Origin: a bacterium
GTDB lineage: Bacteria > Zixibacteria > MSB-5A5 > WJJR01
Reading direction: 5' to 3'
Assembly (NCBI GenBank): GCA_035559435.1
Contig: DATMBC010000031.1
Coordinates: 1-57,619 of the forward strand
Length of the DNA: 57,619 bases
In this document: positions 1 through 57,619 of the stretch, one piece after another
Layout: the number at the start of each line of letters is the position of its first letter
Position numbering within the stretch: the stretch's first letter is position 1
Program-made: the position numbers and the translations under genes
Notes under the pieces: generated by a model
Database searches by the model: none
Seen by the model: only the letters and a program-made list of their open reading frames with translations
Told to the model about the DNA's origin: nothing

Positions 1-1
1 G

Positions 2-613
2 GTGGACGCCACTGTGCAGGATGTGCGCCGAAAGATCGTCGAGTCCGGCCATTCCCGCCTGCCGGTGTACGATGGGACGCTCGACACCATCGTCGGCATC
101 CTCTACGTGAAAGACCTTTTCTGCGCCGAGGCCGAAGGCGACATCCAACTGTCGGCGCTGGCGCGCCGCGCGTTTGTCGTGCCCGAGACCAAGCGCGTCG
201 ATGCGCTCCTGGAAGAATTCAAGCGGCTCAAGACGCATATTGCCATCGTGGTCGACGAGTTCGGCGGCACCGCGGGGCTGGTCACGCTGGAAGACATCCT
301 CGAGGAGATCGTGGGCGAGATCGAGGATGAACACGATGGCCAAAGGCGGCCCATCGAGCGCGAAAGCGACGATGTCATCCTCGCCGACGGCGTGGTCTCG
401 TTGTTCGACATCGCCGAGGAGCTGGGCATCGAGGCCCCCGATGAGGAATTCGAGACCATCGGCGGCCTCATTTACGACCGTGTCGGCGGCGTCCCGCGGG
501 TCGGGCAGTCGATCGAAGAGCACGGCTGGAAGATCACGATCGAGAAGATGGACGGCCAGCGCATCCGTCGGGTTCGTATCGCCCGTTTGCCGCAGTCCCC
601 TTCCATGTCCTGA
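2..613 (+). CDS. CBS-pair / CorC-HlyC domain protein (5' end outside window)
   Basis: This is the C-terminal 203 residues of a CorC/HlyC-type protein; the reading frame is open to the window edge, so the membrane (CNNM/DUF21) part, if any, lies upstream. Residues ~1-110 form the second part of a CBS pair, with the family signature VDEFGGTAG at ~84-92 followed by LVTLEDILEEIVGEI. Residues ~122-195 are the CorC_HlyC transporter-associated domain (DRVGGVPRVG). In the family these cytoplasmic domains sense nucleotides or Mg and regulate divalent-ion (Mg/Co) export. The family assignment is firm; the transported ion is inferred. Confidence 0.88.
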   Translation: MDATVQDVRRKIVESGHSRLPVYDGTLDTIVGILYVKDLFCAEAEGDIQLSALARRAFVVPETKRVDALLEEFKRLKTHIAIVVDEFGGTAGLVTLEDILEEIVGEIEDEHDGQRRPIERESDDVILADGVVSLFDIAEELGIEAPDEEFETIGGLIYDRVGGVPRVGQSIEEHGWKITIEKMDGQRIRRVRIARLPQSPSMS

Positions 614-712
614 TTGGCCCACCCGCGCGCGGAACGCGCTGGCGCGACGGGGCGCGACGCGCTAACTTGATCCGCGGAGAACCGCGCCACGGCTCCGACG
701 GAGACCAAGCAC

Positions 713-925
713 ATGCCCATCTATGTCTATCAATGCCAGTCCTGCCATCACACGTTTGAAGAACTGGTTTTCTCGGACAATCAAGCGGCCTCGCTGTCCT
801 GTCCGCAGTGCCAGGCGACGGTCCTGATTCGCAAGCAGGCGGCCTTCGCCACAACCTCGGGCGGCCACGATGCGGCGCCCGCCTGCGGCAGCGGCGGCTG
901 TTGCGGCTGCAGCTTCGACAACTGA
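713..925 (+). CDS. FmdB-family zinc-ribbon protein
   Basis: A 70-residue protein beginning MPIYVYQC, the hallmark of the FmdB/CxxC_CXXC_SSSS regulatory zinc ribbon. Cys8-x2-Cys11 and Cys30-x2-Cys33 would bind one zinc. The tail is Gly/Cys-rich (GSGGCCGCS), as is common in this family. FmdB was named as a putative regulator of amidase/formamidase genes, but the role of most members is unknown. It lies 10 nt before the start of the SprT-like gene, so the two are probably co-transcribed. Confidence 0.85.
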   Translation: MPIYVYQCQSCHHTFEELVFSDNQAASLSCPQCQATVLIRKQAAFATTSGGHDAAPACGSGGCCGCSFDN

Positions 926-935
926 TCCCCGACGC

Positions 936-1553
936 ATGAGCCAACTGGATCTGCTGACCGGGAGCATGGCGGCTCTGCCGGATGAGGCGGAGCTGCAACG
1001 CCGCTTTGACTGGTTCAACGAGACGCTGTTCAAGTCGCGCCTGCCGGCGGCGTCCATCCGCTGGTCGACACGGATGCGGATTGCCGGCACCTGCCAGCGG
1101 CACCGGCTGTTGATCACGCTGTCGCGCCCCTATCACGAGCGCTTCCCGCAGGATGTCGACGACACCCTCAAGCACGAGATGATTCACCTGCGCTATGCGG
1201 GACACGGCCCGGCGTTCCGTCGCGAAGCTCAGCGGGTGGGCGCAAGCGTGCACTGTCGCGAATACGATGGCATCCATCCGAAGGCGCGGTTGGTGTACGC
1301 CTGCCCGAGTTGTTGGCGCGAGTACCGTCGGATGAAGCCGGCGGAACTCTACTGTGGACGGTGTTCGCGCGGGCGGCTTTTGCCGCAATTCCGGCTGATA
1401 CTCAAGCGGGAAATCGAACCCGAGCGCGCGCATCGGGCTCGTCCCATGTCAGGCACGCAACGCCGCCATCCGCGTACGGAGCCGGTTTCCCGCCGTCGCC
1501 AGGCGACCGCGGCCGCCGCGCCGGGACTGTTCGGATCGATCGATCAACAGTGA
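936..1553 (+). CDS. SprT-like zinc metalloprotease
   Basis: A 205-residue SprT-like (SprT/Spartan-type) protein. The metal site is HEMIH at residues 80-84 with a third His at 90 (YAGHGPAF), followed by a zinc ribbon CPSC (123-126) and C140-x2-C143. I chose the ATG at 936, shortly after the FmdB-like gene, because the open frame upstream of it overlaps that gene and reads as Ala/Pro-rich noise. In eukaryotes Spartan digests DNA-protein crosslinks; bacterial SprT roles are unresolved. The last ~45 residues are basic and look disordered. Confidence 0.85.
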   Translation: MSQLDLLTGSMAALPDEAELQRRFDWFNETLFKSRLPAASIRWSTRMRIAGTCQRHRLLITLSRPYHERFPQDVDDTLKHEMIHLRYAGHGPAFRREAQRVGASVHCREYDGIHPKARLVYACPSCWREYRRMKPAELYCGRCSRGRLLPQFRLILKREIEPERAHRARPMSGTQRRHPRTEPVSRRRQATAAAAPGLFGSIDQQ

Positions 1554-1599
1554 ACGGCTTGACTCGGCTGTGAATTTCCCCTAAAATTGCCTCCCCAAG

Positions 1600-1676
1600 G
1601 GCGGTGTAGCTCAGCTGGTTAGAGCAGCGGAATCATAATCCGCGTGTCCGGGGTTCGAGTCCCTGCACCGCTACCA
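1600..1676 (+). tRNA. tRNA-Met (CAU), elongator type
   Basis: A 77-nt cloverleaf with encoded CCA: acceptor arms GGCGGTG/CACCGCT (one G-T pair), D-arm GCTC, anticodon stem GCGGA/TCCGC with loop ATCATAA (anticodon CAT), and T-loop TTCGAGT. The body resembles elongator tRNA-Met rather than initiator tRNA, which would lack the 1-72 pair. A CAT anticodon can also mean tRNA-Ile2 (lysidine), so that stays a minor alternative. Confidence 0.93.
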
Positions 1677-1731
1677 ATCCCGCGCGGGACGGTACGCCCG
1701 CACCTTTACGCTCACGGATGTCGAGGGACGA

Positions 1732-2769
1732 TTGGCAACGTCCTCCACAGGTCCGACTCGCAGCCAGTATGTCGGTTGCCTGATCGGTGAATGCCTGGGC
1801 GATGCGCTCGGCCGCCCGGTCGAGGGCTATGACGCAGATGCCTGCCAGCAGTACATCCGTGAGGCGTTGCGGCGGTGGGTTGACGGCGAGTTGCCCGATC
1901 TCATCGATTGGTCGGGGCAGTACACCGACGATTCGCAACTGGCGCGAGAACTGCGGGAGAGTCTGGTCACACAGCGCGGCTGGAACCCGGTCGATTATGC
2001 CGATCGGATCGCGCGGATGTTCCGCGAAGACCGAGTGGTCGGCCGGGGAATTGCCTGCGACAATGCCGCGCGGCGTTTAAATCGAGGCATTGCATGGGAC
2101 CAGGCGGGTGATCCGGCTCCGTCGGCGGGAAATGGCACCATCATGCGCGCCGCACCAATCGGTCTGTACTACCTCCGGAACAGACGGGAACTGACCACAG
2201 TCGCGAAAGAGCAGGGCTGGATTACGCATCATGACCCGCGTTGCGCGGCCGGATCGGTCGGCATGGCCCTCGCGGTGGCGCTCATCCTGGATGACGGCGC
2301 CGTGGATCGACCGATTGACTTCCTCGGTCGTCTGGCGGCGGCGATGGAACCATATCATGCGGAGTTTGCCCGGCTGATCGAAGAACTTTGGATGTGGTTG
2401 GACCGTCCTGAGGCGCAGGCGCGAGCGCACATCTGCGGCGCCGGCAAGGCCCAGGGGTTCGAAGACGGATGGCCGGGAATCTCGCCTTTTGTGATCCCCA
2501 GTCTGCTCTGGAGTCTGTATGCTTTTCTGCGCCACCCTGACAGTTACGTCGATGCGATCAGCGCTGCGATTGCGGTCGGCGGCGATGTGGACACGACGGC
2601 GGCGATGACCGGCGCATTGAGTGGCACCCATCTGGGGATCGAGGGAGTACCGCGGGCTTTGGCGATGCGCGTCAACGACTTCGGACAATGGGGGTACCGG
2701 GAACTGGAGACACTGGCCGAGGCCGCATTCGTTCATGCGATGGCGGATTCACCCGGTCGCAATGGCTGA
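1732..2769 (+). CDS. ADP-ribosylglycohydrolase family protein
   Basis: A 345-residue DraG/ARH-type hydrolase. Visible family motifs in order: GECLGDALGRPVEG near residue 19, YTDDS at 64-68 (first metal-binding Asp pair), GNGTIMRAAPIGL mid-protein, THHDP, and GGDVDT at 283-288 (second metal site) followed by TAAMTGALSGTHLG. The dinuclear Mg site removes ADP-ribose from modified proteins or small molecules. The start is taken as TTG at 1732, preceded by GAGGG; no in-frame ATG lies before the first conserved motif. It follows tRNA-Met directly, with no operon partner. The substrate cannot be read from sequence. Confidence 0.88.
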   Translation: MATSSTGPTRSQYVGCLIGECLGDALGRPVEGYDADACQQYIREALRRWVDGELPDLIDWSGQYTDDSQLARELRESLVTQRGWNPVDYADRIARMFREDRVVGRGIACDNAARRLNRGIAWDQAGDPAPSAGNGTIMRAAPIGLYYLRNRRELTTVAKEQGWITHHDPRCAAGSVGMALAVALILDDGAVDRPIDFLGRLAAAMEPYHAEFARLIEELWMWLDRPEAQARAHICGAGKAQGFEDGWPGISPFVIPSLLWSLYAFLRHPDSYVDAISAAIAVGGDVDTTAAMTGALSGTHLGIEGVPRALAMRVNDFGQWGYRELETLAEAAFVHAMADSPGRNG

Positions 2770-2796
2770 CTAATTTCCACTCACCCGAAAGATATT

Positions 2797-2825
2797 TCGG
2801 CACGATTCCGGCGATTAGATATTAT
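2797..2825 (+). promoter_or_regulatory. Putative sigma-70 type promoter
   Basis: TCGGCA (2797-2802), a 17-nt spacer, then TATTAT (2820-2825), about 45 nt upstream of the secreted protein at 2870. The spacing is ideal and the -10 is AT-rich within GC-rich DNA, but the -35 matches only four of six consensus bases. Confidence 0.35.
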
Positions 2826-2869
2826 CATAGATTTGCTGTCGCAGTCCAACTATTGACCACGGGGGTCTG

Positions 2870-3724
2870 ATGCGCGAGTCGCGTATGCTTGTCCTTGTGG
2901 GGGGGCTTTTGGTCGTCGTGCTGTCGGTCGCCGCGACGGGTGCGCAGGCGGCCCAGTCGCCGTATTTCCCGATGACGCTGGGAAGCCAGTGGGTTTACGA
3001 GAAATACGGAAACATCCTGGACACAGTCCTCGGTCAGGAGACTGCCCGTATTGACGATGTCCGGCTCGTATGCGGGCAGATGTTCTATCACCTCTCTACG
3101 CCCTGGCTGCCGTCGTTCTCCTGTTGGGTCCGGGGTGATTCCATCGGCGACATCTATCGTTGCGATTCGCCCGGCGCGGAAGAGAAGCCGTTGTTTCTGT
3201 TCTCCCGGCCGTATTCGGAACCGTGGTCGCCGGGCCAAATGGATGGCCATGACTTTGCGCAGACGGTCCCCTGCGGTTGGCAGATTACGCCTCCACAGGG
3301 GTCATACGACGATGCCATCTGCATGTTCGGAGGATGCCTTCCTCCCGCGTGCTACGACATCTATTGGAGCGGAGCATTCGCGCGCGACATCGGCCCCGTA
3401 TGGTGGGCTATGATCGGCGTTGGGGGCGCAGCAATTGAATATCGGCTTCTCGAGTACCTGCCTGGACCGGAATCGGTCTGTCGCTGCCACGGCGATCCTG
3501 TCTGCGACGGTGTGACGAACGTTCGCGATGTCGTCTCAGTTATTGACGTCGCTTTTCGCGGCACCCCGCCGATCAGGCCCCGCGGGTGTTCGTGGTACGC
3601 CAGATCATTGCACGGAGCGGGAGATGTAGACTGCTCCGGCGAGACGAATATCATCGACGTGGTCATGATGATTGATGTCGCGCTTCGCGGCGCGTCGGCG
3701 GAGTCGAAGTTCTGCCATCCGTAA
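2870..3724 (+). CDS. Secreted protein with C-terminal dockerin-like repeat pair
   Basis: A 284-residue protein with a signal peptide (hydrophobic core ~8-22, AQAAQ cleavage region near 25-29). The body is of unknown fold, beginning with a short FPMTLGSQWVYE motif seen in many secreted proteins of uncultivated FCB bacteria. Two dockerin-like calcium-loop repeats close the protein: GDPVCDGVTN at ~208 and GDVDCSGETN at ~251, each followed by a DVV...DVA(F/L)RG helix. Such repeats probably act as cell-surface or complex-forming tails, which is inference. No enzymatic motif recognised. The ATG is preceded by GGGGGT. Confidence 0.75.
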   Translation: MRESRMLVLVGGLLVVVLSVAATGAQAAQSPYFPMTLGSQWVYEKYGNILDTVLGQETARIDDVRLVCGQMFYHLSTPWLPSFSCWVRGDSIGDIYRCDSPGAEEKPLFLFSRPYSEPWSPGQMDGHDFAQTVPCGWQITPPQGSYDDAICMFGGCLPPACYDIYWSGAFARDIGPVWWAMIGVGGAAIEYRLLEYLPGPESVCRCHGDPVCDGVTNVRDVVSVIDVAFRGTPPIRPRGCSWYARSLHGAGDVDCSGETNIIDVVMMIDVALRGASAESKFCHP

Positions 3725-3782
3725 TCGGTGGGCGAAGTGGCGCAAGTCCCGGGGGGCGTTGCCCGGACAACTGGATAGGCAC

Positions 3783-3926
3783 ATGCCGGGTGGCTCCATC
3801 ACGGCTGTCAACGGACTGGTAGACCACTTTCTGAGTTCGCTCTGCATCAACTGCGCTCCTTATCCTCTCCAGCGCGCCGCCGAGGCGCTGGCGGCTATGG
3901 GAGTCCCGGCGCCGGAGATCGAGTGA
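3783..3926 (+). CDS. Possible 47-residue small protein
   Basis: An open frame from ATG 3783 whose stop TGA overlaps the GTG start of the next gene (GTGA at 3923-3926), an arrangement typical of translational coupling. Third positions are GC-rich, as in real genes here. There is no recognisable domain; it contains a CINCAP motif. The Shine-Dalgarno is weak (GGAT). It could be a real small protein, a coupling leader or chance. Confidence 0.25.
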   Translation: MPGGSITAVNGLVDHFLSSLCINCAPYPLQRAAEALAAMGVPAPEIE

Positions 3927-4765
3927 GAAGGATGCGGCATCGCTTCAGGTCTACGATCATCGTGGCGACAATCCTCCTGTCCCCGCTGGCGGGTGTGGCC
4001 GGGGACTGGGCTGTCCTCGCCCCCGGGTTGGAGCTGGGAGAGTTTAAGGCGCAACGGCGCACCTCGGAGGGAGACTCGCTTGTCTTGATTCTGCGCGTCG
4101 ATCCCGTCCACTGGGAGCTGATAGCGCTGACGGCCAGCGACGCAAGCCGGCAGACCGGGAACCTGACGGCCCGGCAATGGTGCGAGCGATATGGCCTTGC
4201 GGCGGCCATCAATGCCGGGATGTATCAGGAGGATTTCCGCACGCACGTCGGGTACATGCGCTGCGATGGGCATGTGAACAGCGCCGGTAAGAACAACTAC
4301 CAATCGGTGGCGGCGTTTGCGCCGCGTCGCGACGGGCTGCCGCCATTTCGCATCGTTGACCTGGACCAGGTCGAATGGGACACGGTGATGGCGCAGTATG
4401 ATTGCGTGATCCAGAATCTGCGACTGATCGCCCGTCCCGGCGACAACCGCTGGTCGCCATCGGACGAGCGCTGGAGCGAGGCGGCGCTGGGTGAGGACCG
4501 TCAGGGACGCATCCTCTTCATCTTTTGCCGCTCGCCGTACCCGATGCACGAGTTCAACAACATCCTCCTGGAGTTGCCGATCGATCTGGTCTGCGCGCAA
4601 CATCTCGAAGGCGGACCGGAGGCGCAGTTCTATCTGCGCTACGGTTCGATCACACGCGATGTCGCGGGCAGTTATGAGACTGGGTTCAATGAGAACGACC
4701 ACAACCGCGAGGCCAGGCCGTTGCCGAATGTCCTGGGGATTGTCCCGCGTGACACACTCCGCTGA
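3923..4765 (+). CDS. Secreted phosphodiester-glycosidase-like (NAGPA/DUF2233) protein
   Basis: A 280-residue exported protein with an N-terminal signal peptide (hydrophobic ~11-25, ending GVAG). The order of conserved blocks fits the DUF2233/NAGPA fold: an LRVDP strand, then AAINAGMYQEDFRTHVGYM around residues 93-111, a central DRQGRILFIF, and a late QHLEGGPEAQFY where the family usually has DGG. In NAGPA this fold hydrolyses GlcNAc-phosphodiesters; bacterial relatives may process cell-wall sugars. Start GTG 3923 overlaps the preceding small frame; ATG 3932 is an alternative. Function is inferred from fold-level resemblance. Confidence 0.65.
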   Translation: MRRMRHRFRSTIIVATILLSPLAGVAGDWAVLAPGLELGEFKAQRRTSEGDSLVLILRVDPVHWELIALTASDASRQTGNLTARQWCERYGLAAAINAGMYQEDFRTHVGYMRCDGHVNSAGKNNYQSVAAFAPRRDGLPPFRIVDLDQVEWDTVMAQYDCVIQNLRLIARPGDNRWSPSDERWSEAALGEDRQGRILFIFCRSPYPMHEFNNILLELPIDLVCAQHLEGGPEAQFYLRYGSITRDVAGSYETGFNENDHNREARPLPNVLGIVPRDTLR

Positions 4766-5495
4766 CCGATTGGCGAGCGCATGGATGTGCGCGGCTCTGC
4801 TCGTCCTGCTGGCCGGGATCGTTTCCGTGACAGCCAGCGCCCAGACCGCGACGCCGGGGCCAGTCGCATTCGAATACGCGCTGACGAAGCATGCCGTCCG
4901 GACAGAGACCGAGCGTCTGCGCGACGAGTTCCGGCTTGCGCGCAACGGCTCGGCCCGCGACAGTCTGATCGATGTCGCAAGCCATCGGCTGAGGATGTGG
5001 CTGTGCGATTCAATTTTCCCGCTTTGGTATGGCACGGCGTGGGATTACAACGGCACGACCCAGACCCCGGGTGTCGGGACCATTGCCTGTGGGTACTTTG
5101 TCACCACTTGCCTGCGTGATGTCGGCTTCAATCTCCCGCGGGTGCGTCTGTCGCAGGAGCCATCGGAACGGATCATCGCCAGCTTCGTCTCCCGACCGCT
5201 TCGGCGGCGCTGGTCGAATGCGCCGCTCGAACGATTCGTCGCGGAGGTGGCGGCCATGGGCGACGGACTCTACATGGTGGGGCTTGATTGCCACGTCGGT
5301 TTCCTGATCGTCGAGGATGGGTCGGTGGACTTCTGCCATGTGTCCTACGCGCCGCCGTCGATGGTCATCCGCGAGTCGGCGCTGACATCCTCGGTGTTGG
5401 CGATTTCGCGATACCGCGTGGTCGGGCGGCTGCTCCCGAACGAGGCGCTGGTGCGGCGCTGGCTGCGCGACGAGCGGTTCGAAGTCGAGGACTAA
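4749..5495 (+). CDS. Secreted protein, possible NlpC/P60-like cysteine hydrolase
   Basis: A 248-residue protein starting at GTG 4749, inside the end of the preceding gene (17-nt overlap), with a signal peptide (ALLVLLAGIV, then ASAQ). The conserved core has TIACGYFVTTCLRDVGF, whose Cys begins a helix, and later YMVGLDCHVGFLIV with a His on a strand. That Cys...His order resembles papain-fold NlpC/P60 amidases, but I cannot confirm the full triad. Overlap and shared export suggest it works with the DUF2233-like neighbour, perhaps on the cell wall. Treat the enzymatic call as a hypothesis. Confidence 0.6.
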   Translation: MTHSADRLASAWMCAALLVLLAGIVSVTASAQTATPGPVAFEYALTKHAVRTETERLRDEFRLARNGSARDSLIDVASHRLRMWLCDSIFPLWYGTAWDYNGTTQTPGVGTIACGYFVTTCLRDVGFNLPRVRLSQEPSERIIASFVSRPLRRRWSNAPLERFVAEVAAMGDGLYMVGLDCHVGFLIVEDGSVDFCHVSYAPPSMVIRESALTSSVLAISRYRVVGRLLPNEALVRRWLRDERFEVED

Positions 5496-5501
5496 ACAAA
5501 C

Positions 5502-6542
5502 ATGGCGGAGTTGGTCACTCTGGACGGCGCGATGGGCGAGGGCGGCGGGCAGATTCTGCGCAGCGCTGTGGCATTGTCGCTGGTCACCGGGACGCCGGTC
5601 CGCATCGAGAACATACGCGCACACCGTCCCAAGCCGGGATTGGGGCATCAGCATCTGGCCGCGGTGCGGGCGGCGGCGCAAGTGAGCGGCGCGGAGGTCC
5701 GCGGCGCCGCGGTTGGTTCAACGTCGCTGTATTTTGCCCCCGGCCCGGTGCGGCCCGGATCGTATCGGTTCACGATCGCAACCGCGGGCAGTTGCACGCT
5801 GCTGTTGCAGACCGTGCTGCCGGCGCTGATGTTGGCGGATGCCCCGTCGGAGTTGATTCTGGAGGGGGGCACACACAACCCGTTTGCCCCGCCGTTCGAC
5901 TTTCTGCGCCAGACCTTCGCCCCGCTCCTGGCCCGGATGGGGCCGACAGTGCAACTGCGCCTCGATCGGTATGGGTTCTACCCTGCCGGCGGCGGCCGCA
6001 TGCAGGCAACGATCGCTCCGGTCGCCCGACTCTCTCCCCTGTCGCTTCAGGCGCGCGGCCCGATGCGACCTCCGCTGGCACGCGCGCTGGTTGTCCAACT
6101 GAATGAGGATATCGCGCACCGTGAATTGCGGGCGCTGGCGAGCCGTTTTTCCTGGAGCCGCGAGCAATTGCGCATCGACGCGTCTGCCAATGCCATCTCG
6201 CCCGGTAATGTTTTGTTCGTAGCAATCGAAAGCGAGCATTTGACCGAGGTGTTTTCCGCTATCGGGCAGCGCGGCGTTTCCGCCGAACAGGTCGCGCAAC
6301 GTCTCGCCGATGAGGTGGCTGCCTATGTTGAGTCGGACGCGCCGGTTGGCTCGCACCTGGCCGACCAGTTGCTAATCCCGCTGGCGTTGGCCGGCGGCGG
6401 AGTCTTCCGCACGGTGCGTCCGACACTCCACACCCTTACCAACATCCAGGTGATTGAGCAATTTCTGCCGGTCAGGATTCCGGTGGCCGCCGTGGAAAAG
6501 CAGATCTGGGAAGTGCGGGTTGAATCGCGCGGCGCCATCTGA
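5502..6542 (+). CDS. rtcA: RNA 3'-terminal phosphate cyclase
   Basis: A 346-residue RtcA, full length for the family (~340). It converts an RNA 3'-phosphate (or 2'-phosphate) end to a 2',3'-cyclic phosphate using ATP through a covalent enzyme-AMP intermediate. Visible signatures: GEGGGQILRSAVALS near residue 12, RPKPGLGHQHL, GTHNPFAPPFDFL, GFYPAGGG, and the C-terminal HTLTN-x-QVIEQFLPVR whose His310 matches the adenylated His309 of the E. coli enzyme. The partner ligase RtcB is not in the window. The gene starts 6 nt after the preceding stop and may be co-transcribed with the secreted genes. Confidence 0.96.
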   Translation: MAELVTLDGAMGEGGGQILRSAVALSLVTGTPVRIENIRAHRPKPGLGHQHLAAVRAAAQVSGAEVRGAAVGSTSLYFAPGPVRPGSYRFTIATAGSCTLLLQTVLPALMLADAPSELILEGGTHNPFAPPFDFLRQTFAPLLARMGPTVQLRLDRYGFYPAGGGRMQATIAPVARLSPLSLQARGPMRPPLARALVVQLNEDIAHRELRALASRFSWSREQLRIDASANAISPGNVLFVAIESEHLTEVFSAIGQRGVSAEQVAQRLADEVAAYVESDAPVGSHLADQLLIPLALAGGGVFRTVRPTLHTLTNIQVIEQFLPVRIPVAAVEKQIWEVRVESRGAI

Positions 6543-7087
6543 TTTTTTTCTACAAAACCCGCGACCCAACACTGTTTTCTTCAACAGCGATACGCGGCAC
6601 GCGTATAAGTGCCATCCGCGGCATGATGCGTGCCCGGAATAGGAGTCCGCATGTTGCACCGTTCCGAACCTGTCAACCATGCCGAAGGAGGCAGCAGAAT
6701 GAGCAGTCGCAGGACACCGGTGCGATCGCTAGGTAGGCGAGTTGCAATAGGGCAGACTGACTGGAGAGTCGAGGGATAGGGAACAAGCGAGCGAGCACGC
6801 TCCGAATCATTGGTGTCACCCCTCCCCCTTCTTCCATCGTAGTCTGCCACCATCACAACTGAAGAGCAATGGCCGGGTGGATGCGTTCGTGTCTGCCGCG
6901 ATGCCGTGGTGCGCCTGTCCATTAGTACACGCCGCGCAGAGCGAACGCCCTCCGGCATGAGGATACAGCAGATCAGCGCGCATGATGCGCGGCTTGGCCA
7001 CGCTTACTGTGGAACGGCGGTGGAGAGCTTTGCCCGGATCGCGTGTGCAGGATTAAGAGTGCCTTACCAGGGAGAGGGAGGAAGACA
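6543..7087. other. Gene-poor intergenic stretch
   Basis: About 545 nt with no convincing gene. The best small frame is 6651-6779 (+, 42 codons, ATG with AGGAGT upstream), rich in Arg/Ser and without similarity I can recognise. A motif GAAGGAGGCAGCAG near 6680 recalls the SRP RNA loop but lacks its partner strand. A strong Shine-Dalgarno at the right end belongs to the frameshifted gene that follows. Confidence 0.5.
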
Positions 7088-7536
7088 ATGGACCGGCTCG
7101 CGCACTTGAAGAAGCACTTTGCCCGTATCGGAGCGTCCGTTCGTATGAACGTGTACCCGGATGTACACGGCTGGCGGAGCCGAGCTTGGTTGCAAACGAG
7201 GCGATGGCATGAAGAATGAGCAGATTCGCCGCGGTCTCGGCTCGCCGCATCATGTGGAAGAACTGTACCGTTGCGGCGGGACCACGGTCTATGTGTGTCG
7301 GCAGTCCCCAGGCAATCTCCGCAGAGACCTATCGTGATCTGCTGCTGCAGGATCCCTCGCGCAAACGCTGGGACTGGAAGGTGATGAAGCGCGACATGAC
7401 CACCTACGCGCGGGGCACCCTGACCTACCGGGATCATCGGACGATCCGTCTGCCGTACGGGCATCGGATCCTGATGAACGCCGAGTACACCTCGCGCTTG
7501 GTCAGCGGCGAGAGCCCGATGATGTTCCTGGATTAG
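7088..7536 (+). pseudogene. Frameshifted gene of unknown function (three frames)
   Basis: Coding-like sequence runs through three frames. It opens at ATG 7088 behind a strong GGGAGGAAG Shine-Dalgarno (MDRLAHLKKHFARIGASV), continues from ~7209 in the next frame (MKNEQIRRGLGSPHHVEELY... TTVYVC), then from ~7310 in the third (ETYRDLLLQDPSRKRWDWK... to VSGESPMMFLD, stop at 7536). Removing one C from the CCCC run at 7306-7309 joins the second and third parts into smooth protein (RQSQAISAETYRD). Codon choice is GC3-rich in each part. Either a decaying gene or homopolymer assembly errors. No domain recognised. Confidence 0.55.
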
Positions 7537-7807
7537 AGAGCGACCGTACGATTCGCGGCCGCCCACGTGTCGCTCCGCCGAAAGAGGAGGCGAAGGGAAT
7601 TTATGTAATAGCATCCAGCGCGGCGGCTTGTAGACCATTTGGCACAATACTCCCCAAATGCGGGAGCCGATCCGTCCGCTTTTCTACGCCGGAGTGTAGC
7701 ATCTGCGGCGCACTTGCCGCCCCCGTTGCCTTTGAGACAAATCGGACTTAGATTGTTGACAGCCGTCCAACCGAACCGCCAGATCGACCATGGCCTGAAA
7801 GACGCTG

Positions 7808-11968
<4,161 letters not shown>

Positions 11969-12134
11969 GGCGGGATGGGCGGTGGATCGGCACGGGGCCA
12001 GCGACCCCCCTGCGTGGCCGTTCGCCCTAAACGGCGCGCCGATGCGGATAGAACTTGATCGCTGTCGCCGGACCGGGCTTATTACGTCGCCAACGCTTCG
12101 GAACACGGACGCCGGACCATGAATTGCCCATGCC

Positions 12135-12524
12135 ATGAGTGAACACCTCCCCATTCCCGACGCCGAGTTTACGCTCACACAGATTGTCTTTCCGTCGCAG
12201 GTCAATCACTACGGCACCCTGCATGGCGGTTACGCCCTGCAGTGGATGGACCAGGCGGCCTGGATATGCGCCACCCGGTACGCCCGCAAGGTCATGGTGA
12301 CAATCGCCTCCGATCGGGTGGAGTTCAAGAAACCGGTCTACGAAGGCGCCATCGTGATGCTCAAGGCGCACATCACGCGTATCGGCCGCACCTCGGTGAC
12401 CGTCGCCGTCGAGATGCACGCCGAGCTGCCGCTGTCCGGCGAGCGTTTCCTGGCCACGCAGGGGCAGTTTGTCATGGTGGCCTTGGACGCCGACGGCCGG
12501 CCCACCGCGGTCCAACCGGAATAG
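12135..12524 (+). CDS. Acyl-CoA thioesterase (hotdog fold)
   Basis: A 129-residue single-hotdog thioesterase of the YciA/BACH type, which hydrolyses acyl-CoA to free acid and CoA in the cytoplasm. Signature residues: FPSQVNHYGTLHGGYALQWMDQAAW (family N-x-x-G-T-L-x-G-G with the following Asp), then ASDRVEFKKPVYEGAIV and the TRIGRTSVTVAVEM strand. Length is normal. It stands alone between the large AAA+ gene and a convergent minus-strand gene, with no visible operon partner. Confidence 0.88.
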   Translation: MSEHLPIPDAEFTLTQIVFPSQVNHYGTLHGGYALQWMDQAAWICATRYARKVMVTIASDRVEFKKPVYEGAIVMLKAHITRIGRTSVTVAVEMHAELPLSGERFLATQGQFVMVALDADGRPTAVQPE

Positions 12525-12580
12525 ATTCTCCCGCCGGCCGCACTGAAGGCCCCACATATAGTTCGGTTCTCCAAACTGTC

Positions 12581-12643
12581 ATCCCGATACGCCGCAGCGC
12601 GGGGGATCCGCGATTCCGCAGGTGGATCGCGGCGGGATCCTTT
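12581..12643. repeat. Possible REP-like intergenic palindromic element
   Basis: An intergenic stretch beginning GTCATCCCGATACGCCGCAG and running through two GATCCGCG/GGATCGCGG half-sites, the look of dispersed GTCATCCC...GGGATCC elements found between genes in many bacteria. Only this one copy of the type is in the window, so the repeat call rests on resemblance. Confidence 0.3.
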
Positions 12644-12652
12644 CCGCAGCCC

Positions 12653-13003
12653 CTACCGGCCCCGAACGGGCACGACATCGGGCCAGAAGGCGAAGGCCAC
12701 CGCGGCGACGATCAGCATGAACGCCACCAGGTGGTTCCAGCGGGGTATCTCCCCGAGGTAGAAGATCGCAAAGCCGGCAAAGACGGTCAGCGAGATGACT
12801 TCCTGTATAATCTTCAGCTGGCTGGCGGAAAACTGGCCGTACCCCCAGCGGTTGGCCGGCACCTGCAGGCAGTATTCCAAGAAGGCGATGCCCCAGCTGA
12901 TGAGGATGACCTTCCAGATGGCGACGTGCTTGTACTTGAGGTGGCCATACCAGGCGGCGGTCATGAAGAGGTTGCTGGCGAACAAGAGGATGATGGTGGT
13001 CAT
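12653..13003 (-). CDS. DUF486 / DMT-type small membrane protein
   Basis: A 116-residue membrane protein of the DUF486 family: MTTIILLFASNLFMTAAWYGHLKYK, then helices around VILISWGIAFLEYCLQVP, the conserved ANRWGYGQFSASQLKIIQEV loop, VFAGFAIFYL and a last helix before WPDVVP. Four transmembrane segments, like half a drug/metabolite transporter. Start placed at ATG 13003, where family members begin; the longer upstream reading is Arg-rich and unlikely. Substrate unknown. Confidence 0.82.
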   Translation of the reverse strand: MTTIILLFASNLFMTAAWYGHLKYKHVAIWKVILISWGIAFLEYCLQVPANRWGYGQFSASQLKIIQEVISLTVFAGFAIFYLGEIPRWNHLVAFMLIVAAVAFAFWPDVVPVRGR

Positions 13004-13106
13004 GTCGGTCCTTCGGCGGCGGCGCAAACGATTTGATCTGTCGATACGGAGAATGTAGACTACCTTTGTGCGGTAGTATGCCAAGCGGCGTCCGCACGAG
13101 CAAGTT

Positions 13107-13188
13107 GCGAACGTGGCGGAACTGGCAGACGCGCTGGACTTAGGATCCAGTGGGGCAACCCGTGGGGGTTCAACTCCCCCCGTTCGCA
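13107..13188 (+). tRNA. tRNA-Leu (UAG)
   Basis: An 82-nt class II tRNA: acceptor GCGAACG/CGTTCGC, D-arm TGGCGGAACTGGCAGACGC, anticodon stem CTGGA/TCCAG with loop CTTAGGA (anticodon TAG, read UAG), a short variable arm, T-loop TTCAACT and discriminator A. CCA is not encoded, unlike the tRNA-Met at 1600. It sits 26 nt upstream of the selenoprotein gene at 13214. Confidence 0.94.
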
Positions 13189-13213
13189 GTCAGCGCCGTG
13201 ACGGACCGATCCG

Positions 13214-13450
13214 ATGAAGCAGGTCATCGTTTACACCCAGCCCGACTGAATGCCGTGCGAATGGACGGAAGAGTTTCTTTCGCGCAACGGCATTCCGTAT
13301 ACCCGCAAGGATGTGCGCGCCGATCCCGCGGCGCGCGCTGAGTTGATCGGTCTGGGCTTTCGCTCGACCCCGGTCACGCTCATTGACGGCGTTCCGGTGG
13401 TCGGATTCGAGCAGGATCGCCTGATCGAGTTGCTCACTCCCAACGAATAG
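13214..13450 (+). CDS. Glutaredoxin-like selenoprotein (Sec-x-x-Cys), in-frame TGA
   Basis: Reading from ATG 13214 gives MKQVIVYTQPD, then TGA (13247-13249), then MPCEWTEEFLSRNGIPYTRKDV and on to a stop at 13450: 78 residues with the TGA as Sec12. This is a complete glutaredoxin/NrdH-like thioredoxin fold: first strand, Sec12-M-P-Cys15 where relatives have Cys-x-x-Cys, the STPVT cis-Pro strand, and the GFEQDRLIELL helix. Without readthrough the protein loses its first strand and redox residue. A hairpin starts right after the TGA, as bacterial SECIS elements do, and selD is present 8 kb away. The alternative is a point mutation to a pseudogene, but replacement of exactly the nucleophilic Cys makes Sec far more likely. 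Confidence 0.85.
13250..13293 (+). promoter_or_regulatory. Putative bacterial SECIS hairpin for the glutaredoxin-like selenoprotein
   Basis: Directly after TGA 13247-13249, ATGCCGTGCG (13250-13259) pairs with CGCAACGGCAT (13283-13293), ten base pairs with one bulged A. The enclosed segment can form a further short GAAG/TTTC helix closing an AGTTTC loop. Position and length suit a SelB-binding SECIS element. Confidence 0.6.
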
Positions 13451-13516
13451 GGGCGGATCGATGATCCGCCCGTGAGTTTTTCCCGCGCGGCGCGTCGCGC
13501 GCATGTGACGCAACGA

Positions 13517-13957
13517 TTACCTGGCGACAACCACCGCGCAGTGCCCGCAACGGGTGGCCCTGATCGGGATCTCCATCAGGCATTCGGGGCAGGCCTTTGT
13601 GGTGGGTTCGGGGGGCGGCGCTTCCTGTTTGCGCTTGGCCTTGTTCATCGCCTTAACCAGCAGGAAGATCGCGAAGGCCACGATGATGAAGTCAATCACC
13701 GTGTTGATGAAGACGCCATAGTTGATGGTGGCGGCGCCGGCGGCCTTGGCGGCCTCCAGCGACGCATACTGTCCGCCCGACAGCGAAATGAACAGGTTGC
13801 TGAAATCCACGCCCCCCATCAATTTGCCGATCGGCGGCATGAGCACATCGGCGACCAGCGACGAGATGATCTTCCCGAACGCGGCGCCAATAATGATACC
13901 CACGGCCATGTCCATGACATTGCCGCGCATGGCGAATTCCTTGAACTCTTTAAGCAT
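13517..13957 (-). CDS. mscL: Large-conductance mechanosensitive channel with zinc-ribbon tail
   Basis: A 146-residue MscL. N-terminal [33 protein letters not shown] is the amphipathic helix plus TM1 pore segment; TM2 is [19 protein letters not shown] (~87-105). Under hypo-osmotic shock it opens a wide pore in the inner membrane. The tail is unusual for E. coli MscL but seen in some lineages: a zinc ribbon C123-x2-C126 ... C137-x2-C140 after a Pro-rich linker. Start ATG 13957 has GGAGGT upstream. Confidence 0.95.
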
Positions 13958-13980
13958 ATGACCTCCAGGTTTGAGATCGT

Positions 13981-14169
13981 TTAGAGGTTCTTCCACGAAA
14001 AGCCCACGGCCGGCGTCTGCTTGAACCGTCCGGCCCGGTCGACTTCCTTGTCATAGAGCCATTGTGGACACAGCGCCACGCCGATGTCCCGCGAGACCTG
14101 AGCGGAGAAGGTGGTCTCCCAGTGCACATTCACCGCTTTCCAGTCATCCTGGTTTTCCAATTTCTTCAG
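13981..14169 (-). pseudogene. C-terminal remnant of a DUF3078-like outer-membrane protein
   Basis: The last 62 residues of a beta-barrel-like protein without a beginning: LKKLENQDDWKAVNVHWETT, alternating strands, [25 protein letters not shown] and stop. The pattern (vNVhWEttf ... LYDKEvd ... RFKQt.g.GFsWkn) matches the end of DUF3078-type barrels. Upstream on the same strand the frame degenerates and a rho-independent terminator interrupts it, so the N-terminal part has been deleted. Confidence 0.5.
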
Positions 14170-14183
14170 CTGCTCAGGCCCAC

Positions 14184-14208
14184 AAAAAAACCCGCCGGAG
14201 GGCGGGCT
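14184..14208 (-). terminator. Rho-independent terminator (minus strand)
   Basis: On the minus strand CCCGCC-CTCC-GGCGGG is followed by seven T (plus strand A-run 14184-14190, arms 14191-14196 and 14201-14206). It lies between two minus-strand features with no complete gene immediately upstream, so it may end the short candidate transcript that begins near 14412. Confidence 0.75.
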
Positions 14209-14412
14209 TGGCCTCTCAAACTGAGAGCGGATGAAGAAGTCCGGGCGCGCACACAAGCGGCGCGTGGGATTGATGTAACGCTTCAAGTTGCTCTGTGCGG
14301 AGACGGTCGCCGACCGTCCCTGTCCCCTGCCCCTCTCTCGGCAATCCTTCCACGTCGTGCAAGCAAGCGCGGACCTTGGCAGACGCGACCGCATGACCGC
14401 AAGGCCGGCCTG
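14184..14412 (-). ncRNA. Candidate small RNA: promoter- and terminator-bounded, no ORF
   Basis: A minus-strand TTGACA (14447-14442), 17-nt spacer and CACATA (14424-14419) predict a start near 14412; the terminator at 14184 would end it after ~230 nt. No open frame there looks coding. Inside is a perfect GACGGTC-GGC-GACCGTC hairpin. It matches no RNA family I recognise. The -10 match is imperfect, and it could simply be debris of the deleted outer-membrane gene. Confidence 0.25.
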
Positions 14413-14467
14413 AATGCCTATGTGCTCTGCGCGGCGCGGCTTGTCAATGATAAATTTCCCGACGCGC

Positions 14468-14500
14468 AAAAAAAGACCCCGGAGCGCCGGCCCCGGGGTC
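14468..14500 (-). terminator. Rho-independent terminator for the lipoprotein gene
   Basis: Minus strand GACCCCGG (14500-14493), a short loop, CCGGGGTC (14482-14475), then seven T (plus-strand A-run 14468-14474). It begins about 24 nt after the stop of the lipoprotein gene at 14524-15315. Confidence 0.85.
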
Positions 14501-14523
14501 GAATCATCCGTGCATGTCCCGCG

Positions 14524-15315
14524 CTACTGCGTCTGAACCAGCAATGTGTCTTTGGCGCTCACCACCAGCGCGGCCACCGCCCCGTCGATGCCAGCACGAA
14601 GGATGGGCGTCGGCACATCATCTGTCAATGGTGTCTCGTAGGGCGCATTGGGACGGGCGATGAAATTGGGCGCGTAGGCAATGATCTTGATGTCGTAGAC
14701 ATCCTCAACGACGTTGTCGGCGACATCGCGAAAGGTCTTCGGCGGAATGACGTGGGTCAGCGCCGTCTGCGATTCGCTGTACTCGGCCAGGTCGGTGGAG
14801 GAGGTGTAGAGGTTGCGGGCCCGGACGGAGACCATATAGTTCACCGCGCCCGGCGCGGTGGTCCAGGAGACCTGCGCATTGCCGTCCACCGGCCGCCAGA
14901 TATGATTGGCTGGCAACACCTGGTCGATGAAAAGCTCATCGGGGATCACGACCGAATCGCGGTACACAAACGATTCCGACGTGTCGACGGCCGCCAGAAA
15001 CACTTTTTCGCCGTGGTTCCAGCGCGGCGTGTTGTAAGTCTTGTTGCCCCGTCCTGACGTGGCGGAGGTCATGACCGTGTCGCCGTCGATGACGACAAAG
15101 GCACCGGGGATAGCCAGATCATCCCGACGGAATTGCACGTAGATGATGTCCTGGCCGGAGTCGAGATCCTTTTCGAGCACGACCACGAGTTTGTACTTGT
15201 CACCGCCGTTGCCGCCGCCGTTGGGCGTCGATTCGCACCCCAGGATGCAGAGGGTGGCCAGGGCCAGCGCGCCCCATCCAAATGCCGACCTGACAAACTG
15301 TCTGATTTGACCCAT
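14524..15315 (-). CDS. Lipoprotein of unknown function
   Basis: A 263-residue exported lipoprotein: hydrophobic signal ALALATLCILGC with a lipobox Cys at ~27, then a Gly/Asn-rich linker (TPNGGGNGG). The mature part is beta-rich; residues ~145-185 (WRPVDGNAQVSWTTAPGAVNYMVSVRA) look like a fibronectin-III or Ig-type domain. No catalytic motif. Single-gene unit followed by a clear terminator. Confidence 0.78.
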   Translation of the reverse strand: MGQIRQFVRSAFGWGALALATLCILGCESTPNGGGNGGDKYKLVVVLEKDLDSGQDIIYVQFRRDDLAIPGAFVVIDGDTVMTSATSGRGNKTYNTPRWNHGEKVFLAAVDTSESFVYRDSVVIPDELFIDQVLPANHIWRPVDGNAQVSWTTAPGAVNYMVSVRARNLYTSSTDLAEYSESQTALTHVIPPKTFRDVADNVVEDVYDIKIIAYAPNFIARPNAPYETPLTDDVPTPILRAGIDGAVAALVVSAKDTLLVQTQ

Positions 15316-15476
15316 CGTAATCCTCTCCCTGTCTTGGGATTATCGGCATCCAGCCGGGGAAAAGTTACCAAATTCTACCGGGAGTTTCCGGCACCCGGAG
15401 ACCAGCATCTCCCCCCATGCGGATCGTCCGAATATTACATTAACAGGCAGGGATTTGGTTCCGGACGGCGGATGCG

Positions 15477-16079
15477 ATGGGATGGGTGATTCTGGAGATA
15501 CTGGCCGTACTGGCGATTGTCGTGTTGGTCGCGCCGGTGCGATTGATTGGTGTCTGGGAGGCGATGCGGGTTGAGATATGGCTGTCGTTTCTGGGGCTCC
15601 GCGGTCGCATCTGGAACCGGGACTTGGCGGAGCCGTCCATGGCCAAGATGCGAAAAGCGACAGAACGCCTTGCCTCCGAGCAGATCGATCCGTTGCGGCT
15701 GATCGGCGTCTTGCGCGAAAACCGCGACACGCTCTCACGCACGGCGCATGTCACACTGTTGTTTCTGCGTCGGCTGTGGAGGTCTTGGCGGTTGGAGAGC
15801 GGGCACGTGATGGTCGCACTGGGAACCGGCGACCCGGCCGCAACCGGGATGGCGCATGGCATGATCTCCGCTTTGGCCGGCGTCCTCGCGTCGCGCTGGC
15901 CGCAAGTGCGATTGGAGAGCCATCCGGATTTCGAGGACGCCGCGTTCGAAAGCCACGGACGATTGGTCTTCCGGTTCCGTCTGTTGGACCCGGCCTGGCA
16001 TTTTCTGCGTTACATGGTCACCCTGCCGTGGCGGGGACTGGCACGAATAAAGCGTCAGTGGGCGCTGCAGCATTCATAA
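15477..16079 (+). CDS. DUF2953 membrane-anchored protein (YtfI-like)
   Basis: A 200-residue protein with one N-terminal transmembrane helix (VILEILAVLAIVVLVAPV) and a DUF2953 body (VEIWLSFLGLRGRIW near the start, GDPAATGMAHGMISAL with the conserved G-D-P-A-x-T-G, FRFRLLDPAWHFLRYM near the end). It lies 11 nt before a GerW/YtfJ gene, the same pairing as ytfI-ytfJ of Bacillus, where YtfJ is a spore protein. No sporulation genes are visible, so the pair probably has another envelope-related job. Confidence 0.8.
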   Translation: MGWVILEILAVLAIVVLVAPVRLIGVWEAMRVEIWLSFLGLRGRIWNRDLAEPSMAKMRKATERLASEQIDPLRLIGVLRENRDTLSRTAHVTLLFLRRLWRSWRLESGHVMVALGTGDPAATGMAHGMISALAGVLASRWPQVRLESHPDFEDAAFESHGRLVFRFRLLDPAWHFLRYMVTLPWRGLARIKRQWALQHS

Positions 16080-16090
16080 AGGAGACTGAG

Positions 16091-16477
16091 ATGGCGACAG
16101 GGGATCTGATTGGTGTCATCCAATCCATTGTTGGCGAGTTGCGTCAGATCGCCCGCTCCGAGAGCGTTGTCGGCGCGCCGGTCACCGTGGGAGACCGCAC
16201 GGTGGTGCCGATCACACGTCTGTCGGTTGGCTTCGGCGCGGGCGGCGGCGAGGGGTCGCGTCCCGACAAGGGAACCGGATTCGCCGGGGGCGGCGGGGGC
16301 GGCGCCATGATTGAGCCGGTGGCGTTTCTTGTGCTGGACAAGGATCGGGTGCAACTGCTGACCACCCGTAAACATGGCGTGGTCGAGGCGGTGCTGGATG
16401 CGGCCCCCGACCTGATTTCCTCGATCAAGAGCTGGTCGGAGAAGAAGTCGACGGAACCGCCGCATGCGAATCCGTAG
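16091..16477 (+). CDS. GerW / YtfJ family protein
   Basis: A 128-residue protein starting at ATG 16091 behind a strong AAGGAGA. The family pattern is clear: a helical N-terminus, SVVGAPVTVGDRTVVPITRLSVGFGAGGGEG, a Gly-rich segment (GFAGGGGGGAMIEPVAFLVLD), then a terminal helix DLISSIKSW. In Bacillus GerW is needed for germination; in non-spore-formers the role is unknown. Likely translated with the DUF2953 gene just upstream. Confidence 0.88.
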   Translation: MATGDLIGVIQSIVGELRQIARSESVVGAPVTVGDRTVVPITRLSVGFGAGGGEGSRPDKGTGFAGGGGGGAMIEPVAFLVLDKDRVQLLTTRKHGVVEAVLDAAPDLISSIKSWSEKKSTEPPHANP

Positions 16478-16535
16478 ACCGGCTGGCGTGTATAACGATT
16501 GATTGCCCGGGAAACCCAAGCACCTGAGGACTCCG

Positions 16536-17621
16536 ATGCTACGCTTCCTTGTTGCTTTTGCCTTAATGACTTCTCTGGCCGCGGCCCAGTCATTGCAGCC
16601 GATCACGCGTCAACTGTCGACCCGCTGGCACCCGACCGTGGCGATTGAAACCGGTCTCGCTAAACTGGCGTTTGTCGCCATCTGTTCGCCCAGGAACAGC
16701 GCCGACGGCCATTTCTTCGCGGTCGACAGTTCGGGCAAGGTGGTCGAACTGGCCTATGTCGATCGTCGCTGGACGATCAAGAGCGACTTCAGCGTGGGCG
16801 AACCGATCGTGACCGGCACCGCCGCGGCGTTGCGCCCGGATGAGATCTGGTCGATCGTTGTCGGGACCGCCTCCGGCAAGATCGTGGAGTTGCGGAAAAG
16901 CGACCTGGGGTGGGGCAGTCACGAGGTGACCAAACTGGACGGGCCGCCGCGCGCGGTGCGTGCCACTGAGCCGGCGCGCCCGGGACCGTCGCAGTTGTTC
17001 GTCATCGACCACAAAGGCAATGTGTCCAACTGGTACATCGGCGCCTCGGGACGTTGGAATCGCAAGGATGTGCCCGCCATCGAGGGGGGCGCGACGCACA
17101 TTTGTTTCGACTACCGCGCCGCGGGCCTTCACGCCATCACGGCCGGCCCGAAGGGAGTCATCGGGAAATTTGTGCAGGACTCCATGGGGAACTGGAGCGG
17201 GGCGGCTTGGGACACGATGTCGGCTGGCTGCGCCGATTTGGCGCCATCGGCCGATCCGACCGCGCGCGACATCTGTATCTTCTACGCCGGCCTCGACGGG
17301 CATTTGCGTTATCTGTTCTATGGCCGCATGAACGACGTGACCTCCCGCCTGCCCTGCGCGGAAGGGGCGCGACATCTGATCGGCAAGGGCGATCAGCGAC
17401 GGTTCAACGAGTTCTTCGGCATGTCGGGGACGGAGTTCTGCCTGTTCGAATACAACTCCGACCAGGCGGACTGGATCAAGGTGCCGATCCGCGCAATCCC
17501 GGGCACGGTGGTCTCCACCACCTTCGGTCCGGCGCGCGGCTCAACCTGGCACACGATGTATGCTGCCACAGTGGATGGGAAGATCTACGAATTCGAGCGT
17601 GACGGGCTGGAGAACGAGTAG
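16536..17621 (+). CDS. Secreted protein, probable beta-propeller
   Basis: A 361-residue exported protein starting at ATG 16536 (GAGGA upstream) with signal peptide LRFLVAFALMTSLAAAQ. The rest is repeating beta strands of about 50 residues with recurring motifs such as FFAVDSSGKVVELAY, IVVGTASGKIVELRK, LFVIDHKGNVSNWYI and ICIFYAGLDGHLRYLFY, which suggests a propeller with D-x-x-G-x-(V/I) blade turns. No catalytic signature; ligand or role unknown. Confidence 0.7.
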   Translation: MLRFLVAFALMTSLAAAQSLQPITRQLSTRWHPTVAIETGLAKLAFVAICSPRNSADGHFFAVDSSGKVVELAYVDRRWTIKSDFSVGEPIVTGTAAALRPDEIWSIVVGTASGKIVELRKSDLGWGSHEVTKLDGPPRAVRATEPARPGPSQLFVIDHKGNVSNWYIGASGRWNRKDVPAIEGGATHICFDYRAAGLHAITAGPKGVIGKFVQDSMGNWSGAAWDTMSAGCADLAPSADPTARDICIFYAGLDGHLRYLFYGRMNDVTSRLPCAEGARHLIGKGDQRRFNEFFGMSGTEFCLFEYNSDQADWIKVPIRAIPGTVVSTTFGPARGSTWHTMYAATVDGKIYEFERDGLENE

Positions 17622-17626
17622 CCGGC

Positions 17627-18721
17627 CTACTTCAGCCGCCGCCGGCGGTTGTGGATGAAGTCCCAGAAGATGTAGCCTCCCAGACGGTCGGGGGGCGTGA
17701 AGTAGGCGCGCCCCCGGTTCAGCTCGGTCAACTTCCGCACAAATTGCTGCAGGTACGGATCGGCGGTCACCATGAACGTGGTGATCGTGATCTTCTTCTT
17801 GCGGCAGATGACCGCCTCATCGAGGGTGCGGTTGACGATGATCGGATCGAGCCCCGCCGGATTCTTGTAGAGGGTGCCGTTGGCGCGGCGGATGACCGAG
17901 GGCTTGCCGTCGGTGATCATGAACACCTGCTTATTGAGGTGTTTTCGGTGCATGAGGATCTGCCGCGCGGCGCGCAGCCCCGCCTGCGTGTTGGTGTGGT
18001 AGGGCCCGACGCCAACATAGGCCAGGTCGGCGACGGGGATCACCTGCGCGTCATCGCCGAAGACCACCACATCGAGCGCATCCTTCGGGTAGCGGGTCAG
18101 GATCATCTCGGCAAAGGCCATGGCCACCTGCTTGGCGGGGGTGATACGGTCCTCGCCATAGAGGATCATCGAGTGCGAGATGTCCAGAAGCAGCACGGTG
18201 GCGCAGGCGGTGGCCGATTCCGACTGACGCACGGCCAGATCGGGTTCCTCGAGATGCAGATCCTCGACCGCGCCGCGACGCATGGCGTTTTGGAACGACT
18301 CGTTGTAGTCGATGTCGGCGGCGGCGTCGCCGAAGGCATAGGGGCGCCGTTCGGGCAAGGGCTCGCTGGTGGTACTCCCCTCGCGGGGGATGGCGTGGTC
18401 GCCGCGCGCGCCGGGCTTGAGCGAGGAAAAGATGCGGTCGAGCGAATCCTGCCGGATCTGCTTTTCCCCTTTGGGCGTGAGCTGGTTGCGGTCGCCGACT
18501 TTCTGGATAAGCCGTTCCTCACGCAGTTTCTTTTCGAAGTCGTCGAGGTCGATCGCGTCGGCGAGGATGCCCCGCTCCTGCAGATAGCGCATCCAGCGCA
18601 GCGCCTCGTCGACATCGCCGTTGGTCTGCAGCAGGATGTAGTTGAACAGGCGCATCAGATCGCGGTCGGCCAGAAGCCGCCGGATCAGATCCTCATCCCA
18701 CTCGGAGTAGCGGTAACGCAT
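17627..18721 (-). CDS. VWA-domain protein paired with a MoxR-type ATPase
   Basis: A 364-residue protein whose C-terminal half is a von Willebrand A domain. The MIDAS motif is D180-x-S182-x-S184 (LLLDISHSM), later GDDAQ and VFMITDGKPS supply the remaining metal ligands. The N-terminal half is helical and charged. Its start overlaps the ATPase stop by one base, so the two are coupled. MoxR/VWA pairs act as chaperone-like systems that mature metalloenzymes or surface complexes; the client is unknown. Confidence 0.85.
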   Translation of the reverse strand: MRYRYSEWDEDLIRRLLADRDLMRLFNYILLQTNGDVDEALRWMRYLQERGILADAIDLDDFEKKLREERLIQKVGDRNQLTPKGEKQIRQDSLDRIFSSLKPGARGDHAIPREGSTTSEPLPERRPYAFGDAAADIDYNESFQNAMRRGAVEDLHLEEPDLAVRQSESATACATVLLLDISHSMILYGEDRITPAKQVAMAFAEMILTRYPKDALDVVVFGDDAQVIPVADLAYVGVGPYHTNTQAGLRAARQILMHRKHLNKQVFMITDGKPSVIRRANGTLYKNPAGLDPIIVNRTLDEAVICRKKKITITTFMVTADPYLQQFVRKLTELNRGRAYFTPPDRLGGYIFWDFIHNRRRRLK

Positions 18722-20199
18722 CAGTCGTCGCGCCGCACGTTGTGCAGCATGGTGGCCAGCATGTCGGTGTATTTGTAGATCGAGCCGACAGCGGTCTTGG
18801 CGATGAGGTTTTGCTGGTGCAGCCCCTCGAGGATGAACTCCATCCCCAGGGCGGTCTCTTGCGGCGTCGCGGTCTTGAGGAACTGTTCGGCGACCTTCCT
18901 GAGCGTCGGCACCTTCGACAGCGCCGCTTCATACTCGCCAAAGGGGGAGTCGTCGGCGACGTCGACAGTGGTCTCACCACTGAAGTGACCGATGATCTTG
19001 CCGAAGATCGGATCGGCCTTGGCCGGCAGGCCGCCATCCTTTTCGATCGGCGGGACGCGGCGCTCGAAGACCTTGGCCACGGCGCGGCCGATAATGTTGA
19101 CCGCGATCATGCGCGGACCCTCGCGCTCGCCCTCGTAGACCAGCTCGACCTTGCCGGTGATCGCGGGGATGGCCGCCGCCAGGTCGGCCATGCGCGGCAC
19201 CAGGTCGTTGTCGCCGGTGCGGAGATTGCGACGTTCGACGTTGGAGATGATGTTCTCCAGGACCGCGATCGGCACTCGGGCCGAGACGCCGGATGACTGA
19301 TCGATGTACTCCGATTCGCGCGCGGCGAAAGCGATTTCCTCGACGATCTCGCGGTAGAAGTCGGGGATGCGCGGACGGCCGTCGCCACGCCCCACCCAGG
19401 CCTCCTGATCCGTGATCGCCTGCGACTCGGCCACGGTGGTCGGGTAATGCGTGATGATCTGCGAATCGATACGGTCCTTAAGCGGCGTGATGATGTTGCC
19501 GCGGTTGGTGTAATCCTCCGGATTGGCGGTGAAGACCAGAAGCATGTCCAGCGGAATGCGCACCGGGAAGCCGCGAATCTGCAGATCGTTCTCCTCGAGG
19601 ATGTTCAACAGCCCCACCTGGATGCGCGGTTGCAGATCGGGCAATTCGTTGATGGCGAAGATGCCGCGGTTGGTGCGGGGGATGATGCCGTAGTGAATGA
19701 CCTCCTCATCGGAGAGATCGCGCTTTTCCCGCGCCGCCTTGATCGGGTCGAGGTCGCCGATCAGATCGGCGATGGTCACATCGGGCGTGGCCAGCTTTTC
19801 CTGGTACCGGCGCGCGCGCGGGATCCATTCGATCTCGGTGTCATCCCCCCGCTCGGCGACCATGCGCAGCGAGTAGGCGCAGCCGGGCCGCAACGGGTGG
19901 CAATTGAGCGGCGACCCCTTGATCGCCGGCATCACTTCATCCAGCAGGCCCGTCAAGGCGCGCACGATGCGGGTCTTGGCCTGGCCGCGCAGGCCGAGGA
20001 GGATGAAGTTGTGCCGGGAGAGGATGGCGTTTTCGATCGCCGGAATCACCGTCTGGTCGTAGCCGACAATCCCGGGAAAAAGCGGCTGACCGGAGCGGAT
20101 CCTGGCGATCAGGTTGCGGCGAAGCTCGTCTTTGACAGTCTCGTAGACGAAGCCCGCTTTACGGAACGCGCCCAGCGTCGTGGGGCGTGAGTTGGTCAT
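18721..20199 (-). CDS. MoxR / ChlI-type AAA+ ATPase
   Basis: A 492-residue AAA+ ATPase related to MoxR and magnesium-chelatase subunit I. The P-loop is GLRGQAKTR at 69-77, the Walker B segment is GIFAINELPDLQPRIQ, and sensor-1 is VFTANPEDYTNRG. The Walker B aspartate is replaced by Asn (INELPDL rather than IDE); I recall this variant in related proteins, so it need not mean loss of activity. It probably remodels a target together with the VWA protein encoded immediately downstream. Confidence 0.88.
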   Translation of the reverse strand: MTNSRPTTLGAFRKAGFVYETVKDELRRNLIARIRSGQPLFPGIVGYDQTVIPAIENAILSRHNFILLGLRGQAKTRIVRALTGLLDEVMPAIKGSPLNCHPLRPGCAYSLRMVAERGDDTEIEWIPRARRYQEKLATPDVTIADLIGDLDPIKAAREKRDLSDEEVIHYGIIPRTNRGIFAINELPDLQPRIQVGLLNILEENDLQIRGFPVRIPLDMLLVFTANPEDYTNRGNIITPLKDRIDSQIITHYPTTVAESQAITDQEAWVGRGDGRPRIPDFYREIVEEIAFAARESEYIDQSSGVSARVPIAVLENIISNVERRNLRTGDNDLVPRMADLAAAIPAITGKVELVYEGEREGPRMIAVNIIGRAVAKVFERRVPPIEKDGGLPAKADPIFGKIIGHFSGETTVDVADDSPFGEYEAALSKVPTLRKVAEQFLKTATPQETALGMEFILEGLHQQNLIAKTAVGSIYKYTDMLATMLHNVRRDD

Positions 20200-20293
20200 C
20201 GGGGTTGATCCTTTCAGCCGCTTTCATACGGGAGTTAAACGCACCGGAATACGGGCCGTTTGCCGCCCGCCCGGTTCTCTGTTGTACACCGGC

Positions 20294-21643
20294 TCAGTCG
20301 GACGGGCCGGACTCGATTCGGTGAACCGTCAATCCGGTCAGGAGTTTCGGGAAAAAGAACGTCGATTTGCGCGGCAGGTTGCGACGCAGACGCGCCACCT
20401 CGAAGATGGCATCCAGCGGCGTGGGGGGCAGGAGGAACCCCAGCTGGACCTGGCCGCCACGGACCGCTTCGATCACCGCCGGGGCATCCTTGGGATAGCC
20501 GATGCGCTCGCTGTGGTCGATCTCATCATCGGAGAATCCGAACGCGGCACGCAGCACGCCCGTCTCGAAGACCGCGGTGGGCAGGGCGCGGCAGGCCTCG
20601 GGCAGATCGGCCGGCCAGGGCCATTGGCTCATCTGCGCCCGCCCCGCCTCGATCAAAAGGCCGATCTCGGTCGGGAGGCTGATCATGGCAAAGGCCGTGC
20701 GTCCGTTGCGGGCCCGCTCGGCCACCAGACCCAACAGGAAGGAAGCGCGCTCGTCGAAGGGGACATCGGGCATCGGAATGAGCGCGACGTCGAAGAACTC
20801 GGCGACCCGTTCGATCACCTGGTCGATGTCGGCATGGGACACATGGGTGATGGTGCGGTGGATCGGCAGCACCGTCATGCCGGGCGCCTCGGCGTTGAAG
20901 AAGGCCATCATGGCGTTGGCCCAACGGTCGTCGTGCTTGCGCTCCCAAGTGTCGCGGGCGGCAGCGGTGCGGTGATGGCCGTCGGCGATCACGCACTCGC
21001 GCGCTTCCATCAGCGCGAGAATTTTCGCCACCCTCTGGGGGTCGCCGCAGCGGTAGAGCCGGTGCAGCGATCCATCGGGTTGCTCCGCCTGCGCCATCGG
21101 CTCCCCCTCTTCGCAATCGCGCAGGATGCGGTCGATCGCCTGCGCCGGATCGGAGTAGATCATGAAGATGAGGCCGAAATCGGCCCCGGTGGCCAGACGC
21201 AGTTGCGCCCGATCCTCCCGCACGTGCGAGTGGGTTTCCTCGTGTGAAAACAGACCGGTGTCGCGGACGTCGCCCAGGGCGATGAAACCACGCCGGGTGA
21301 GTTTGCGGCCGCCGACGCTGTAGGTCTGCGAATACGGGTAGACGGCCGGACCGCGGTCGGGCACCAGCACCCCCTGCGCCAGCCAGGTTTCCAGCGCCAG
21401 GTTGGCGCGACGGTAGTGCTCGCCGGTCGGGTCGGGCCCGCCGCCGGCGGGAGCCACAACGATCCGGGCGATGTTGTAAGGACTCTGCGCCAGCAAACGC
21501 GCCACCAAGGCATCATCGAACTGGTCATACGGGGGACTGAAACAGTCGGCCGGATCACCCACGATGGCGGGATTGAATCGCCAGGCGGCAAAGGGGCGGA
21601 TACGGATGGTCGGTCTCCTTCGGTCGGGACGGTGTCGATTCAC
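20294..21643 (-). CDS. DUF1015 (SerK-like) family protein
   Basis: A 449-residue DUF1015 protein: IRIRPFAAWRFNP near the start, SPPYDQF, ARLLAQSPYNIARIV, the central VIADGHHRTAAA motif and MAFFNAEAPGMTVLPIHRTI. One archaeal relative is the ADP-dependent serine kinase SerK; most bacterial members are uncharacterised, so the substrate is open. The GTG start at 21643 gives a basic 12-residue extension not expected in the family; an AAGGAG stands 7 nt before the Ile codon ATC at 21607 where the conserved domain begins. Confidence 0.85.
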   Translation of the reverse strand: MNRHRPDRRRPTIRIRPFAAWRFNPAIVGDPADCFSPPYDQFDDALVARLLAQSPYNIARIVVAPAGGGPDPTGEHYRRANLALETWLAQGVLVPDRGPAVYPYSQTYSVGGRKLTRRGFIALGDVRDTGLFSHEETHSHVREDRAQLRLATGADFGLIFMIYSDPAQAIDRILRDCEEGEPMAQAEQPDGSLHRLYRCGDPQRVAKILALMEARECVIADGHHRTAAARDTWERKHDDRWANAMMAFFNAEAPGMTVLPIHRTITHVSHADIDQVIERVAEFFDVALIPMPDVPFDERASFLLGLVAERARNGRTAFAMISLPTEIGLLIEAGRAQMSQWPWPADLPEACRALPTAVFETGVLRAAFGFSDDEIDHSERIGYPKDAPAVIEAVRGGQVQLGFLLPPTPLDAIFEVARLRRNLPRKSTFFFPKLLTGLTVHRIESGPSD

Positions 21644-21703
21644 GCGCCCAAGACGGTCAAGTTAGAGCCTGTGTCGCGCAGAGACAAGAACTGGCTGGCA
21701 AGG

Positions 21704-22768
21704 TCAGATGCGCACATCCAACCCAGGCGTGTCGGCGGCAAAGACCTCGCCGCAGATCGCCGCATCGTTGATCCCGGCGTCGTGCAGCCGCCGCAACATC
21801 TCATCGGCGCGCGCCGGATCGACGGTGATGAACAGTCCCCCCGAAGTCTGCGGATCGACAAACAACTGGCGCTGCGGCTCGGTGATTGCGTCGTCGAACT
21901 GGATGCGCCCTTCCAACGACCGGGCGTTTGCGGCAAGCAGGCCCGGGTGAATGCCAAGAGCGAGCATCTCCAGACCGACGTCCCAGCGCGGAACACGGCT
22001 GTAGTAGAGACGGATGCCGACGCCGCTGGCGGAGGCGACTTCCCACGCGTGCCCGCCGAGGCCGAAGCCGGTGATGTCGGTCACACCATGCGCGCCGCCG
22101 ACCGCCAACATGACTTCGCAGGCGCTTCGGTTGAGGGCCGCCATGCGGTCCAGAACCGGCTGCGCACGGGAAAGCTCCAGACGTTTCGCCGCCAGCCCGT
22201 TGACCACCGCGCCGGTGCCGACCGGCTTGGTGAGAATGACCAGATCGCCGGAACGGGCGCCAGCGTTGGTCTTGATGTCGGAGTCACGTACAAGGCCGGT
22301 GACGGAAAGGCCGTATTTGAGTTCGTCGTCGCGGACAGTGTGCCCGCCGACCAGGGCCGCGCCGGCTTGTTTAATCGTCTCCAGTCCGCCCTTGAGGATC
22401 TCGGTCAGCTGTGGTTTGGGAATGCCCTTGGTCGGAAAACAGCAAAGGTTCAGAACCGCCCGGGGCGTGCCGCCCATGGCGTAAACGTCGGAGAGAGAGT
22501 TGGCGGCGGCGATCCGTCCGAACAGAAACGGGTCATCGCACGGGGGCGTGATGAAATCGGCGGTCAGGACCAAATTGAGGTCCGGGCCGATACGATACAC
22601 CCCGGCGTCATCCGCCGTCCCGATCCCCACAATTACTTCGGGGGGAACGGGGATCTCCAGATCATGGACAATGGCCGAGAGGTCCACCGGACCCACTTTG
22701 CCCGCTCACCCACCCGAGCGCGCAAACTGGGTGATCGGCGCGCCTTCCGGCACCGAGCACTGCGACAT
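21704..22768 (-). CDS. selD: Selenide, water dikinase, itself a selenoprotein (Sec21)
   Basis: SelD makes selenophosphate from selenide and ATP for Sec and selenouridine synthesis. From ATG 22768 (AAAGGA upstream) the frame reads MSQCSVPEGAPITQFARSGG, then TGA (22708-22706), then AGKVGPVDLSAIV and the full enzyme, 354 residues. TGA falls exactly at catalytic Cys17 of E. coli SelD, with the essential Lys kept three residues later (K24). Further motifs: DDAGVYRI, TADFITPPCDDPFLFGRIAAANSLSDVYAMGG, GGHTVRDDE, TDITGFGLGGHA, DPQTSGGL. Sec at this site is well known in SelD. Starting at the GTG after the TGA would delete the active site. Confidence 0.93.
22681..22693 (-). promoter_or_regulatory. Putative SECIS mini-helix in selD
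   Basis: Minus strand GGTCC-GGT-GGACC forms a perfect five-pair stem with a loop starting GG, beginning 12 nt after the Sec TGA (22708-22706). Distance and G-rich loop agree with bacterial SECIS apical helices. It lies within coding sequence, as expected. Confidence 0.45.
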
Positions 22769-23377
22769 GCGTCATCCTTTCGTCGCTTCGGTCGTTCGCC
22801 GAAGCCGGTGAATCATACGTCTTCGCGCGCCTCCAACGTAGCCCATTCTTGAGCAAGAGCATCACGCGTCGATTTGGATCCGCCTGACGCGCCGCCTCCC
22901 GCCGCCGATTGGAGGACCGGACGGGAGGCGTCTCTGAATTGGCAGGGCTCAGGCGACAAAAGGCGCGTACAGGACGATTCGATTGAGACGTGTGCCTCCT
23001 TTCTTCACTGCCGGCAGACGGGCAGACGCAGTTCGGACCATGGCATGTTAATCGCCATGGACGAGTGATTCCGGGAATTGGTCGGAGGGGTGCGAGTTCG
23101 AGGCCGAGCGTCAGAGGGCTCTGGTCACCCGACTCGCCGGGTACAGATACAGCGGAGCGCAGGGCCAAATTGCGCGTGGCGCGAGATGATGATGGCTGGT
23201 TTCGCCGATGTGCTCATCGTTGGCTCAATCGTCTGACATCTTTACGTGCCACGGCACGGCGAGTGTGGATAAATTTTATCGGATTACAGAATTCGCAAGT
23301 CACGGACTTGGTGCGAGTTAACTGGCCGAGTGTCTCCAGGCGGCGATTTCAATCATAATTTGTTGTGATTTATTGGC
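22769..23377. other. Intergenic stretch between selD and the MarR operon
   Basis: About 600 nt separating divergent genes, without a credible open frame. One structure stands out: GGAGGC-GTCTC (22924-22934) pairs with GAGAC (22985-22989) and GCCTCC (22994-22999) across a four-base bulge, followed by a pyrimidine run. I checked it as a possible tRNA-Sec and rejected that. AT content rises towards 23350, where the MarR promoter begins. Confidence 0.4.
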
Positions 23378-23405
23378 TTGACATTATATTTAGGACTCCT
23401 ATATT
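23378..23405 (+). promoter_or_regulatory. Promoter of the MarR - cytochrome P460 operon (leaderless)
   Basis: TTGACA (23378-23383), 16-nt spacer, TATATT (23400-23405). The ATG at 23412 lies where transcription should start, so the message is probably leaderless, which agrees with the lack of a Shine-Dalgarno before this gene. Confidence 0.7.
23388..23404 (+). promoter_or_regulatory. Palindromic operator, probably for the MarR protein
   Basis: ATTTAGGA-C-TCCTATAT is a 17-bp inverted repeat with one mismatched pair, lying between and overlapping the -35 and -10 boxes. MarR dimers bind palindromes of this size, and occupancy here would block RNA polymerase, so autorepression is likely. Confidence 0.55.
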
Positions 23406-23411
23406 ATTCGC

Positions 23412-24008
23412 ATGTCGAATCAACCCGACAATGTCGAGCGGATCGCCGATGGCCTGATGCGTCTGGCTCAGGTGATCGGAAGTCTCAACACCGCAACCGC
23501 CGTTGCGCGGGGGCTTTCGGCGTTGCAACTGCAGATGCTGCAGTTGCTGGCGCAGCGGGGTGGGAGCGAGACGGTCGGCTTTTTTGCGCGACGGTTCTTG
23601 ATCAAGGCCTCCACAGTCTCCGACTCGTTGCGGGTGTTGGAATCGCGGGGGCTGGTCAGCAAGAGACGCGACCACGCCGATGCGCGGGTGGTGCACATCG
23701 CCATCACCCCGGAAGGGCGCGAGGCGGTGGCCATCGCCGCGGCCAGCGCGGAAAAGCTCAAGCGACTGGTCGCCGGCTGGGACGAGGGACGTCGCGCCGT
23801 GATCCTCCCTGCCCTGATCGACCTCATCGACGGCCTGCAGCGCGAAGGGGCGATCCCGGTCGACCGAATGTGTGTTGCCTGCCGCTACTTTGCCATCAAT
23901 TGCGACACCGACGGGGGCTCGGCCCCCTATTTCTGTCGATTCATCAACGCGCCCTTGCGCGCACTCGATCTGCGTGTCGACTGCCCCGATTTCGAACCGC
24001 AGACATAA
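23412..24008 (+). CDS. MarR-family transcriptional regulator with Cys-rich C-terminus
   Basis: A 198-residue regulator. The winged helix occupies ~35-120: LSALQLQMLQLLAQRGG, FLIKASTVSDSLRVLESRGLVSKRRDHADARVVHIAITPEG (recognition helix, then wing D-x-R). The C-terminal extension carries C-V-A-C-R-Y-F, INC, YFCRF and DCPDF, five cysteines that could bind a metal or sense redox. It is followed 23 nt later by cytochrome P460, suggesting the regulator responds to a redox or nitrogen-oxide stress that the cytochrome handles; this link is inferred. Confidence 0.88.
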   Translation: MSNQPDNVERIADGLMRLAQVIGSLNTATAVARGLSALQLQMLQLLAQRGGSETVGFFARRFLIKASTVSDSLRVLESRGLVSKRRDHADARVVHIAITPEGREAVAIAAASAEKLKRLVAGWDEGRRAVILPALIDLIDGLQREGAIPVDRMCVACRYFAINCDTDGGSAPYFCRFINAPLRALDLRVDCPDFEPQT

Positions 24009-24031
24009 CCCACTCCAAGGAGGTCAGAGGC

Positions 24032-24529
24032 ATGATCCGACGTTTCACCATTCCGGCGTTCATGATGATTGCGGCGCTCGCGGTGGCCGCCGGCAGTCAG
24101 GAACAGACATCCCATCAGGTCCCCTACCCCGACGGTTACCGCGACTGGACCCATGTCAAGTCGATGGTGCTGAGGCCGGGGCATGACCTCTACAATGTCT
24201 TCGGCGGCATCCACCATGTCTACGCCAACGACAAAGCGCTGGCCGGACTGAAGGGGAAAAAGAACGAGTATCCCGATGGTTCGGTGTTTGTCTTTGACCT
24301 GCTGGCGCAGTCGGGTGATTCGACCGCGTTGACCGAAGGCGAGCGCAAGGTGCTCGGAGTGATGCACAGGGATGCGGCCAAATACGCCAAGACCGGCGGC
24401 TGGGGATTCGAAGGGTTTGCCGGCAACACCCGTAACCGGGTGGTCACCGATGACGGCGAGTCCTGCTTCCTCTGTCACGATACTCAGGCGAAGGCCACCG
24501 GGCTGGTCTTCTCGCAGTGGCGGGAGTAG
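24032..24529 (+). CDS. Cytochrome P460-like c-type haem protein
   Basis: A 165-residue exported protein: ATG 24032 follows an AAGGAGGT site; signal peptide AFMMIAALAVAAGSQ. Blocks YPDGYRDWTHVKSM, IHHVYANDKAL and GVMHRDAAKYAKTGGWGFEGF match the cytochrome P460 family, and the haem-binding CxxCH is C145-F-L-C148-H149 near the end. Characterised P460 enzymes oxidise hydroxylamine or bind NO; others are just haem-binding. It is in one operon with the MarR regulator. Confidence 0.87.
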   Translation: MIRRFTIPAFMMIAALAVAAGSQEQTSHQVPYPDGYRDWTHVKSMVLRPGHDLYNVFGGIHHVYANDKALAGLKGKKNEYPDGSVFVFDLLAQSGDSTALTEGERKVLGVMHRDAAKYAKTGGWGFEGFAGNTRNRVVTDDGESCFLCHDTQAKATGLVFSQWRE

Positions 24530-24725
24530 CGCGCCGTGGCGGCTTGGCCATGCTGACGGGCGGGACTTCCCGCCCGTTATCATTTGGCAGAACACTTGCT
24601 CCCGCAACCGATTGGCGGCAATCGAAATACCAATGTCATTATCCTCCGACCGGCTTTTTGCGCCACCGGCATCGGGTTTTGTATCTTCCCGGTCCACCCA
24701 AACCGCCACCGGCGAGGTTTTCGAT

Positions 24726-26354
24726 ATGCTCAATGCCATCATCAATGTCCCGGCTCCGAAGAATGAACCGATCAAGTCGTATGCCCCCGGCACACCCGAG
24801 CGCGCCGAACTGCAGAAGGCCATTGCCGCGCAACGCGCCACAACCATTGAGATTCCTCTGATCATCGGCGGCGAGGAAGTCCGCAGCGGTGATCTGGCCG
24901 ATTGCCGTATGCCGCATCAGCACGGGCATGTCCTGGCGCGTTACCACAAGGCCAGGAAGGAGCATGTGGCGCGGGCGATTGACGCGGCGGTGAAGGCCCA
25001 ACCGGCCTGGGCGGCGATGGATTGGGAGCAGCGCGCCGCCATTTTCCTGAAGGCGGCCGACCTCTTGGCCGGTCCCTACCGGATGATCGTCAACGCCGCG
25101 ACGATGAACGGCCAGAGCAAGAATCCCTTCCAGGCGGAGATCGACTCGGCCTGCGAGTTGATCGATTTCTACCGTTTCAACGTCCACTATGCCCGGCAGA
25201 TCTATGCCCAGCAGCCCGAATCGTCGGCCGGGATGTGGAACTACATGGAGCACCGGCCGCTGGAAGGGTTCATCCTTGCGGTGACACCGTTCAACTTCAC
25301 GTCGATTGCCGGCAACCTGCCCACCGCTCCGGCGATCATGGGCAATGTGTCGTTGTGGAAACCGGCTTCCAGCGCGGTGTATTCGGCCTACTTCCTCATG
25401 AAGATGCTGATGGAGGCGGGAGTGCCGCCGGGTGTGATCAACTTCGTGCCCGGTTCGGGCGGAGAGGTCGGCGATCCGGCGGTCGATTCCGAACACTTCG
25501 CCGGCATCCACTTCACCGGCTCAACCTCGGTGTTCCACGCGATGTGGCAGCGGGTCGGCGGTAACATCGCCCGGTACCGTTCCTATCCGCGCCTGGTCGG
25601 CGAGACCGGCGGCAAGGATTTTGTGTTCGCGCATCCGTCGGCCGATGTCGACGCGCTGGTGGTGGCGTTGCTGCGCGGGGCATTTGAGTACCAGGGGCAG
25701 AAGTGTTCAGCGGCTTCGCGCGCCTACATCCCCGAGTCGCTCTGGCCAAAGGTGAAAGAGCGGCTGGGCGATGAACTGGCGCAGATGAAGATGGGCGACC
25801 CCGCCGACTTCAGCAATTTCATCAACGCGGTGATCGACAAGGGCGCCTTCAAGTCAATCAAGGAGTATCTCGATTACGCCAAAAGCGGCGCGGGCAACGC
25901 CAAGATTCTCTTCGGCGGCAAGTGTGATGACTCCGTCGGCTACTTCATCGAGCCGACCGTCTTGACGACCGACGACCCAAAATATCGCCTGATCTGCGAG
26001 GAGATCTTCGGGCCGGTGCTGACCATCTTTGTCTATCCCGACCGCAAGCTCGAGGAGACGCTGGCGCAGTGCGACATCGCCTCGCCGTATGCGCTGACCG
26101 GCGCCATCTTCGCGCAGGACCGGTTCGCGATCGCTCACATGATGCGCGCGCTGGTCAACACCGCCGGCAACTTCTACATCAACGACAAGCCCACCGGCGC
26201 GGTGGTCGGCCAGCAGCCGTTTGGCGGCGCGCGGGCCTCGGGCACCAACGACAAGGCGGGCAGTCTGTTAAACCTGATCCGCTGGGTCTCGCCTCGCTCG
26301 ATCAAGGAGACCTTCGTCCCGCCGAAGGACTGGCGGTATCCGTTCCTGGGTTAG
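24726..26354 (+). CDS. pruA: 1-pyrroline-5-carboxylate dehydrogenase
   Basis: A 542-residue aldehyde dehydrogenase of the P5CDH type, matching the usual ~540 length. It oxidises glutamate semialdehyde/P5C to glutamate with NAD in proline catabolism. Evidence: N-terminal NEPIKSYAPGTPERAELQKAI typical of P5CDH, VTPFNFTSIAGNLP, catalytic E293 in GETGGKD, catalytic C327 in GQKCSAASR, EEIFGPVL and the terminal TGAVVGQQPFGGARASGTNDKAG. Start ATG 24726 is where family members start. Proline dehydrogenase is not in the window. Confidence 0.95.
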   Translation: MLNAIINVPAPKNEPIKSYAPGTPERAELQKAIAAQRATTIEIPLIIGGEEVRSGDLADCRMPHQHGHVLARYHKARKEHVARAIDAAVKAQPAWAAMDWEQRAAIFLKAADLLAGPYRMIVNAATMNGQSKNPFQAEIDSACELIDFYRFNVHYARQIYAQQPESSAGMWNYMEHRPLEGFILAVTPFNFTSIAGNLPTAPAIMGNVSLWKPASSAVYSAYFLMKMLMEAGVPPGVINFVPGSGGEVGDPAVDSEHFAGIHFTGSTSVFHAMWQRVGGNIARYRSYPRLVGETGGKDFVFAHPSADVDALVVALLRGAFEYQGQKCSAASRAYIPESLWPKVKERLGDELAQMKMGDPADFSNFINAVIDKGAFKSIKEYLDYAKSGAGNAKILFGGKCDDSVGYFIEPTVLTTDDPKYRLICEEIFGPVLTIFVYPDRKLEETLAQCDIASPYALTGAIFAQDRFAIAHMMRALVNTAGNFYINDKPTGAVVGQQPFGGARASGTNDKAGSLLNLIRWVSPRSIKETFVPPKDWRYPFLG

Positions 26355-26379
26355 CGCTGGCAATGACAATCTAATAAAT

Positions 26380-26408
26380 GGGTGGTCCCGAATATCGCGG
26401 GGCCACCC
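26380..26408. repeat. Imperfect inverted repeat between convergent genes
   Basis: GGGTGGTCCCG and CGGGGCCACCC pair over eleven positions (one G-T) around AATATCG, between the stops of pruA and the convergent barrel gene. It lacks a T-run in either direction, so terminator activity is uncertain. Confidence 0.35.
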
Positions 26409-26510
26409 CGATGGACGCTGGCAGGACCACAGGGATTGGGCGGCTGTTTCGCGGGCGCACACGACCTGGACGCGCCGCCAGGCGGCGCGCTAACAGGCAA
26501 TCATTCCGAA

Positions 26511-27035
26511 TCACCGTCCATAGCGGATCACAAACTGCGCGCCGGCGTAGTTTGTGATCGCGTTCAGGGTCGCATAGCCGGAGAGACCGAAGCCCCAGGT
26601 GTGCCACGGGGCCAGAAGAATTCCGACTTCACAGGGAATGCCAAGTCCGGATTGCTTCGGCCTGCTTTCGCGAAATCGTGCTGAGAGGTAGCAGAGGCCG
26701 ACATCGGCATAGATCTTGAGGGGACGACGGGTGTAATGAGCGCCGACCACCGGGCCGATTTCGAAGATGGATCGGTTGGGTCCGGTGTCGGTCCCCCAGA
26801 GATCAAATTCGAGTTCTTCCCCGGCGATCATGCGTCCGCCGACATGCCAGATGCTCCATTCTTTCCCGCCGGCCAGCTCGATGGCCGGGCCCTTGATCTC
26901 GTCGATTCCGCCCAACCCAAAGATGATCCACGGGCCTCGCACAGACGACGCTTGAGCATGAACTGAGACGGGAGCAATGCCGCAGGCGATTGCGGTGCCA
27001 ACACACATCACCAACACCCAGCGCACAGGACGCAT
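26511..27035 (-). CDS. Exported protein, probable small outer-membrane beta-barrel
   Basis: A 174-residue protein starting at ATG 27035 behind AGGAGA, with a signal peptide (VLVMCVGTAIACGIAPVSVHAQ). The mature part alternates hydrophobic and polar residues in ~10-residue strands (EWSIWHVGGRMIAGEELEFDLWG, RSIFEIGPVVGAHY, LKIYADVGLCYL) and ends in an aromatic/Arg strand (FVIRYGR), typical of an OmpW/OmpA-like barrel. No specific family recognised. Confidence 0.65.
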   Translation of the reverse strand: MRPVRWVLVMCVGTAIACGIAPVSVHAQASSVRGPWIIFGLGGIDEIKGPAIELAGGKEWSIWHVGGRMIAGEELEFDLWGTDTGPNRSIFEIGPVVGAHYTRRPLKIYADVGLCYLSARFRESRPKQSGLGIPCEVGILLAPWHTWGFGLSGYATLNAITNYAGAQFVIRYGR

Positions 27036-27179
27036 GTTGTCTCCTGAATTGAGCGCATAATGGGCGCACGTTGTGTCGCAGTCAATGACCATTGCGGCGA
27101 GCATTTTTGTCGACTTTCGCCTGTGACCTGTCCCGGAAATCTCCTTGTCCGCCTCCGGGCGGCGAGGTAGCCTTTCCGC

Positions 27180-27671
27180 ATGACACTGGACATCATCCTC
27201 GGAATCGTGATCGTCTTTTTCGCCTGGCGCGGCTGGCGAAAGGGGCTGATCGGCGAAGTGGTGGAAACGGTCGGTGTGGTGGTTGCCATCCTGGTGACGG
27301 CTCGTCTGTATCCGAAGCTGGAAGATGCGCTGGGGCTGACTTCGCCCTGGAGCTGGATTGTCATCGCCGCCGTCATCTTTGTAGCGATCATGATCATCCT
27401 CACTCTTCTGGGCAAGGGACTGCGCAAACTGCTGGAGAAGGCCTCGCTGGGTCCGGTCGAAAAGACGCTCGGGCTGCTTTTCGGAGCGTTCAAGGCGGGG
27501 CTGATCTTTGCGGTTTTAAGCGCGGTCCTGTTGCGCGCCGGCGACGACGGCAAGAAAATCGTCTCCGATTCGCTGGTGGCGCGGAGCAACCTCAAGCTGT
27601 TTGCCTGGGTGACCACCCTGCTGCCGGAGGAGTGGGAGAAGAAAGTCGATTCGGTCCTGCCGGAAATCTGA
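27180..27671 (+). CDS. CvpA family membrane protein
   Basis: A 163-residue CvpA-type protein: TLDIILGIVIVFFAWRGWRKGLIGEVVETVGVVVAILVTARLYP is the characteristic start, with further helices WIVIAAVIFVAIMIILTLLGKGL and LLFGAFKAGLIFAVLSAVLL. Named for colicin V production, the family is widespread and its molecular role is unclear. Monocistronic. Confidence 0.85.
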   Translation: MTLDIILGIVIVFFAWRGWRKGLIGEVVETVGVVVAILVTARLYPKLEDALGLTSPWSWIVIAAVIFVAIMIILTLLGKGLRKLLEKASLGPVEKTLGLLFGAFKAGLIFAVLSAVLLRAGDDGKKIVSDSLVARSNLKLFAWVTTLLPEEWEKKVDSVLPEI

Positions 27672-27786
27672 ACGGACGCCGCTCGCAGAAAATGATATCC
27701 GGACCATACCGGATGCGAGGAATCTTGATTCCCGCTCCGTATGAGGAGGTACACCCGCTGGGAGGGTGAAAGGAAAGGAGTCGGAC

Positions 27787-28278
27787 ATGGCTGATCAGGT
27801 ACGCGCCGCCATTGTGGAATCGATCCAGGGCCTGGGCTCCTACGTGGAGCCGATGCGTGCTCTGGAAGGTCTCTCGGCGGCCGAAGCGCGCAAACGCCCC
27901 AAACGCGGCATCGCCACAATCTGGGAGCAGTTGCTGCACATGGTCTTCTGGCAGGACATCATGCTTACCCGTCTGAAGGGGCAGACCCCTCCCGATGTGC
28001 CGCATGATCAGGACGGCTGGCCGAAGATGCCGCCGGTGGCCGGGCAGGATGAGGCCTGGGCCGACCTGCTGGCCCACTTTGCCTCCGGTCTTCAGGAAGC
28101 CGAAAAGATCGCCCGACGCGCCAAGCTGGGAAACCGGATGTCGCGTCAGACCAAACGGACGTTCGCAAATCAGTTGCTGTCACTGTCCACGCATAATGGC
28201 TACCATCTCGGTCAGATTGTGACCGTGCGTCGGATGATCGGCAAGTGGCCGCCGCCTTCGGGTGGATACACCTGGTAG
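27787..28278 (+). CDS. DinB-family putative metal-dependent enzyme
   Basis: A 163-residue four-helix DinB/YfiT-type protein starting at ATG 27787 (AAAGGAG upstream). Metal ligands are suggested by IWEQLLHMVFWQD (His in helix 2) and THNGYHLGQIVTVRRMIGKWPPP at the end (two His in helix 4). Relatives are thiol transferases for bacillithiol or mycothiol (BstA) or are uncharacterised; given the bacillithiol-type genes elsewhere here, a thiol-S-transferase is plausible but unproven. Confidence 0.8.
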   Translation: MADQVRAAIVESIQGLGSYVEPMRALEGLSAAEARKRPKRGIATIWEQLLHMVFWQDIMLTRLKGQTPPDVPHDQDGWPKMPPVAGQDEAWADLLAHFASGLQEAEKIARRAKLGNRMSRQTKRTFANQLLSLSTHNGYHLGQIVTVRRMIGKWPPPSGGYTW

Positions 28279-28488
28279 AGTCGCGACCGGAACCATATCC
28301 ATCTTTCTTGCTCGCAGCGCGAGGCGGGCAGGAGCCGCAATCGGTGCGCCGGCCTCTGCCCGTCTCTGTCTGTGATGTGGGTGCGCCCCTCGGACGGATC
28401 AAATCCCGCGTCATTCGCTCTGCCAAACCGGCCTGAACGACTCCCGTCCGTCGTGTAACCTTCCCCCCGGCCGCCCGTTCTTAGATGT

Positions 28489-28992
28489 GTGCGACGTTAC
28501 GAACAAGTCGTCAGGCAACATCAGGACCGGGTGTTCAGTTACGCCTGCTACGCGCTGGGCTCGCGCGAAGAGGCGGAGGATGTCGCCCAGGATGTCTTCA
28601 TCCGGTTGTGGGACCACTGGGCCGAGCTGGACCAGGAGAATGTCACTGGCTGGATCATCCGGGTGGCGCGTAATGCCTGCCTCGACCGGCTCCGCCAGCG
28701 TCAGACCCGCGCCGCGCTGCTGCACGAACACTTGGGCGACCGTGAACCCTGCACCGAGCCGGAGCCGGAGGCCGGCGGGAACCATGCGGCGCTTCGGCGG
28801 CAGATCGAGGCGGCAATCCGTGAATTGGACGAGCCCTACCGGAGCATCGTCATCCTGCGCGAAATCGACGAGCATTCGTATGAGGCGATTGCCTCGGCGT
28901 TGACGATGCCACTGAACACGGTGAAGGTCTATCTGCATCGGGCGCGGAGAATGCTGCGGGAGCGATTGAAGGGGATCTATGAATCGGCTTGA
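28489..28992 (+). CDS. ECF-type RNA polymerase sigma factor
   Basis: A 167-residue extracytoplasmic-function sigma factor. Region 2: YEQVVRQHQDRVFSYACYALGSREEAEDVAQDVFIRLWDHW. Region 4: RELDEPYRSIVILREIDEHSYEAIASALTMPLNTVKVYLHRARRMLRERL. Starts at GTG 28489; the stop overlaps the anti-sigma ATG region, so the two are translated together. It should direct transcription of its own operon and an envelope-stress regulon. Confidence 0.93.
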   Translation: MRRYEQVVRQHQDRVFSYACYALGSREEAEDVAQDVFIRLWDHWAELDQENVTGWIIRVARNACLDRLRQRQTRAALLHEHLGDREPCTEPEPEAGGNHAALRRQIEAAIRELDEPYRSIVILREIDEHSYEAIASALTMPLNTVKVYLHRARRMLRERLKGIYESA

Positions 28993-29533
28993 AGTGAACA
29001 GCTGTGAACAATGCCAGGACATAATCGAGGCCTACCTCGACGGCGAATTGGCCGCGGTGGAGCGCGCGGCGCTGGAGGCGCACATGATCGTCTGCGCCGC
29101 CTGCGCCGAGCAACTGGCTCTGGGACGTCGGGTGCGCGCGGGGCTGGATTCGCTGCGGGTGTTGGCGTCGCCGCCTTCGGTCGCCGCGGCCGCGTTGGCG
29201 TACGCGTCGGCGCATCCACGGCCGTCACGACGGCCCTCGTGGCGGGAGAACTGGAAGTTGGCGCTGGCCGGCGCGCTGGCGATGGTCCTTGTCGCCATCA
29301 CCGGATATGTGGGACAACGCAGCCAACCCGTTTTGCCGCCATACACGCGCGCTGAACTCGAGCAGGCGCATGCCGAGGCGAAGTGGGCGTTGGTGTTCAT
29401 CAGTCAACTGTCGCGCAAGACCACCGACGGTGTCCGCAGCGAAGTGCTCGACTTTCATGTGACGCGCAACCTGCGGCGCGCGATCGACCGGAAACCGGGT
29501 ACGACCACGAAGGAGAATGAACATGCGAGTTAA
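28979..29533 (+). CDS. Anti-sigma factor with zinc-finger (ZAS) domain
   Basis: A 184-residue membrane anti-sigma factor overlapping the sigma gene by 14 nt. The N-terminal zf-HC2/ZAS motif is C9-x2-C12 plus H35-x3-C39-x2-C42. A single transmembrane helix (~92-110, LALAGALAMVLVAITGYVG) separates it from a periplasmic tail. It would hold the ECF sigma factor inactive until a signal is received. Confidence 0.9.
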   Translation: MNRLEVNSCEQCQDIIEAYLDGELAAVERAALEAHMIVCAACAEQLALGRRVRAGLDSLRVLASPPSVAAAALAYASAHPRPSRRPSWRENWKLALAGALAMVLVAITGYVGQRSQPVLPPYTRAELEQAHAEAKWALVFISQLSRKTTDGVRSEVLDFHVTRNLRRAIDRKPGTTTKENEHAS

Positions 29534-30107
29534 ATGGCTGTTGACGGCGGCGCTCTGGATGATCGTCTCGACGCTTGCCCATGCCGGGATCGAGCAGCAT
29601 CCGGGGTATGTCGACGTTGCCAGGTTCGGGCTGGGCACCGGCGAGGAGGCGACGGTCGAGGTCAACTTGCGCGGGCCGATGCTGAAACTGGCGGCGGCGG
29701 CTTCGGAAGAGGACGACCCCGATGTCAGCGCGATGATCTCCGGCCTGGAGGGCATCTTTGTGCGCGCCTACGAACTGCAGGACCACTCCGCGGCGGGATT
29801 CGAAAAGGCGATCGCCACGATCAGCGGGCATCTGCAACAGAGCGGCTGGGAGACGATCGTCAAGGTGCGCGAACGCGACGAGCGCGCGCACATCGCCGTC
29901 AAGATGCAGGGCGACAGCATTGTCGGCATGACGGTGTTGGCGATGGATGAGAACGATGGCGACAACGAGGTGGTCTTCATCAACATCGTGGGCGCCATCG
30001 ATCTGGCCCGCATCGGGCGTCTGGGGCGCAGCTTCGACCTCGATGTCGATGCCCTCGACAGCCTCGAACGCGAAGCGACCAAGCGGGACTCGACCCGGGG
30101 GCGTTAG
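29523..30107 (+). CDS. DUF4252 exported protein
   Basis: A 194-residue protein with a signal peptide (WLLTAALWMIVSTLAHAG) and a DUF4252 body (AMISGLEGIFVRAYEL, WETIVKVRERDERAHIAVKM, GMTVLAMDENDGDNEVVFINIVGAIDL). The family commonly follows ECF sigma/anti-sigma pairs in FCB bacteria and is unstudied biochemically. Start ATG 29523 overlaps the anti-sigma stop; ATG 29517 is a second option. Confidence 0.85.
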   Translation: MRVKWLLTAALWMIVSTLAHAGIEQHPGYVDVARFGLGTGEEATVEVNLRGPMLKLAAAASEEDDPDVSAMISGLEGIFVRAYELQDHSAAGFEKAIATISGHLQQSGWETIVKVRERDERAHIAVKMQGDSIVGMTVLAMDENDGDNEVVFINIVGAIDLARIGRLGRSFDLDVDALDSLEREATKRDSTRGR

Positions 30108-30125
30108 CCCGGCGGGAGGTGAACG

Positions 30126-30680
30126 ATGCGCAATTCACGATTCGCAATCGCCGCGGCGGTCATCGTCTTCGCGCTCGCCAGCACGGGCTGCTACCGGGCG
30201 GTGCGTCTGGAACAGCTGTGCGGGGAAATCCTCGATGCCTGCCCCGATGCCCGGTTTGAGCGGGATTTCTCGCTCTCGCTGGGCGGGATGAGTTGGGGCA
30301 TCCTGAAAAGCATCGCGTTGGCCGCCGAGAAGGATGATCCCGATGTGCAGAACTATGTCGGAAAACTGAGCAGAATCGAGCTGGTGGTCTACGAGGTGAG
30401 GGGGATCCATAAGTCGGACGCGCGCGCCATCGGCGAGATTATACGGAGCCGCCTGGATGAGGATTGGTCGCTGATGGTCGAGGCGCTGGAAGATGACGAG
30501 TTGGTCTGGATCCATGCCCGTGAAGATGGGGACCACATCCGCGAAATGCAGATTGCCTCCTACGACGGCGAAGAGTTTGTGATTGTGCGGTTCTCCGGAT
30601 CTCTGGATGACATAATGGAGAAGGCCGTCGCCGACCACGGCGGATTCACCGACAAGATTGTGGGGAGCGCACGTAATTGA
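30126..30680 (+). CDS. DUF4252 lipoprotein
   Basis: A 184-residue second DUF4252 protein, GGGAGG upstream of ATG 30126. The signal peptide ends ALASTGC, a lipobox, so this copy is membrane-anchored while its neighbour is not. Core: RIELVVYEVRG, WSLMVEALEDDELVWIHAREDG, REMQIASYDGEEFVIVRFSGSLDDI. Paralogue of the preceding gene; together with the sigma/anti-sigma pair it forms a four-gene operon. Confidence 0.83.
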   Translation: MRNSRFAIAAAVIVFALASTGCYRAVRLEQLCGEILDACPDARFERDFSLSLGGMSWGILKSIALAAEKDDPDVQNYVGKLSRIELVVYEVRGIHKSDARAIGEIIRSRLDEDWSLMVEALEDDELVWIHAREDGDHIREMQIASYDGEEFVIVRFSGSLDDIMEKAVADHGGFTDKIVGSARN

Positions 30681-30798
30681 GAAAAAGAGCCGCGATGACC
30701 TTGGGGGCGGTCCGTATGGGCCGCTTCTCTTTTTTGCCGGGACCGGGCTGGTTCTCGCCGCCGCGCTTTGCTATCGTGAGCTGACGAGGAGCGCCGCC

Positions 30799-31581
30799 AT
30801 GAAGATCTATCAGGTCGATGCCTTTACCGATAAGCCGTTTGCCGGTAATCCCGCCGGTGTCTGTTTGTTGGACAAGCCCGCCGATCCGTCATGGATGCAG
30901 AATGTCGCGATGGAGATGAACCTGGCGGAGACCGCCTTCCTGCACCCCGGTAACGATGGGTTTCACCTGCGCTGGTTTACCCCGAAGGTGGAAATCGATC
31001 TCTGCGGCCATGCGACACTGGCCGCCGCCCATGTCTTGTATGAACTCGGCCTGGTGAAGCCCGAGGCGACGGCGCGTTTTCATTCGAAGAGCGGGCTTCT
31101 GACGGCGCGCAAGTCCGGCGAGTGGATCGAGCTGGATTTCCCGGCCACTCCGGCCCGGCCGATCGACACGCCGCCCGGACTGGAAAACGCACTGGGCCTA
31201 CGGGCGCTCTGGGTGGGGCAGAATCAGTTCGACATCCTGGTCGAGGTGGAATCCGAGGCCGGGCTGCACGGGCTGGACCCGGATTGCCGCGCGTTGAAGT
31301 CGCTGGGGGGACGCGGCGTTATTGTGACCGCCCGTGCCGTCACGCCAGGTTACGATTTTGTCTCACGCTTCTTTGCCCCCTGCGCCGGCATCGACGAAGA
31401 CCCGGTGACCGGCTCTGCCCATTGCACCCTCTGCCCATATTGGGAGGCGAAACTCGGCAAGACAACAATGATCGGCTACCAGGCCTCAAAACGGGGCGGA
31501 GTGGTGCGAGTACGTCGCGAGACCAACCGGGTGCTGCTCGGCGGGCAGGCGGTGACGGTGTTGATTGGGCAACTCACTTAG
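30799..31581 (+). CDS. PhzF-family isomerase/epimerase-like protein
   Basis: A 260-residue PhzF-like protein starting at ATG 30799. Motifs: YQVDAFTDKPFAGNPAGVC, catalytic Glu44 in NLAETAFL, LRWFTPKVEIDLCGHATLAAAHVL and DEDPVTGSAHCTLCPYW. PhzF in phenazine synthesis catalyses isomerisation with that Glu as acid/base; most bacterial paralogues have unknown substrates. No phenazine genes are present. Probably a separate unit from the DUF4252 operon, though the genes are only ~120 nt apart. Confidence 0.9.
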   Translation: MKIYQVDAFTDKPFAGNPAGVCLLDKPADPSWMQNVAMEMNLAETAFLHPGNDGFHLRWFTPKVEIDLCGHATLAAAHVLYELGLVKPEATARFHSKSGLLTARKSGEWIELDFPATPARPIDTPPGLENALGLRALWVGQNQFDILVEVESEAGLHGLDPDCRALKSLGGRGVIVTARAVTPGYDFVSRFFAPCAGIDEDPVTGSAHCTLCPYWEAKLGKTTMIGYQASKRGGVVRVRRETNRVLLGGQAVTVLIGQLT

Positions 31582-31612
31582 GCCATCGACGCGGTTGTGA
31601 GCGATTTACCTC

Positions 31613-31690
31613 TTGTCACCCCGCGTAAGCGGGGGTCCAGACAATGGGAACCACGGTTGGATTCCCGTTGTCGCAGGAATGTCCAATAAA
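31613..31690. repeat. REP-like intergenic palindromic element
   Basis: TTGTCACCCCGC-GTAA-GCGGGGGTCCAG opens the element (hairpin 31619-31634), and a second part, ATTCCCGTTGTCGCAGGAAT, follows 25 nt later. Two back-to-back hairpins in this order are typical of the TCA(C/T)CCCGC...GGAATG elements dispersed between genes in many bacteria. It lies between the convergent phzF-like and moaE genes. Confidence 0.45.
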
Positions 31691-31735
31691 GTCTCGGCAA
31701 GCAACGAGACGAAGCACGACATTCCGATGGAGACG

Positions 31736-32167
31736 CTAGCCCTCCGGCGTTTCCCCGACCCACTGACTCCCGTCGGTGAAATGCTCCTTCTTCCAGATCG
31801 GCACTGTCTTCTTCAGACGGTCGATGCCGGCTCGGGCGGCGCGAAAGGCGGCGTCGCGGTGCGCGGCGCCGGCGGAGACCACCACCACCAACTCGCCGAC
31901 CTGCATACGGCCAATCCGGTGCACCATCGCCAGTCGGTTGATGGGAAACTCGCGCATGATCTCCTCGGCGATCTCGCGCATCAGCGCTTCGGCCATCGGC
32001 TGATAGCAATCATACTCGAGCGCGGTCACCGCCTGTCCGTGGGAGTTGTCGCGCACCAGTCCGGAGAAGGAGCAAATCGCGCCGTTGCCAGGCGCGGTCA
32101 CCAGCGCCTCAATCTCGGCCACGGTGAAAGGGTCGTCACGGATCGCGATGTGGGGGGCGGTCGGCAT
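31736..32167 (-). CDS. moaE: Molybdopterin synthase catalytic subunit
   Basis: A 143-residue MoaE, which transfers sulfur from MoaD thiocarboxylate to cPMP to form molybdopterin. Motifs: GAICSFSGLVRD near residue 30, LEYDCYQPMAEALMREI, VHRIGRMQVGELVVVVSAGAAHRDAAF and the catalytic-Lys segment KKTVPIWKKEHFTDGSQWV. It lies downstream of moaD and moeB on the same strand; moaA/moaC are not in the window. Confidence 0.95.
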   Translation of the reverse strand: MPTAPHIAIRDDPFTVAEIEALVTAPGNGAICSFSGLVRDNSHGQAVTALEYDCYQPMAEALMREIAEEIMREFPINRLAMVHRIGRMQVGELVVVVSAGAAHRDAAFRAARAGIDRLKKTVPIWKKEHFTDGSQWVGETPEG

Positions 32168-32233
32168 TGCGTTGTTCGTTTCGGGCGTAGCAACGGGCTG
32201 AACGCCCCTTGCTGGGCCGCCTCGCGGCCCGGA

Positions 32234-32476
32234 TCACCCACCGGAGACCGGTGGGATGAAGGCCACACGGTCGCCGTCTTTGAGCGCGGTGTCGGCGGGC
32301 ACATACTGCTCGTTGACGGCAAACAGCGTCGCGCGCCGCAGTTCGTCGCCGGCCTTCCCGCCCACAAGTTGCACGAACACATCGGAGACTGTCAGGCCGG
32401 GACGCGCCGCGACGGTGACCTCCCGCTGCCCCAACAGGTCGCGATAGTGGGCGAACAGTTTGACGATGATCGACAT
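32234..32476 (-). CDS. moaD: Molybdopterin synthase sulfur-carrier subunit
   Basis: An 80-residue ubiquitin-like MoaD: MSIIVKLFAHYRDLLGQREVTVAARPG, FAVNEQYVPADTALKDGDRVAFIPPVSGG. It ends in the obligatory Gly-Gly that MoeB adenylates and that becomes the thiocarboxylate. Lies between moeB and moaE in transcription order. Confidence 0.95.
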   Translation of the reverse strand: MSIIVKLFAHYRDLLGQREVTVAARPGLTVSDVFVQLVGGKAGDELRRATLFAVNEQYVPADTALKDGDRVAFIPPVSGG

Positions 32477-32513
32477 GACGTCCGATCGAACGCGCGGCGA
32501 CTCTGGCCGCGCG

Positions 32514-33671
32514 CTAATACCGTGGGATCGACGGATCGGCTTCGGCCGCCCAGCGGTCGATCCCGCCTTCGAGGTTCTTCACCTTTTTGAACCCGTGCTT
32601 GCGCAGCCAGCCGGAGACCATCTGCGAGCGGATGCCATGGTGGCAGAGCACGATGACTTCCTCGTCGCGGCGCGCGGCGATCTCGCCGACCCGCGACGGC
32701 AGCGTCCCCATCGGGATCAGCGTGGCGCCGGGCAGATGCGACATCTGGTACTCGATGGGCTCGCGCACATCGAGGATGAACAGGTTTTCACCGCGATCCA
32801 GACGGCGCTTGGCCGCGCGCGGGGTGATACGGGTCTCATCGTCGATTTCGGCTTCGCCCAGATCTTCCTCCCCGTGATAGACGCAGGTCTCGGCATAGGC
32901 GACCGGCACGGTGATGGTGGGATGGTCGCCGCAGAGCGCGCAGTCGCGGTCGCGGGTGATGGTGAACTCATCGAAACGCATCGCCAGCATGTCGATCACC
33001 AAGAGGCGACCGACCATGGTCTCGCCGATGCCGCAGATCCACTTAATCGCCTCCGCCGCCTGCAGCGATCCCACGACTCCGGGCAACACGCCCAGCACAC
33101 CCGCCTCGGCGCAGTTTTGCACCGTGCCGGGCGGCGGCGGCTCGGCGTGCAGACAGCGATAGCAGGGCCCCTGCCCGGGGACAAACAGCGACAGACGGCC
33201 CTCGAACTGCAGCACGCTGCCATAGACATTGGGCAGACCCAGGAGAACGCAGGCGTCGTTGACGGCATAGCGAGTCGGGAAGTTGTCGTTGCCGTCGATG
33301 ACGATGTCATAGCCGCGCAGAATGTCCATCGCGTTGCCGGCATCAAGACGCTGCGGATGCAGATTGATCGTCAAGTCGCTGCGCAACGGCGTGAGCCGTT
33401 CGGCGGCCACTTCCACCTTGCCCCGCCCCCGGTCGGGCTCGCCATAAAGGATCTGCCGCTGGAGATTGGAGAGATCGACAACATCGTCGTCGATCAGTCC
33501 GAGCGTGCCGACCCCCGCCGCCGCCAGATAGAGCGCGGCCGGGCATCCCAACCCGCCGACGCCCACGATGGCGACCTTTGCGCCCCGCAGTTTCTCCTGC
33601 CCCTCGGCGCCCAGTTGCGGCAAACGGATCTGCCGCGACCAACGGCGCAATTGTTCGGGCGTCAAGCTCAC
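32514..33671 (-). CDS. moeB: MoeB/ThiF-type adenylyltransferase fused to rhodanese domain
   Basis: A 385-residue E1-like enzyme. N-terminal MoeB domain: SRQIRLPQLGAEGQEKL, nucleotide motif GVGGLG (37-42), DDDVVDLSNLQRQILY, IDGNDNFPTRYAVNDA, and zinc cysteines (GPCYRC and CALCGDHP). C-terminal rhodanese domain ~280-385 with active-site Cys343 in LCHHGIRSQ. It adenylates the MoaD C-terminus and the rhodanese part can supply sulfur as persulfide. The fusion is like human MOCS3 and many bacterial MoeBR proteins. First gene of the moeB-moaD-moaE cluster. Confidence 0.93.
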   Translation of the reverse strand: MSLTPEQLRRWSRQIRLPQLGAEGQEKLRGAKVAIVGVGGLGCPAALYLAAAGVGTLGLIDDDVVDLSNLQRQILYGEPDRGRGKVEVAAERLTPLRSDLTINLHPQRLDAGNAMDILRGYDIVIDGNDNFPTRYAVNDACVLLGLPNVYGSVLQFEGRLSLFVPGQGPCYRCLHAEPPPPGTVQNCAEAGVLGVLPGVVGSLQAAEAIKWICGIGETMVGRLLVIDMLAMRFDEFTITRDRDCALCGDHPTITVPVAYAETCVYHGEEDLGEAEIDDETRITPRAAKRRLDRGENLFILDVREPIEYQMSHLPGATLIPMGTLPSRVGEIAARRDEEVIVLCHHGIRSQMVSGWLRKHGFKKVKNLEGGIDRWAAEADPSIPRY

Positions 33672-33737
33672 GGGAGTATATACATCAGGATTCGGCGAAA
33701 AGTAAACTACGGCGGACGCAAAACGTGGAAGTTCGCT

Positions 33738-34202
33738 TCAGATGGTCGTGGCCGGAGGGATCGGCTTGGTCATCAGATAACGGTCGTGATCGACGAAGCC
33801 GAGACGGCGGTACAGTTCCTGCGCGCGGACATTGATCCGTTCGACTTCCAGATGCAACGACCGTACCCCGGCCGCCCGGCAGGCGCGTTCGGCTGCCCGC
33901 AGCGCCGCGGCGCCGAGGCCATGGTTGCGATGGGCCGGAGCGACATAGAGTTCATCGATGAATGCATCCTGGCCGCGGTGTTCCAGACTGTATCCCCAGG
34001 TAAGCAAGCAGTAACCGACGATCCGGTCTTCCGGTTCGATCACCCAAAGCAGACCGCGGGAGGGATCGTCAATCAGCCGCGCCACCACGCCGGTCAGTTC
34101 GGCCGCGTCGAAGGGGTACCCTTCCTGGCGATAGTATTCCTCGACCAGTGCGATGATGTCGCGGACATCGGCAGGCGCGGCAAGACGAATCGGATCAGTC
34201 AT
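33738..34202 (-). CDS. GNAT-family N-acetyltransferase
   Basis: A 154-residue GNAT: DVRDIIALVEEYYRQEGYPF at the start, VIEPEDRIVGYCLLTWGY on strand 4, FIDELYVAPAHRNHGLGAAALRAAERACRAAG with the acetyl-CoA loop R-N-H-G-L-G-A, and a terminal LYRRLGFVDHDRYLMTK. The ATG overlaps the stop of the upstream NAD(P)HX-repair gene (ATGA). Acceptor substrate unknown. Confidence 0.9.
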   Translation of the reverse strand: MTDPIRLAAPADVRDIIALVEEYYRQEGYPFDAAELTGVVARLIDDPSRGLLWVIEPEDRIVGYCLLTWGYSLEHRGQDAFIDELYVAPAHRNHGLGAAALRAAERACRAAGVRSLHLEVERINVRAQELYRRLGFVDHDRYLMTKPIPPATTI

Positions 34203-35767
34203 AGCTCGAGCGCCAGGAGCGCATCGGGGATGGCGTTGACAAGATCGGAAGCCAGAAGCGCGCGCTGGCCGAATTCGTATGCGCCGACATCACCGGCCAG
34301 GCCATGGATGTAAACGCCGGCCAACGCGGCGCTCAGCGGCTCGACCCCTTGCGCCAGCAGCGATCCGATGATCCCGGTCAGCACATCGCCGACACCGCCG
34401 GTGGCCATCCCGGCATTGCCGGTGGGATTGAGATAAATCCGGCCGTCGGGATCAGCCACAAATGTCGGCGCGCCCTTCATCACCACCACACAGCCGAATC
34501 GCCGCGCGGCGGCAACGGCGGCGCCCTCGCGGTCGGCGGCGATCGCGGCATTGTCCTGATTGAGCAGTCGCGCCATTTCGCCGACATGCGGCGTGATGAT
34601 CAGCGGCGCTTCGCTGTCGGCTTCGAGGCAGCGGGCGTCGCGGGCGCAGGCGTTGAGGCCATCGGCATCGAGCACCATGGGCCGGGAACGGCGTTCGACC
34701 AGCCGGCGCACCAATTCCTGGGTTTCATGGTGGGTCGACAGGCCGGGCCCGATGGCAAGCGCGTCGGCCGACTCGGCCATCTCCATGATCGCGCCCAACG
34801 CGCGACGGGCGATCACCCGTTTCGCACGCACTTCGGGAAGCGGACGCGCCACGGTTTCCAGCGAGCCGGCATCGACGGTGTCCACGAGAGATTCCGGCAC
34901 CGCCGCATACGCCAATCCCAACCCGGTGCGGAGCGCCGCCGATGCGGCCAACACAACCGCGCCGGTCATCCCGGCCGAACCGCCAACGAGCAGGAGTTTG
35001 CCGAAGAGCCCCTTGTGGCCGTCGGGGGGACGTGCCGGGAGCGCTGTGCGCACAAAATCGTTGGTGATCAGCCGAAGTTGTATCCCTTCGGCGTCGATGA
35101 CCTCGGGCGGGATGCCGATGTCGATGGTGGACAGCTCTCCGACATGGCCGCGTCCGGGCCAAAGCCACTGGCCGCGCTTGAGCGCCGCCAGCGTGTAGGT
35201 GCGATCGGCGCGAATGGCCGGCACACACAGCGCGCCGGTTTCACCGTTCAGCCCGGAGGGCGTGTCGACCGCGATGATGATGGCGCCGGCCGCGTTGGCG
35301 GCCTCGATCAACTGCGCGGTCAACCCGGTGATCTCGCCGCGGAATCCGGTGCCGAAGATGGCATCGACGATCAGGTCATAGGCGTCAAGATCGGGAATGG
35401 CGCGGGCCGAATCGATGGACACGATCTCAAGGCCGAGCGCACGGAGACGGTCGGCGTTGACGCGCGCATCGCCGCGCAGCGCATCGACATGCCCGAGGAG
35501 AAAGACAGCGACCTGCGCGCCCGCCTCATGCAGATGCCGCGCGACGACCATCCCGTCGCCGCCGTTGTTGCCCGGCCCGCAGAGAATCGCCACCCGCCGC
35601 TCGGCGGCTTCGCCTTCAAAGCAGTCCGCAATGATGCGCGCGGCGATTCCGCTGCCGGCATTCTCCATCAAGGTCAATCCGGGAATCCCCACACCGTGGA
35701 TGGCGCGTTCATCGATGGCGCGCATCTGCGCGGGTGTCACGATGGGCGGCAGGTCGTGGGGACGCAT
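34199..35767 (-). CDS. nnr: Bifunctional NAD(P)HX epimerase / ADP-dependent dehydratase
   Basis: A 522-residue YjeF-type repair enzyme. The N-terminal domain (~1-215) is the epimerase: TPAQMRAIDERAIHGVGIPGLTLMENAG, CGPGNNGGDGMVVARHL, DAIFGTGFRGEI, DTPSGLNGETG. The C-terminal ribokinase-like dehydratase (~240-520) has HKGLFGKLLLVGGSAGMTGA, AIGPGLSTH, VLDADGLNA, TPHVGEMARLL and GNAGMATGGVGDVLTGIIGSL. It restores NADH/NADPH from their hydrates. Same strand as pyrF, 6 nt away. Confidence 0.95.
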   Translation of the reverse strand: MRPHDLPPIVTPAQMRAIDERAIHGVGIPGLTLMENAGSGIAARIIADCFEGEAAERRVAILCGPGNNGGDGMVVARHLHEAGAQVAVFLLGHVDALRGDARVNADRLRALGLEIVSIDSARAIPDLDAYDLIVDAIFGTGFRGEITGLTAQLIEAANAAGAIIIAVDTPSGLNGETGALCVPAIRADRTYTLAALKRGQWLWPGRGHVGELSTIDIGIPPEVIDAEGIQLRLITNDFVRTALPARPPDGHKGLFGKLLLVGGSAGMTGAVVLAASAALRTGLGLAYAAVPESLVDTVDAGSLETVARPLPEVRAKRVIARRALGAIMEMAESADALAIGPGLSTHHETQELVRRLVERRSRPMVLDADGLNACARDARCLEADSEAPLIITPHVGEMARLLNQDNAAIAADREGAAVAAARRFGCVVVMKGAPTFVADPDGRIYLNPTGNAGMATGGVGDVLTGIIGSLLAQGVEPLSAALAGVYIHGLAGDVGAYEFGQRALLASDLVNAIPDALLALEL

Positions 35768-35773
35768 GGCGGC

Positions 35774-36583
35774 TCAAGGCGCGATCAGACGTTTCATTTC
35801 CGCGGCGTACCAGGCGCTCTTGGCGGCGGCGGCTTCGGCGAAGTCATCGCCGGCGGAGGCGTAGAGAATGTCCCGCGACACATTGACCAATGCCGGCGCG
35901 CCATCGGCGGCGGCGGCGGAGAGCGTGGCGGCCAGATCGCCGCCCTGAGCGCCGATGCCGGGAATCAGAAGCGGCGCATGGGGCGCCTGCGCGCGCACAT
36001 CGGCGATCAGCGAAGCGTGACGCGCTCCCACCACCAAGCCATAGGGGCCCGGCATCCGGTCCAGGAGGTGGATGACACGGTGGTAGATGCGCTCGTTGGT
36101 CTCGGTTGAGGTCACTGTCTGTATATCGACCGATCCGGGGTTGGAGGTCAGGCACAGCACAATCGGGACACATCCGGGAAACTCGAAGAACGGCTCGAGG
36201 GCGTCGCGGCCCAGATATGGGTTGACCGTGGCGGCGTCGCCGCGCAGATGCTCGAAAAGAAATCGGGCATACAGACGCGAGGTGTTGCCGATGTCGCCGC
36301 GCTTGCCATCGAGCACCGTCGGGATCTCGGCGGGAATCTCGGCCAGGAGCCGCTCCAGTTGCGCAATCCCGGCGGACCCGAAGGCCTCGAAGAAGGCGAG
36401 ATTGGGCTTAAAGGCACAGGCGTAGGGCGCGGTTGCCTGCACAATCCGCCGGCAAAACTCATAGAGCGGCTGCGTCGAAGATGCGCAAGACGCCGGCAGT
36501 TTGGCGGTATCGGGATCGAGGCCAACACACAAAAGCGCTCCGGTTGCCTGCCGCCGCGCTGCCAGTTTTTCGAGGAATCCCAC
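35774..36583 (-). CDS. pyrF: Orotidine 5'-phosphate decarboxylase, type 2
   Basis: A 269-residue OMP decarboxylase of the longer (type 2) kind, the last step of UMP synthesis. Signatures: CVGLDPDTAKLP, AFKPNLAFFEAFG, the catalytic DGKRGDIGNT (Lys94), VNPYLGRDALEPFFE, LTSNPGS, and PGIGAQGGDLAATL. GTG start 36583 with AAGGAG 7 nt upstream. First gene of a pyrF-nnr-GNAT unit. Confidence 0.94.
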   Translation of the reverse strand: MGFLEKLAARRQATGALLCVGLDPDTAKLPASCASSTQPLYEFCRRIVQATAPYACAFKPNLAFFEAFGSAGIAQLERLLAEIPAEIPTVLDGKRGDIGNTSRLYARFLFEHLRGDAATVNPYLGRDALEPFFEFPGCVPIVLCLTSNPGSVDIQTVTSTETNERIYHRVIHLLDRMPGPYGLVVGARHASLIADVRAQAPHAPLLIPGIGAQGGDLAATLSAAAADGAPALVNVSRDILYASAGDDFAEAAAAKSAWYAAEMKRLIAP

Positions 36584-36740
36584 AGTGGTCTCCTTGGTCA
36601 GGGGAAGTTAGCGGGCCGGATCGGGGAAGACCATCAAATCATCAGCCGCCACCGAGGGTGTGACAACGTCGTGCGCGCCTCCCGCGAGCAATCCGGTCTG
36701 TGCCAGGTCCAAAGCTCCGGCTCCCAGGCCAACATTCACC

Positions 36741-36769
36741 GCGACAGAGTCCGGAAGAATGAGTATAAT
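36741..36769 (+). promoter_or_regulatory. Putative sigma-70 type promoter
   Basis: GCGACA (36741-36746), 17-nt spacer, perfect TATAAT (36764-36769), about 24 nt before the ATG at 36794. The leader would be about 18 nt and contains the GGGGAGAG ribosome site. Confidence 0.55.
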
Positions 36770-36793
36770 GGACCATACACGGGGAGAGAATCG

Positions 36794-37429
36794 ATGAAAA
36801 TGGCGACTTGGATCGTGGCGGCGGCTCTGGCGTTGGGAACGACGGCGCCGGTGCCGGCCCAGACGCCGCAGGGCGCGACACGCGCCGCCAATCTGGAGGC
36901 GCGGGTCATCAAGGATTCGACCGGCTGTCCGTCGGCAATCGAACTCTGGCTGTCTTCGACCACGGACACAGTCCAAGGGCTGGAAGTGGTCCTGCAATGG
37001 GACCGCCCCGGCCTCGTCGAATTTCAACATGGTGTCCCCGCGTCGAAGGCGGCGCCGACCGATTCGCTGGCGGCCCTGCTGAAACCCGCCGACCCGAGCA
37101 CGCAGATTCCCCTGGAACGGGCAAAGGGACTCTTGTCGAAGTGGGAGTTTGTCGAAGCGCGGGCGACCAGCGGGAATGGCGCCAAGATCATGGGTGTGGC
37201 CAAATTATTCAGCCAGGAGGACCCGGCGCCGCTTTTGCCCGGAGCCTCCGGCGCGCTCCTGCGGATGCCGATCAAGATCCTCGCTCCGGCGGCGAATGCG
37301 CCCGCCGATTCCGGCGGGGTGAATCTCGCATTTGACGCCGCCGGGACCCGTCTGTCGACGCACCGCGGGGTGCTCTTCGGCACGGTGGGGCTCAAGGGGA
37401 CCACGGTGCATCCGGCCGCATGTCATTAG
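36794..37429 (+). CDS. Secreted protein, possible cohesin-like domain
   Basis: A 211-residue exported protein with signal peptide (WIVAAALALGTTAPVPAQ). The mature part resembles a cohesin/carbohydrate-binding-type beta sandwich: AIELWLSSTTDTVQGLEVVLQWDRPGLVEFQ, then LLSKWEFVEARATSGNGAKIMGVAKL and LLRMPIKIL. The same strand order is seen in the dockerin-bearing protein at 37871, so they may interact or share ancestry; this is a fold-level guess. ATG with GGGGAGAG upstream and a good promoter. Confidence 0.65.
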   Translation: MKMATWIVAAALALGTTAPVPAQTPQGATRAANLEARVIKDSTGCPSAIELWLSSTTDTVQGLEVVLQWDRPGLVEFQHGVPASKAAPTDSLAALLKPADPSTQIPLERAKGLLSKWEFVEARATSGNGAKIMGVAKLFSQEDPAPLLPGASGALLRMPIKILAPAANAPADSGGVNLAFDAAGTRLSTHRGVLFGTVGLKGTTVHPAACH

Positions 37430-37870
37430 GCGGCGGGATTGCCCCCTTGACAATCGGGGGCTCAGGCGTTAGTATTGCCAAGTGAGTGGGCGCTGCCGCG
37501 CCCGCATTAGTAACACGGTTTCTTTACCTGCAACGGTCTGCACGAGACACAACATCGCGGTTGGGATTGCGCAGATTGACTCGGCGGCGCAAGGCCGCTG
37601 GACGAACGTTCTAAGAGGAGACGACCCAAGAAACACGGCGCGCGGTTTGTCGGACTAAATGGTTTCCAATCGCCATGTTACGGCGCTGGAGCCGGTTCGA
37701 AAAAGTTCGATAAACGTATATAGGCGCTGGTCTGCAAGGCGTGGGACCGCTTTGCAGGGGCCTTTGGGCATGGCGTTTGAGGACGTCAGCCTGATGGCCC
37801 CGGATGGTTGGGTGCGTCGCCATTAGACCGAGTCCACGTAAGGGTGTCCCGCAACGTTAAGGAGTGGTCC
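37430..37870 (+). promoter_or_regulatory. Promoter and unusually long (~390 nt) leader of the dockerin-type protein
   Basis: TTGACA (37447-37452), 17-nt spacer, TAGTAT (37470-37475) predict a start near 37482, leaving ~390 nt of leader without a credible gene. A second -10-like TATATA lies near 37718. GCCCCC/GGGGGC and several GC-rich pairings could fold. I recognise no riboswitch consensus. Confidence 0.4.
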
Positions 37871-38821
37871 ATGATCCGTGGTCGCGTTCTCCGGACGCTC
37901 TCGGCATTGATGCTCGTGTTCGTGGTCGGGTTGGCTTGGCTTTCCTCGACCGATTCGGCGATGGGCTTTGTCGACTACGACACCGTATCAGTCACCTATG
38001 ACACCCTGGCGCTGATTGACGTGGGCGATACGCTCGGGACTCCGGGCACCAGCGTGCCCGTCTCGCTCTACCTGCAAAATCTCTCCGACTCGATCCAGGG
38101 CTTCACGGTCTCGATCACGCTTTCCAACCCCGATCTGATGGCGTTTGTCTCGCAGACGGTGATCGACACCTGCTACCCGTGCCTGGATTCGGCGTGCACA
38201 CAACTGGACACGGTGCAGTGCACCATCGAAGTGGTGCCGTCGACCACCCAGAACACGCTGATCCAGAACTGGGACCACGCTCAGGCGCGGACCTTCGGCG
38301 GCACCAACATCCTGGTCTCCGGCATCGCGGATGTGGACTTCGACCAGTCGCCGCTGCCGATTCTGCCGTTTACCAACGGCGTGCTGATCAAGGTGATCGC
38401 CCAGGTCAACTGCAACATTCCCGACACCCTGTCCGACCGGGTGGTTCTGCTGGATATCAATCCGCCCCAGACCTTCCTGACCAATCCCAAGGGGCGAACC
38501 ATTCCCAGTTACACGATCCTCGATGCCGACACCACGATCTCCGGCCCGGACACCACGGTCCACCTGTGGCTGTACCGGACGGCGCTGAAGTATCAGAACG
38601 GTTCGATCACGGTGCCCTTTACCCTCAAGGGCGATTTGAACAAAGACGGGGTTTATAACGTTCAGGATGTGGTGGGACTGGTCAACGTGGCGTTTCGCGG
38701 GGCGCAAGAGCCCTGCCCGCCGGGGATTGCCGATCTGAACTGCGACGGCGTGGTCAGCATCGTGGACGTGGTCCTGCTGGTCAATCACGTGTTCCGCGGC
38801 GGCCCGCAGCCATTCTGCTAG
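37871..38821 (+). CDS. Secreted cohesin-like plus dockerin-like repeat protein
   Basis: A 316-residue protein beginning at ATG 37871 with AAGGAG upstream. Signal peptide LSALMLVFVVGLAWLSS. Residues ~40-240 form a cohesin-type sandwich (VPVSLYLQNLSDSIQGFTVSITLSNPDLMAF, ILVSGIADVDF, IKVIAQV). Two dockerin-like repeats follow: GDLNKDGVYNVQDVVGLVNVAFRG and a second starting ADLNCDGVVSIVDVV, ending FRGGPQPFC. Having both modules in one chain suggests assembly of surface complexes, or a generic sorting tail. Confidence 0.75.
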   Translation: MIRGRVLRTLSALMLVFVVGLAWLSSTDSAMGFVDYDTVSVTYDTLALIDVGDTLGTPGTSVPVSLYLQNLSDSIQGFTVSITLSNPDLMAFVSQTVIDTCYPCLDSACTQLDTVQCTIEVVPSTTQNTLIQNWDHAQARTFGGTNILVSGIADVDFDQSPLPILPFTNGVLIKVIAQVNCNIPDTLSDRVVLLDINPPQTFLTNPKGRTIPSYTILDADTTISGPDTTVHLWLYRTALKYQNGSITVPFTLKGDLNKDGVYNVQDVVGLVNVAFRGAQEPCPPGIADLNCDGVVSIVDVVLLVNHVFRGGPQPFC

Positions 38822-39024
38822 GCTCTGGAATTCGCCCTTGACGGCGGGCCGGACGACGGCCTTGATTGGGATACGGATGGAGATGAAGTAAAGTCGCGGG
38901 CGACGGATCGACCGTATGGCCCGCGTGCAAAAAGCCCTCGGGAGAACAGCCCTCTATGGCCCAGGTAGTGTCTTCACACTAACTCTACATTGCAGTACGG
39001 ATGGTTGTTCTCCCCTAAAATGCC

Positions 39025-39055
39025 CGAAGGCCCCCCGGATCCCGGGGGGCCTTCG
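39025..39055 (-). terminator. Strong hairpin terminator between convergent genes
   Basis: CGAAGGCCCCCCGG-ATC-CCGGGGGGCCTTCG: a perfect 14-bp stem with a 3-nt loop, 18 nt past the stop of the minus-strand acyl-CoA synthetase. In that direction it is followed by GGGCATTTTAG, a short T-run. It may also stop plus-strand transcription from the dockerin-type gene. Confidence 0.75.
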
Positions 39056-39072
39056 TGTCTCCGGCGCGAAGA

Positions 39073-41178
39073 CTACAGCCCGATGACGATGCGGGCGTCG
39101 ATCGCCCGCGACTGAGAGGGGTCGGGACAGAGGACAAACGGATTGATATCCAATTCGCGGATGTGCGGCGCCTCGCTCACCAGCTGTGACACTCGCACAA
39201 TGGCATCGACCAAGGGTTCAACATCGACCGGCGGCGCTCCGCGGAATCCCGTCAGGAGTTTCTGCCCCTTCAGTTGCGCGATCATCTCGCGGGCGTCCTC
39301 ACGTGACAACGGCGGCAGTCGGAAAGCGATATCCTTTACCACCTCGACAAAGACACCCCCCAGCCCACACATAACCATCGGGCCGAACTTTGGGTCGCGC
39401 ACCATGCCTAATGCCATCTCGACACCGCCCTTGACCATCGGCTGCAGCACGATGCGGGCATCCTTCAGGCCATGCTGGCGCGCCCTGGCCTGCAGGGCCT
39501 CGAACTGCCGCACGGCTTCGTCGTCATTGCGGATGTCCACCACGACGCCGCCGACCTCGGTCTTGTGGGCCAGATCGGACGCGTCAATCTTCAACACGAT
39601 CGGGTAACCGACTTTGGCCGCAGTCGCCATCAGGGCGGCTTTATCGGCAATTGGGTGCAAGTCGGCGACAGGTATCCCGCACCCGGCGAGGCACTCCAGC
39701 GCGTCACGGCCGAGGATCTGTGTACGGCCGTTGCGCGCCGCGGCCTCCAACTCCCGTCGCGCCGCCAGCACATGCTGGGTGACCGGCTCGGGGATGCGGA
39801 CCGGTCGGTCCCGGTAGATCCCGTAGCGACACATGCGATCGTAGACCGCGGCCATTTCTTCCGGGAACGTGTAGACCGGAATGCCGGAGTCCTTAAGCAG
39901 GGCCGCGGCGGTCCCATCGCGGGCGCCGACAAAGCAGGACAGCAGCGGCTTGGCCGACTTCTGTTTGGCCTCGAGGATGCCGCGCGCGACGGACATGTCA
40001 TCGATCATGATCGGCGGGACGAACAGGCACATCACCGCGTCGACATTGGGATCGTCGAAGACCGCCTCGAGCGTGCGCCGGTAGTCATCGCCGGTGGCGG
40101 AGGCGATCATATCGACGGGATTGCTGGTGGCGGCGGCCGCCGGCAGGAACGACTTCAATCGCGCCACGGTCTCGGGCGCCAGCGGCACCACATCCAGACC
40201 GAGGCCCGCCGCCGCATCGGTGGCCAGAATGCCCGGCCCGCCGGCGTTGGTGATGATGGCCACGCGTTTGCCATGCGGAACCGGCTGACGGTCGAAGGCC
40301 TCGGCCACATCGAAAAGTTCCTCCATCGAGTGCACGCGGATGATACCGCACTGCTCAAAGAGGGCATCGACGCCGATGTCATGCCCGGCCAAGGCGCCGG
40401 TGTGCGAGATGGTGGCCCGGGCGCCGGCGGTGGTCCTGCCGGATTTGACCGCGATGATCGGCTTGGTCTTGGTGATTTCGCGGGCAATCTTGGTGAAGGT
40501 TTCCGCGTCGCCGAAACTTTCGAGGTACAGGAGGATGATCTGCGTCCGCGGATCATCTTTCCAGTAATTAAGCAGGGCGTTGCCGGCGATGTCGGCCTTG
40601 TTGCCGACGGAGGCGAACATCGAGAAACCCAGCCCGAGCTTGCGGGCGTGGTTGAGAATCGCCTCGCCGAGCGCGCCGGACTGCGACATGAAGCCGATGC
40701 GGCCCGGGATGGGTTGGGTGCGCGAAAAGGTCGCGTTCATCGCCACCGTCGGATCGGTATTGATCACGCCGAAGCAGTTCGGGCCGATCATGCGCATGTT
40801 GTAGTGGAACACGCGCTCCAGAAGTTGCTTTTCCTCGTCGGCGCCGGCTTCGCCCAGCTCCTTGAAACCGGCGGTGATGACGACCACTCCGCCCACGCCC
40901 TTCTGCCCGCACTGCTCGATGGCGGGCATGACCAGATCCTTGCGCACCACGATCACCGCCATGTCGACCGGATCGGGAATATCGAGCACGGTCGGGAAAC
41001 ACTTGACCGAGTGGATGTAATCGGCGTTCGGATTGACCGGAAAGACCTGGCCTTTGAAGTCATAGGAAATGAGATTGCGTACCAGCTCGCGGCCGATCGT
41101 GCCGGGACGGCTGGTGGCGCCGATGACGGCGATCGATTTGGGGCGGAAGATCTTGTCCAGTCCGACAGCGCTGTTCAT
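39073..41178 (-). CDS. acd: Acetate/acyl-CoA ligase (ADP-forming), fused alpha-beta
   Basis: A 701-residue NDP-forming acyl-CoA synthetase. The alpha part (~1-460) has FRPKSIAVIGATSRPGTIGRELV (CoA-binding), MIGPNCFGVINT, FMSQSGALGEAIL, and the phospho-His loop SHTGALAGHD. The beta part (~480-701) is an ATP-grasp domain: YPIVLKIDASDLAHKTEVGGVVVDI, GVEMALGMVRDPKFGPMVMCGLGGVFVEV, LTGFRGAPPVD and DINPFVL. It makes ATP from acyl-CoA plus ADP and phosphate, typical of peptide or sugar fermenters. ATG 41178 chosen for its Shine-Dalgarno spacing. A thiolase gene lies just upstream. Confidence 0.94.
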   Translation of the reverse strand: MNSAVGLDKIFRPKSIAVIGATSRPGTIGRELVRNLISYDFKGQVFPVNPNADYIHSVKCFPTVLDIPDPVDMAVIVVRKDLVMPAIEQCGQKGVGGVVVITAGFKELGEAGADEEKQLLERVFHYNMRMIGPNCFGVINTDPTVAMNATFSRTQPIPGRIGFMSQSGALGEAILNHARKLGLGFSMFASVGNKADIAGNALLNYWKDDPRTQIILLYLESFGDAETFTKIAREITKTKPIIAVKSGRTTAGARATISHTGALAGHDIGVDALFEQCGIIRVHSMEELFDVAEAFDRQPVPHGKRVAIITNAGGPGILATDAAAGLGLDVVPLAPETVARLKSFLPAAAATSNPVDMIASATGDDYRRTLEAVFDDPNVDAVMCLFVPPIMIDDMSVARGILEAKQKSAKPLLSCFVGARDGTAAALLKDSGIPVYTFPEEMAAVYDRMCRYGIYRDRPVRIPEPVTQHVLAARRELEAAARNGRTQILGRDALECLAGCGIPVADLHPIADKAALMATAAKVGYPIVLKIDASDLAHKTEVGGVVVDIRNDDEAVRQFEALQARARQHGLKDARIVLQPMVKGGVEMALGMVRDPKFGPMVMCGLGGVFVEVVKDIAFRLPPLSREDAREMIAQLKGQKLLTGFRGAPPVDVEPLVDAIVRVSQLVSEAPHIRELDINPFVLCPDPSQSRAIDARIVIGL

Positions 41179-41303
41179 GACGGTCATCCTCTCCGGTCGG
41201 GAGGATATATACGCAACGAACGACAAAGGGCGGGTGACAGACCCGCCCATGGCGTGACAAAATCGGCTATGTCCTGCCGGCGCAACACCGGCGCCACGCG
41301 ATC

Positions 41304-42488
41304 CTAAGACACGCGCTCGAAAACGGCGGCAATCCCCTGCCCGCCGCCGATACAAAGTGACGCCACACCGTAGCGCGCCTGGCGTCGACACAGTTCGTAA
41401 AGCAATGTCAATGCCAGCCGCGCGCCGGAGGCTCCCAGCGGGTGGCCGATGGCAATGGCGCCGCCGTTGACGTTGCCCTTCTCGCGCGGGAACCCCAGCG
41501 CCTTCTCGCACGCCAGATACTGTGGCGAGAAGGCCTCGTTGATCTCAATCAGGTCCATGTCGTCGAGCGTGAGTTTGGCTTTGGCCAGCGCCTGCTTGAT
41601 CGCGTCGACCGGGCCGATCCCCATGATCTCCGGCGGCACACCGGCGATGGCATAGGCGACAAGACGCCCGATCACCCTGAGGTCATGCCGTTTGACCGCT
41701 TCTTCAGAGGCCAGCACCACCGCGGCGGCGCCGTCGTTGATGCCCGAGGCATTGCCGGCCGTCACCACACCGTCCTTCTTGAACACCGGACGCAGTTTCG
41801 CCAGTTTCTCCAGCGATGTTTCGCGGATGTGCTCATCGTAATCGAGCACACGGGTCTCCCCTTTTTTGGCGGGCAGTTCGATCGGCTCGATCTCGGCGGA
41901 GAGCCAGCATTGTTGCTTGGCGTGTTGCGCCGCTTCAAACGAGCGCAACGCGAAGGCATCGACTTCCTGACGTGAGATGTTGTACTGCTCGGCCAGTTTC
42001 TCGGCGGTCAGCGCCATATTGAGACCGCAGAACGGATCGGTCAGCGCCACCCAGAGCGCATCCTCCATCGGCGCCTGACCAAGCGGCAATCCCCAGCGGG
42101 CGCCGCGGATGACATGCGGCGTCTGCGACATGTTCTCCATGCCGCCGGCCAGCACCACCTGGGCCTCGTCAAGTTGAATGAACTGCGCGCCGGTGACAAT
42201 GGCCTGCAGACCGGAACCGCAGATCCGATTGACCGTCAGCGCCGGCGTGGTGACCGGGGTGCCGGCCTTGAGACCGACATGCCGTGCGCCATAGATCGCA
42301 TCCGCTGAGGTCTGGGTGGCGTTGCCCATGACCACATGGTCGACCTGTTCCGGCGTGATCCCGGCACGGCGCATCGCCGCTTTGGCGGCGATCACGCCGA
42401 GATCGATGGCGGTGATATCCTTCAACGACTGACCGAACTCGCCGAACGGCGTTCGCGCTCCCTCACAAACAAAAACCGGCTTTGACAT
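41304..42488 (-). CDS. Acetyl-CoA acetyltransferase (thiolase)
   Basis: A 394-residue thiolase, normal length, condensing two acetyl-CoA or cleaving 3-ketoacyl-CoA. Catalytic residues visible: nucleophile Cys90 in NRICGSGLQAI, His349 in AIGHPLGASGAR and Cys379 in CIGGGQG. ATG 42488 is preceded by GGAGGATGG. Same strand as, and 125 nt upstream of, the ADP-forming synthetase: a plausible acetoacetyl-CoA/acetate pair. Confidence 0.94.
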   Translation of the reverse strand: MSKPVFVCEGARTPFGEFGQSLKDITAIDLGVIAAKAAMRRAGITPEQVDHVVMGNATQTSADAIYGARHVGLKAGTPVTTPALTVNRICGSGLQAIVTGAQFIQLDEAQVVLAGGMENMSQTPHVIRGARWGLPLGQAPMEDALWVALTDPFCGLNMALTAEKLAEQYNISRQEVDAFALRSFEAAQHAKQQCWLSAEIEPIELPAKKGETRVLDYDEHIRETSLEKLAKLRPVFKKDGVVTAGNASGINDGAAAVVLASEEAVKRHDLRVIGRLVAYAIAGVPPEIMGIGPVDAIKQALAKAKLTLDDMDLIEINEAFSPQYLACEKALGFPREKGNVNGGAIAIGHPLGASGARLALTLLYELCRRQARYGVASLCIGGGQGIAAVFERVS

Positions 42489-43120
42489 CCATCCTCCAGA
42501 TCGAGAGAAATTCGGTCTTGCAACTCGCGGTGCTTTATAACCGCTCGCTCCCTTTGCAAACAAGCGCTTTGACAACGCGGTTCTGCGCCACGGCGGCGCA
42601 GGCTCTGCGCTTGGTACAACACTCAGGTATTCAAAGTGTTACAGAACAGAAAGCGAATTTATCCACATTGCCGCGCAGACGCTGCGACGAATTGATCCGT
42701 GCCGCACAACAGTCGTCACCAGCCGCGGTATTGTAACTCGTTGTACCACAGAACATTATTATTGTTGTGTCACGACGTCAGACTTGGCATACGGTTTGAT
42801 TAGGGTTCATTTGGCTCCGAGAGGGGCCAGTCAGCTCATAAGCGGTGAAGGGGCGCTGACGAAGTGGGGTGGAAGGAGTTCCGAGGTGAGGGCGGAACTC
42901 CTTCTGTATTTTCGGCATCAGCGCCCGGACTACCCGGCGGAGTCCACTCGTCAATCTCCGTTTTCGCGACTTCCGGAAAGTTGGGGCCCTGATCAGGGGT
43001 GGCACGGTTAACTCGCCGTGCTTGGCGCGGGTCAAAGATTGCGTCCATCTCATGGAGGTTCAGGTCACGCCCTGAGCTTGTAATATTCGACCAACAACCT
43101 CGTGCGCAAGGAGGTGGCTC
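42489..43120. other. Gene-free region with nested hairpins
   Basis: About 630 nt between divergent genes. No coding frame is convincing. It holds a nested hairpin (42851-42926, listed separately), a CCCTGATCAGGG palindrome around 42996, and GCACGG...CCGTGC shortly after. AT-rich stretches near 42700-42780 may contain promoters for either side. Confidence 0.45.
42851..42926. ncRNA. Nested perfect hairpin, candidate structured RNA
   Basis: Outer stem GGGCGCTGA (42851-42859) with TCAGCGCCC (42918-42926), nine perfect pairs; inner stem GAAGGAGTTCC (42872-42882) with GGAACTCCTTC (42894-42904), eleven perfect pairs. Internal loops are 12 and 13 nt. Two long perfect helices nested this way are unlikely by chance and suggest a structured leader RNA or regulatory element. 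The strand is uncertain; the next plus-strand gene starts about 195 nt downstream. Confidence 0.35.
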
Positions 43121-43162
43121 ATCGAATTCAGTATTTGCCCGCGACGCTGGTACGCCTGGCAG

Positions 43163-43522
43163 ATGATCCCCGGTTACGGGGACCGGCAGGGAGTGCCGTA
43201 TTTCTCCCCCATCCTCGTTCACAAAGTGACGTCCTGGAAGAGCAAGCAGAAGATTCTGACTCTGGAATTTTTCAATGCTGGCTATGCGCAAGGCGTGCAG
43301 AACTTCAAGCTGGACATGCACGTTCTGCACACGGGTCCGACCTATGTGGTGTCACGACTGGACTATCGCAGCCCCGACGCACCGGACCGCTGTGCGGTGG
43401 TCAGCGAGATTGGGTTCGACTGGATCGGGAGTTTCTGCCCTTGGGTGATGTCTGATACGTACGATCCGGACGCACAGCCCGACGTGCAAGAGTATCTGAA
43501 CTCGGCCTTTCGCTTGACCTGA
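43163..43522 (+). CDS. Conserved-looking hypothetical protein (start uncertain)
   Basis: A 119-residue protein if begun at ATG 43163; no Shine-Dalgarno precedes that codon. In the same frame a perfect AAGGAGGT (43108-43115) lies 5 nt before ATC 43121, and the intervening residues (IEFSICPRRWYAWQ) look like protein, so translation may begin at ATC. The body is soluble alpha/beta: PYFSPILVHKVTSWKSKQKILTLEFFNAGYAQ, DMHVLHTGPTYVVSRLDYR, and an acidic DTYDPDAQPDVQEYL end. No family recognised. Codon choice supports it being real. Confidence 0.65.
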   Translation: MIPGYGDRQGVPYFSPILVHKVTSWKSKQKILTLEFFNAGYAQGVQNFKLDMHVLHTGPTYVVSRLDYRSPDAPDRCAVVSEIGFDWIGSFCPWVMSDTYDPDAQPDVQEYLNSAFRLT

Positions 43523-43609
43523 GCGGAAGTATGAACCTGGAGAGACGGTTGAAGATTCGATGAGGATTGCGTATCCTTGGAGCGACTCCCTTGCATGGGG
43601 GCTTAAGCC

Positions 43610-44101
43610 ATGTCGATGACCCGCCGCAAACGCCTGCAGTACGCCGAGAAGTTTTTCGTGATGGCGCAGGACTTCCAGAACATGGGGTATTACAACGACG
43701 CGGCGCACTACTACACCAAGTCGATCCAGATGTACCCGACACCGGAGGCCTACACGCACCTGGCGTGGGCGCACTCGTTTCTCGGCGAGTATGACCAGGC
43801 AATCGAGTTCTGCAAGATCGCCATCTCACTGGACCCCGACTACGGCAACCCCTACAACGACATCGGCGCCTACCTGATGGAGAAAGGGGACGTCGATTCG
43901 GCCATTCCCTATCTGCGGCGCGCCGCGCGGGCGCGCCGGTATGACCAGCACCATTACGCGCACTTCAATCTCGGCCGGGCCTGGGAGAAGAAGCACCAGT
44001 ACGACAAGGCCGTGGCCGAATACAAGCGCTCGCTGGAAATGGCCCCCGACTACGAACCCGCCAAGACCGCCTACTACCGCCTGGTGCGCATGCAGAACTA
44101 A
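43610..44101 (+). CDS. Tetratricopeptide-repeat protein
   Basis: A 163-residue soluble TPR protein without signal peptide. Repeats with the W/L-G-Y-A-P pattern: YNDAAHYYTKSIQMYP, AYTHLAWAHSFLGEYDQAIEFCKIAISLDP, AYLMEKGDVDSAIPYLRRAARA and HFNLGRAWEKKHQYDKAVAEYKRSLEMAP. It would act as a protein-interaction scaffold; the partner is not evident. Followed 22 nt later by a rho-independent terminator. Confidence 0.88.
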   Translation: MSMTRRKRLQYAEKFFVMAQDFQNMGYYNDAAHYYTKSIQMYPTPEAYTHLAWAHSFLGEYDQAIEFCKIAISLDPDYGNPYNDIGAYLMEKGDVDSAIPYLRRAARARRYDQHHYAHFNLGRAWEKKHQYDKAVAEYKRSLEMAPDYEPAKTAYYRLVRMQN

Positions 44102-44123
44102 AGAGCCGTGACAGCGACAGCAG

Positions 44124-44149
44124 GACGCCGAATCCGGCGTCTTTTTTTT
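44124..44149 (+). terminator. Rho-independent terminator after the TPR gene
   Basis: GACGCCG-AATC-CGGCGTC followed by eight T (44142-44149), a textbook intrinsic terminator 22 nt after the TPR stop codon. Confidence 0.95.
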
Positions 44150-44162
44150 GCCTGGCAGTCAA

Positions 44163-44762
44163 CTACCGCAGGCAGGGGTTGCAGCGGGTGTCGTTGTTGC
44201 GGAAGGTGGCGTTCACAATGGTGACAACATCCATCACGCTGAGGACGCCATCGCAGGTCAGATCGCCGCGGGAAAACAGCGGGCAAAGGGGATCGCCGGG
44301 CGGTATGGCGCCGCCTCGGAAGGCGGCGTTGACCAAGGCCACCACGTCGGAGACGCTCAGCACTCCGTTGGTGTCCAGATCGCCGATGTGCGGGCAGTCG
44401 CAGAGCGCGACCGTATTCCAAAACCCCTGCGCCGCCTGATGAGTGGGTGAAGTGGCGCGCGAAGAGGCGGTCTGGCCCAAAACACCGGAGACCTGTCGGT
44501 TGGCCGATTGCGCCCCGACTGTGCCTCCGGCGCCGATGACCGCGCCGCGTGGCACTTCCACCGCATACACCAAAGACACAAAGGCGCCAGCCGTCAGCAG
44601 CAAAAACACGACGCCCGAAACGATGTTCCGTAAGTCATTCAGCAACAGAGGGATACGGTGGCCAACTCTGCTCCCGATTGTGGTCCGCCTCCCGACGGGC
44701 TTCCCCTGATGCGGGCTGGGTTGACAGACAACTTCGCTCTGCGGAGTGTGGCGCATGGGCAA
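44163..44762 (-). CDS. Membrane-anchored or secreted protein with dockerin-like repeats
   Basis: A 199-residue protein. A hydrophobic segment (~46-67, IVSGVVFLLLTAGAFVSLVYAV) could be a signal anchor; the basic 45 residues before it may be untranslated if a later start is used. Then a Gly/Ser-rich stretch, and two dockerin-like repeats: GDLDTNGVLSVSDVVALVNAAFRGG and GDLTCDGVLSVMDVVTIVNATFR. Third dockerin-type protein in the window. No other domain is recognisable. Confidence 0.65.
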   Translation of the reverse strand: MPMRHTPQSEVVCQPSPHQGKPVGRRTTIGSRVGHRIPLLLNDLRNIVSGVVFLLLTAGAFVSLVYAVEVPRGAVIGAGGTVGAQSANRQVSGVLGQTASSRATSPTHQAAQGFWNTVALCDCPHIGDLDTNGVLSVSDVVALVNAAFRGGAIPPGDPLCPLFSRGDLTCDGVLSVMDVVTIVNATFRNNDTRCNPCLR

Positions 44763-44967
44763 CCAGTCTGATTTCGCATGCCGACGGCCATCGCATGGCC
44801 GTCTCGTTGATTAGATCGGCAGGAACGACACGAAGACCAAGGACCGTCCAAAGGAAAGTTACTCACCCCGTGGTGGTTGGCAAGCGCCGGGGAGTCATCC
44901 ACACACATGCAACCCCACTGTCTAAACAGAGGTTGTCCCCGTCCGGTTCTCCGCATTCTTTGAAGTC

Positions 44968-45729
44968 ATGGCAACCAAACGAAACCTGAGATCGAAGCGG
45001 GAGTCGGCCGCGGATCCGACATTCGATGTCCTGTCGTTCGGCGCACATCCCGATGACGTTGAAGTGGGCACCGGCGGGGTGCTGATCCGCCTGCGCGAGC
45101 GCGGCCACCGGGTGGGCATCGTGTATCTGACCGAGGGGGAGATGGGCACCGGCGGCACCCGCGCCATCCGCAAGCGCGAAGCGGAGGCGGCGGCCCGCAT
45201 CATGGGCGTGGAGATCGTCAAACGCTTCAATTGGGGTGATACGAAGTTGTTCGACTCGTACGACAAGCGGGTGGCGGTCGCCAGACTGATTCGTCGCTGC
45301 AAGCCGCGCATCATCTTCGCGCCGCATTGGGATGGGTTCACCGGACGGCGTCAGTCGCATCCGGACCACCTGGCCACCGGGCGCATCGTCATGAACGCCG
45401 CCAATCTCGCCGCTCTGATCAAATTGGGCGGCGAAGGCACCGCCCACCGTACCGGGGCGATCTACCACTACTTTCTGCCGTCGGGCGTCAATCCGTCGTT
45501 TGTGGTCGACATCACGCCGCAGTTTGTGCGCTGGATGCAGGCGTTGTCGGCGCACCGCTCGCAATTCCTCAATCCGAAGAAATCGCGGGATTACCTCTGG
45601 TCGCTGGAGACCATGGCGCGGGCCAACGGCGCGCGTATCGGCGTCAAGTACGGCCAGGGATTCCTCTCGGCCGAGCCGCTACGGATCGATGATCCGATGA
45701 CGCTGGTGCAGGGCGACCAGGTGATTTAG
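44968..45729 (+). CDS. bshB1: LmbE-type deacetylase, probable bacillithiol enzyme BshB1
   Basis: A 253-residue PIG-L/LmbE zinc deacetylase. Zinc and catalytic residues: GAHPDDVEVGTGG (H27, D29, D30) and the later QSHPDHLATG. YLTEGEMGTGGTRAIRKREAEAAARIMGVE and FNWGDTKLFDS match BshB1, which removes acetyl from GlcNAc-malate in bacillithiol synthesis. A bacilliredoxin gene at 53635 supports bacillithiol use. bshA and bshC are not in the window, so the exact substrate is inferred. Confidence 0.85.
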   Translation: MATKRNLRSKRESAADPTFDVLSFGAHPDDVEVGTGGVLIRLRERGHRVGIVYLTEGEMGTGGTRAIRKREAEAAARIMGVEIVKRFNWGDTKLFDSYDKRVAVARLIRRCKPRIIFAPHWDGFTGRRQSHPDHLATGRIVMNAANLAALIKLGGEGTAHRTGAIYHYFLPSGVNPSFVVDITPQFVRWMQALSAHRSQFLNPKKSRDYLWSLETMARANGARIGVKYGQGFLSAEPLRIDDPMTLVQGDQVI

Positions 45730-45891
45730 CGATTCCGGCGCGTCCCCCCTGGCCTTTTGCCACCCCCGCCCCGGGATCGGCGTCACAATTGGCGCTAACA
45801 CCCGTCGAATCCGGGCTGTCAGGAGTGTATAATCCGGGGACCGCGCGGGGGCGGCGGCATTGGGGACCGGACGAGGGTGGATGGAGGAATT

Positions 45892-47238
45892 GTGAGGAAA
45901 CTGTGGTGGGTGTTGGGAGTTCTGATCATCTGCGGCGGGGCCTATTGGTGGCACAGCACCCGGTCGCAATCGGCGCCGGGCGATGAGATCTTCAAGCGCA
46001 CGGCGGTGGCGCGCCGCGGCGACATGGTGGTCTCGATCTCCGCAACCGGGCGCATCGACCCGATCGAAAAAGTCGAAGTCAAATCGAAGGCCTCCGGCGA
46101 AATCATCGAACTGCCGATCGAGGAAGGCGATGTGGTCCGTCGCGGCGACCTGATTGCCCGCCTGGACCGACGCACCGCGCAGAATGATTACGACCAGGCG
46201 CAGGCCGACTACAGCGTGGCCGAGGTCACAGTTCGACAGCGCGAACGTGAACTCAAGCGCCTGCAGACACTGTTTGAAAACAAGCTCGCCTCGGAAAGCG
46301 AATTGGACAACGCCAAGCTCGCCTACGAGCAGGCCAACTCCTCGCTGGTGCGTACCAAGGCGGCGCTGTCCACCGCCGAAGAACGCTTGCGCGACACCGA
46401 GATCCGTTCACCGATCGACGGGATCATCATCGAGCGTCCGGTGGAAATCGGCCAGATCATCTCGTCGGGCACCACGACCGTGACCGGCGGGACGCTCTTG
46501 TGCACGGTGGCGAACATGCAGCAGGTGTATGTGGTGGCGTCGGTCGATGAGACCGACATCGGCAAGGTGAGCGTCGGCATGCCGGCGTTCATCACTCCGG
46601 ACGCCTACCCTGACAAGCGGCTGCGCGGCACCGTGGAACGCATCGCTCCGAAGTCGAAGGTTGAGCAGAACGTCACGGTCTTCGAAGTCACCTCGCTGGT
46701 GGACAACGCCGAGGGATTGCTCAAATCGGGCATGAACTCCACCGTGGAAGTGGTGACCAATCAGGCCGAGGATGCGATTCTTCTTCCGGTCCGCGCGGTG
46801 GAATACCGCACGCCGCCGGCCCCGACGTCGGGAGACACAGCGCGCACAGGGTTGCGCGCCGAAGGCACGCGTGGTCCCGGCGACACCGCGGGCGGGCATC
46901 GGCGATTCGAACGCGGCGCGGGTGGGCCGTCGACCGGAGGCGGCGGCACACAGATGGTCATGATGCAGGGCGGGCCGGGCGGCACCACGATGACCCGGAC
47001 ACAGAGCGGCCGCGCCACCGGCATCCCGATGGTGCAGGTGCGTCGCCACGGCGTTGATCAATGGGTGCCGGTCAAGACCGGACTGTCGAACGTCGACGAC
47101 ATTCAGATTCTGGAAGGGGTCGCCGAAGGCGATACGGTGGTCTATTCGCTTTCGTCGGGAGCGATGCAACAGCGAGCCGAGATGATGGAACGCATGCGCA
47201 ACAACACCGCAATCCCCGGCATGCGGCGGACGAACTAA
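45892..47238 (+). CDS. MacA-like efflux periplasmic adaptor (HlyD family)
   Basis: A 448-residue membrane-fusion protein from GTG 45892 (GGAGG 4 nt upstream). N-terminal anchor helix WWVLGVLIICGGAYWW; lipoyl half-motifs around GRIDPIEKVEVKSKASGEIIELPIEEGDVVRRGDLIARLD; a coiled-coil hairpin ~85-165; beta-barrel domain PVEIGQIISSGTTTVTGGTLL. A Gly/Thr-rich, probably disordered ~70-residue insertion precedes the last strand. It connects an inner-membrane permease to an outer-membrane exit. TATAAT at 45828 may be its promoter. The MacB-like permease follows 19 nt later. Confidence 0.9.
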   Translation: MRKLWWVLGVLIICGGAYWWHSTRSQSAPGDEIFKRTAVARRGDMVVSISATGRIDPIEKVEVKSKASGEIIELPIEEGDVVRRGDLIARLDRRTAQNDYDQAQADYSVAEVTVRQRERELKRLQTLFENKLASESELDNAKLAYEQANSSLVRTKAALSTAEERLRDTEIRSPIDGIIIERPVEIGQIISSGTTTVTGGTLLCTVANMQQVYVVASVDETDIGKVSVGMPAFITPDAYPDKRLRGTVERIAPKSKVEQNVTVFEVTSLVDNAEGLLKSGMNSTVEVVTNQAEDAILLPVRAVEYRTPPAPTSGDTARTGLRAEGTRGPGDTAGGHRRFERGAGGPSTGGGGTQMVMMQGGPGGTTMTRTQSGRATGIPMVQVRRHGVDQWVPVKTGLSNVDDIQILEGVAEGDTVVYSLSSGAMQQRAEMMERMRNNTAIPGMRRTN

Positions 47239-47257
47239 GGGCATCCAACCACATCCG

Positions 47258-48490
47258 ATGAGCAAACGCGGGAACATCTCGGTCGGCGAAGGCATCAATG
47301 TTGCCTTTACGGCGCTGCGCGCCAACAAGATGCGGTCGACGCTGACGATGCTGGGCATCATCATCGGTGTGGCGGCGATGATCACCATGGTGGCGATGGG
47401 CTCGGGCGCGCGCCGTGCCGTCGAGCAACGTATCCAGGCGCTCGGCGCCGGGCTCCTGTTTGTCCGACCGGGGGCGCCGCATCAGGGGTTTATCCGTCTC
47501 AGCGCCGGCTCGGTCGAAACGCTCGACGACAAGGATGTCGAGGCGATCCGTACCGAATGCCCCTCGGTGGTGGCGGTCATCCCCGAAGCGACCGGGTTTG
47601 CGCAGGTGAAGTTTGAGAACAAGAACTGGAATACGCGTGTCACCGGTTCCATCCCCGATTACGAGTGGGTGCGCAACGCGGCGACCAGCCAGGGCGGCTA
47701 CTTCACCAACGCCGAGAACCAGCGCCGCGAACGTGTCTGCGTGATCGGGCAGGAAGTCGCGACCAACCTCTTTGAGGACACCGACCCGGTCGGCAAGACG
47801 ATCCGGATCAACGGCATGAGCTTTGAAGTCAAGGGCGTGCTCAAGGAGAAGGGCATCCAGGGCTGGATGAACCAGGACGACATGATCCTGATTCCGATCG
47901 AGACCGCGCTCAACCGGCTCTTCGGCCGCGACACGTTCGGGTCGCTGACGCTGAAGGTCCGCGATGAGTCGCTGATCGAACGCGCCATCCTCGAGGTCGA
48001 GACGACGCTGCGCCGCATGCACCGCCTGGCGCCCGGGCAGGAGAACGATTTCAACATCCGCTCGATGTCGGATGTCGGCGCGGCGCAGGCGGAGACGGCC
48101 AACACGTTCACCATGCTCCTGGCGTCCATTGCGCTGGTCTCCCTCATCGTGGGCGGGATCGGCATCATGAACATCATGCTGGTGTCGGTCACCGAGCGCA
48201 CGCGTGAGATCGGCGTGCGCAAGGCGATGGGCGCGCGCCGGCGGGACATCCTGCTGCAGTTCTTGATGGAATCGATCACGCTGTCGGTGATTGGCGGCAC
48301 GGTGGGCATCGGGGTCGGCGTGGGCGCGGCCATGGTGCTGTCGCGATTCTATGGCTGGAACACGCTGATCGTGCCCGAAGCCGTATTCGTCTCGTTCGCC
48401 TTTGCCGCCCTGGTCGGCATCTTCTTCGGGTTGTACCCGGCGCGCAAAGCGGCGCGTCTGGATCCGATCGAAGCCCTGCGCTACGAATAA
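47258..48490 (+). CDS. MacB-like ABC transporter permease
   Basis: A 410-residue MacB/FtsX-type permease: first helix within ANKMRSTLTMLGIIIGVAAMITMVAMG, a large periplasmic domain (~60-270), then three helices in TFTMLLASIALVSLIVGGIGIMNIMLVSVTERTREIGVRKAMGAR..., VIGGTVGIGVGVGAAMVL and FVSFAFAALVGIFFGLYPARKAARLDPIEALRYE. It contains no ATPase domain and no ATPase gene is adjacent, so the motor must be encoded elsewhere. Works with the MacA-like adaptor. Confidence 0.92.
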   Translation: MSKRGNISVGEGINVAFTALRANKMRSTLTMLGIIIGVAAMITMVAMGSGARRAVEQRIQALGAGLLFVRPGAPHQGFIRLSAGSVETLDDKDVEAIRTECPSVVAVIPEATGFAQVKFENKNWNTRVTGSIPDYEWVRNAATSQGGYFTNAENQRRERVCVIGQEVATNLFEDTDPVGKTIRINGMSFEVKGVLKEKGIQGWMNQDDMILIPIETALNRLFGRDTFGSLTLKVRDESLIERAILEVETTLRRMHRLAPGQENDFNIRSMSDVGAAQAETANTFTMLLASIALVSLIVGGIGIMNIMLVSVTERTREIGVRKAMGARRRDILLQFLMESITLSVIGGTVGIGVGVGAAMVLSRFYGWNTLIVPEAVFVSFAFAALVGIFFGLYPARKAARLDPIEALRYE

Positions 48491-48580
48491 CCTCCGGCAT
48501 CGGCCGGTCCCTCCCCGCCGACAATCACCTTGTCTGGGCGCACGCCGCGTCCTATGATCGACGGCGTCCGGGAGGCGGCC

Positions 48581-49558
48581 ATGCGTGTCGTTCGCCAGTC
48601 ATCATTGGCTCCGTTGCGGGGCCGGAAAATCTGCATCATCGGGTTCGGTTCGCAGGGACGCGCCCAGGCCCTGAATCTGCGCGACGCGGGCTTTGCGCCG
48701 CTGATTGCCCTGCCGCCGTCCAGCCGCAGCCGTCAACGCGCGCGACGCGATCGTTTCCCGGTCGCGACTGTCGCGGAGGGGACGGCCCATTCCGACATCC
48801 TCTTCATGCTGGCGCCGGACCACCTGCATGGGCGCATTTTTGATCGGGAGATTGCGCCGCATCTGCGCGCCGGGCAGACTTTGGTGTTCGCCCATGCCTC
48901 CTCGGTGCATTTCGGAGAGGTTGTCGCGCCGCCCACGGTCGATGTTGTGCTGGTGGCGCCGTTGGGCCCGGGAAAGCGGTTGCGCGAGCTGCGCGCACGG
49001 CATGACGGCGTCGCCTGTTTTGTCGCCGTCCATCGCGATGCCTCCGGGAAGGCCCGCGCGCGCGCGCTGGCGCTGGCGCGGGGCATCGGCTGTCTGCCGG
49101 CGGGCGCGATTGCGACGACCTTCGCCGAGGAGGCGGTCGGCGACCTGTTCGGCGAGCAGGCGGTGCTCTGCGGCGGACTGTCGGCGCTGCTGCAGGCCGG
49201 CGTGGACACGCTTGTCCGTCATGGCCTGAAACCGGAACACGCGTACCTCGAATGCGTCTATCAACTCGATCTGATTGTGGACCTGGTCAAAAGCGAGGGC
49301 CTGCGGGGGATGCTGACGCAGATCTCGCCGACGGCCGCCTACGGGGCGCATGAGGCCGGTCCACGGATCATCACCACCGCGACGCGGCGGCAGATGGATC
49401 GGTTGTATCGCGAGATTACCGACGGCCGGTTCATGGCGCGCTGGGTGGCGCGCGCGCAACGATCGGAGCTGCCGGCGCCGCGTGTCTCGCGCGCGTTTCA
49501 GCGCGGCGAGGATGCCGTGCGGCGCGCCTTTGCCGTCAAGAACCGGGGCCGCCGGTAG
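48581..49558 (+). CDS. Ketol-acid reductoisomerase homologue with altered active site
   Basis: A 325-residue homologue of class I KARI (IlvC), started at ATG 48581 because of GGGAGG 6 nt upstream. The NADP domain GFGSQGRAQALNLRDAG (21-37) and C-terminal knot signatures DLFGEQAVLCGG (D188, E192), YLECVYQLDLIVDL and PRII are clear. But the catalytic Lys of A-P-K-G-P-G is Leu128, the second C-terminal metal Glu (H-E) is Gln228 (Y-Q), and T-A-E becomes T-A-A. It is therefore unlikely to make valine/isoleucine precursors and may be a divergent reductase. No other ilv gene is near. Confidence 0.8.
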   Translation: MRVVRQSSLAPLRGRKICIIGFGSQGRAQALNLRDAGFAPLIALPPSSRSRQRARRDRFPVATVAEGTAHSDILFMLAPDHLHGRIFDREIAPHLRAGQTLVFAHASSVHFGEVVAPPTVDVVLVAPLGPGKRLRELRARHDGVACFVAVHRDASGKARARALALARGIGCLPAGAIATTFAEEAVGDLFGEQAVLCGGLSALLQAGVDTLVRHGLKPEHAYLECVYQLDLIVDLVKSEGLRGMLTQISPTAAYGAHEAGPRIITTATRRQMDRLYREITDGRFMARWVARAQRSELPAPRVSRAFQRGEDAVRRAFAVKNRGRR

Positions 49559-49562
49559 ATTG

Positions 49563-50612
49563 ATGCGACGCCTGGCCATCCTCATCGCTTTCCTCGCGGC
49601 GGCCTTTGGCATCAGCACCGATGCCTCTGCGGGCACCGCGGTTTCCTTCTACGCCGTCGACTCGATTCGCGCCGCCACCCTGGCCGGCATCGACCTGTCG
49701 GCCAACGATCGATTCGCGTCGGCCGATTCAATTTTTGCCTGGCTCATGGACGCGTATCCGGAATCCCCGATGGGACCGCTTTTTCGCGCTGGCAACATTC
49801 AGGCGCGGATGATCGATGCCGAATCGAACGACGAACGCGAATCCTTTCTGACGCTGGTCGCCGAAGCCGAACGCCGGTCGGACGCGCTCATCAAGTCGGG
49901 TGGCGCCGACGCCGAAACGGAGTTTGCCCTGGGGGTAGCGGCGGGATACCGGGCCGTGCATGAGTCGCGCTGGGGCGGCTGGTTTTCCGCGCTCAAACAG
50001 GGTCTGCGCGCCAAGAAGCACTTCCAGCAAGCATTGCGGATCGACAGCACCCTTTGCGATGCCCTGCTGGGTCTGGGCACCTACCTCTACTGGAAATCCG
50101 TCAAAACCGACTGGATCAACTGGCTGCCGCTGGTGCCCGACTCGCGCCGTCGCGGGATGGACCATCTGGCGCGGGCGTCCCATTGTGGCATCTTTGCGCG
50201 CGCGGCGGCGCGGGCCGCGCTGGCCGGCGCCTTGATCAAGGACGAGCGCTACAACGAAGCGATCGCGCATGCGGACACACTGCGGCAGGAACACTCGCAG
50301 GGCAAGACCGCCTGGTGGATCAAGGGACGGGCGCTCCTGGCAATGTATGAATGGGACAGGGCACAAAGCGCGTTCGATTCCCTGGAGGCCCGCATCCGCG
50401 CGCAGGGACCGGGAAATTATTTCAACCTGATCGAGTGCGCCTACTATCGCGCGCAATGCCACTGGGGCGCGGGGCGGTACCGTGAAGCGCAGTCGGAGTG
50501 CGGCCGGGCACTGACCTATCCCGCCGATGAGGAGGTGCGCAAACGCCAGGAAGGCAAATTGGACGAGCTGCGGCGTATGCAGAGGCGACTGGCGAAGATG
50601 CTGGCGCCGTGA
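49563..50612 (+). CDS. Exported TPR-type protein
   Basis: A 349-residue protein with signal peptide (LAILIAFLAAAFGISTDASA) and helical repeats resembling TPRs (FASADSIFAWLMDAYPESPMG, KKHFQQALRIDSTLCDALLGLGTYLYW, YNEAIAHADTLRQEHSQGKTAWWIKGRALLAMYEWDRAQSAFDSLEARI, RYREAQSECGRALTYPADEEV). Starts 4 nt after the KARI-like gene. Periplasmic scaffold role is inferred. Confidence 0.8.
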   Translation: MRRLAILIAFLAAAFGISTDASAGTAVSFYAVDSIRAATLAGIDLSANDRFASADSIFAWLMDAYPESPMGPLFRAGNIQARMIDAESNDERESFLTLVAEAERRSDALIKSGGADAETEFALGVAAGYRAVHESRWGGWFSALKQGLRAKKHFQQALRIDSTLCDALLGLGTYLYWKSVKTDWINWLPLVPDSRRRGMDHLARASHCGIFARAAARAALAGALIKDERYNEAIAHADTLRQEHSQGKTAWWIKGRALLAMYEWDRAQSAFDSLEARIRAQGPGNYFNLIECAYYRAQCHWGAGRYREAQSECGRALTYPADEEVRKRQEGKLDELRRMQRRLAKMLAP

Positions 50613-50624
50613 ACGGCGGCGCTG

Positions 50625-51476
50625 CTATGGCCGCGGGCGGGCGATCAAGATCATGCCCGGCGCGACCGGCAATGTCAGATACTCGCTCGCCCACGCCGAG
50701 AGCGTGTAGTACAACCGCAGAAGCCGGCCCTGACCGCGTTTTCCCTTCTCCCGCCAGATCAGCCGCGTCGGCTCAAACCCCGCCTTTTGCAGCAGGAGCG
50801 CCATCCCCTCCGGACTGAAGTTGCACTTGGCGTCACCGAACCGATCGCGCCCGATCGCCACTCCCGCCACGCGCAACCAGTCGAGCAGCCAGACCCGGTT
50901 GGTGACCCGGATGATCAGTCGGCCGTCCGGACTGATAATGCGCCGGATCGCACCCAGCGCCGCCGGCGGATCGTTAAAGTAATAGAGACTGTCGATCGCA
51001 AAGATGACATCGAAGGGGGCGGCGACGGCCGTGGGCACGGTCTCATGCACAACCAGCCCGCGCGCCGTCATCCGCGCGCGCAGGGTCTCCACAATCTCGA
51101 CGCCTTCGCCTCGCGCGCCATCGGCGAGCAGCCGGTCGAGGAGGTGGCCGTAGGCGGCGCCGACATCCAGGACACGCAATCCATGGAGGGAGCGGCCGAT
51201 GGCTGCCTCGGCCAGCGACTGGAGATAGGCGAAAAAGCCGGCGCGGCAATCGCGCAGACGGGCTTCCGCCTGCGGATCGGTGTAACTGGCGACCTCGAAA
51301 TGCCCGCGCAGCCGCGGGTCATCCAGGTTGATGTCGCGCGTGTAGGTACCGCAAAAGCGGCAGCGCCACAGGGACGTATCGATTTCGCCCGATTTCAGGT
51401 AGAAGGGGATCACTCCGGCCGGATCATCGGCCACACCGCCGCAGGCACCGCAGGGAATTCCAGCAGATTGCGTCAC
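50625..51476 (-). CDS. SAM-dependent methyltransferase with N-terminal zinc ribbon
   Basis: A 283-residue class I methyltransferase. GTG 51476 begins a zinc-ribbon-like segment (C9-x2-C12 ... WRCRFC), then the Rossmann motif LRVLDVGAAYGHLLDRLL (motif I), IFAIDSLYYFNDPPAALGAIRRIISPDGRLIIRV (motifs II-III) and a last SPEGMALLLQKAGFEPTRL. This ribbon plus MTase layout is common among sugar- or surface-polymer methyltransferases. Two nt separate it from the upstream Janus-like gene, so both are expressed together. Confidence 0.85.
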   Translation of the reverse strand: MTQSAGIPCGACGGVADDPAGVIPFYLKSGEIDTSLWRCRFCGTYTRDINLDDPRLRGHFEVASYTDPQAEARLRDCRAGFFAYLQSLAEAAIGRSLHGLRVLDVGAAYGHLLDRLLADGARGEGVEIVETLRARMTARGLVVHETVPTAVAAPFDVIFAIDSLYYFNDPPAALGAIRRIISPDGRLIIRVTNRVWLLDWLRVAGVAIGRDRFGDAKCNFSPEGMALLLQKAGFEPTRLIWREKGKRGQGRLLRLYYTLSAWASEYLTLPVAPGMILIARPRP

Positions 51477-51478
51477 GA

Positions 51479-51889
51479 TCAGCGCGGCTCTCCGATCTGC
51501 ACATCGACATCGTCCCATCCGGCCGATTGCCGCAACGCCTCGCGGATGTAATCGCCATCGAAGGGACCATAGACCTTGGAGGCGCCCCACAGACAGAGGC
51601 GGCGGGTCGCCCGGTCCCACTGGAAACGTCCCCCGCCACGCACCGCCCAGCCGGGCGTGCCGAAACGGACTTCCTCGCCCGACGGCAGCGAGATACTGGA
51701 CATCTCGGCGCGGCGGCGGCTGAACCGCTGAACGATGTGCGCGTGATATTCTGTCAATTCGATGGGAGACAGGACAATGAACTCCTCCTGCGGGCCGGCG
51801 ATGTGCACGAACTTCCCCTCGCAGACCCGCGGTGTGGTTCCCCCCAACCGGGCTTCGTAGTATTCCGGATTGTAATCCTCGACAATCAT
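51479..51889 (-). CDS. Janus/Ocnus (PHPT1-like) family protein, tentative
   Basis: A 136-residue protein from ATG 51889. Two segments resemble the phosphohistidine phosphatase PHPT1: LTEYHAHIVQRF, where PHPT1 has its catalytic-His motif Y-H-A-D-I-Y-D, and VRGGGRFQWDRATRRLCLWGASKVYGPFD, like C-L-G-G-G-R...I-x-V-Y-G-x-S. In animals the family removes phosphate from His; bacterial members are unstudied. It is the first gene of a pair with the methyltransferase. Confidence 0.6.
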   Translation of the reverse strand: MIVEDYNPEYYEARLGGTTPRVCEGKFVHIAGPQEEFIVLSPIELTEYHAHIVQRFSRRRAEMSSISLPSGEEVRFGTPGWAVRGGGRFQWDRATRRLCLWGASKVYGPFDGDYIREALRQSAGWDDVDVQIGEPR

Positions 51890-52092
51890 GCGGCGGCCAT
51901 CTCCCCGGGCAGGCATCCCCCGGTGTCGGAATTATAATGAATTCGGGAATGAGAAGTTGTCTGCGCTGTAATGTCGGGCATGGAGAACGCGGGTCGTGGA
52001 TTCGGGGCCTGCAAGCGCAGAGCGACGATTGACTTGCGGCAGGAATTGTGCGCTCTTTGGACCGGAGGAATGCGCAAAGCGGCAGGGACGCG

Positions 52093-53559
52093 ATGAGAAC
52101 TTGGCGGTGGCTGGCGGCGGCGGGAGTGGCAATCGGGCTTTTGACAGCCGGTTGCAGTGATGAAGAACGGGGGACAGGCGATACCACTCCGCCGTCGCCG
52201 GTCACGGATCTGGTGGTCGGGCGTCCGCTCGGCAACTCCCTGACAGCAGCGTGGACCGCCCCCGGCGACGACTCCACCATCGGCCAGGCGACATACTACG
52301 ACCTGCGATACTCGCAAGAGCCCATTACCGAAGACAACTGGGATCGGGCGACACGGCACAACGACATTGGCGCACCTTTCGAGTCGGGCGTCTACTCCGG
52401 TTGTCAGGTGGACAAACTGGCGGCATCCACCCGGTACTACTTCGCAATCCGTACGGGCGACGAAGCGGGCAATTGGTCGGGGTTGTCGAATGTCGGCACC
52501 GGCGTGACGGCGGGATTCTCGGACTCTATTCCACCGGCGGCGATCGCTGACTTGACGGTCGACTCGACATCCTCATCGACGGTCACGTTGTCGTGGACCG
52601 CGCCGGGGGACGACGGAATGGCGGGGAAAGCGTCGGTCTACGATGCGCGCTTCTCGGTGTTGCCGATCACCTCCGAGGTCGACTGGCAGTTTTCGGCGCG
52701 GCTGGTCGGAGAACCATCGCCTTCGACGCCGGGCACAACGCAATCGCTGGTGGTGACCGGACTGATTCCCGACCGTCAGTTCCATTTTGCCATCCGGGCC
52801 GGCGACGAGATCATTAACTGGTCCGGGCTGGCCGGCGAGGTGGTTGCGCGCACGGCGCCGGCCGAATCGACGCCGCCGGCGACCATCACCGACCTCACCG
52901 TGGGCCTGGTCACGCTCACCTCGGTGCAACTGATTTGGACGGCCCCCGGCGATGACGGCGACATCGGCCGCGCCACGACCTACGATATTCGATTCAACAA
53001 CTATGCGATCACCGACTCGAACTGGAACAGCAGCAGTTATGTGCTCAACGAGCCGCAACCGGCTGATGCCGGTTCGGTGCAGACCATGACCGTCTCCGGG
53101 CTGGAGTCGTTCCGTCTCTACAACTTCGCGATCAAGACCGCCGACGAGATTCCGAACTGGTCGAGGGTGTCGAATTCGGTGGCGGTGGTCACCAACGGCG
53201 GCATGGGGTTGGAGGACACGCTGCCGCCGGCGCGCATCACCGATTTGGCGGTGGTGGCGGCCACGGCGACGGCGCTGACGCTGCGCTGGCGCTGCGTCGG
53301 CGATGACAACAACTACGGCAACGCGATCGAACACGATCTGCGGTACGCCACCGACTCGATCACCGAACAATCGTGGGCGACCGCGACGCGTGTGCCCGAT
53401 GTCGATCCGCCGCGCAACGCCGGTTACGTGATCACGATGGACGTGCGGAATCTCCGGCCGGGCACGACCTACTACTTCGCCATCAAAACCGGCGACGAGG
53501 TTCCCAATTGGGCGCCCCTGTCGAACGTGACGCACGGCACCACCTTGCCCGAACGCTGA
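52093..53559 (+). CDS. Lipoprotein with four fibronectin-III-like domains
   Basis: A 488-residue lipoprotein from ATG 52093: signal WRWLAAAGVAIGLLTAGC with lipobox, then a short linker. Four repeats of ~105 residues each follow TPP(S/A)-x-(V/I)TDL..., with L-x-W-T-A-P-G-D-D and YYFAIRTGDEAGNWSGLSN repeated almost word for word, the FN3 pattern. Likely surface display or adhesion. Single-gene unit. Confidence 0.85.
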   Translation: MRTWRWLAAAGVAIGLLTAGCSDEERGTGDTTPPSPVTDLVVGRPLGNSLTAAWTAPGDDSTIGQATYYDLRYSQEPITEDNWDRATRHNDIGAPFESGVYSGCQVDKLAASTRYYFAIRTGDEAGNWSGLSNVGTGVTAGFSDSIPPAAIADLTVDSTSSSTVTLSWTAPGDDGMAGKASVYDARFSVLPITSEVDWQFSARLVGEPSPSTPGTTQSLVVTGLIPDRQFHFAIRAGDEIINWSGLAGEVVARTAPAESTPPATITDLTVGLVTLTSVQLIWTAPGDDGDIGRATTYDIRFNNYAITDSNWNSSSYVLNEPQPADAGSVQTMTVSGLESFRLYNFAIKTADEIPNWSRVSNSVAVVTNGGMGLEDTLPPARITDLAVVAATATALTLRWRCVGDDNNYGNAIEHDLRYATDSITEQSWATATRVPDVDPPRNAGYVITMDVRNLRPGTTYYFAIKTGDEVPNWAPLSNVTHGTTLPER

Positions 53560-53634
53560 GCCCCACAAATCGAGTGTGAAGCAGAGAGGCGCCGATAAAG
53601 TCCATCGGCGCCTCTTGCTTGAAGGCATTGGCGG

Positions 53635-54162
53635 TCAAATCACGCTGGGGATTTGCGAGCCGCAGACTTGCACCGAAGGAGACTTGGCGAACACCTCGGG
53701 TGGCACCGACGGCCCCTGGGACGCGCAGTGGGCGTTGAAGGCGGCAATCAGGTCAACGGCGACGGCGCGGGCGTCGCGGCCCTCGATCATATGACGCGGC
53801 ATGTTGTAAACCAAACGGCCGTCTTTGAAGAGAAAAAACGACGGCGACGACGGGGGCTCCTGCGGAAAGTAACCGCGGGCCTTGGCCGTGGCCGCCGGAT
53901 CCTGACCGGCGAAGACGGTATAGAGCCGGTCGGGAATGATTTTGTTCTGCAGCGCCAGCGCCACGCCAGGGCGAGCGTTGCCCGCCGCGCACCCGCAGAC
54001 CGAATTCACCACCAGAAGCATCGTGCCGGCCGTCTTTGCGAACGCCTCGTCAACCTCTTCGGGTGTTTTCAATTCCCTGATCCCGACAAAGGTCAGTTCC
54101 TCGCGCATGGCCTGCAGGATGCGTTGAATGTCCTGGGGTGAGTAAAGCGGCGTCATCGCCAT
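53635..54162 (-). CDS. brxA: Bacilliredoxin (BrxA/BrxB, YphP family)
   Basis: A 175-residue bacilliredoxin with the diagnostic C-G-C motif C56-G-C58 in LVVNSVCGCAAGNARPG, followed by YTVFAGQDPAATAKARGYF and PPSSPSFFLFKDGRLVYNMPRHMIEGR. It removes bacillithiol from S-bacillithiolated proteins. The ~30-residue C-terminal tail with an extra Cys is longer than in Bacillus. ATG 54162 has GGAGGA upstream. Same strand as the suf genes; supports bacillithiol use. Confidence 0.9.
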   Translation of the reverse strand: MAMTPLYSPQDIQRILQAMREELTFVGIRELKTPEEVDEAFAKTAGTMLLVVNSVCGCAAGNARPGVALALQNKIIPDRLYTVFAGQDPAATAKARGYFPQEPPSSPSFFLFKDGRLVYNMPRHMIEGRDARAVAVDLIAAFNAHCASQGPSVPPEVFAKSPSVQVCGSQIPSVI

Positions 54163-54203
54163 TGGCTTCTTCCTCCTTCACGGGACGTGTTGCCACATCC
54201 GGG

Positions 54204-54527
54204 CTACGAAAGCGTCTGTAACCGATCGAGCAATCCGCGGATCTGGATCACGGCGGCCTCGGGGTTGTCGATGGACAGTTCCTTTTCGATGGACGGCTGG
54301 ATGCTCTGGCCCAGTTCGGCAAGCAACCGCGCAAGTTCGTCGGCTTCCAGCGCGCCCTGTTGATGCGCCGCGGCCGCGCCGGCGACCTGCTGGAGCAGCG
54401 CTTTTCCGCGCTCCAGGTCGATCTCCACGTTCGAGCGGGCTTCGTGCAGAAGCCCGTGGATTTCGCTCAGTATGGCGCCAACCGCCGGATTGTGCACCGC
54501 CATGAGATCAGCCCCCAGTCGGGTCAC
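54204..54527 (-). CDS. Hypothetical helical protein in the suf cluster
   Basis: A 107-residue, entirely helical, Ala/Leu/Glu-rich protein with no recognised family. GTG 54527 overlaps the sufT stop (GTGA), so it is translationally coupled; ATG 54503 is an alternative. Possibly an accessory or regulatory factor of the SUF system, on position alone. Confidence 0.6.
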   Translation of the reverse strand: MTRLGADLMAVHNPAVGAILSEIHGLLHEARSNVEIDLERGKALLQQVAGAAAAHQQGALEADELARLLAELGQSIQPSIEKELSIDNPEAAVIQIRGLLDRLQTLS

Positions 54528-54835
54528 CAAATTCCCAATTTATCTTTGATTTCATCGGAGGCCATGGTGCGCGGGTCCCAAGGCGGATCCCAGACGACGC
54601 GGACATCGGCGGTTTCAACGCCCGGAAGACTGGCGACCGCGAAACGGACGTCGTTGACCATCTGCGGCCCATAGGGACAGCCGGGACTGGTCAGACTCAT
54701 CCGCACCTCGACATGTTTGCCGTCATCCTCGATATCCACGCCATACACCAAGCCGAGGTCGACAATCCCCAGGTGCAATTCCGGGTCTTTGACCTCTTTG
54801 AGCGCTTCCATCACGATGTCTTGTGTGATCAGCAT
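54524..54835 (-). CDS. sufT: SufT / MIP18-type (DUF59) Fe-S assembly factor
   Basis: A 103-residue DUF59 protein: VMEALKEVKDPELHLGIVDLGLVYGVDI, RMSLTSPGCPYGPQM with Cys53, DVRVVWDPPWDP. Family members aid maturation of Fe-S proteins. It lies 36 nt after the sufU stop on the same strand, as in many SUF operons. Confidence 0.9.
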   Translation of the reverse strand: MLITQDIVMEALKEVKDPELHLGIVDLGLVYGVDIEDDGKHVEVRMSLTSPGCPYGPQMVNDVRFAVASLPGVETADVRVVWDPPWDPRTMASDEIKDKLGIW

Positions 54836-54871
54836 ATCATCTCACATCCCTATCAGGCCGATCGTTCCATC

Positions 54872-55354
54872 TCAATCCTCGGTGACCGTGACGCCCTTCG
54901 AGTCGGCGGCGCCGGAAAGCGCGTCCAGCAACGTCATCCAGGCCAGCAGGGCGCACTTGACGCGCACGGGGAAGTTTTTGACCCCTTCGAGCGCGTCGAG
55001 GTCGCCGATGTCGACATCTTTGGGCGCCGGGCCGCCGTGCATCATGGCGCGAAACGATTCCGCCAGATGCCGCGCCTGGTCCTTCGTCAGCCCCGGAACC
55101 AGTTCGGCCAGCATCGACCCCGAGGCAACCGAGATGGCGCACCCCTTGGTCTCGACGGCGACGTCTTCAATCGTGTCGCCCTGCAACTTCAGCGACAAGG
55201 TGAGCCGGTCGCCGCAGACGGGGTTGTGCCCCTGACGCGACAGATCGACGCGATCGAGCGGATGACGGCCGCGCGGGGAACGGAAATGGTCGAGGACGGT
55301 ATCGCGGTAAAGCGACCCCAGCTCGACATCGTCACGGTGGATCGGATCCGACAT
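54872..55354 (-). CDS. sufU: SufU zinc-dependent sulfur acceptor
   Basis: A 160-residue SufU: Cys47 and Asp49 in NPVCGDRL, Cys72 in KGCAISVASGSML and Cys134 in VKCALLAWMTL reproduce the zinc site, and the ~20-residue insertion that separates SufU from IscU is present. SufU takes persulfide sulfur from SufS. Encoded directly downstream of sufS. Confidence 0.94.
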   Translation of the reverse strand: MSDPIHRDDVELGSLYRDTVLDHFRSPRGRHPLDRVDLSRQGHNPVCGDRLTLSLKLQGDTIEDVAVETKGCAISVASGSMLAELVPGLTKDQARHLAESFRAMMHGGPAPKDVDIGDLDALEGVKNFPVRVKCALLAWMTLLDALSGAADSKGVTVTED

Positions 55355-55384
55355 GAGATGTATCCGTCGTCGGCGACGGGGGCT

Positions 55385-56665
55385 CTAACCCCGTCCCATA
55401 AACTTGCGCGCCGCCAGAATTCCGGTCACGAGCGCATCGACATCCGCGCGCGTGTTGTAGATATAGAAGCTGGCGCGGGCGGTGGCGGTCTGTCCCAGCC
55501 GCTCCAGCAGTGGTTGAGCGCAATGATGGCCGGCGCGGATGGCGATGCCACGACGGTCGAGAATCGTCGCCAGATCGTGCGGGTGGATTTCCGGATCGTT
55601 GAAGGCGATCACGCCGGCGCGTAGCTGCGGATCGGCCGGGCCATAGATTTCGAGGCCCTCGATGCGGCGCATCTGCTCGAGCGCGTAGCCGGTCAAATCG
55701 ATTTCATGCCGCCGGACATTGTCCATGCCGAGCGCGGTCAGATAATCGAGCGCCGCGCCGAAACCGATGACATCGGCGATGTTCGGTGTGCCCGCCTCGA
55801 ATTTCCACGGCAATTCGTTCCAGGTTGCGCCGGTAAATGTCACCGAGCGGATCATGTCGCCGCCGCCGAGCACCGGCTCCATCCTTTCCAGCAGCGCGCG
55901 GCGTCCGTAGAGAACGCCGACCCCGGTCGGGCCGAGCATCTTGTGCGACGAGAGCGCGAGGAAGTCGACGTCGAGCGCCTGCACGTCGATCGGGCAGTGC
56001 GGCGCGCCCTGGGCGGCGTCGATGACGACCACCGCGCCGGCGCGGCGCGCGCGCGCGGCGATGTCGGCCACCGGGTTGATCGTGCCCAGGACATTCGAGG
56101 TGTGCGTGACCGCCACCAGGCGGGTGCGCACGGTGAAGCGTTCCTCCCACTGTTCCATCGCCAGAGTGCCATCGGGACGGATCGGCAGATAGCGAATCAC
56201 CGCCCCGGTGCGCCTGGCGAGGAGAAACCACGGCACCAGATTGCTGTGGTGTTCCATCTCCGACAGCAGAATCTCATCGCCGGCCTTGAGATTGGCCGCG
56301 CCCCAGGATTGCGCCACCAGGTTGATCGATTCGGTGGCGTTGCGGGTGAAGATGATCTCGTCGGCGGACTCGGCATTGATGAACCGGGCGGTCTGGGCCC
56401 GGGCGCCCTCGTAGAGGTCGGTCGCCTGCGCCGAGAGGGCATAGACGCCACGGTGGACGTTGGCGTTGGTGAAGCGGTAAAAGTTGACCAGCGCGTCGAT
56501 GACCGCCTGCGGTTTCTGCGACGTGGCGGCGCTGTCGAGATAGACCAGCGGGCTGCCGTGGATCTCGCGCGACGTGATCGGAAAGTCGGCGCGAATCCGC
56601 GCGCTGTCCAGCGGCGCGGACCGATCCGCGGCGACGGTCGCTTGAGTGCTGATCGCGGGATTCAT
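55385..56665 (-). CDS. sufS: Cysteine desulfurase
   Basis: A 426-residue group II cysteine desulfurase from ATG 56665 (GGGGGAGA upstream). PLP Lys242 in LSSHKMLGPTGVG, persulfide Cys382 in RAGHHCAQPLLERLG, VYLDSAATSQKP, NANVHRGVYALS, EHHSNLVPW and HTSNVLGTINP are all present. It mobilises sulfur from cysteine for SufU/SufBCD. The ~15-residue N-terminal extension is a little longer than usual. Confidence 0.95.
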   Translation of the reverse strand: MNPAISTQATVAADRSAPLDSARIRADFPITSREIHGSPLVYLDSAATSQKPQAVIDALVNFYRFTNANVHRGVYALSAQATDLYEGARAQTARFINAESADEIIFTRNATESINLVAQSWGAANLKAGDEILLSEMEHHSNLVPWFLLARRTGAVIRYLPIRPDGTLAMEQWEERFTVRTRLVAVTHTSNVLGTINPVADIAARARRAGAVVVIDAAQGAPHCPIDVQALDVDFLALSSHKMLGPTGVGVLYGRRALLERMEPVLGGGDMIRSVTFTGATWNELPWKFEAGTPNIADVIGFGAALDYLTALGMDNVRRHEIDLTGYALEQMRRIEGLEIYGPADPQLRAGVIAFNDPEIHPHDLATILDRRGIAIRAGHHCAQPLLERLGQTATARASFYIYNTRADVDALVTGILAARKFMGRG

Positions 56666-56675
56666 CGGTCTCCCC

Positions 56676-56984
56676 CTAGAGTTCCACCTGGATCTCGTCG
56701 CCCTCGACACGAGACTTGTACGCCTTCACCGGAAACGCGGCCGGCATACGCAGCACCGCGCCGGTGCGGACATCGAAGCGGGCGCCATGACGCGGGCATT
56801 CAATCGCGTGGCCGTGCAGCGTTCCCTCCCCGAGCGGGCCGTCATCGTGCGTGCAACGGTCATCGATGACATGGATCGTGCCGTCCACGTTGCACAACGC
56901 GAGACGCCGGCCGTTGACGGTGACCACTTTCGCCCGCCCCGACGGCACCTCGGAGAGCTTACCGACCGTGATGTAGTTATCCAT
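56676..56984 (-). CDS. Rieske-type ferredoxin in the suf operon
   Basis: A 102-residue soluble Rieske [2Fe-2S] protein: C44-T-H46 and C63-P-R-H66 supply the ligands, with HDDGPLGEG between them. It overlaps the sufD stop by eight bases, so it is coupled to SUF. Such ferredoxins can provide electrons for cluster assembly; the assignment to that role is by position. Confidence 0.9.
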   Translation of the reverse strand: MDNYITVGKLSEVPSGRAKVVTVNGRRLALCNVDGTIHVIDDRCTHDDGPLGEGTLHGHAIECPRHGARFDVRTGAVLRMPAAFPVKAYKSRVEGDEIQVEL

Positions 56985-57619
56985 GTTGTTCCCGCCCTTC
57001 GAGGCGCGCGAGGACGATGTTCTCGATGCGGTCGCGCATGACCGGCGGAACCTGGTCGAGAATCGGCGCGACGAAGCCGGCCACGATCAGGTGGACGGCA
57101 TCGTCCTTGCCGATGCCGCGCGACATGAGATAGAAGATTTCCTGCGGATCGATTTTGCCGACGGTGGCGCCGTGGGTGCAGCGCACCTCGTTGTTCATGA
57201 TCTCCAGTTCCGGAATCGACTCGGCCTTGGCCTCGGGCGAGAGCACCAGGTTGCGATTCTCCTGGTAGGCCTCGCAGTAGTCGGCGCGCTCGTCGATGCG
57301 GATCAGCCCGGTGTAGACCGAGTTGGCCCGGTCGCGCAGGGCGACCTTGAAATGCAGATCGCTGCGCGTGTGGCCGGATTCATGCAAATGCACGGTGTGG
57401 TGATCGAAATGCTGCGCCCGATCGCCGATTGCCAGCCCGTACATGTTGCTTTCGGCGCCCTTGCCGGCCAGAATCGCGCCGGCGTCGACTTTCACCTTGG
57501 CGCCGCCGACGGTGGTGAAGACGGTGTCGAGACGGGCGTCCTGATCCAGGCGGGCGCGCGAGGTCAGGTAGGAGACGGTCCGGCTGTTCCAGTTCTGCAC
57601 CGCGCTGTAGTGGCAGCGG
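56977..57619 (-). CDS. sufD: SufD-like Fe-S assembly scaffold (5' end outside window)
   Basis: The C-terminal 213 residues of SufD/SufB-family protein, open to the window edge. Recognisable: HYSAVQNWNSRTVSYLTSRARLDQDA, DAGAILAGKGAESNMYGLAIGD, QHFDHHTVHLHESGHTRSDLHFKVALRD, the SufD-type pattern SPEAKAESIPELEIMNNEVRCTHGATVGKIDPQEIFYLMSRGI. SufD with SufB and SufC makes the Fe-S scaffold. sufB/sufC are expected just outside. Confidence 0.92.
   Translation of the reverse strand, partial: RCHYSAVQNWNSRTVSYLTSRARLDQDARLDTVFTTVGGAKVKVDAGAILAGKGAESNMYGLAIGDRAQHFDHHTVHLHESGHTRSDLHFKVALRDRANSVYTGLIRIDERADYCEAYQENRNLVLSPEAKAESIPELEIMNNEVRCTHGATVGKIDPQEIFYLMSRGIGKDDAVHLIVAGFVAPILDQVPPVMRDRIENIVLARLEGREQHG

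Follow-up and report, generated by a model that had tools for sequence, protein, structure and literature searches.

Results

A glutaredoxin gene with TGA at the nucleophile codon

The DNA analysed here (57,619 nucleotides, hereafter the window) is the entire contig C31 of a 2,998,610-base draft genome from the Zixibacteria, G000. On its forward strand, positions 13214-13450 read, with TGA translated as selenocysteine (U), as a glutaredoxin-like protein of 78 amino acids, MKQVIVYTQPDUMPCEW...TPNE, in a frame that contains a single TGA (codon 12, 13247-13249) and ends on TAG. Pfam Glutaredoxin (PF00462) matched residues 4-60 with 44.1 bits (cut-off 22.9). The TGA replaces the first Cys of the C-x-x-C motif (U12-M-P-C15), which is the nucleophile position. 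This replacement and the otherwise open frame had both been proposed in the original prediction, and are borne out by the translation and the PF00462 match. So is its warning that gene calling would drop the active site: the mechanical open reading frame starts at ATG 13250 and runs to 13450, giving 66 amino acids without the nucleophile, which still match PF00462 from profile position 12. A tRNA-Leu gene (anticodon tag; 13107-13188, forward strand), detected by Rfam and ARAGORN, lies 25 nt upstream.

The TGA codon is shared by most homologues

A wide scan of named genomes returned 322 stretches, 95 relatives among them, of which 80 homologous loci were kept. The nucleophile codon was TGA in 71 of these loci, from many phyla, and a Cys codon in the other nine (TGC in 5, TGT in 4). 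The exchange between Cys and TGA at codon 12, which the original prediction had proposed to look for by alignment, is thus present among the homologues. The peptide patterns used in the scan leave the TGA codon uncovered; as one of them selects E-F-L-S, the search design itself accounts for part of the amino-acid conservation at that place but has no bearing on codon choice. The 80-locus counts do not represent independent events: three loci (L071, L072 and L074) served as the seeds of the scan, and one proteobacterial group accounts for a large share of the list.

In a search of 146 genomes, G000 included (E 1e-6), glutaredoxin matches were found in 7, G000 included. Among the other six, TGA occupied the same codon in G015 and in G028, G110 and G030, three genomes of the same class as G000, and Cys was found in G129 and G068. 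In these last two genes (L020, L021), the nucleophile is Cys and the end reads GG, G or S, TGA, two codons and TAA, which looks like a C-terminal Sec-x-x-stop. No match was detected in the 8 nearest genomes (G001-G008), either by the E 1e-6 search or by an alignment-based one, and the nearest homologue by identity belongs to Methylomirabilota. Horizontal transfer of the gene is only a suggestion from this distribution; a tree of 31 of the 81 rows at hand did not resolve the placement of the window's glutaredoxin.

A hairpin downstream of the TGA accompanies TGA, not Cys

Downstream of the TGA, the forward strand can form a hairpin with a 6 bp stem (13266-13282) and an AGUUU loop at 13272-13276. 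Its six stem pairs were kept in 72, 72, 72, 70, 70 and 68 of the 72 TGA rows (71 loci and the window), versus 7, 9, 0, 2, 0 and 3 of the 9 Cys rows. The Leu codon at U+10 was CTT in 72/72 TGA rows versus 0/9 Cys rows. Two Cys loci, L093 and L094, offer a natural control: they keep the K-E-F-L-S residues, with CTG for Leu, which indicates that the choice of the Leu codon tracks the TGA and not the protein.

Covariation was scored for 17 TGA rows out of the 72, picked by closeness to the window. The score was 0.348, compared to a shuffle mean of 0.146, and none of 500 shuffles reached it. On these 17 rows, 99.0% of the pairing cells were paired, and slid versions of the stem gave at most 69.6% pairing and a score of at most 0.099. 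The outer pair was C-G in 7 rows, A-U in 5, U-A in 4 and of another kind in 1. Two measures on the same rows were less favourable: the number of pairs changed on both sides (2) was equalled by 33/500 shuffles, and that of further pair types (6) by 318/500.

The original prediction had placed a 10-bp hairpin right after the TGA. A lower stem does exist here: in this sequence an extended stem is predicted at 13249-13294, inverted repeat I3 (13245-13256 against 13287-13298) is 92% paired, and the fold of 13247-13294 has an energy of -19.7 kcal/mol, equalled by 1 of 200 shuffles (z -3.10, or -2.91, by stretch chosen). What relatives share, as counted over its six pairs, is instead the inner hairpin at 13266-13282. 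A figure legend in PMC1088965 gives a conserved apical-loop guanosine as a feature of bacterial SECIS elements, and the AGUUU loop has a G. Covarying in TGA rows and missing in Cys rows, the hairpin is identified on these comparative grounds as a predicted bacterial SECIS element, and the gene hence as encoding a selenocysteine-containing glutaredoxin.

These data also bear on whether the locus holds a truncated glutaredoxin starting at ATG 13250, or a pseudogene. Standard gene calling does give the shorter frame, but a TGA found in 71 of 80 loci, a covarying hairpin and a single clean frame make this reading highly improbable. A pseudogene or frameshift was rejected since the TGA is conserved among homologues, and the decay that other stops or frameshifts in close relatives would have revealed is contradicted by the homologue alignment.

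Relation to known glutaredoxins

The selenoprotein reading had been put forward as new. Its core stands, with Sec at the nucleophile and a SECIS-like hairpin; the novelty does not, at the level of the family. Sec-glutaredoxin with a UxxC motif (Geobacter, Sargasso Sea) is a listed family, one member of which has been characterised (PMC13188914, PMC7642778); PMC1088965 lists it with 10 sequences, and a glutaredoxin selenoprotein of Geobacter sulfurreducens is listed in PMC1794560. The gene in the window shares the PF00462 domain, the UxxC motif and Sec with this family, a likeness drawn from published descriptions; it is a further member of an already described family.

The best match of solved structure was PDB 7c10, ‘Glutaredoxin’ (phmmer E 1.1e-15, residues 2-74), which we take to be the selenoprotein glutaredoxin-1 of Clostridium oremlandii (cGrx1), as 7c12 and 7c13 probably are. 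cGrx1 is described in PMC7642778 as a small glutaredoxin with a U(or C)PxC active site and native Sec, proposed to reduce MsrA. The two proteins are alike as small glutaredoxins with a Sec active site, but the window's has UMPC in a YTQPDU context where cGrx1 has UPxC, and belongs to another phylum. Bacillus-type Cys homologues (L078, L080, L082, L085 and L089) align over the full length, with the same YTQP-x-C-PPC region, and PDB 3zij/3zit aligns alike; they differ by Cys in place of Sec and by having no hairpin. Likeness to three further families stayed below threshold for the whole protein: NrdH (TIGR02194, 58.2 bits, cut-off 85.75), the YruB family (TIGR02196, 62.3 bits, cut-off 88.55) and UXX-star (NF041212, 39.2 bits, cut-off 66); the gene here has no C-terminal Sec.

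By analogy with the family, the protein would be a small thiol-disulfide oxidoreductase whose nucleophile is Sec12 and whose resolving residue is Cys15. Also in the window are genes for a BshB1 deacetylase (above its cut-off) and for a PF06491 protein, so that bacillithiol may be the thiol partner of the glutaredoxin.

Gene neighbourhoods

Neighbours were listed for 12 of the 80 homologous loci, and ten neighbour proteins from four loci were checked with Pfam. At L070, L071 and L074, the glutaredoxin gene lies near a MerR-type regulator and a pyridine-nucleotide disulfide oxidoreductase, HMA or MerT domain protein, hinting at a link with metal stress; the window copy differs in following a tRNA-Leu gene instead.

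Two loci of Methylomirabilota contain, directly downstream of the Sec-glutaredoxin gene, a DCC1-like (PF04134) frame that holds two TGA codons, in YDGDUGLU (L064:8078-8446 and L065:8304-8669). The L065 copy had no NCBIfam match, the hairpin after the TGA was not unusually stable (z 0.94), and a literature search for the DCC family as selenoproteins and thiol-disulfide oxidoreductases yielded no paper. These genes are possibly an undescribed double-Sec family. Separately, in a Caldilineae genome (L073), the glutaredoxin is followed shortly downstream by another glutaredoxin-like frame that contains TGA (YTQPTUGDC).

Two other TGA-containing genes in the genome

The selD gene, which the original prediction had recognized in the window, is indeed encoded on the minus strand (22768-21704; TIGR00476, 317 bits, cut-off 125) and has its own in-frame TGA (22708-22706, GGUAGK). 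It itself ends in TGA, on which ground a general reassignment of this codon was rejected. A TGA-containing SelD was found in all 11 genomes searched, G007 having an additional SelD match over cut-off without TGA, and GGTCCGGTGGACC after the selD TGA recurs in most relatives read. Between SelD of G000 and that of three relatives, dN was 0.245-0.317 and dS 0.95-1.47; among the three relatives, the values were 0.239-0.321 and 1.04-1.60. There is thus no sign in these rates of relaxed selection on SelD, bearing in mind that a very recent loss would stay invisible.

The PF00578 search also identified a peroxiredoxin-like gene with TGA in U-P-F-C (G000:C70:60216-60674, i.e. L218:1501-1959), the only TGA carrier among 11 PF00578 matches in G000. 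The hairpins after the TGA of selD (z -0.35) and of the peroxiredoxin-like gene (z -1.33) are unremarkable by energy, and therefore should not be over-read.

The selenocysteine machinery is missing from the draft assembly

The G000 assembly comprises 106 contigs, with an estimated completeness of 100% and 0.75% contamination. No match to selA (TIGR00474) was found in it, and nothing over cut-off for selB (TIGR00475): of the two best selB hits, C97 (181 bits) reads by eye as EF-Tu and C34 as IF-2, and four further hits were below cut-off. For tRNA-Sec (RF01852), nothing exceeded the cut-off among the 150 of 528 candidates scored, and the eight candidate tRNA loci examined with ARAGORN were Leu, Cys, Gly, Ser, Arg and Pro tRNAs, with no SeC. 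A genome without selB and selC is what the original prediction had named as evidence against itself, and the draft is literally in this state, with selA missing too. SelA, SelB and tRNA-Sec would normally accompany a Sec-glutaredoxin; their absence bears on decoding in the draft, not on homology.

The same searches succeeded in relatives. Of the 146 genomes, 121 had selA above the cut-off, as did 7 of the 8 nearest ones, G003 being the exception. ARAGORN found tRNA-SeC in 7 of 8 selA regions (the 7 nearest genomes with selA, and G028), and all 7 tRNA-Sec tested passed the Rfam gathering score (66.9-70.7 bits). A long ORF starting with GTAGHVDHGKS, SelB by eye, adjoins selA where the contig reaches (the G006 contig ends in selA), and selC, selA and selB form one cluster in 7 relatives. 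The searches are therefore effective in this clade, and the genes are truly missing from the draft.

We examined where the cluster should lie. DNA of the same-genus cluster region matched G000, short repeats aside, only by its glutamine-synthetase, slipin and NfeD side (names by eye), at C65:64288-67880. Contig C65 has 87,086 bases; the 19.9 kb read there are free of N, and the sequence continues into a block found in G001 on another contig, C35. A simple contig break is thus not what lies at this site. By this comparison, G000 is rearranged relative to G001 at the sel-cluster site. Compared with the same-genus genome, the junction falls at G000:C65:64066-64288, where the sel cluster usually lies. 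Sequence past the break in G001 C35 matches G000:C47; this other side of the rearrangement was considered as a place for the machinery and rejected, with nothing of the cluster nearby. A location beside the BshB1 gene of the window (44968-45729) was likewise rejected: that gene shares only 36-40% identity with the one that relatives have next to selC, and it is not followed by any sel gene. A true deletion and a move of the cluster to an unbinned contig are both possible.

The lineage might accordingly have lost selC-selA-selB very recently, leaving the glutaredoxin, SelD and peroxiredoxin-like genes orphaned but undecayed, with UGA 13247 now a stop. That all three machinery genes are missing together, and that the NfeD-side neighbours of the cluster adjoin different genes within one uninterrupted contig, so that a rearrangement did occur, speaks for such a loss. 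Against it, the three TGA genes are intact, each with a hairpin after its TGA, and SelD is unrelaxed. Moreover G003, a genome of the same family (530 contigs, 88% complete), has a TGA-containing SelD and no selA over cut-off, suggesting that draft genomes can miss the cluster. We regard the loss as unlikely, while giving it some weight.

The missing genes could also point to a way of decoding UGA that involves no recognisable SelA, SelB or tRNA-Sec, given three UGA genes that look intact. Same-genus relatives have an ordinary selA and tRNA-Sec, however, and no positive trace of another route was seen, so that this explanation appears the least plausible of all, below even a truncated gene.

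Discussion

A TGA at 71 of 80 nucleophile codons with Cys in the rest, a hairpin restricted to TGA rows, and two more genes with TGA at redox sites lead us to read the locus, with good confidence, as a real selenoprotein gene whose nucleophile is the Sec encoded by UGA 13247; the machinery would most likely be absent from the draft assembly and not from the living cell.

In bacterial Sec insertion, SelB and the SECIS element act together. Here, SelB and Sec-tRNA would be recruited by the hairpin just downstream of UGA 13247. In the product, the Sec12 selenolate would react with a disulfide or an oxidised substrate, the selenenylsulfide would be resolved by Cys15, and the enzyme would be recycled by a reductase or a low-molecular-weight thiol. 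PMC1794560 sets out what SelA and SelD do.

The stop codon was read correctly from the raw sequence alone, at a gene that annotation pipelines would shorten, removing its active site. A literature search on selenocysteine in Zixibacteria turned up only work on deltaproteobacteria; the present genes add candidate Sec proteins from Zixibacteria. For the organism, selA, selB and selC missing from a draft rated 100% complete are no proof that it lacks selenocysteine, or else they offer a rare view of a recent loss. If selCAB was indeed recently lost by rearrangement, this genome would be a natural snapshot of a selenocysteine trait dying, with at least three intact selenoprotein genes.
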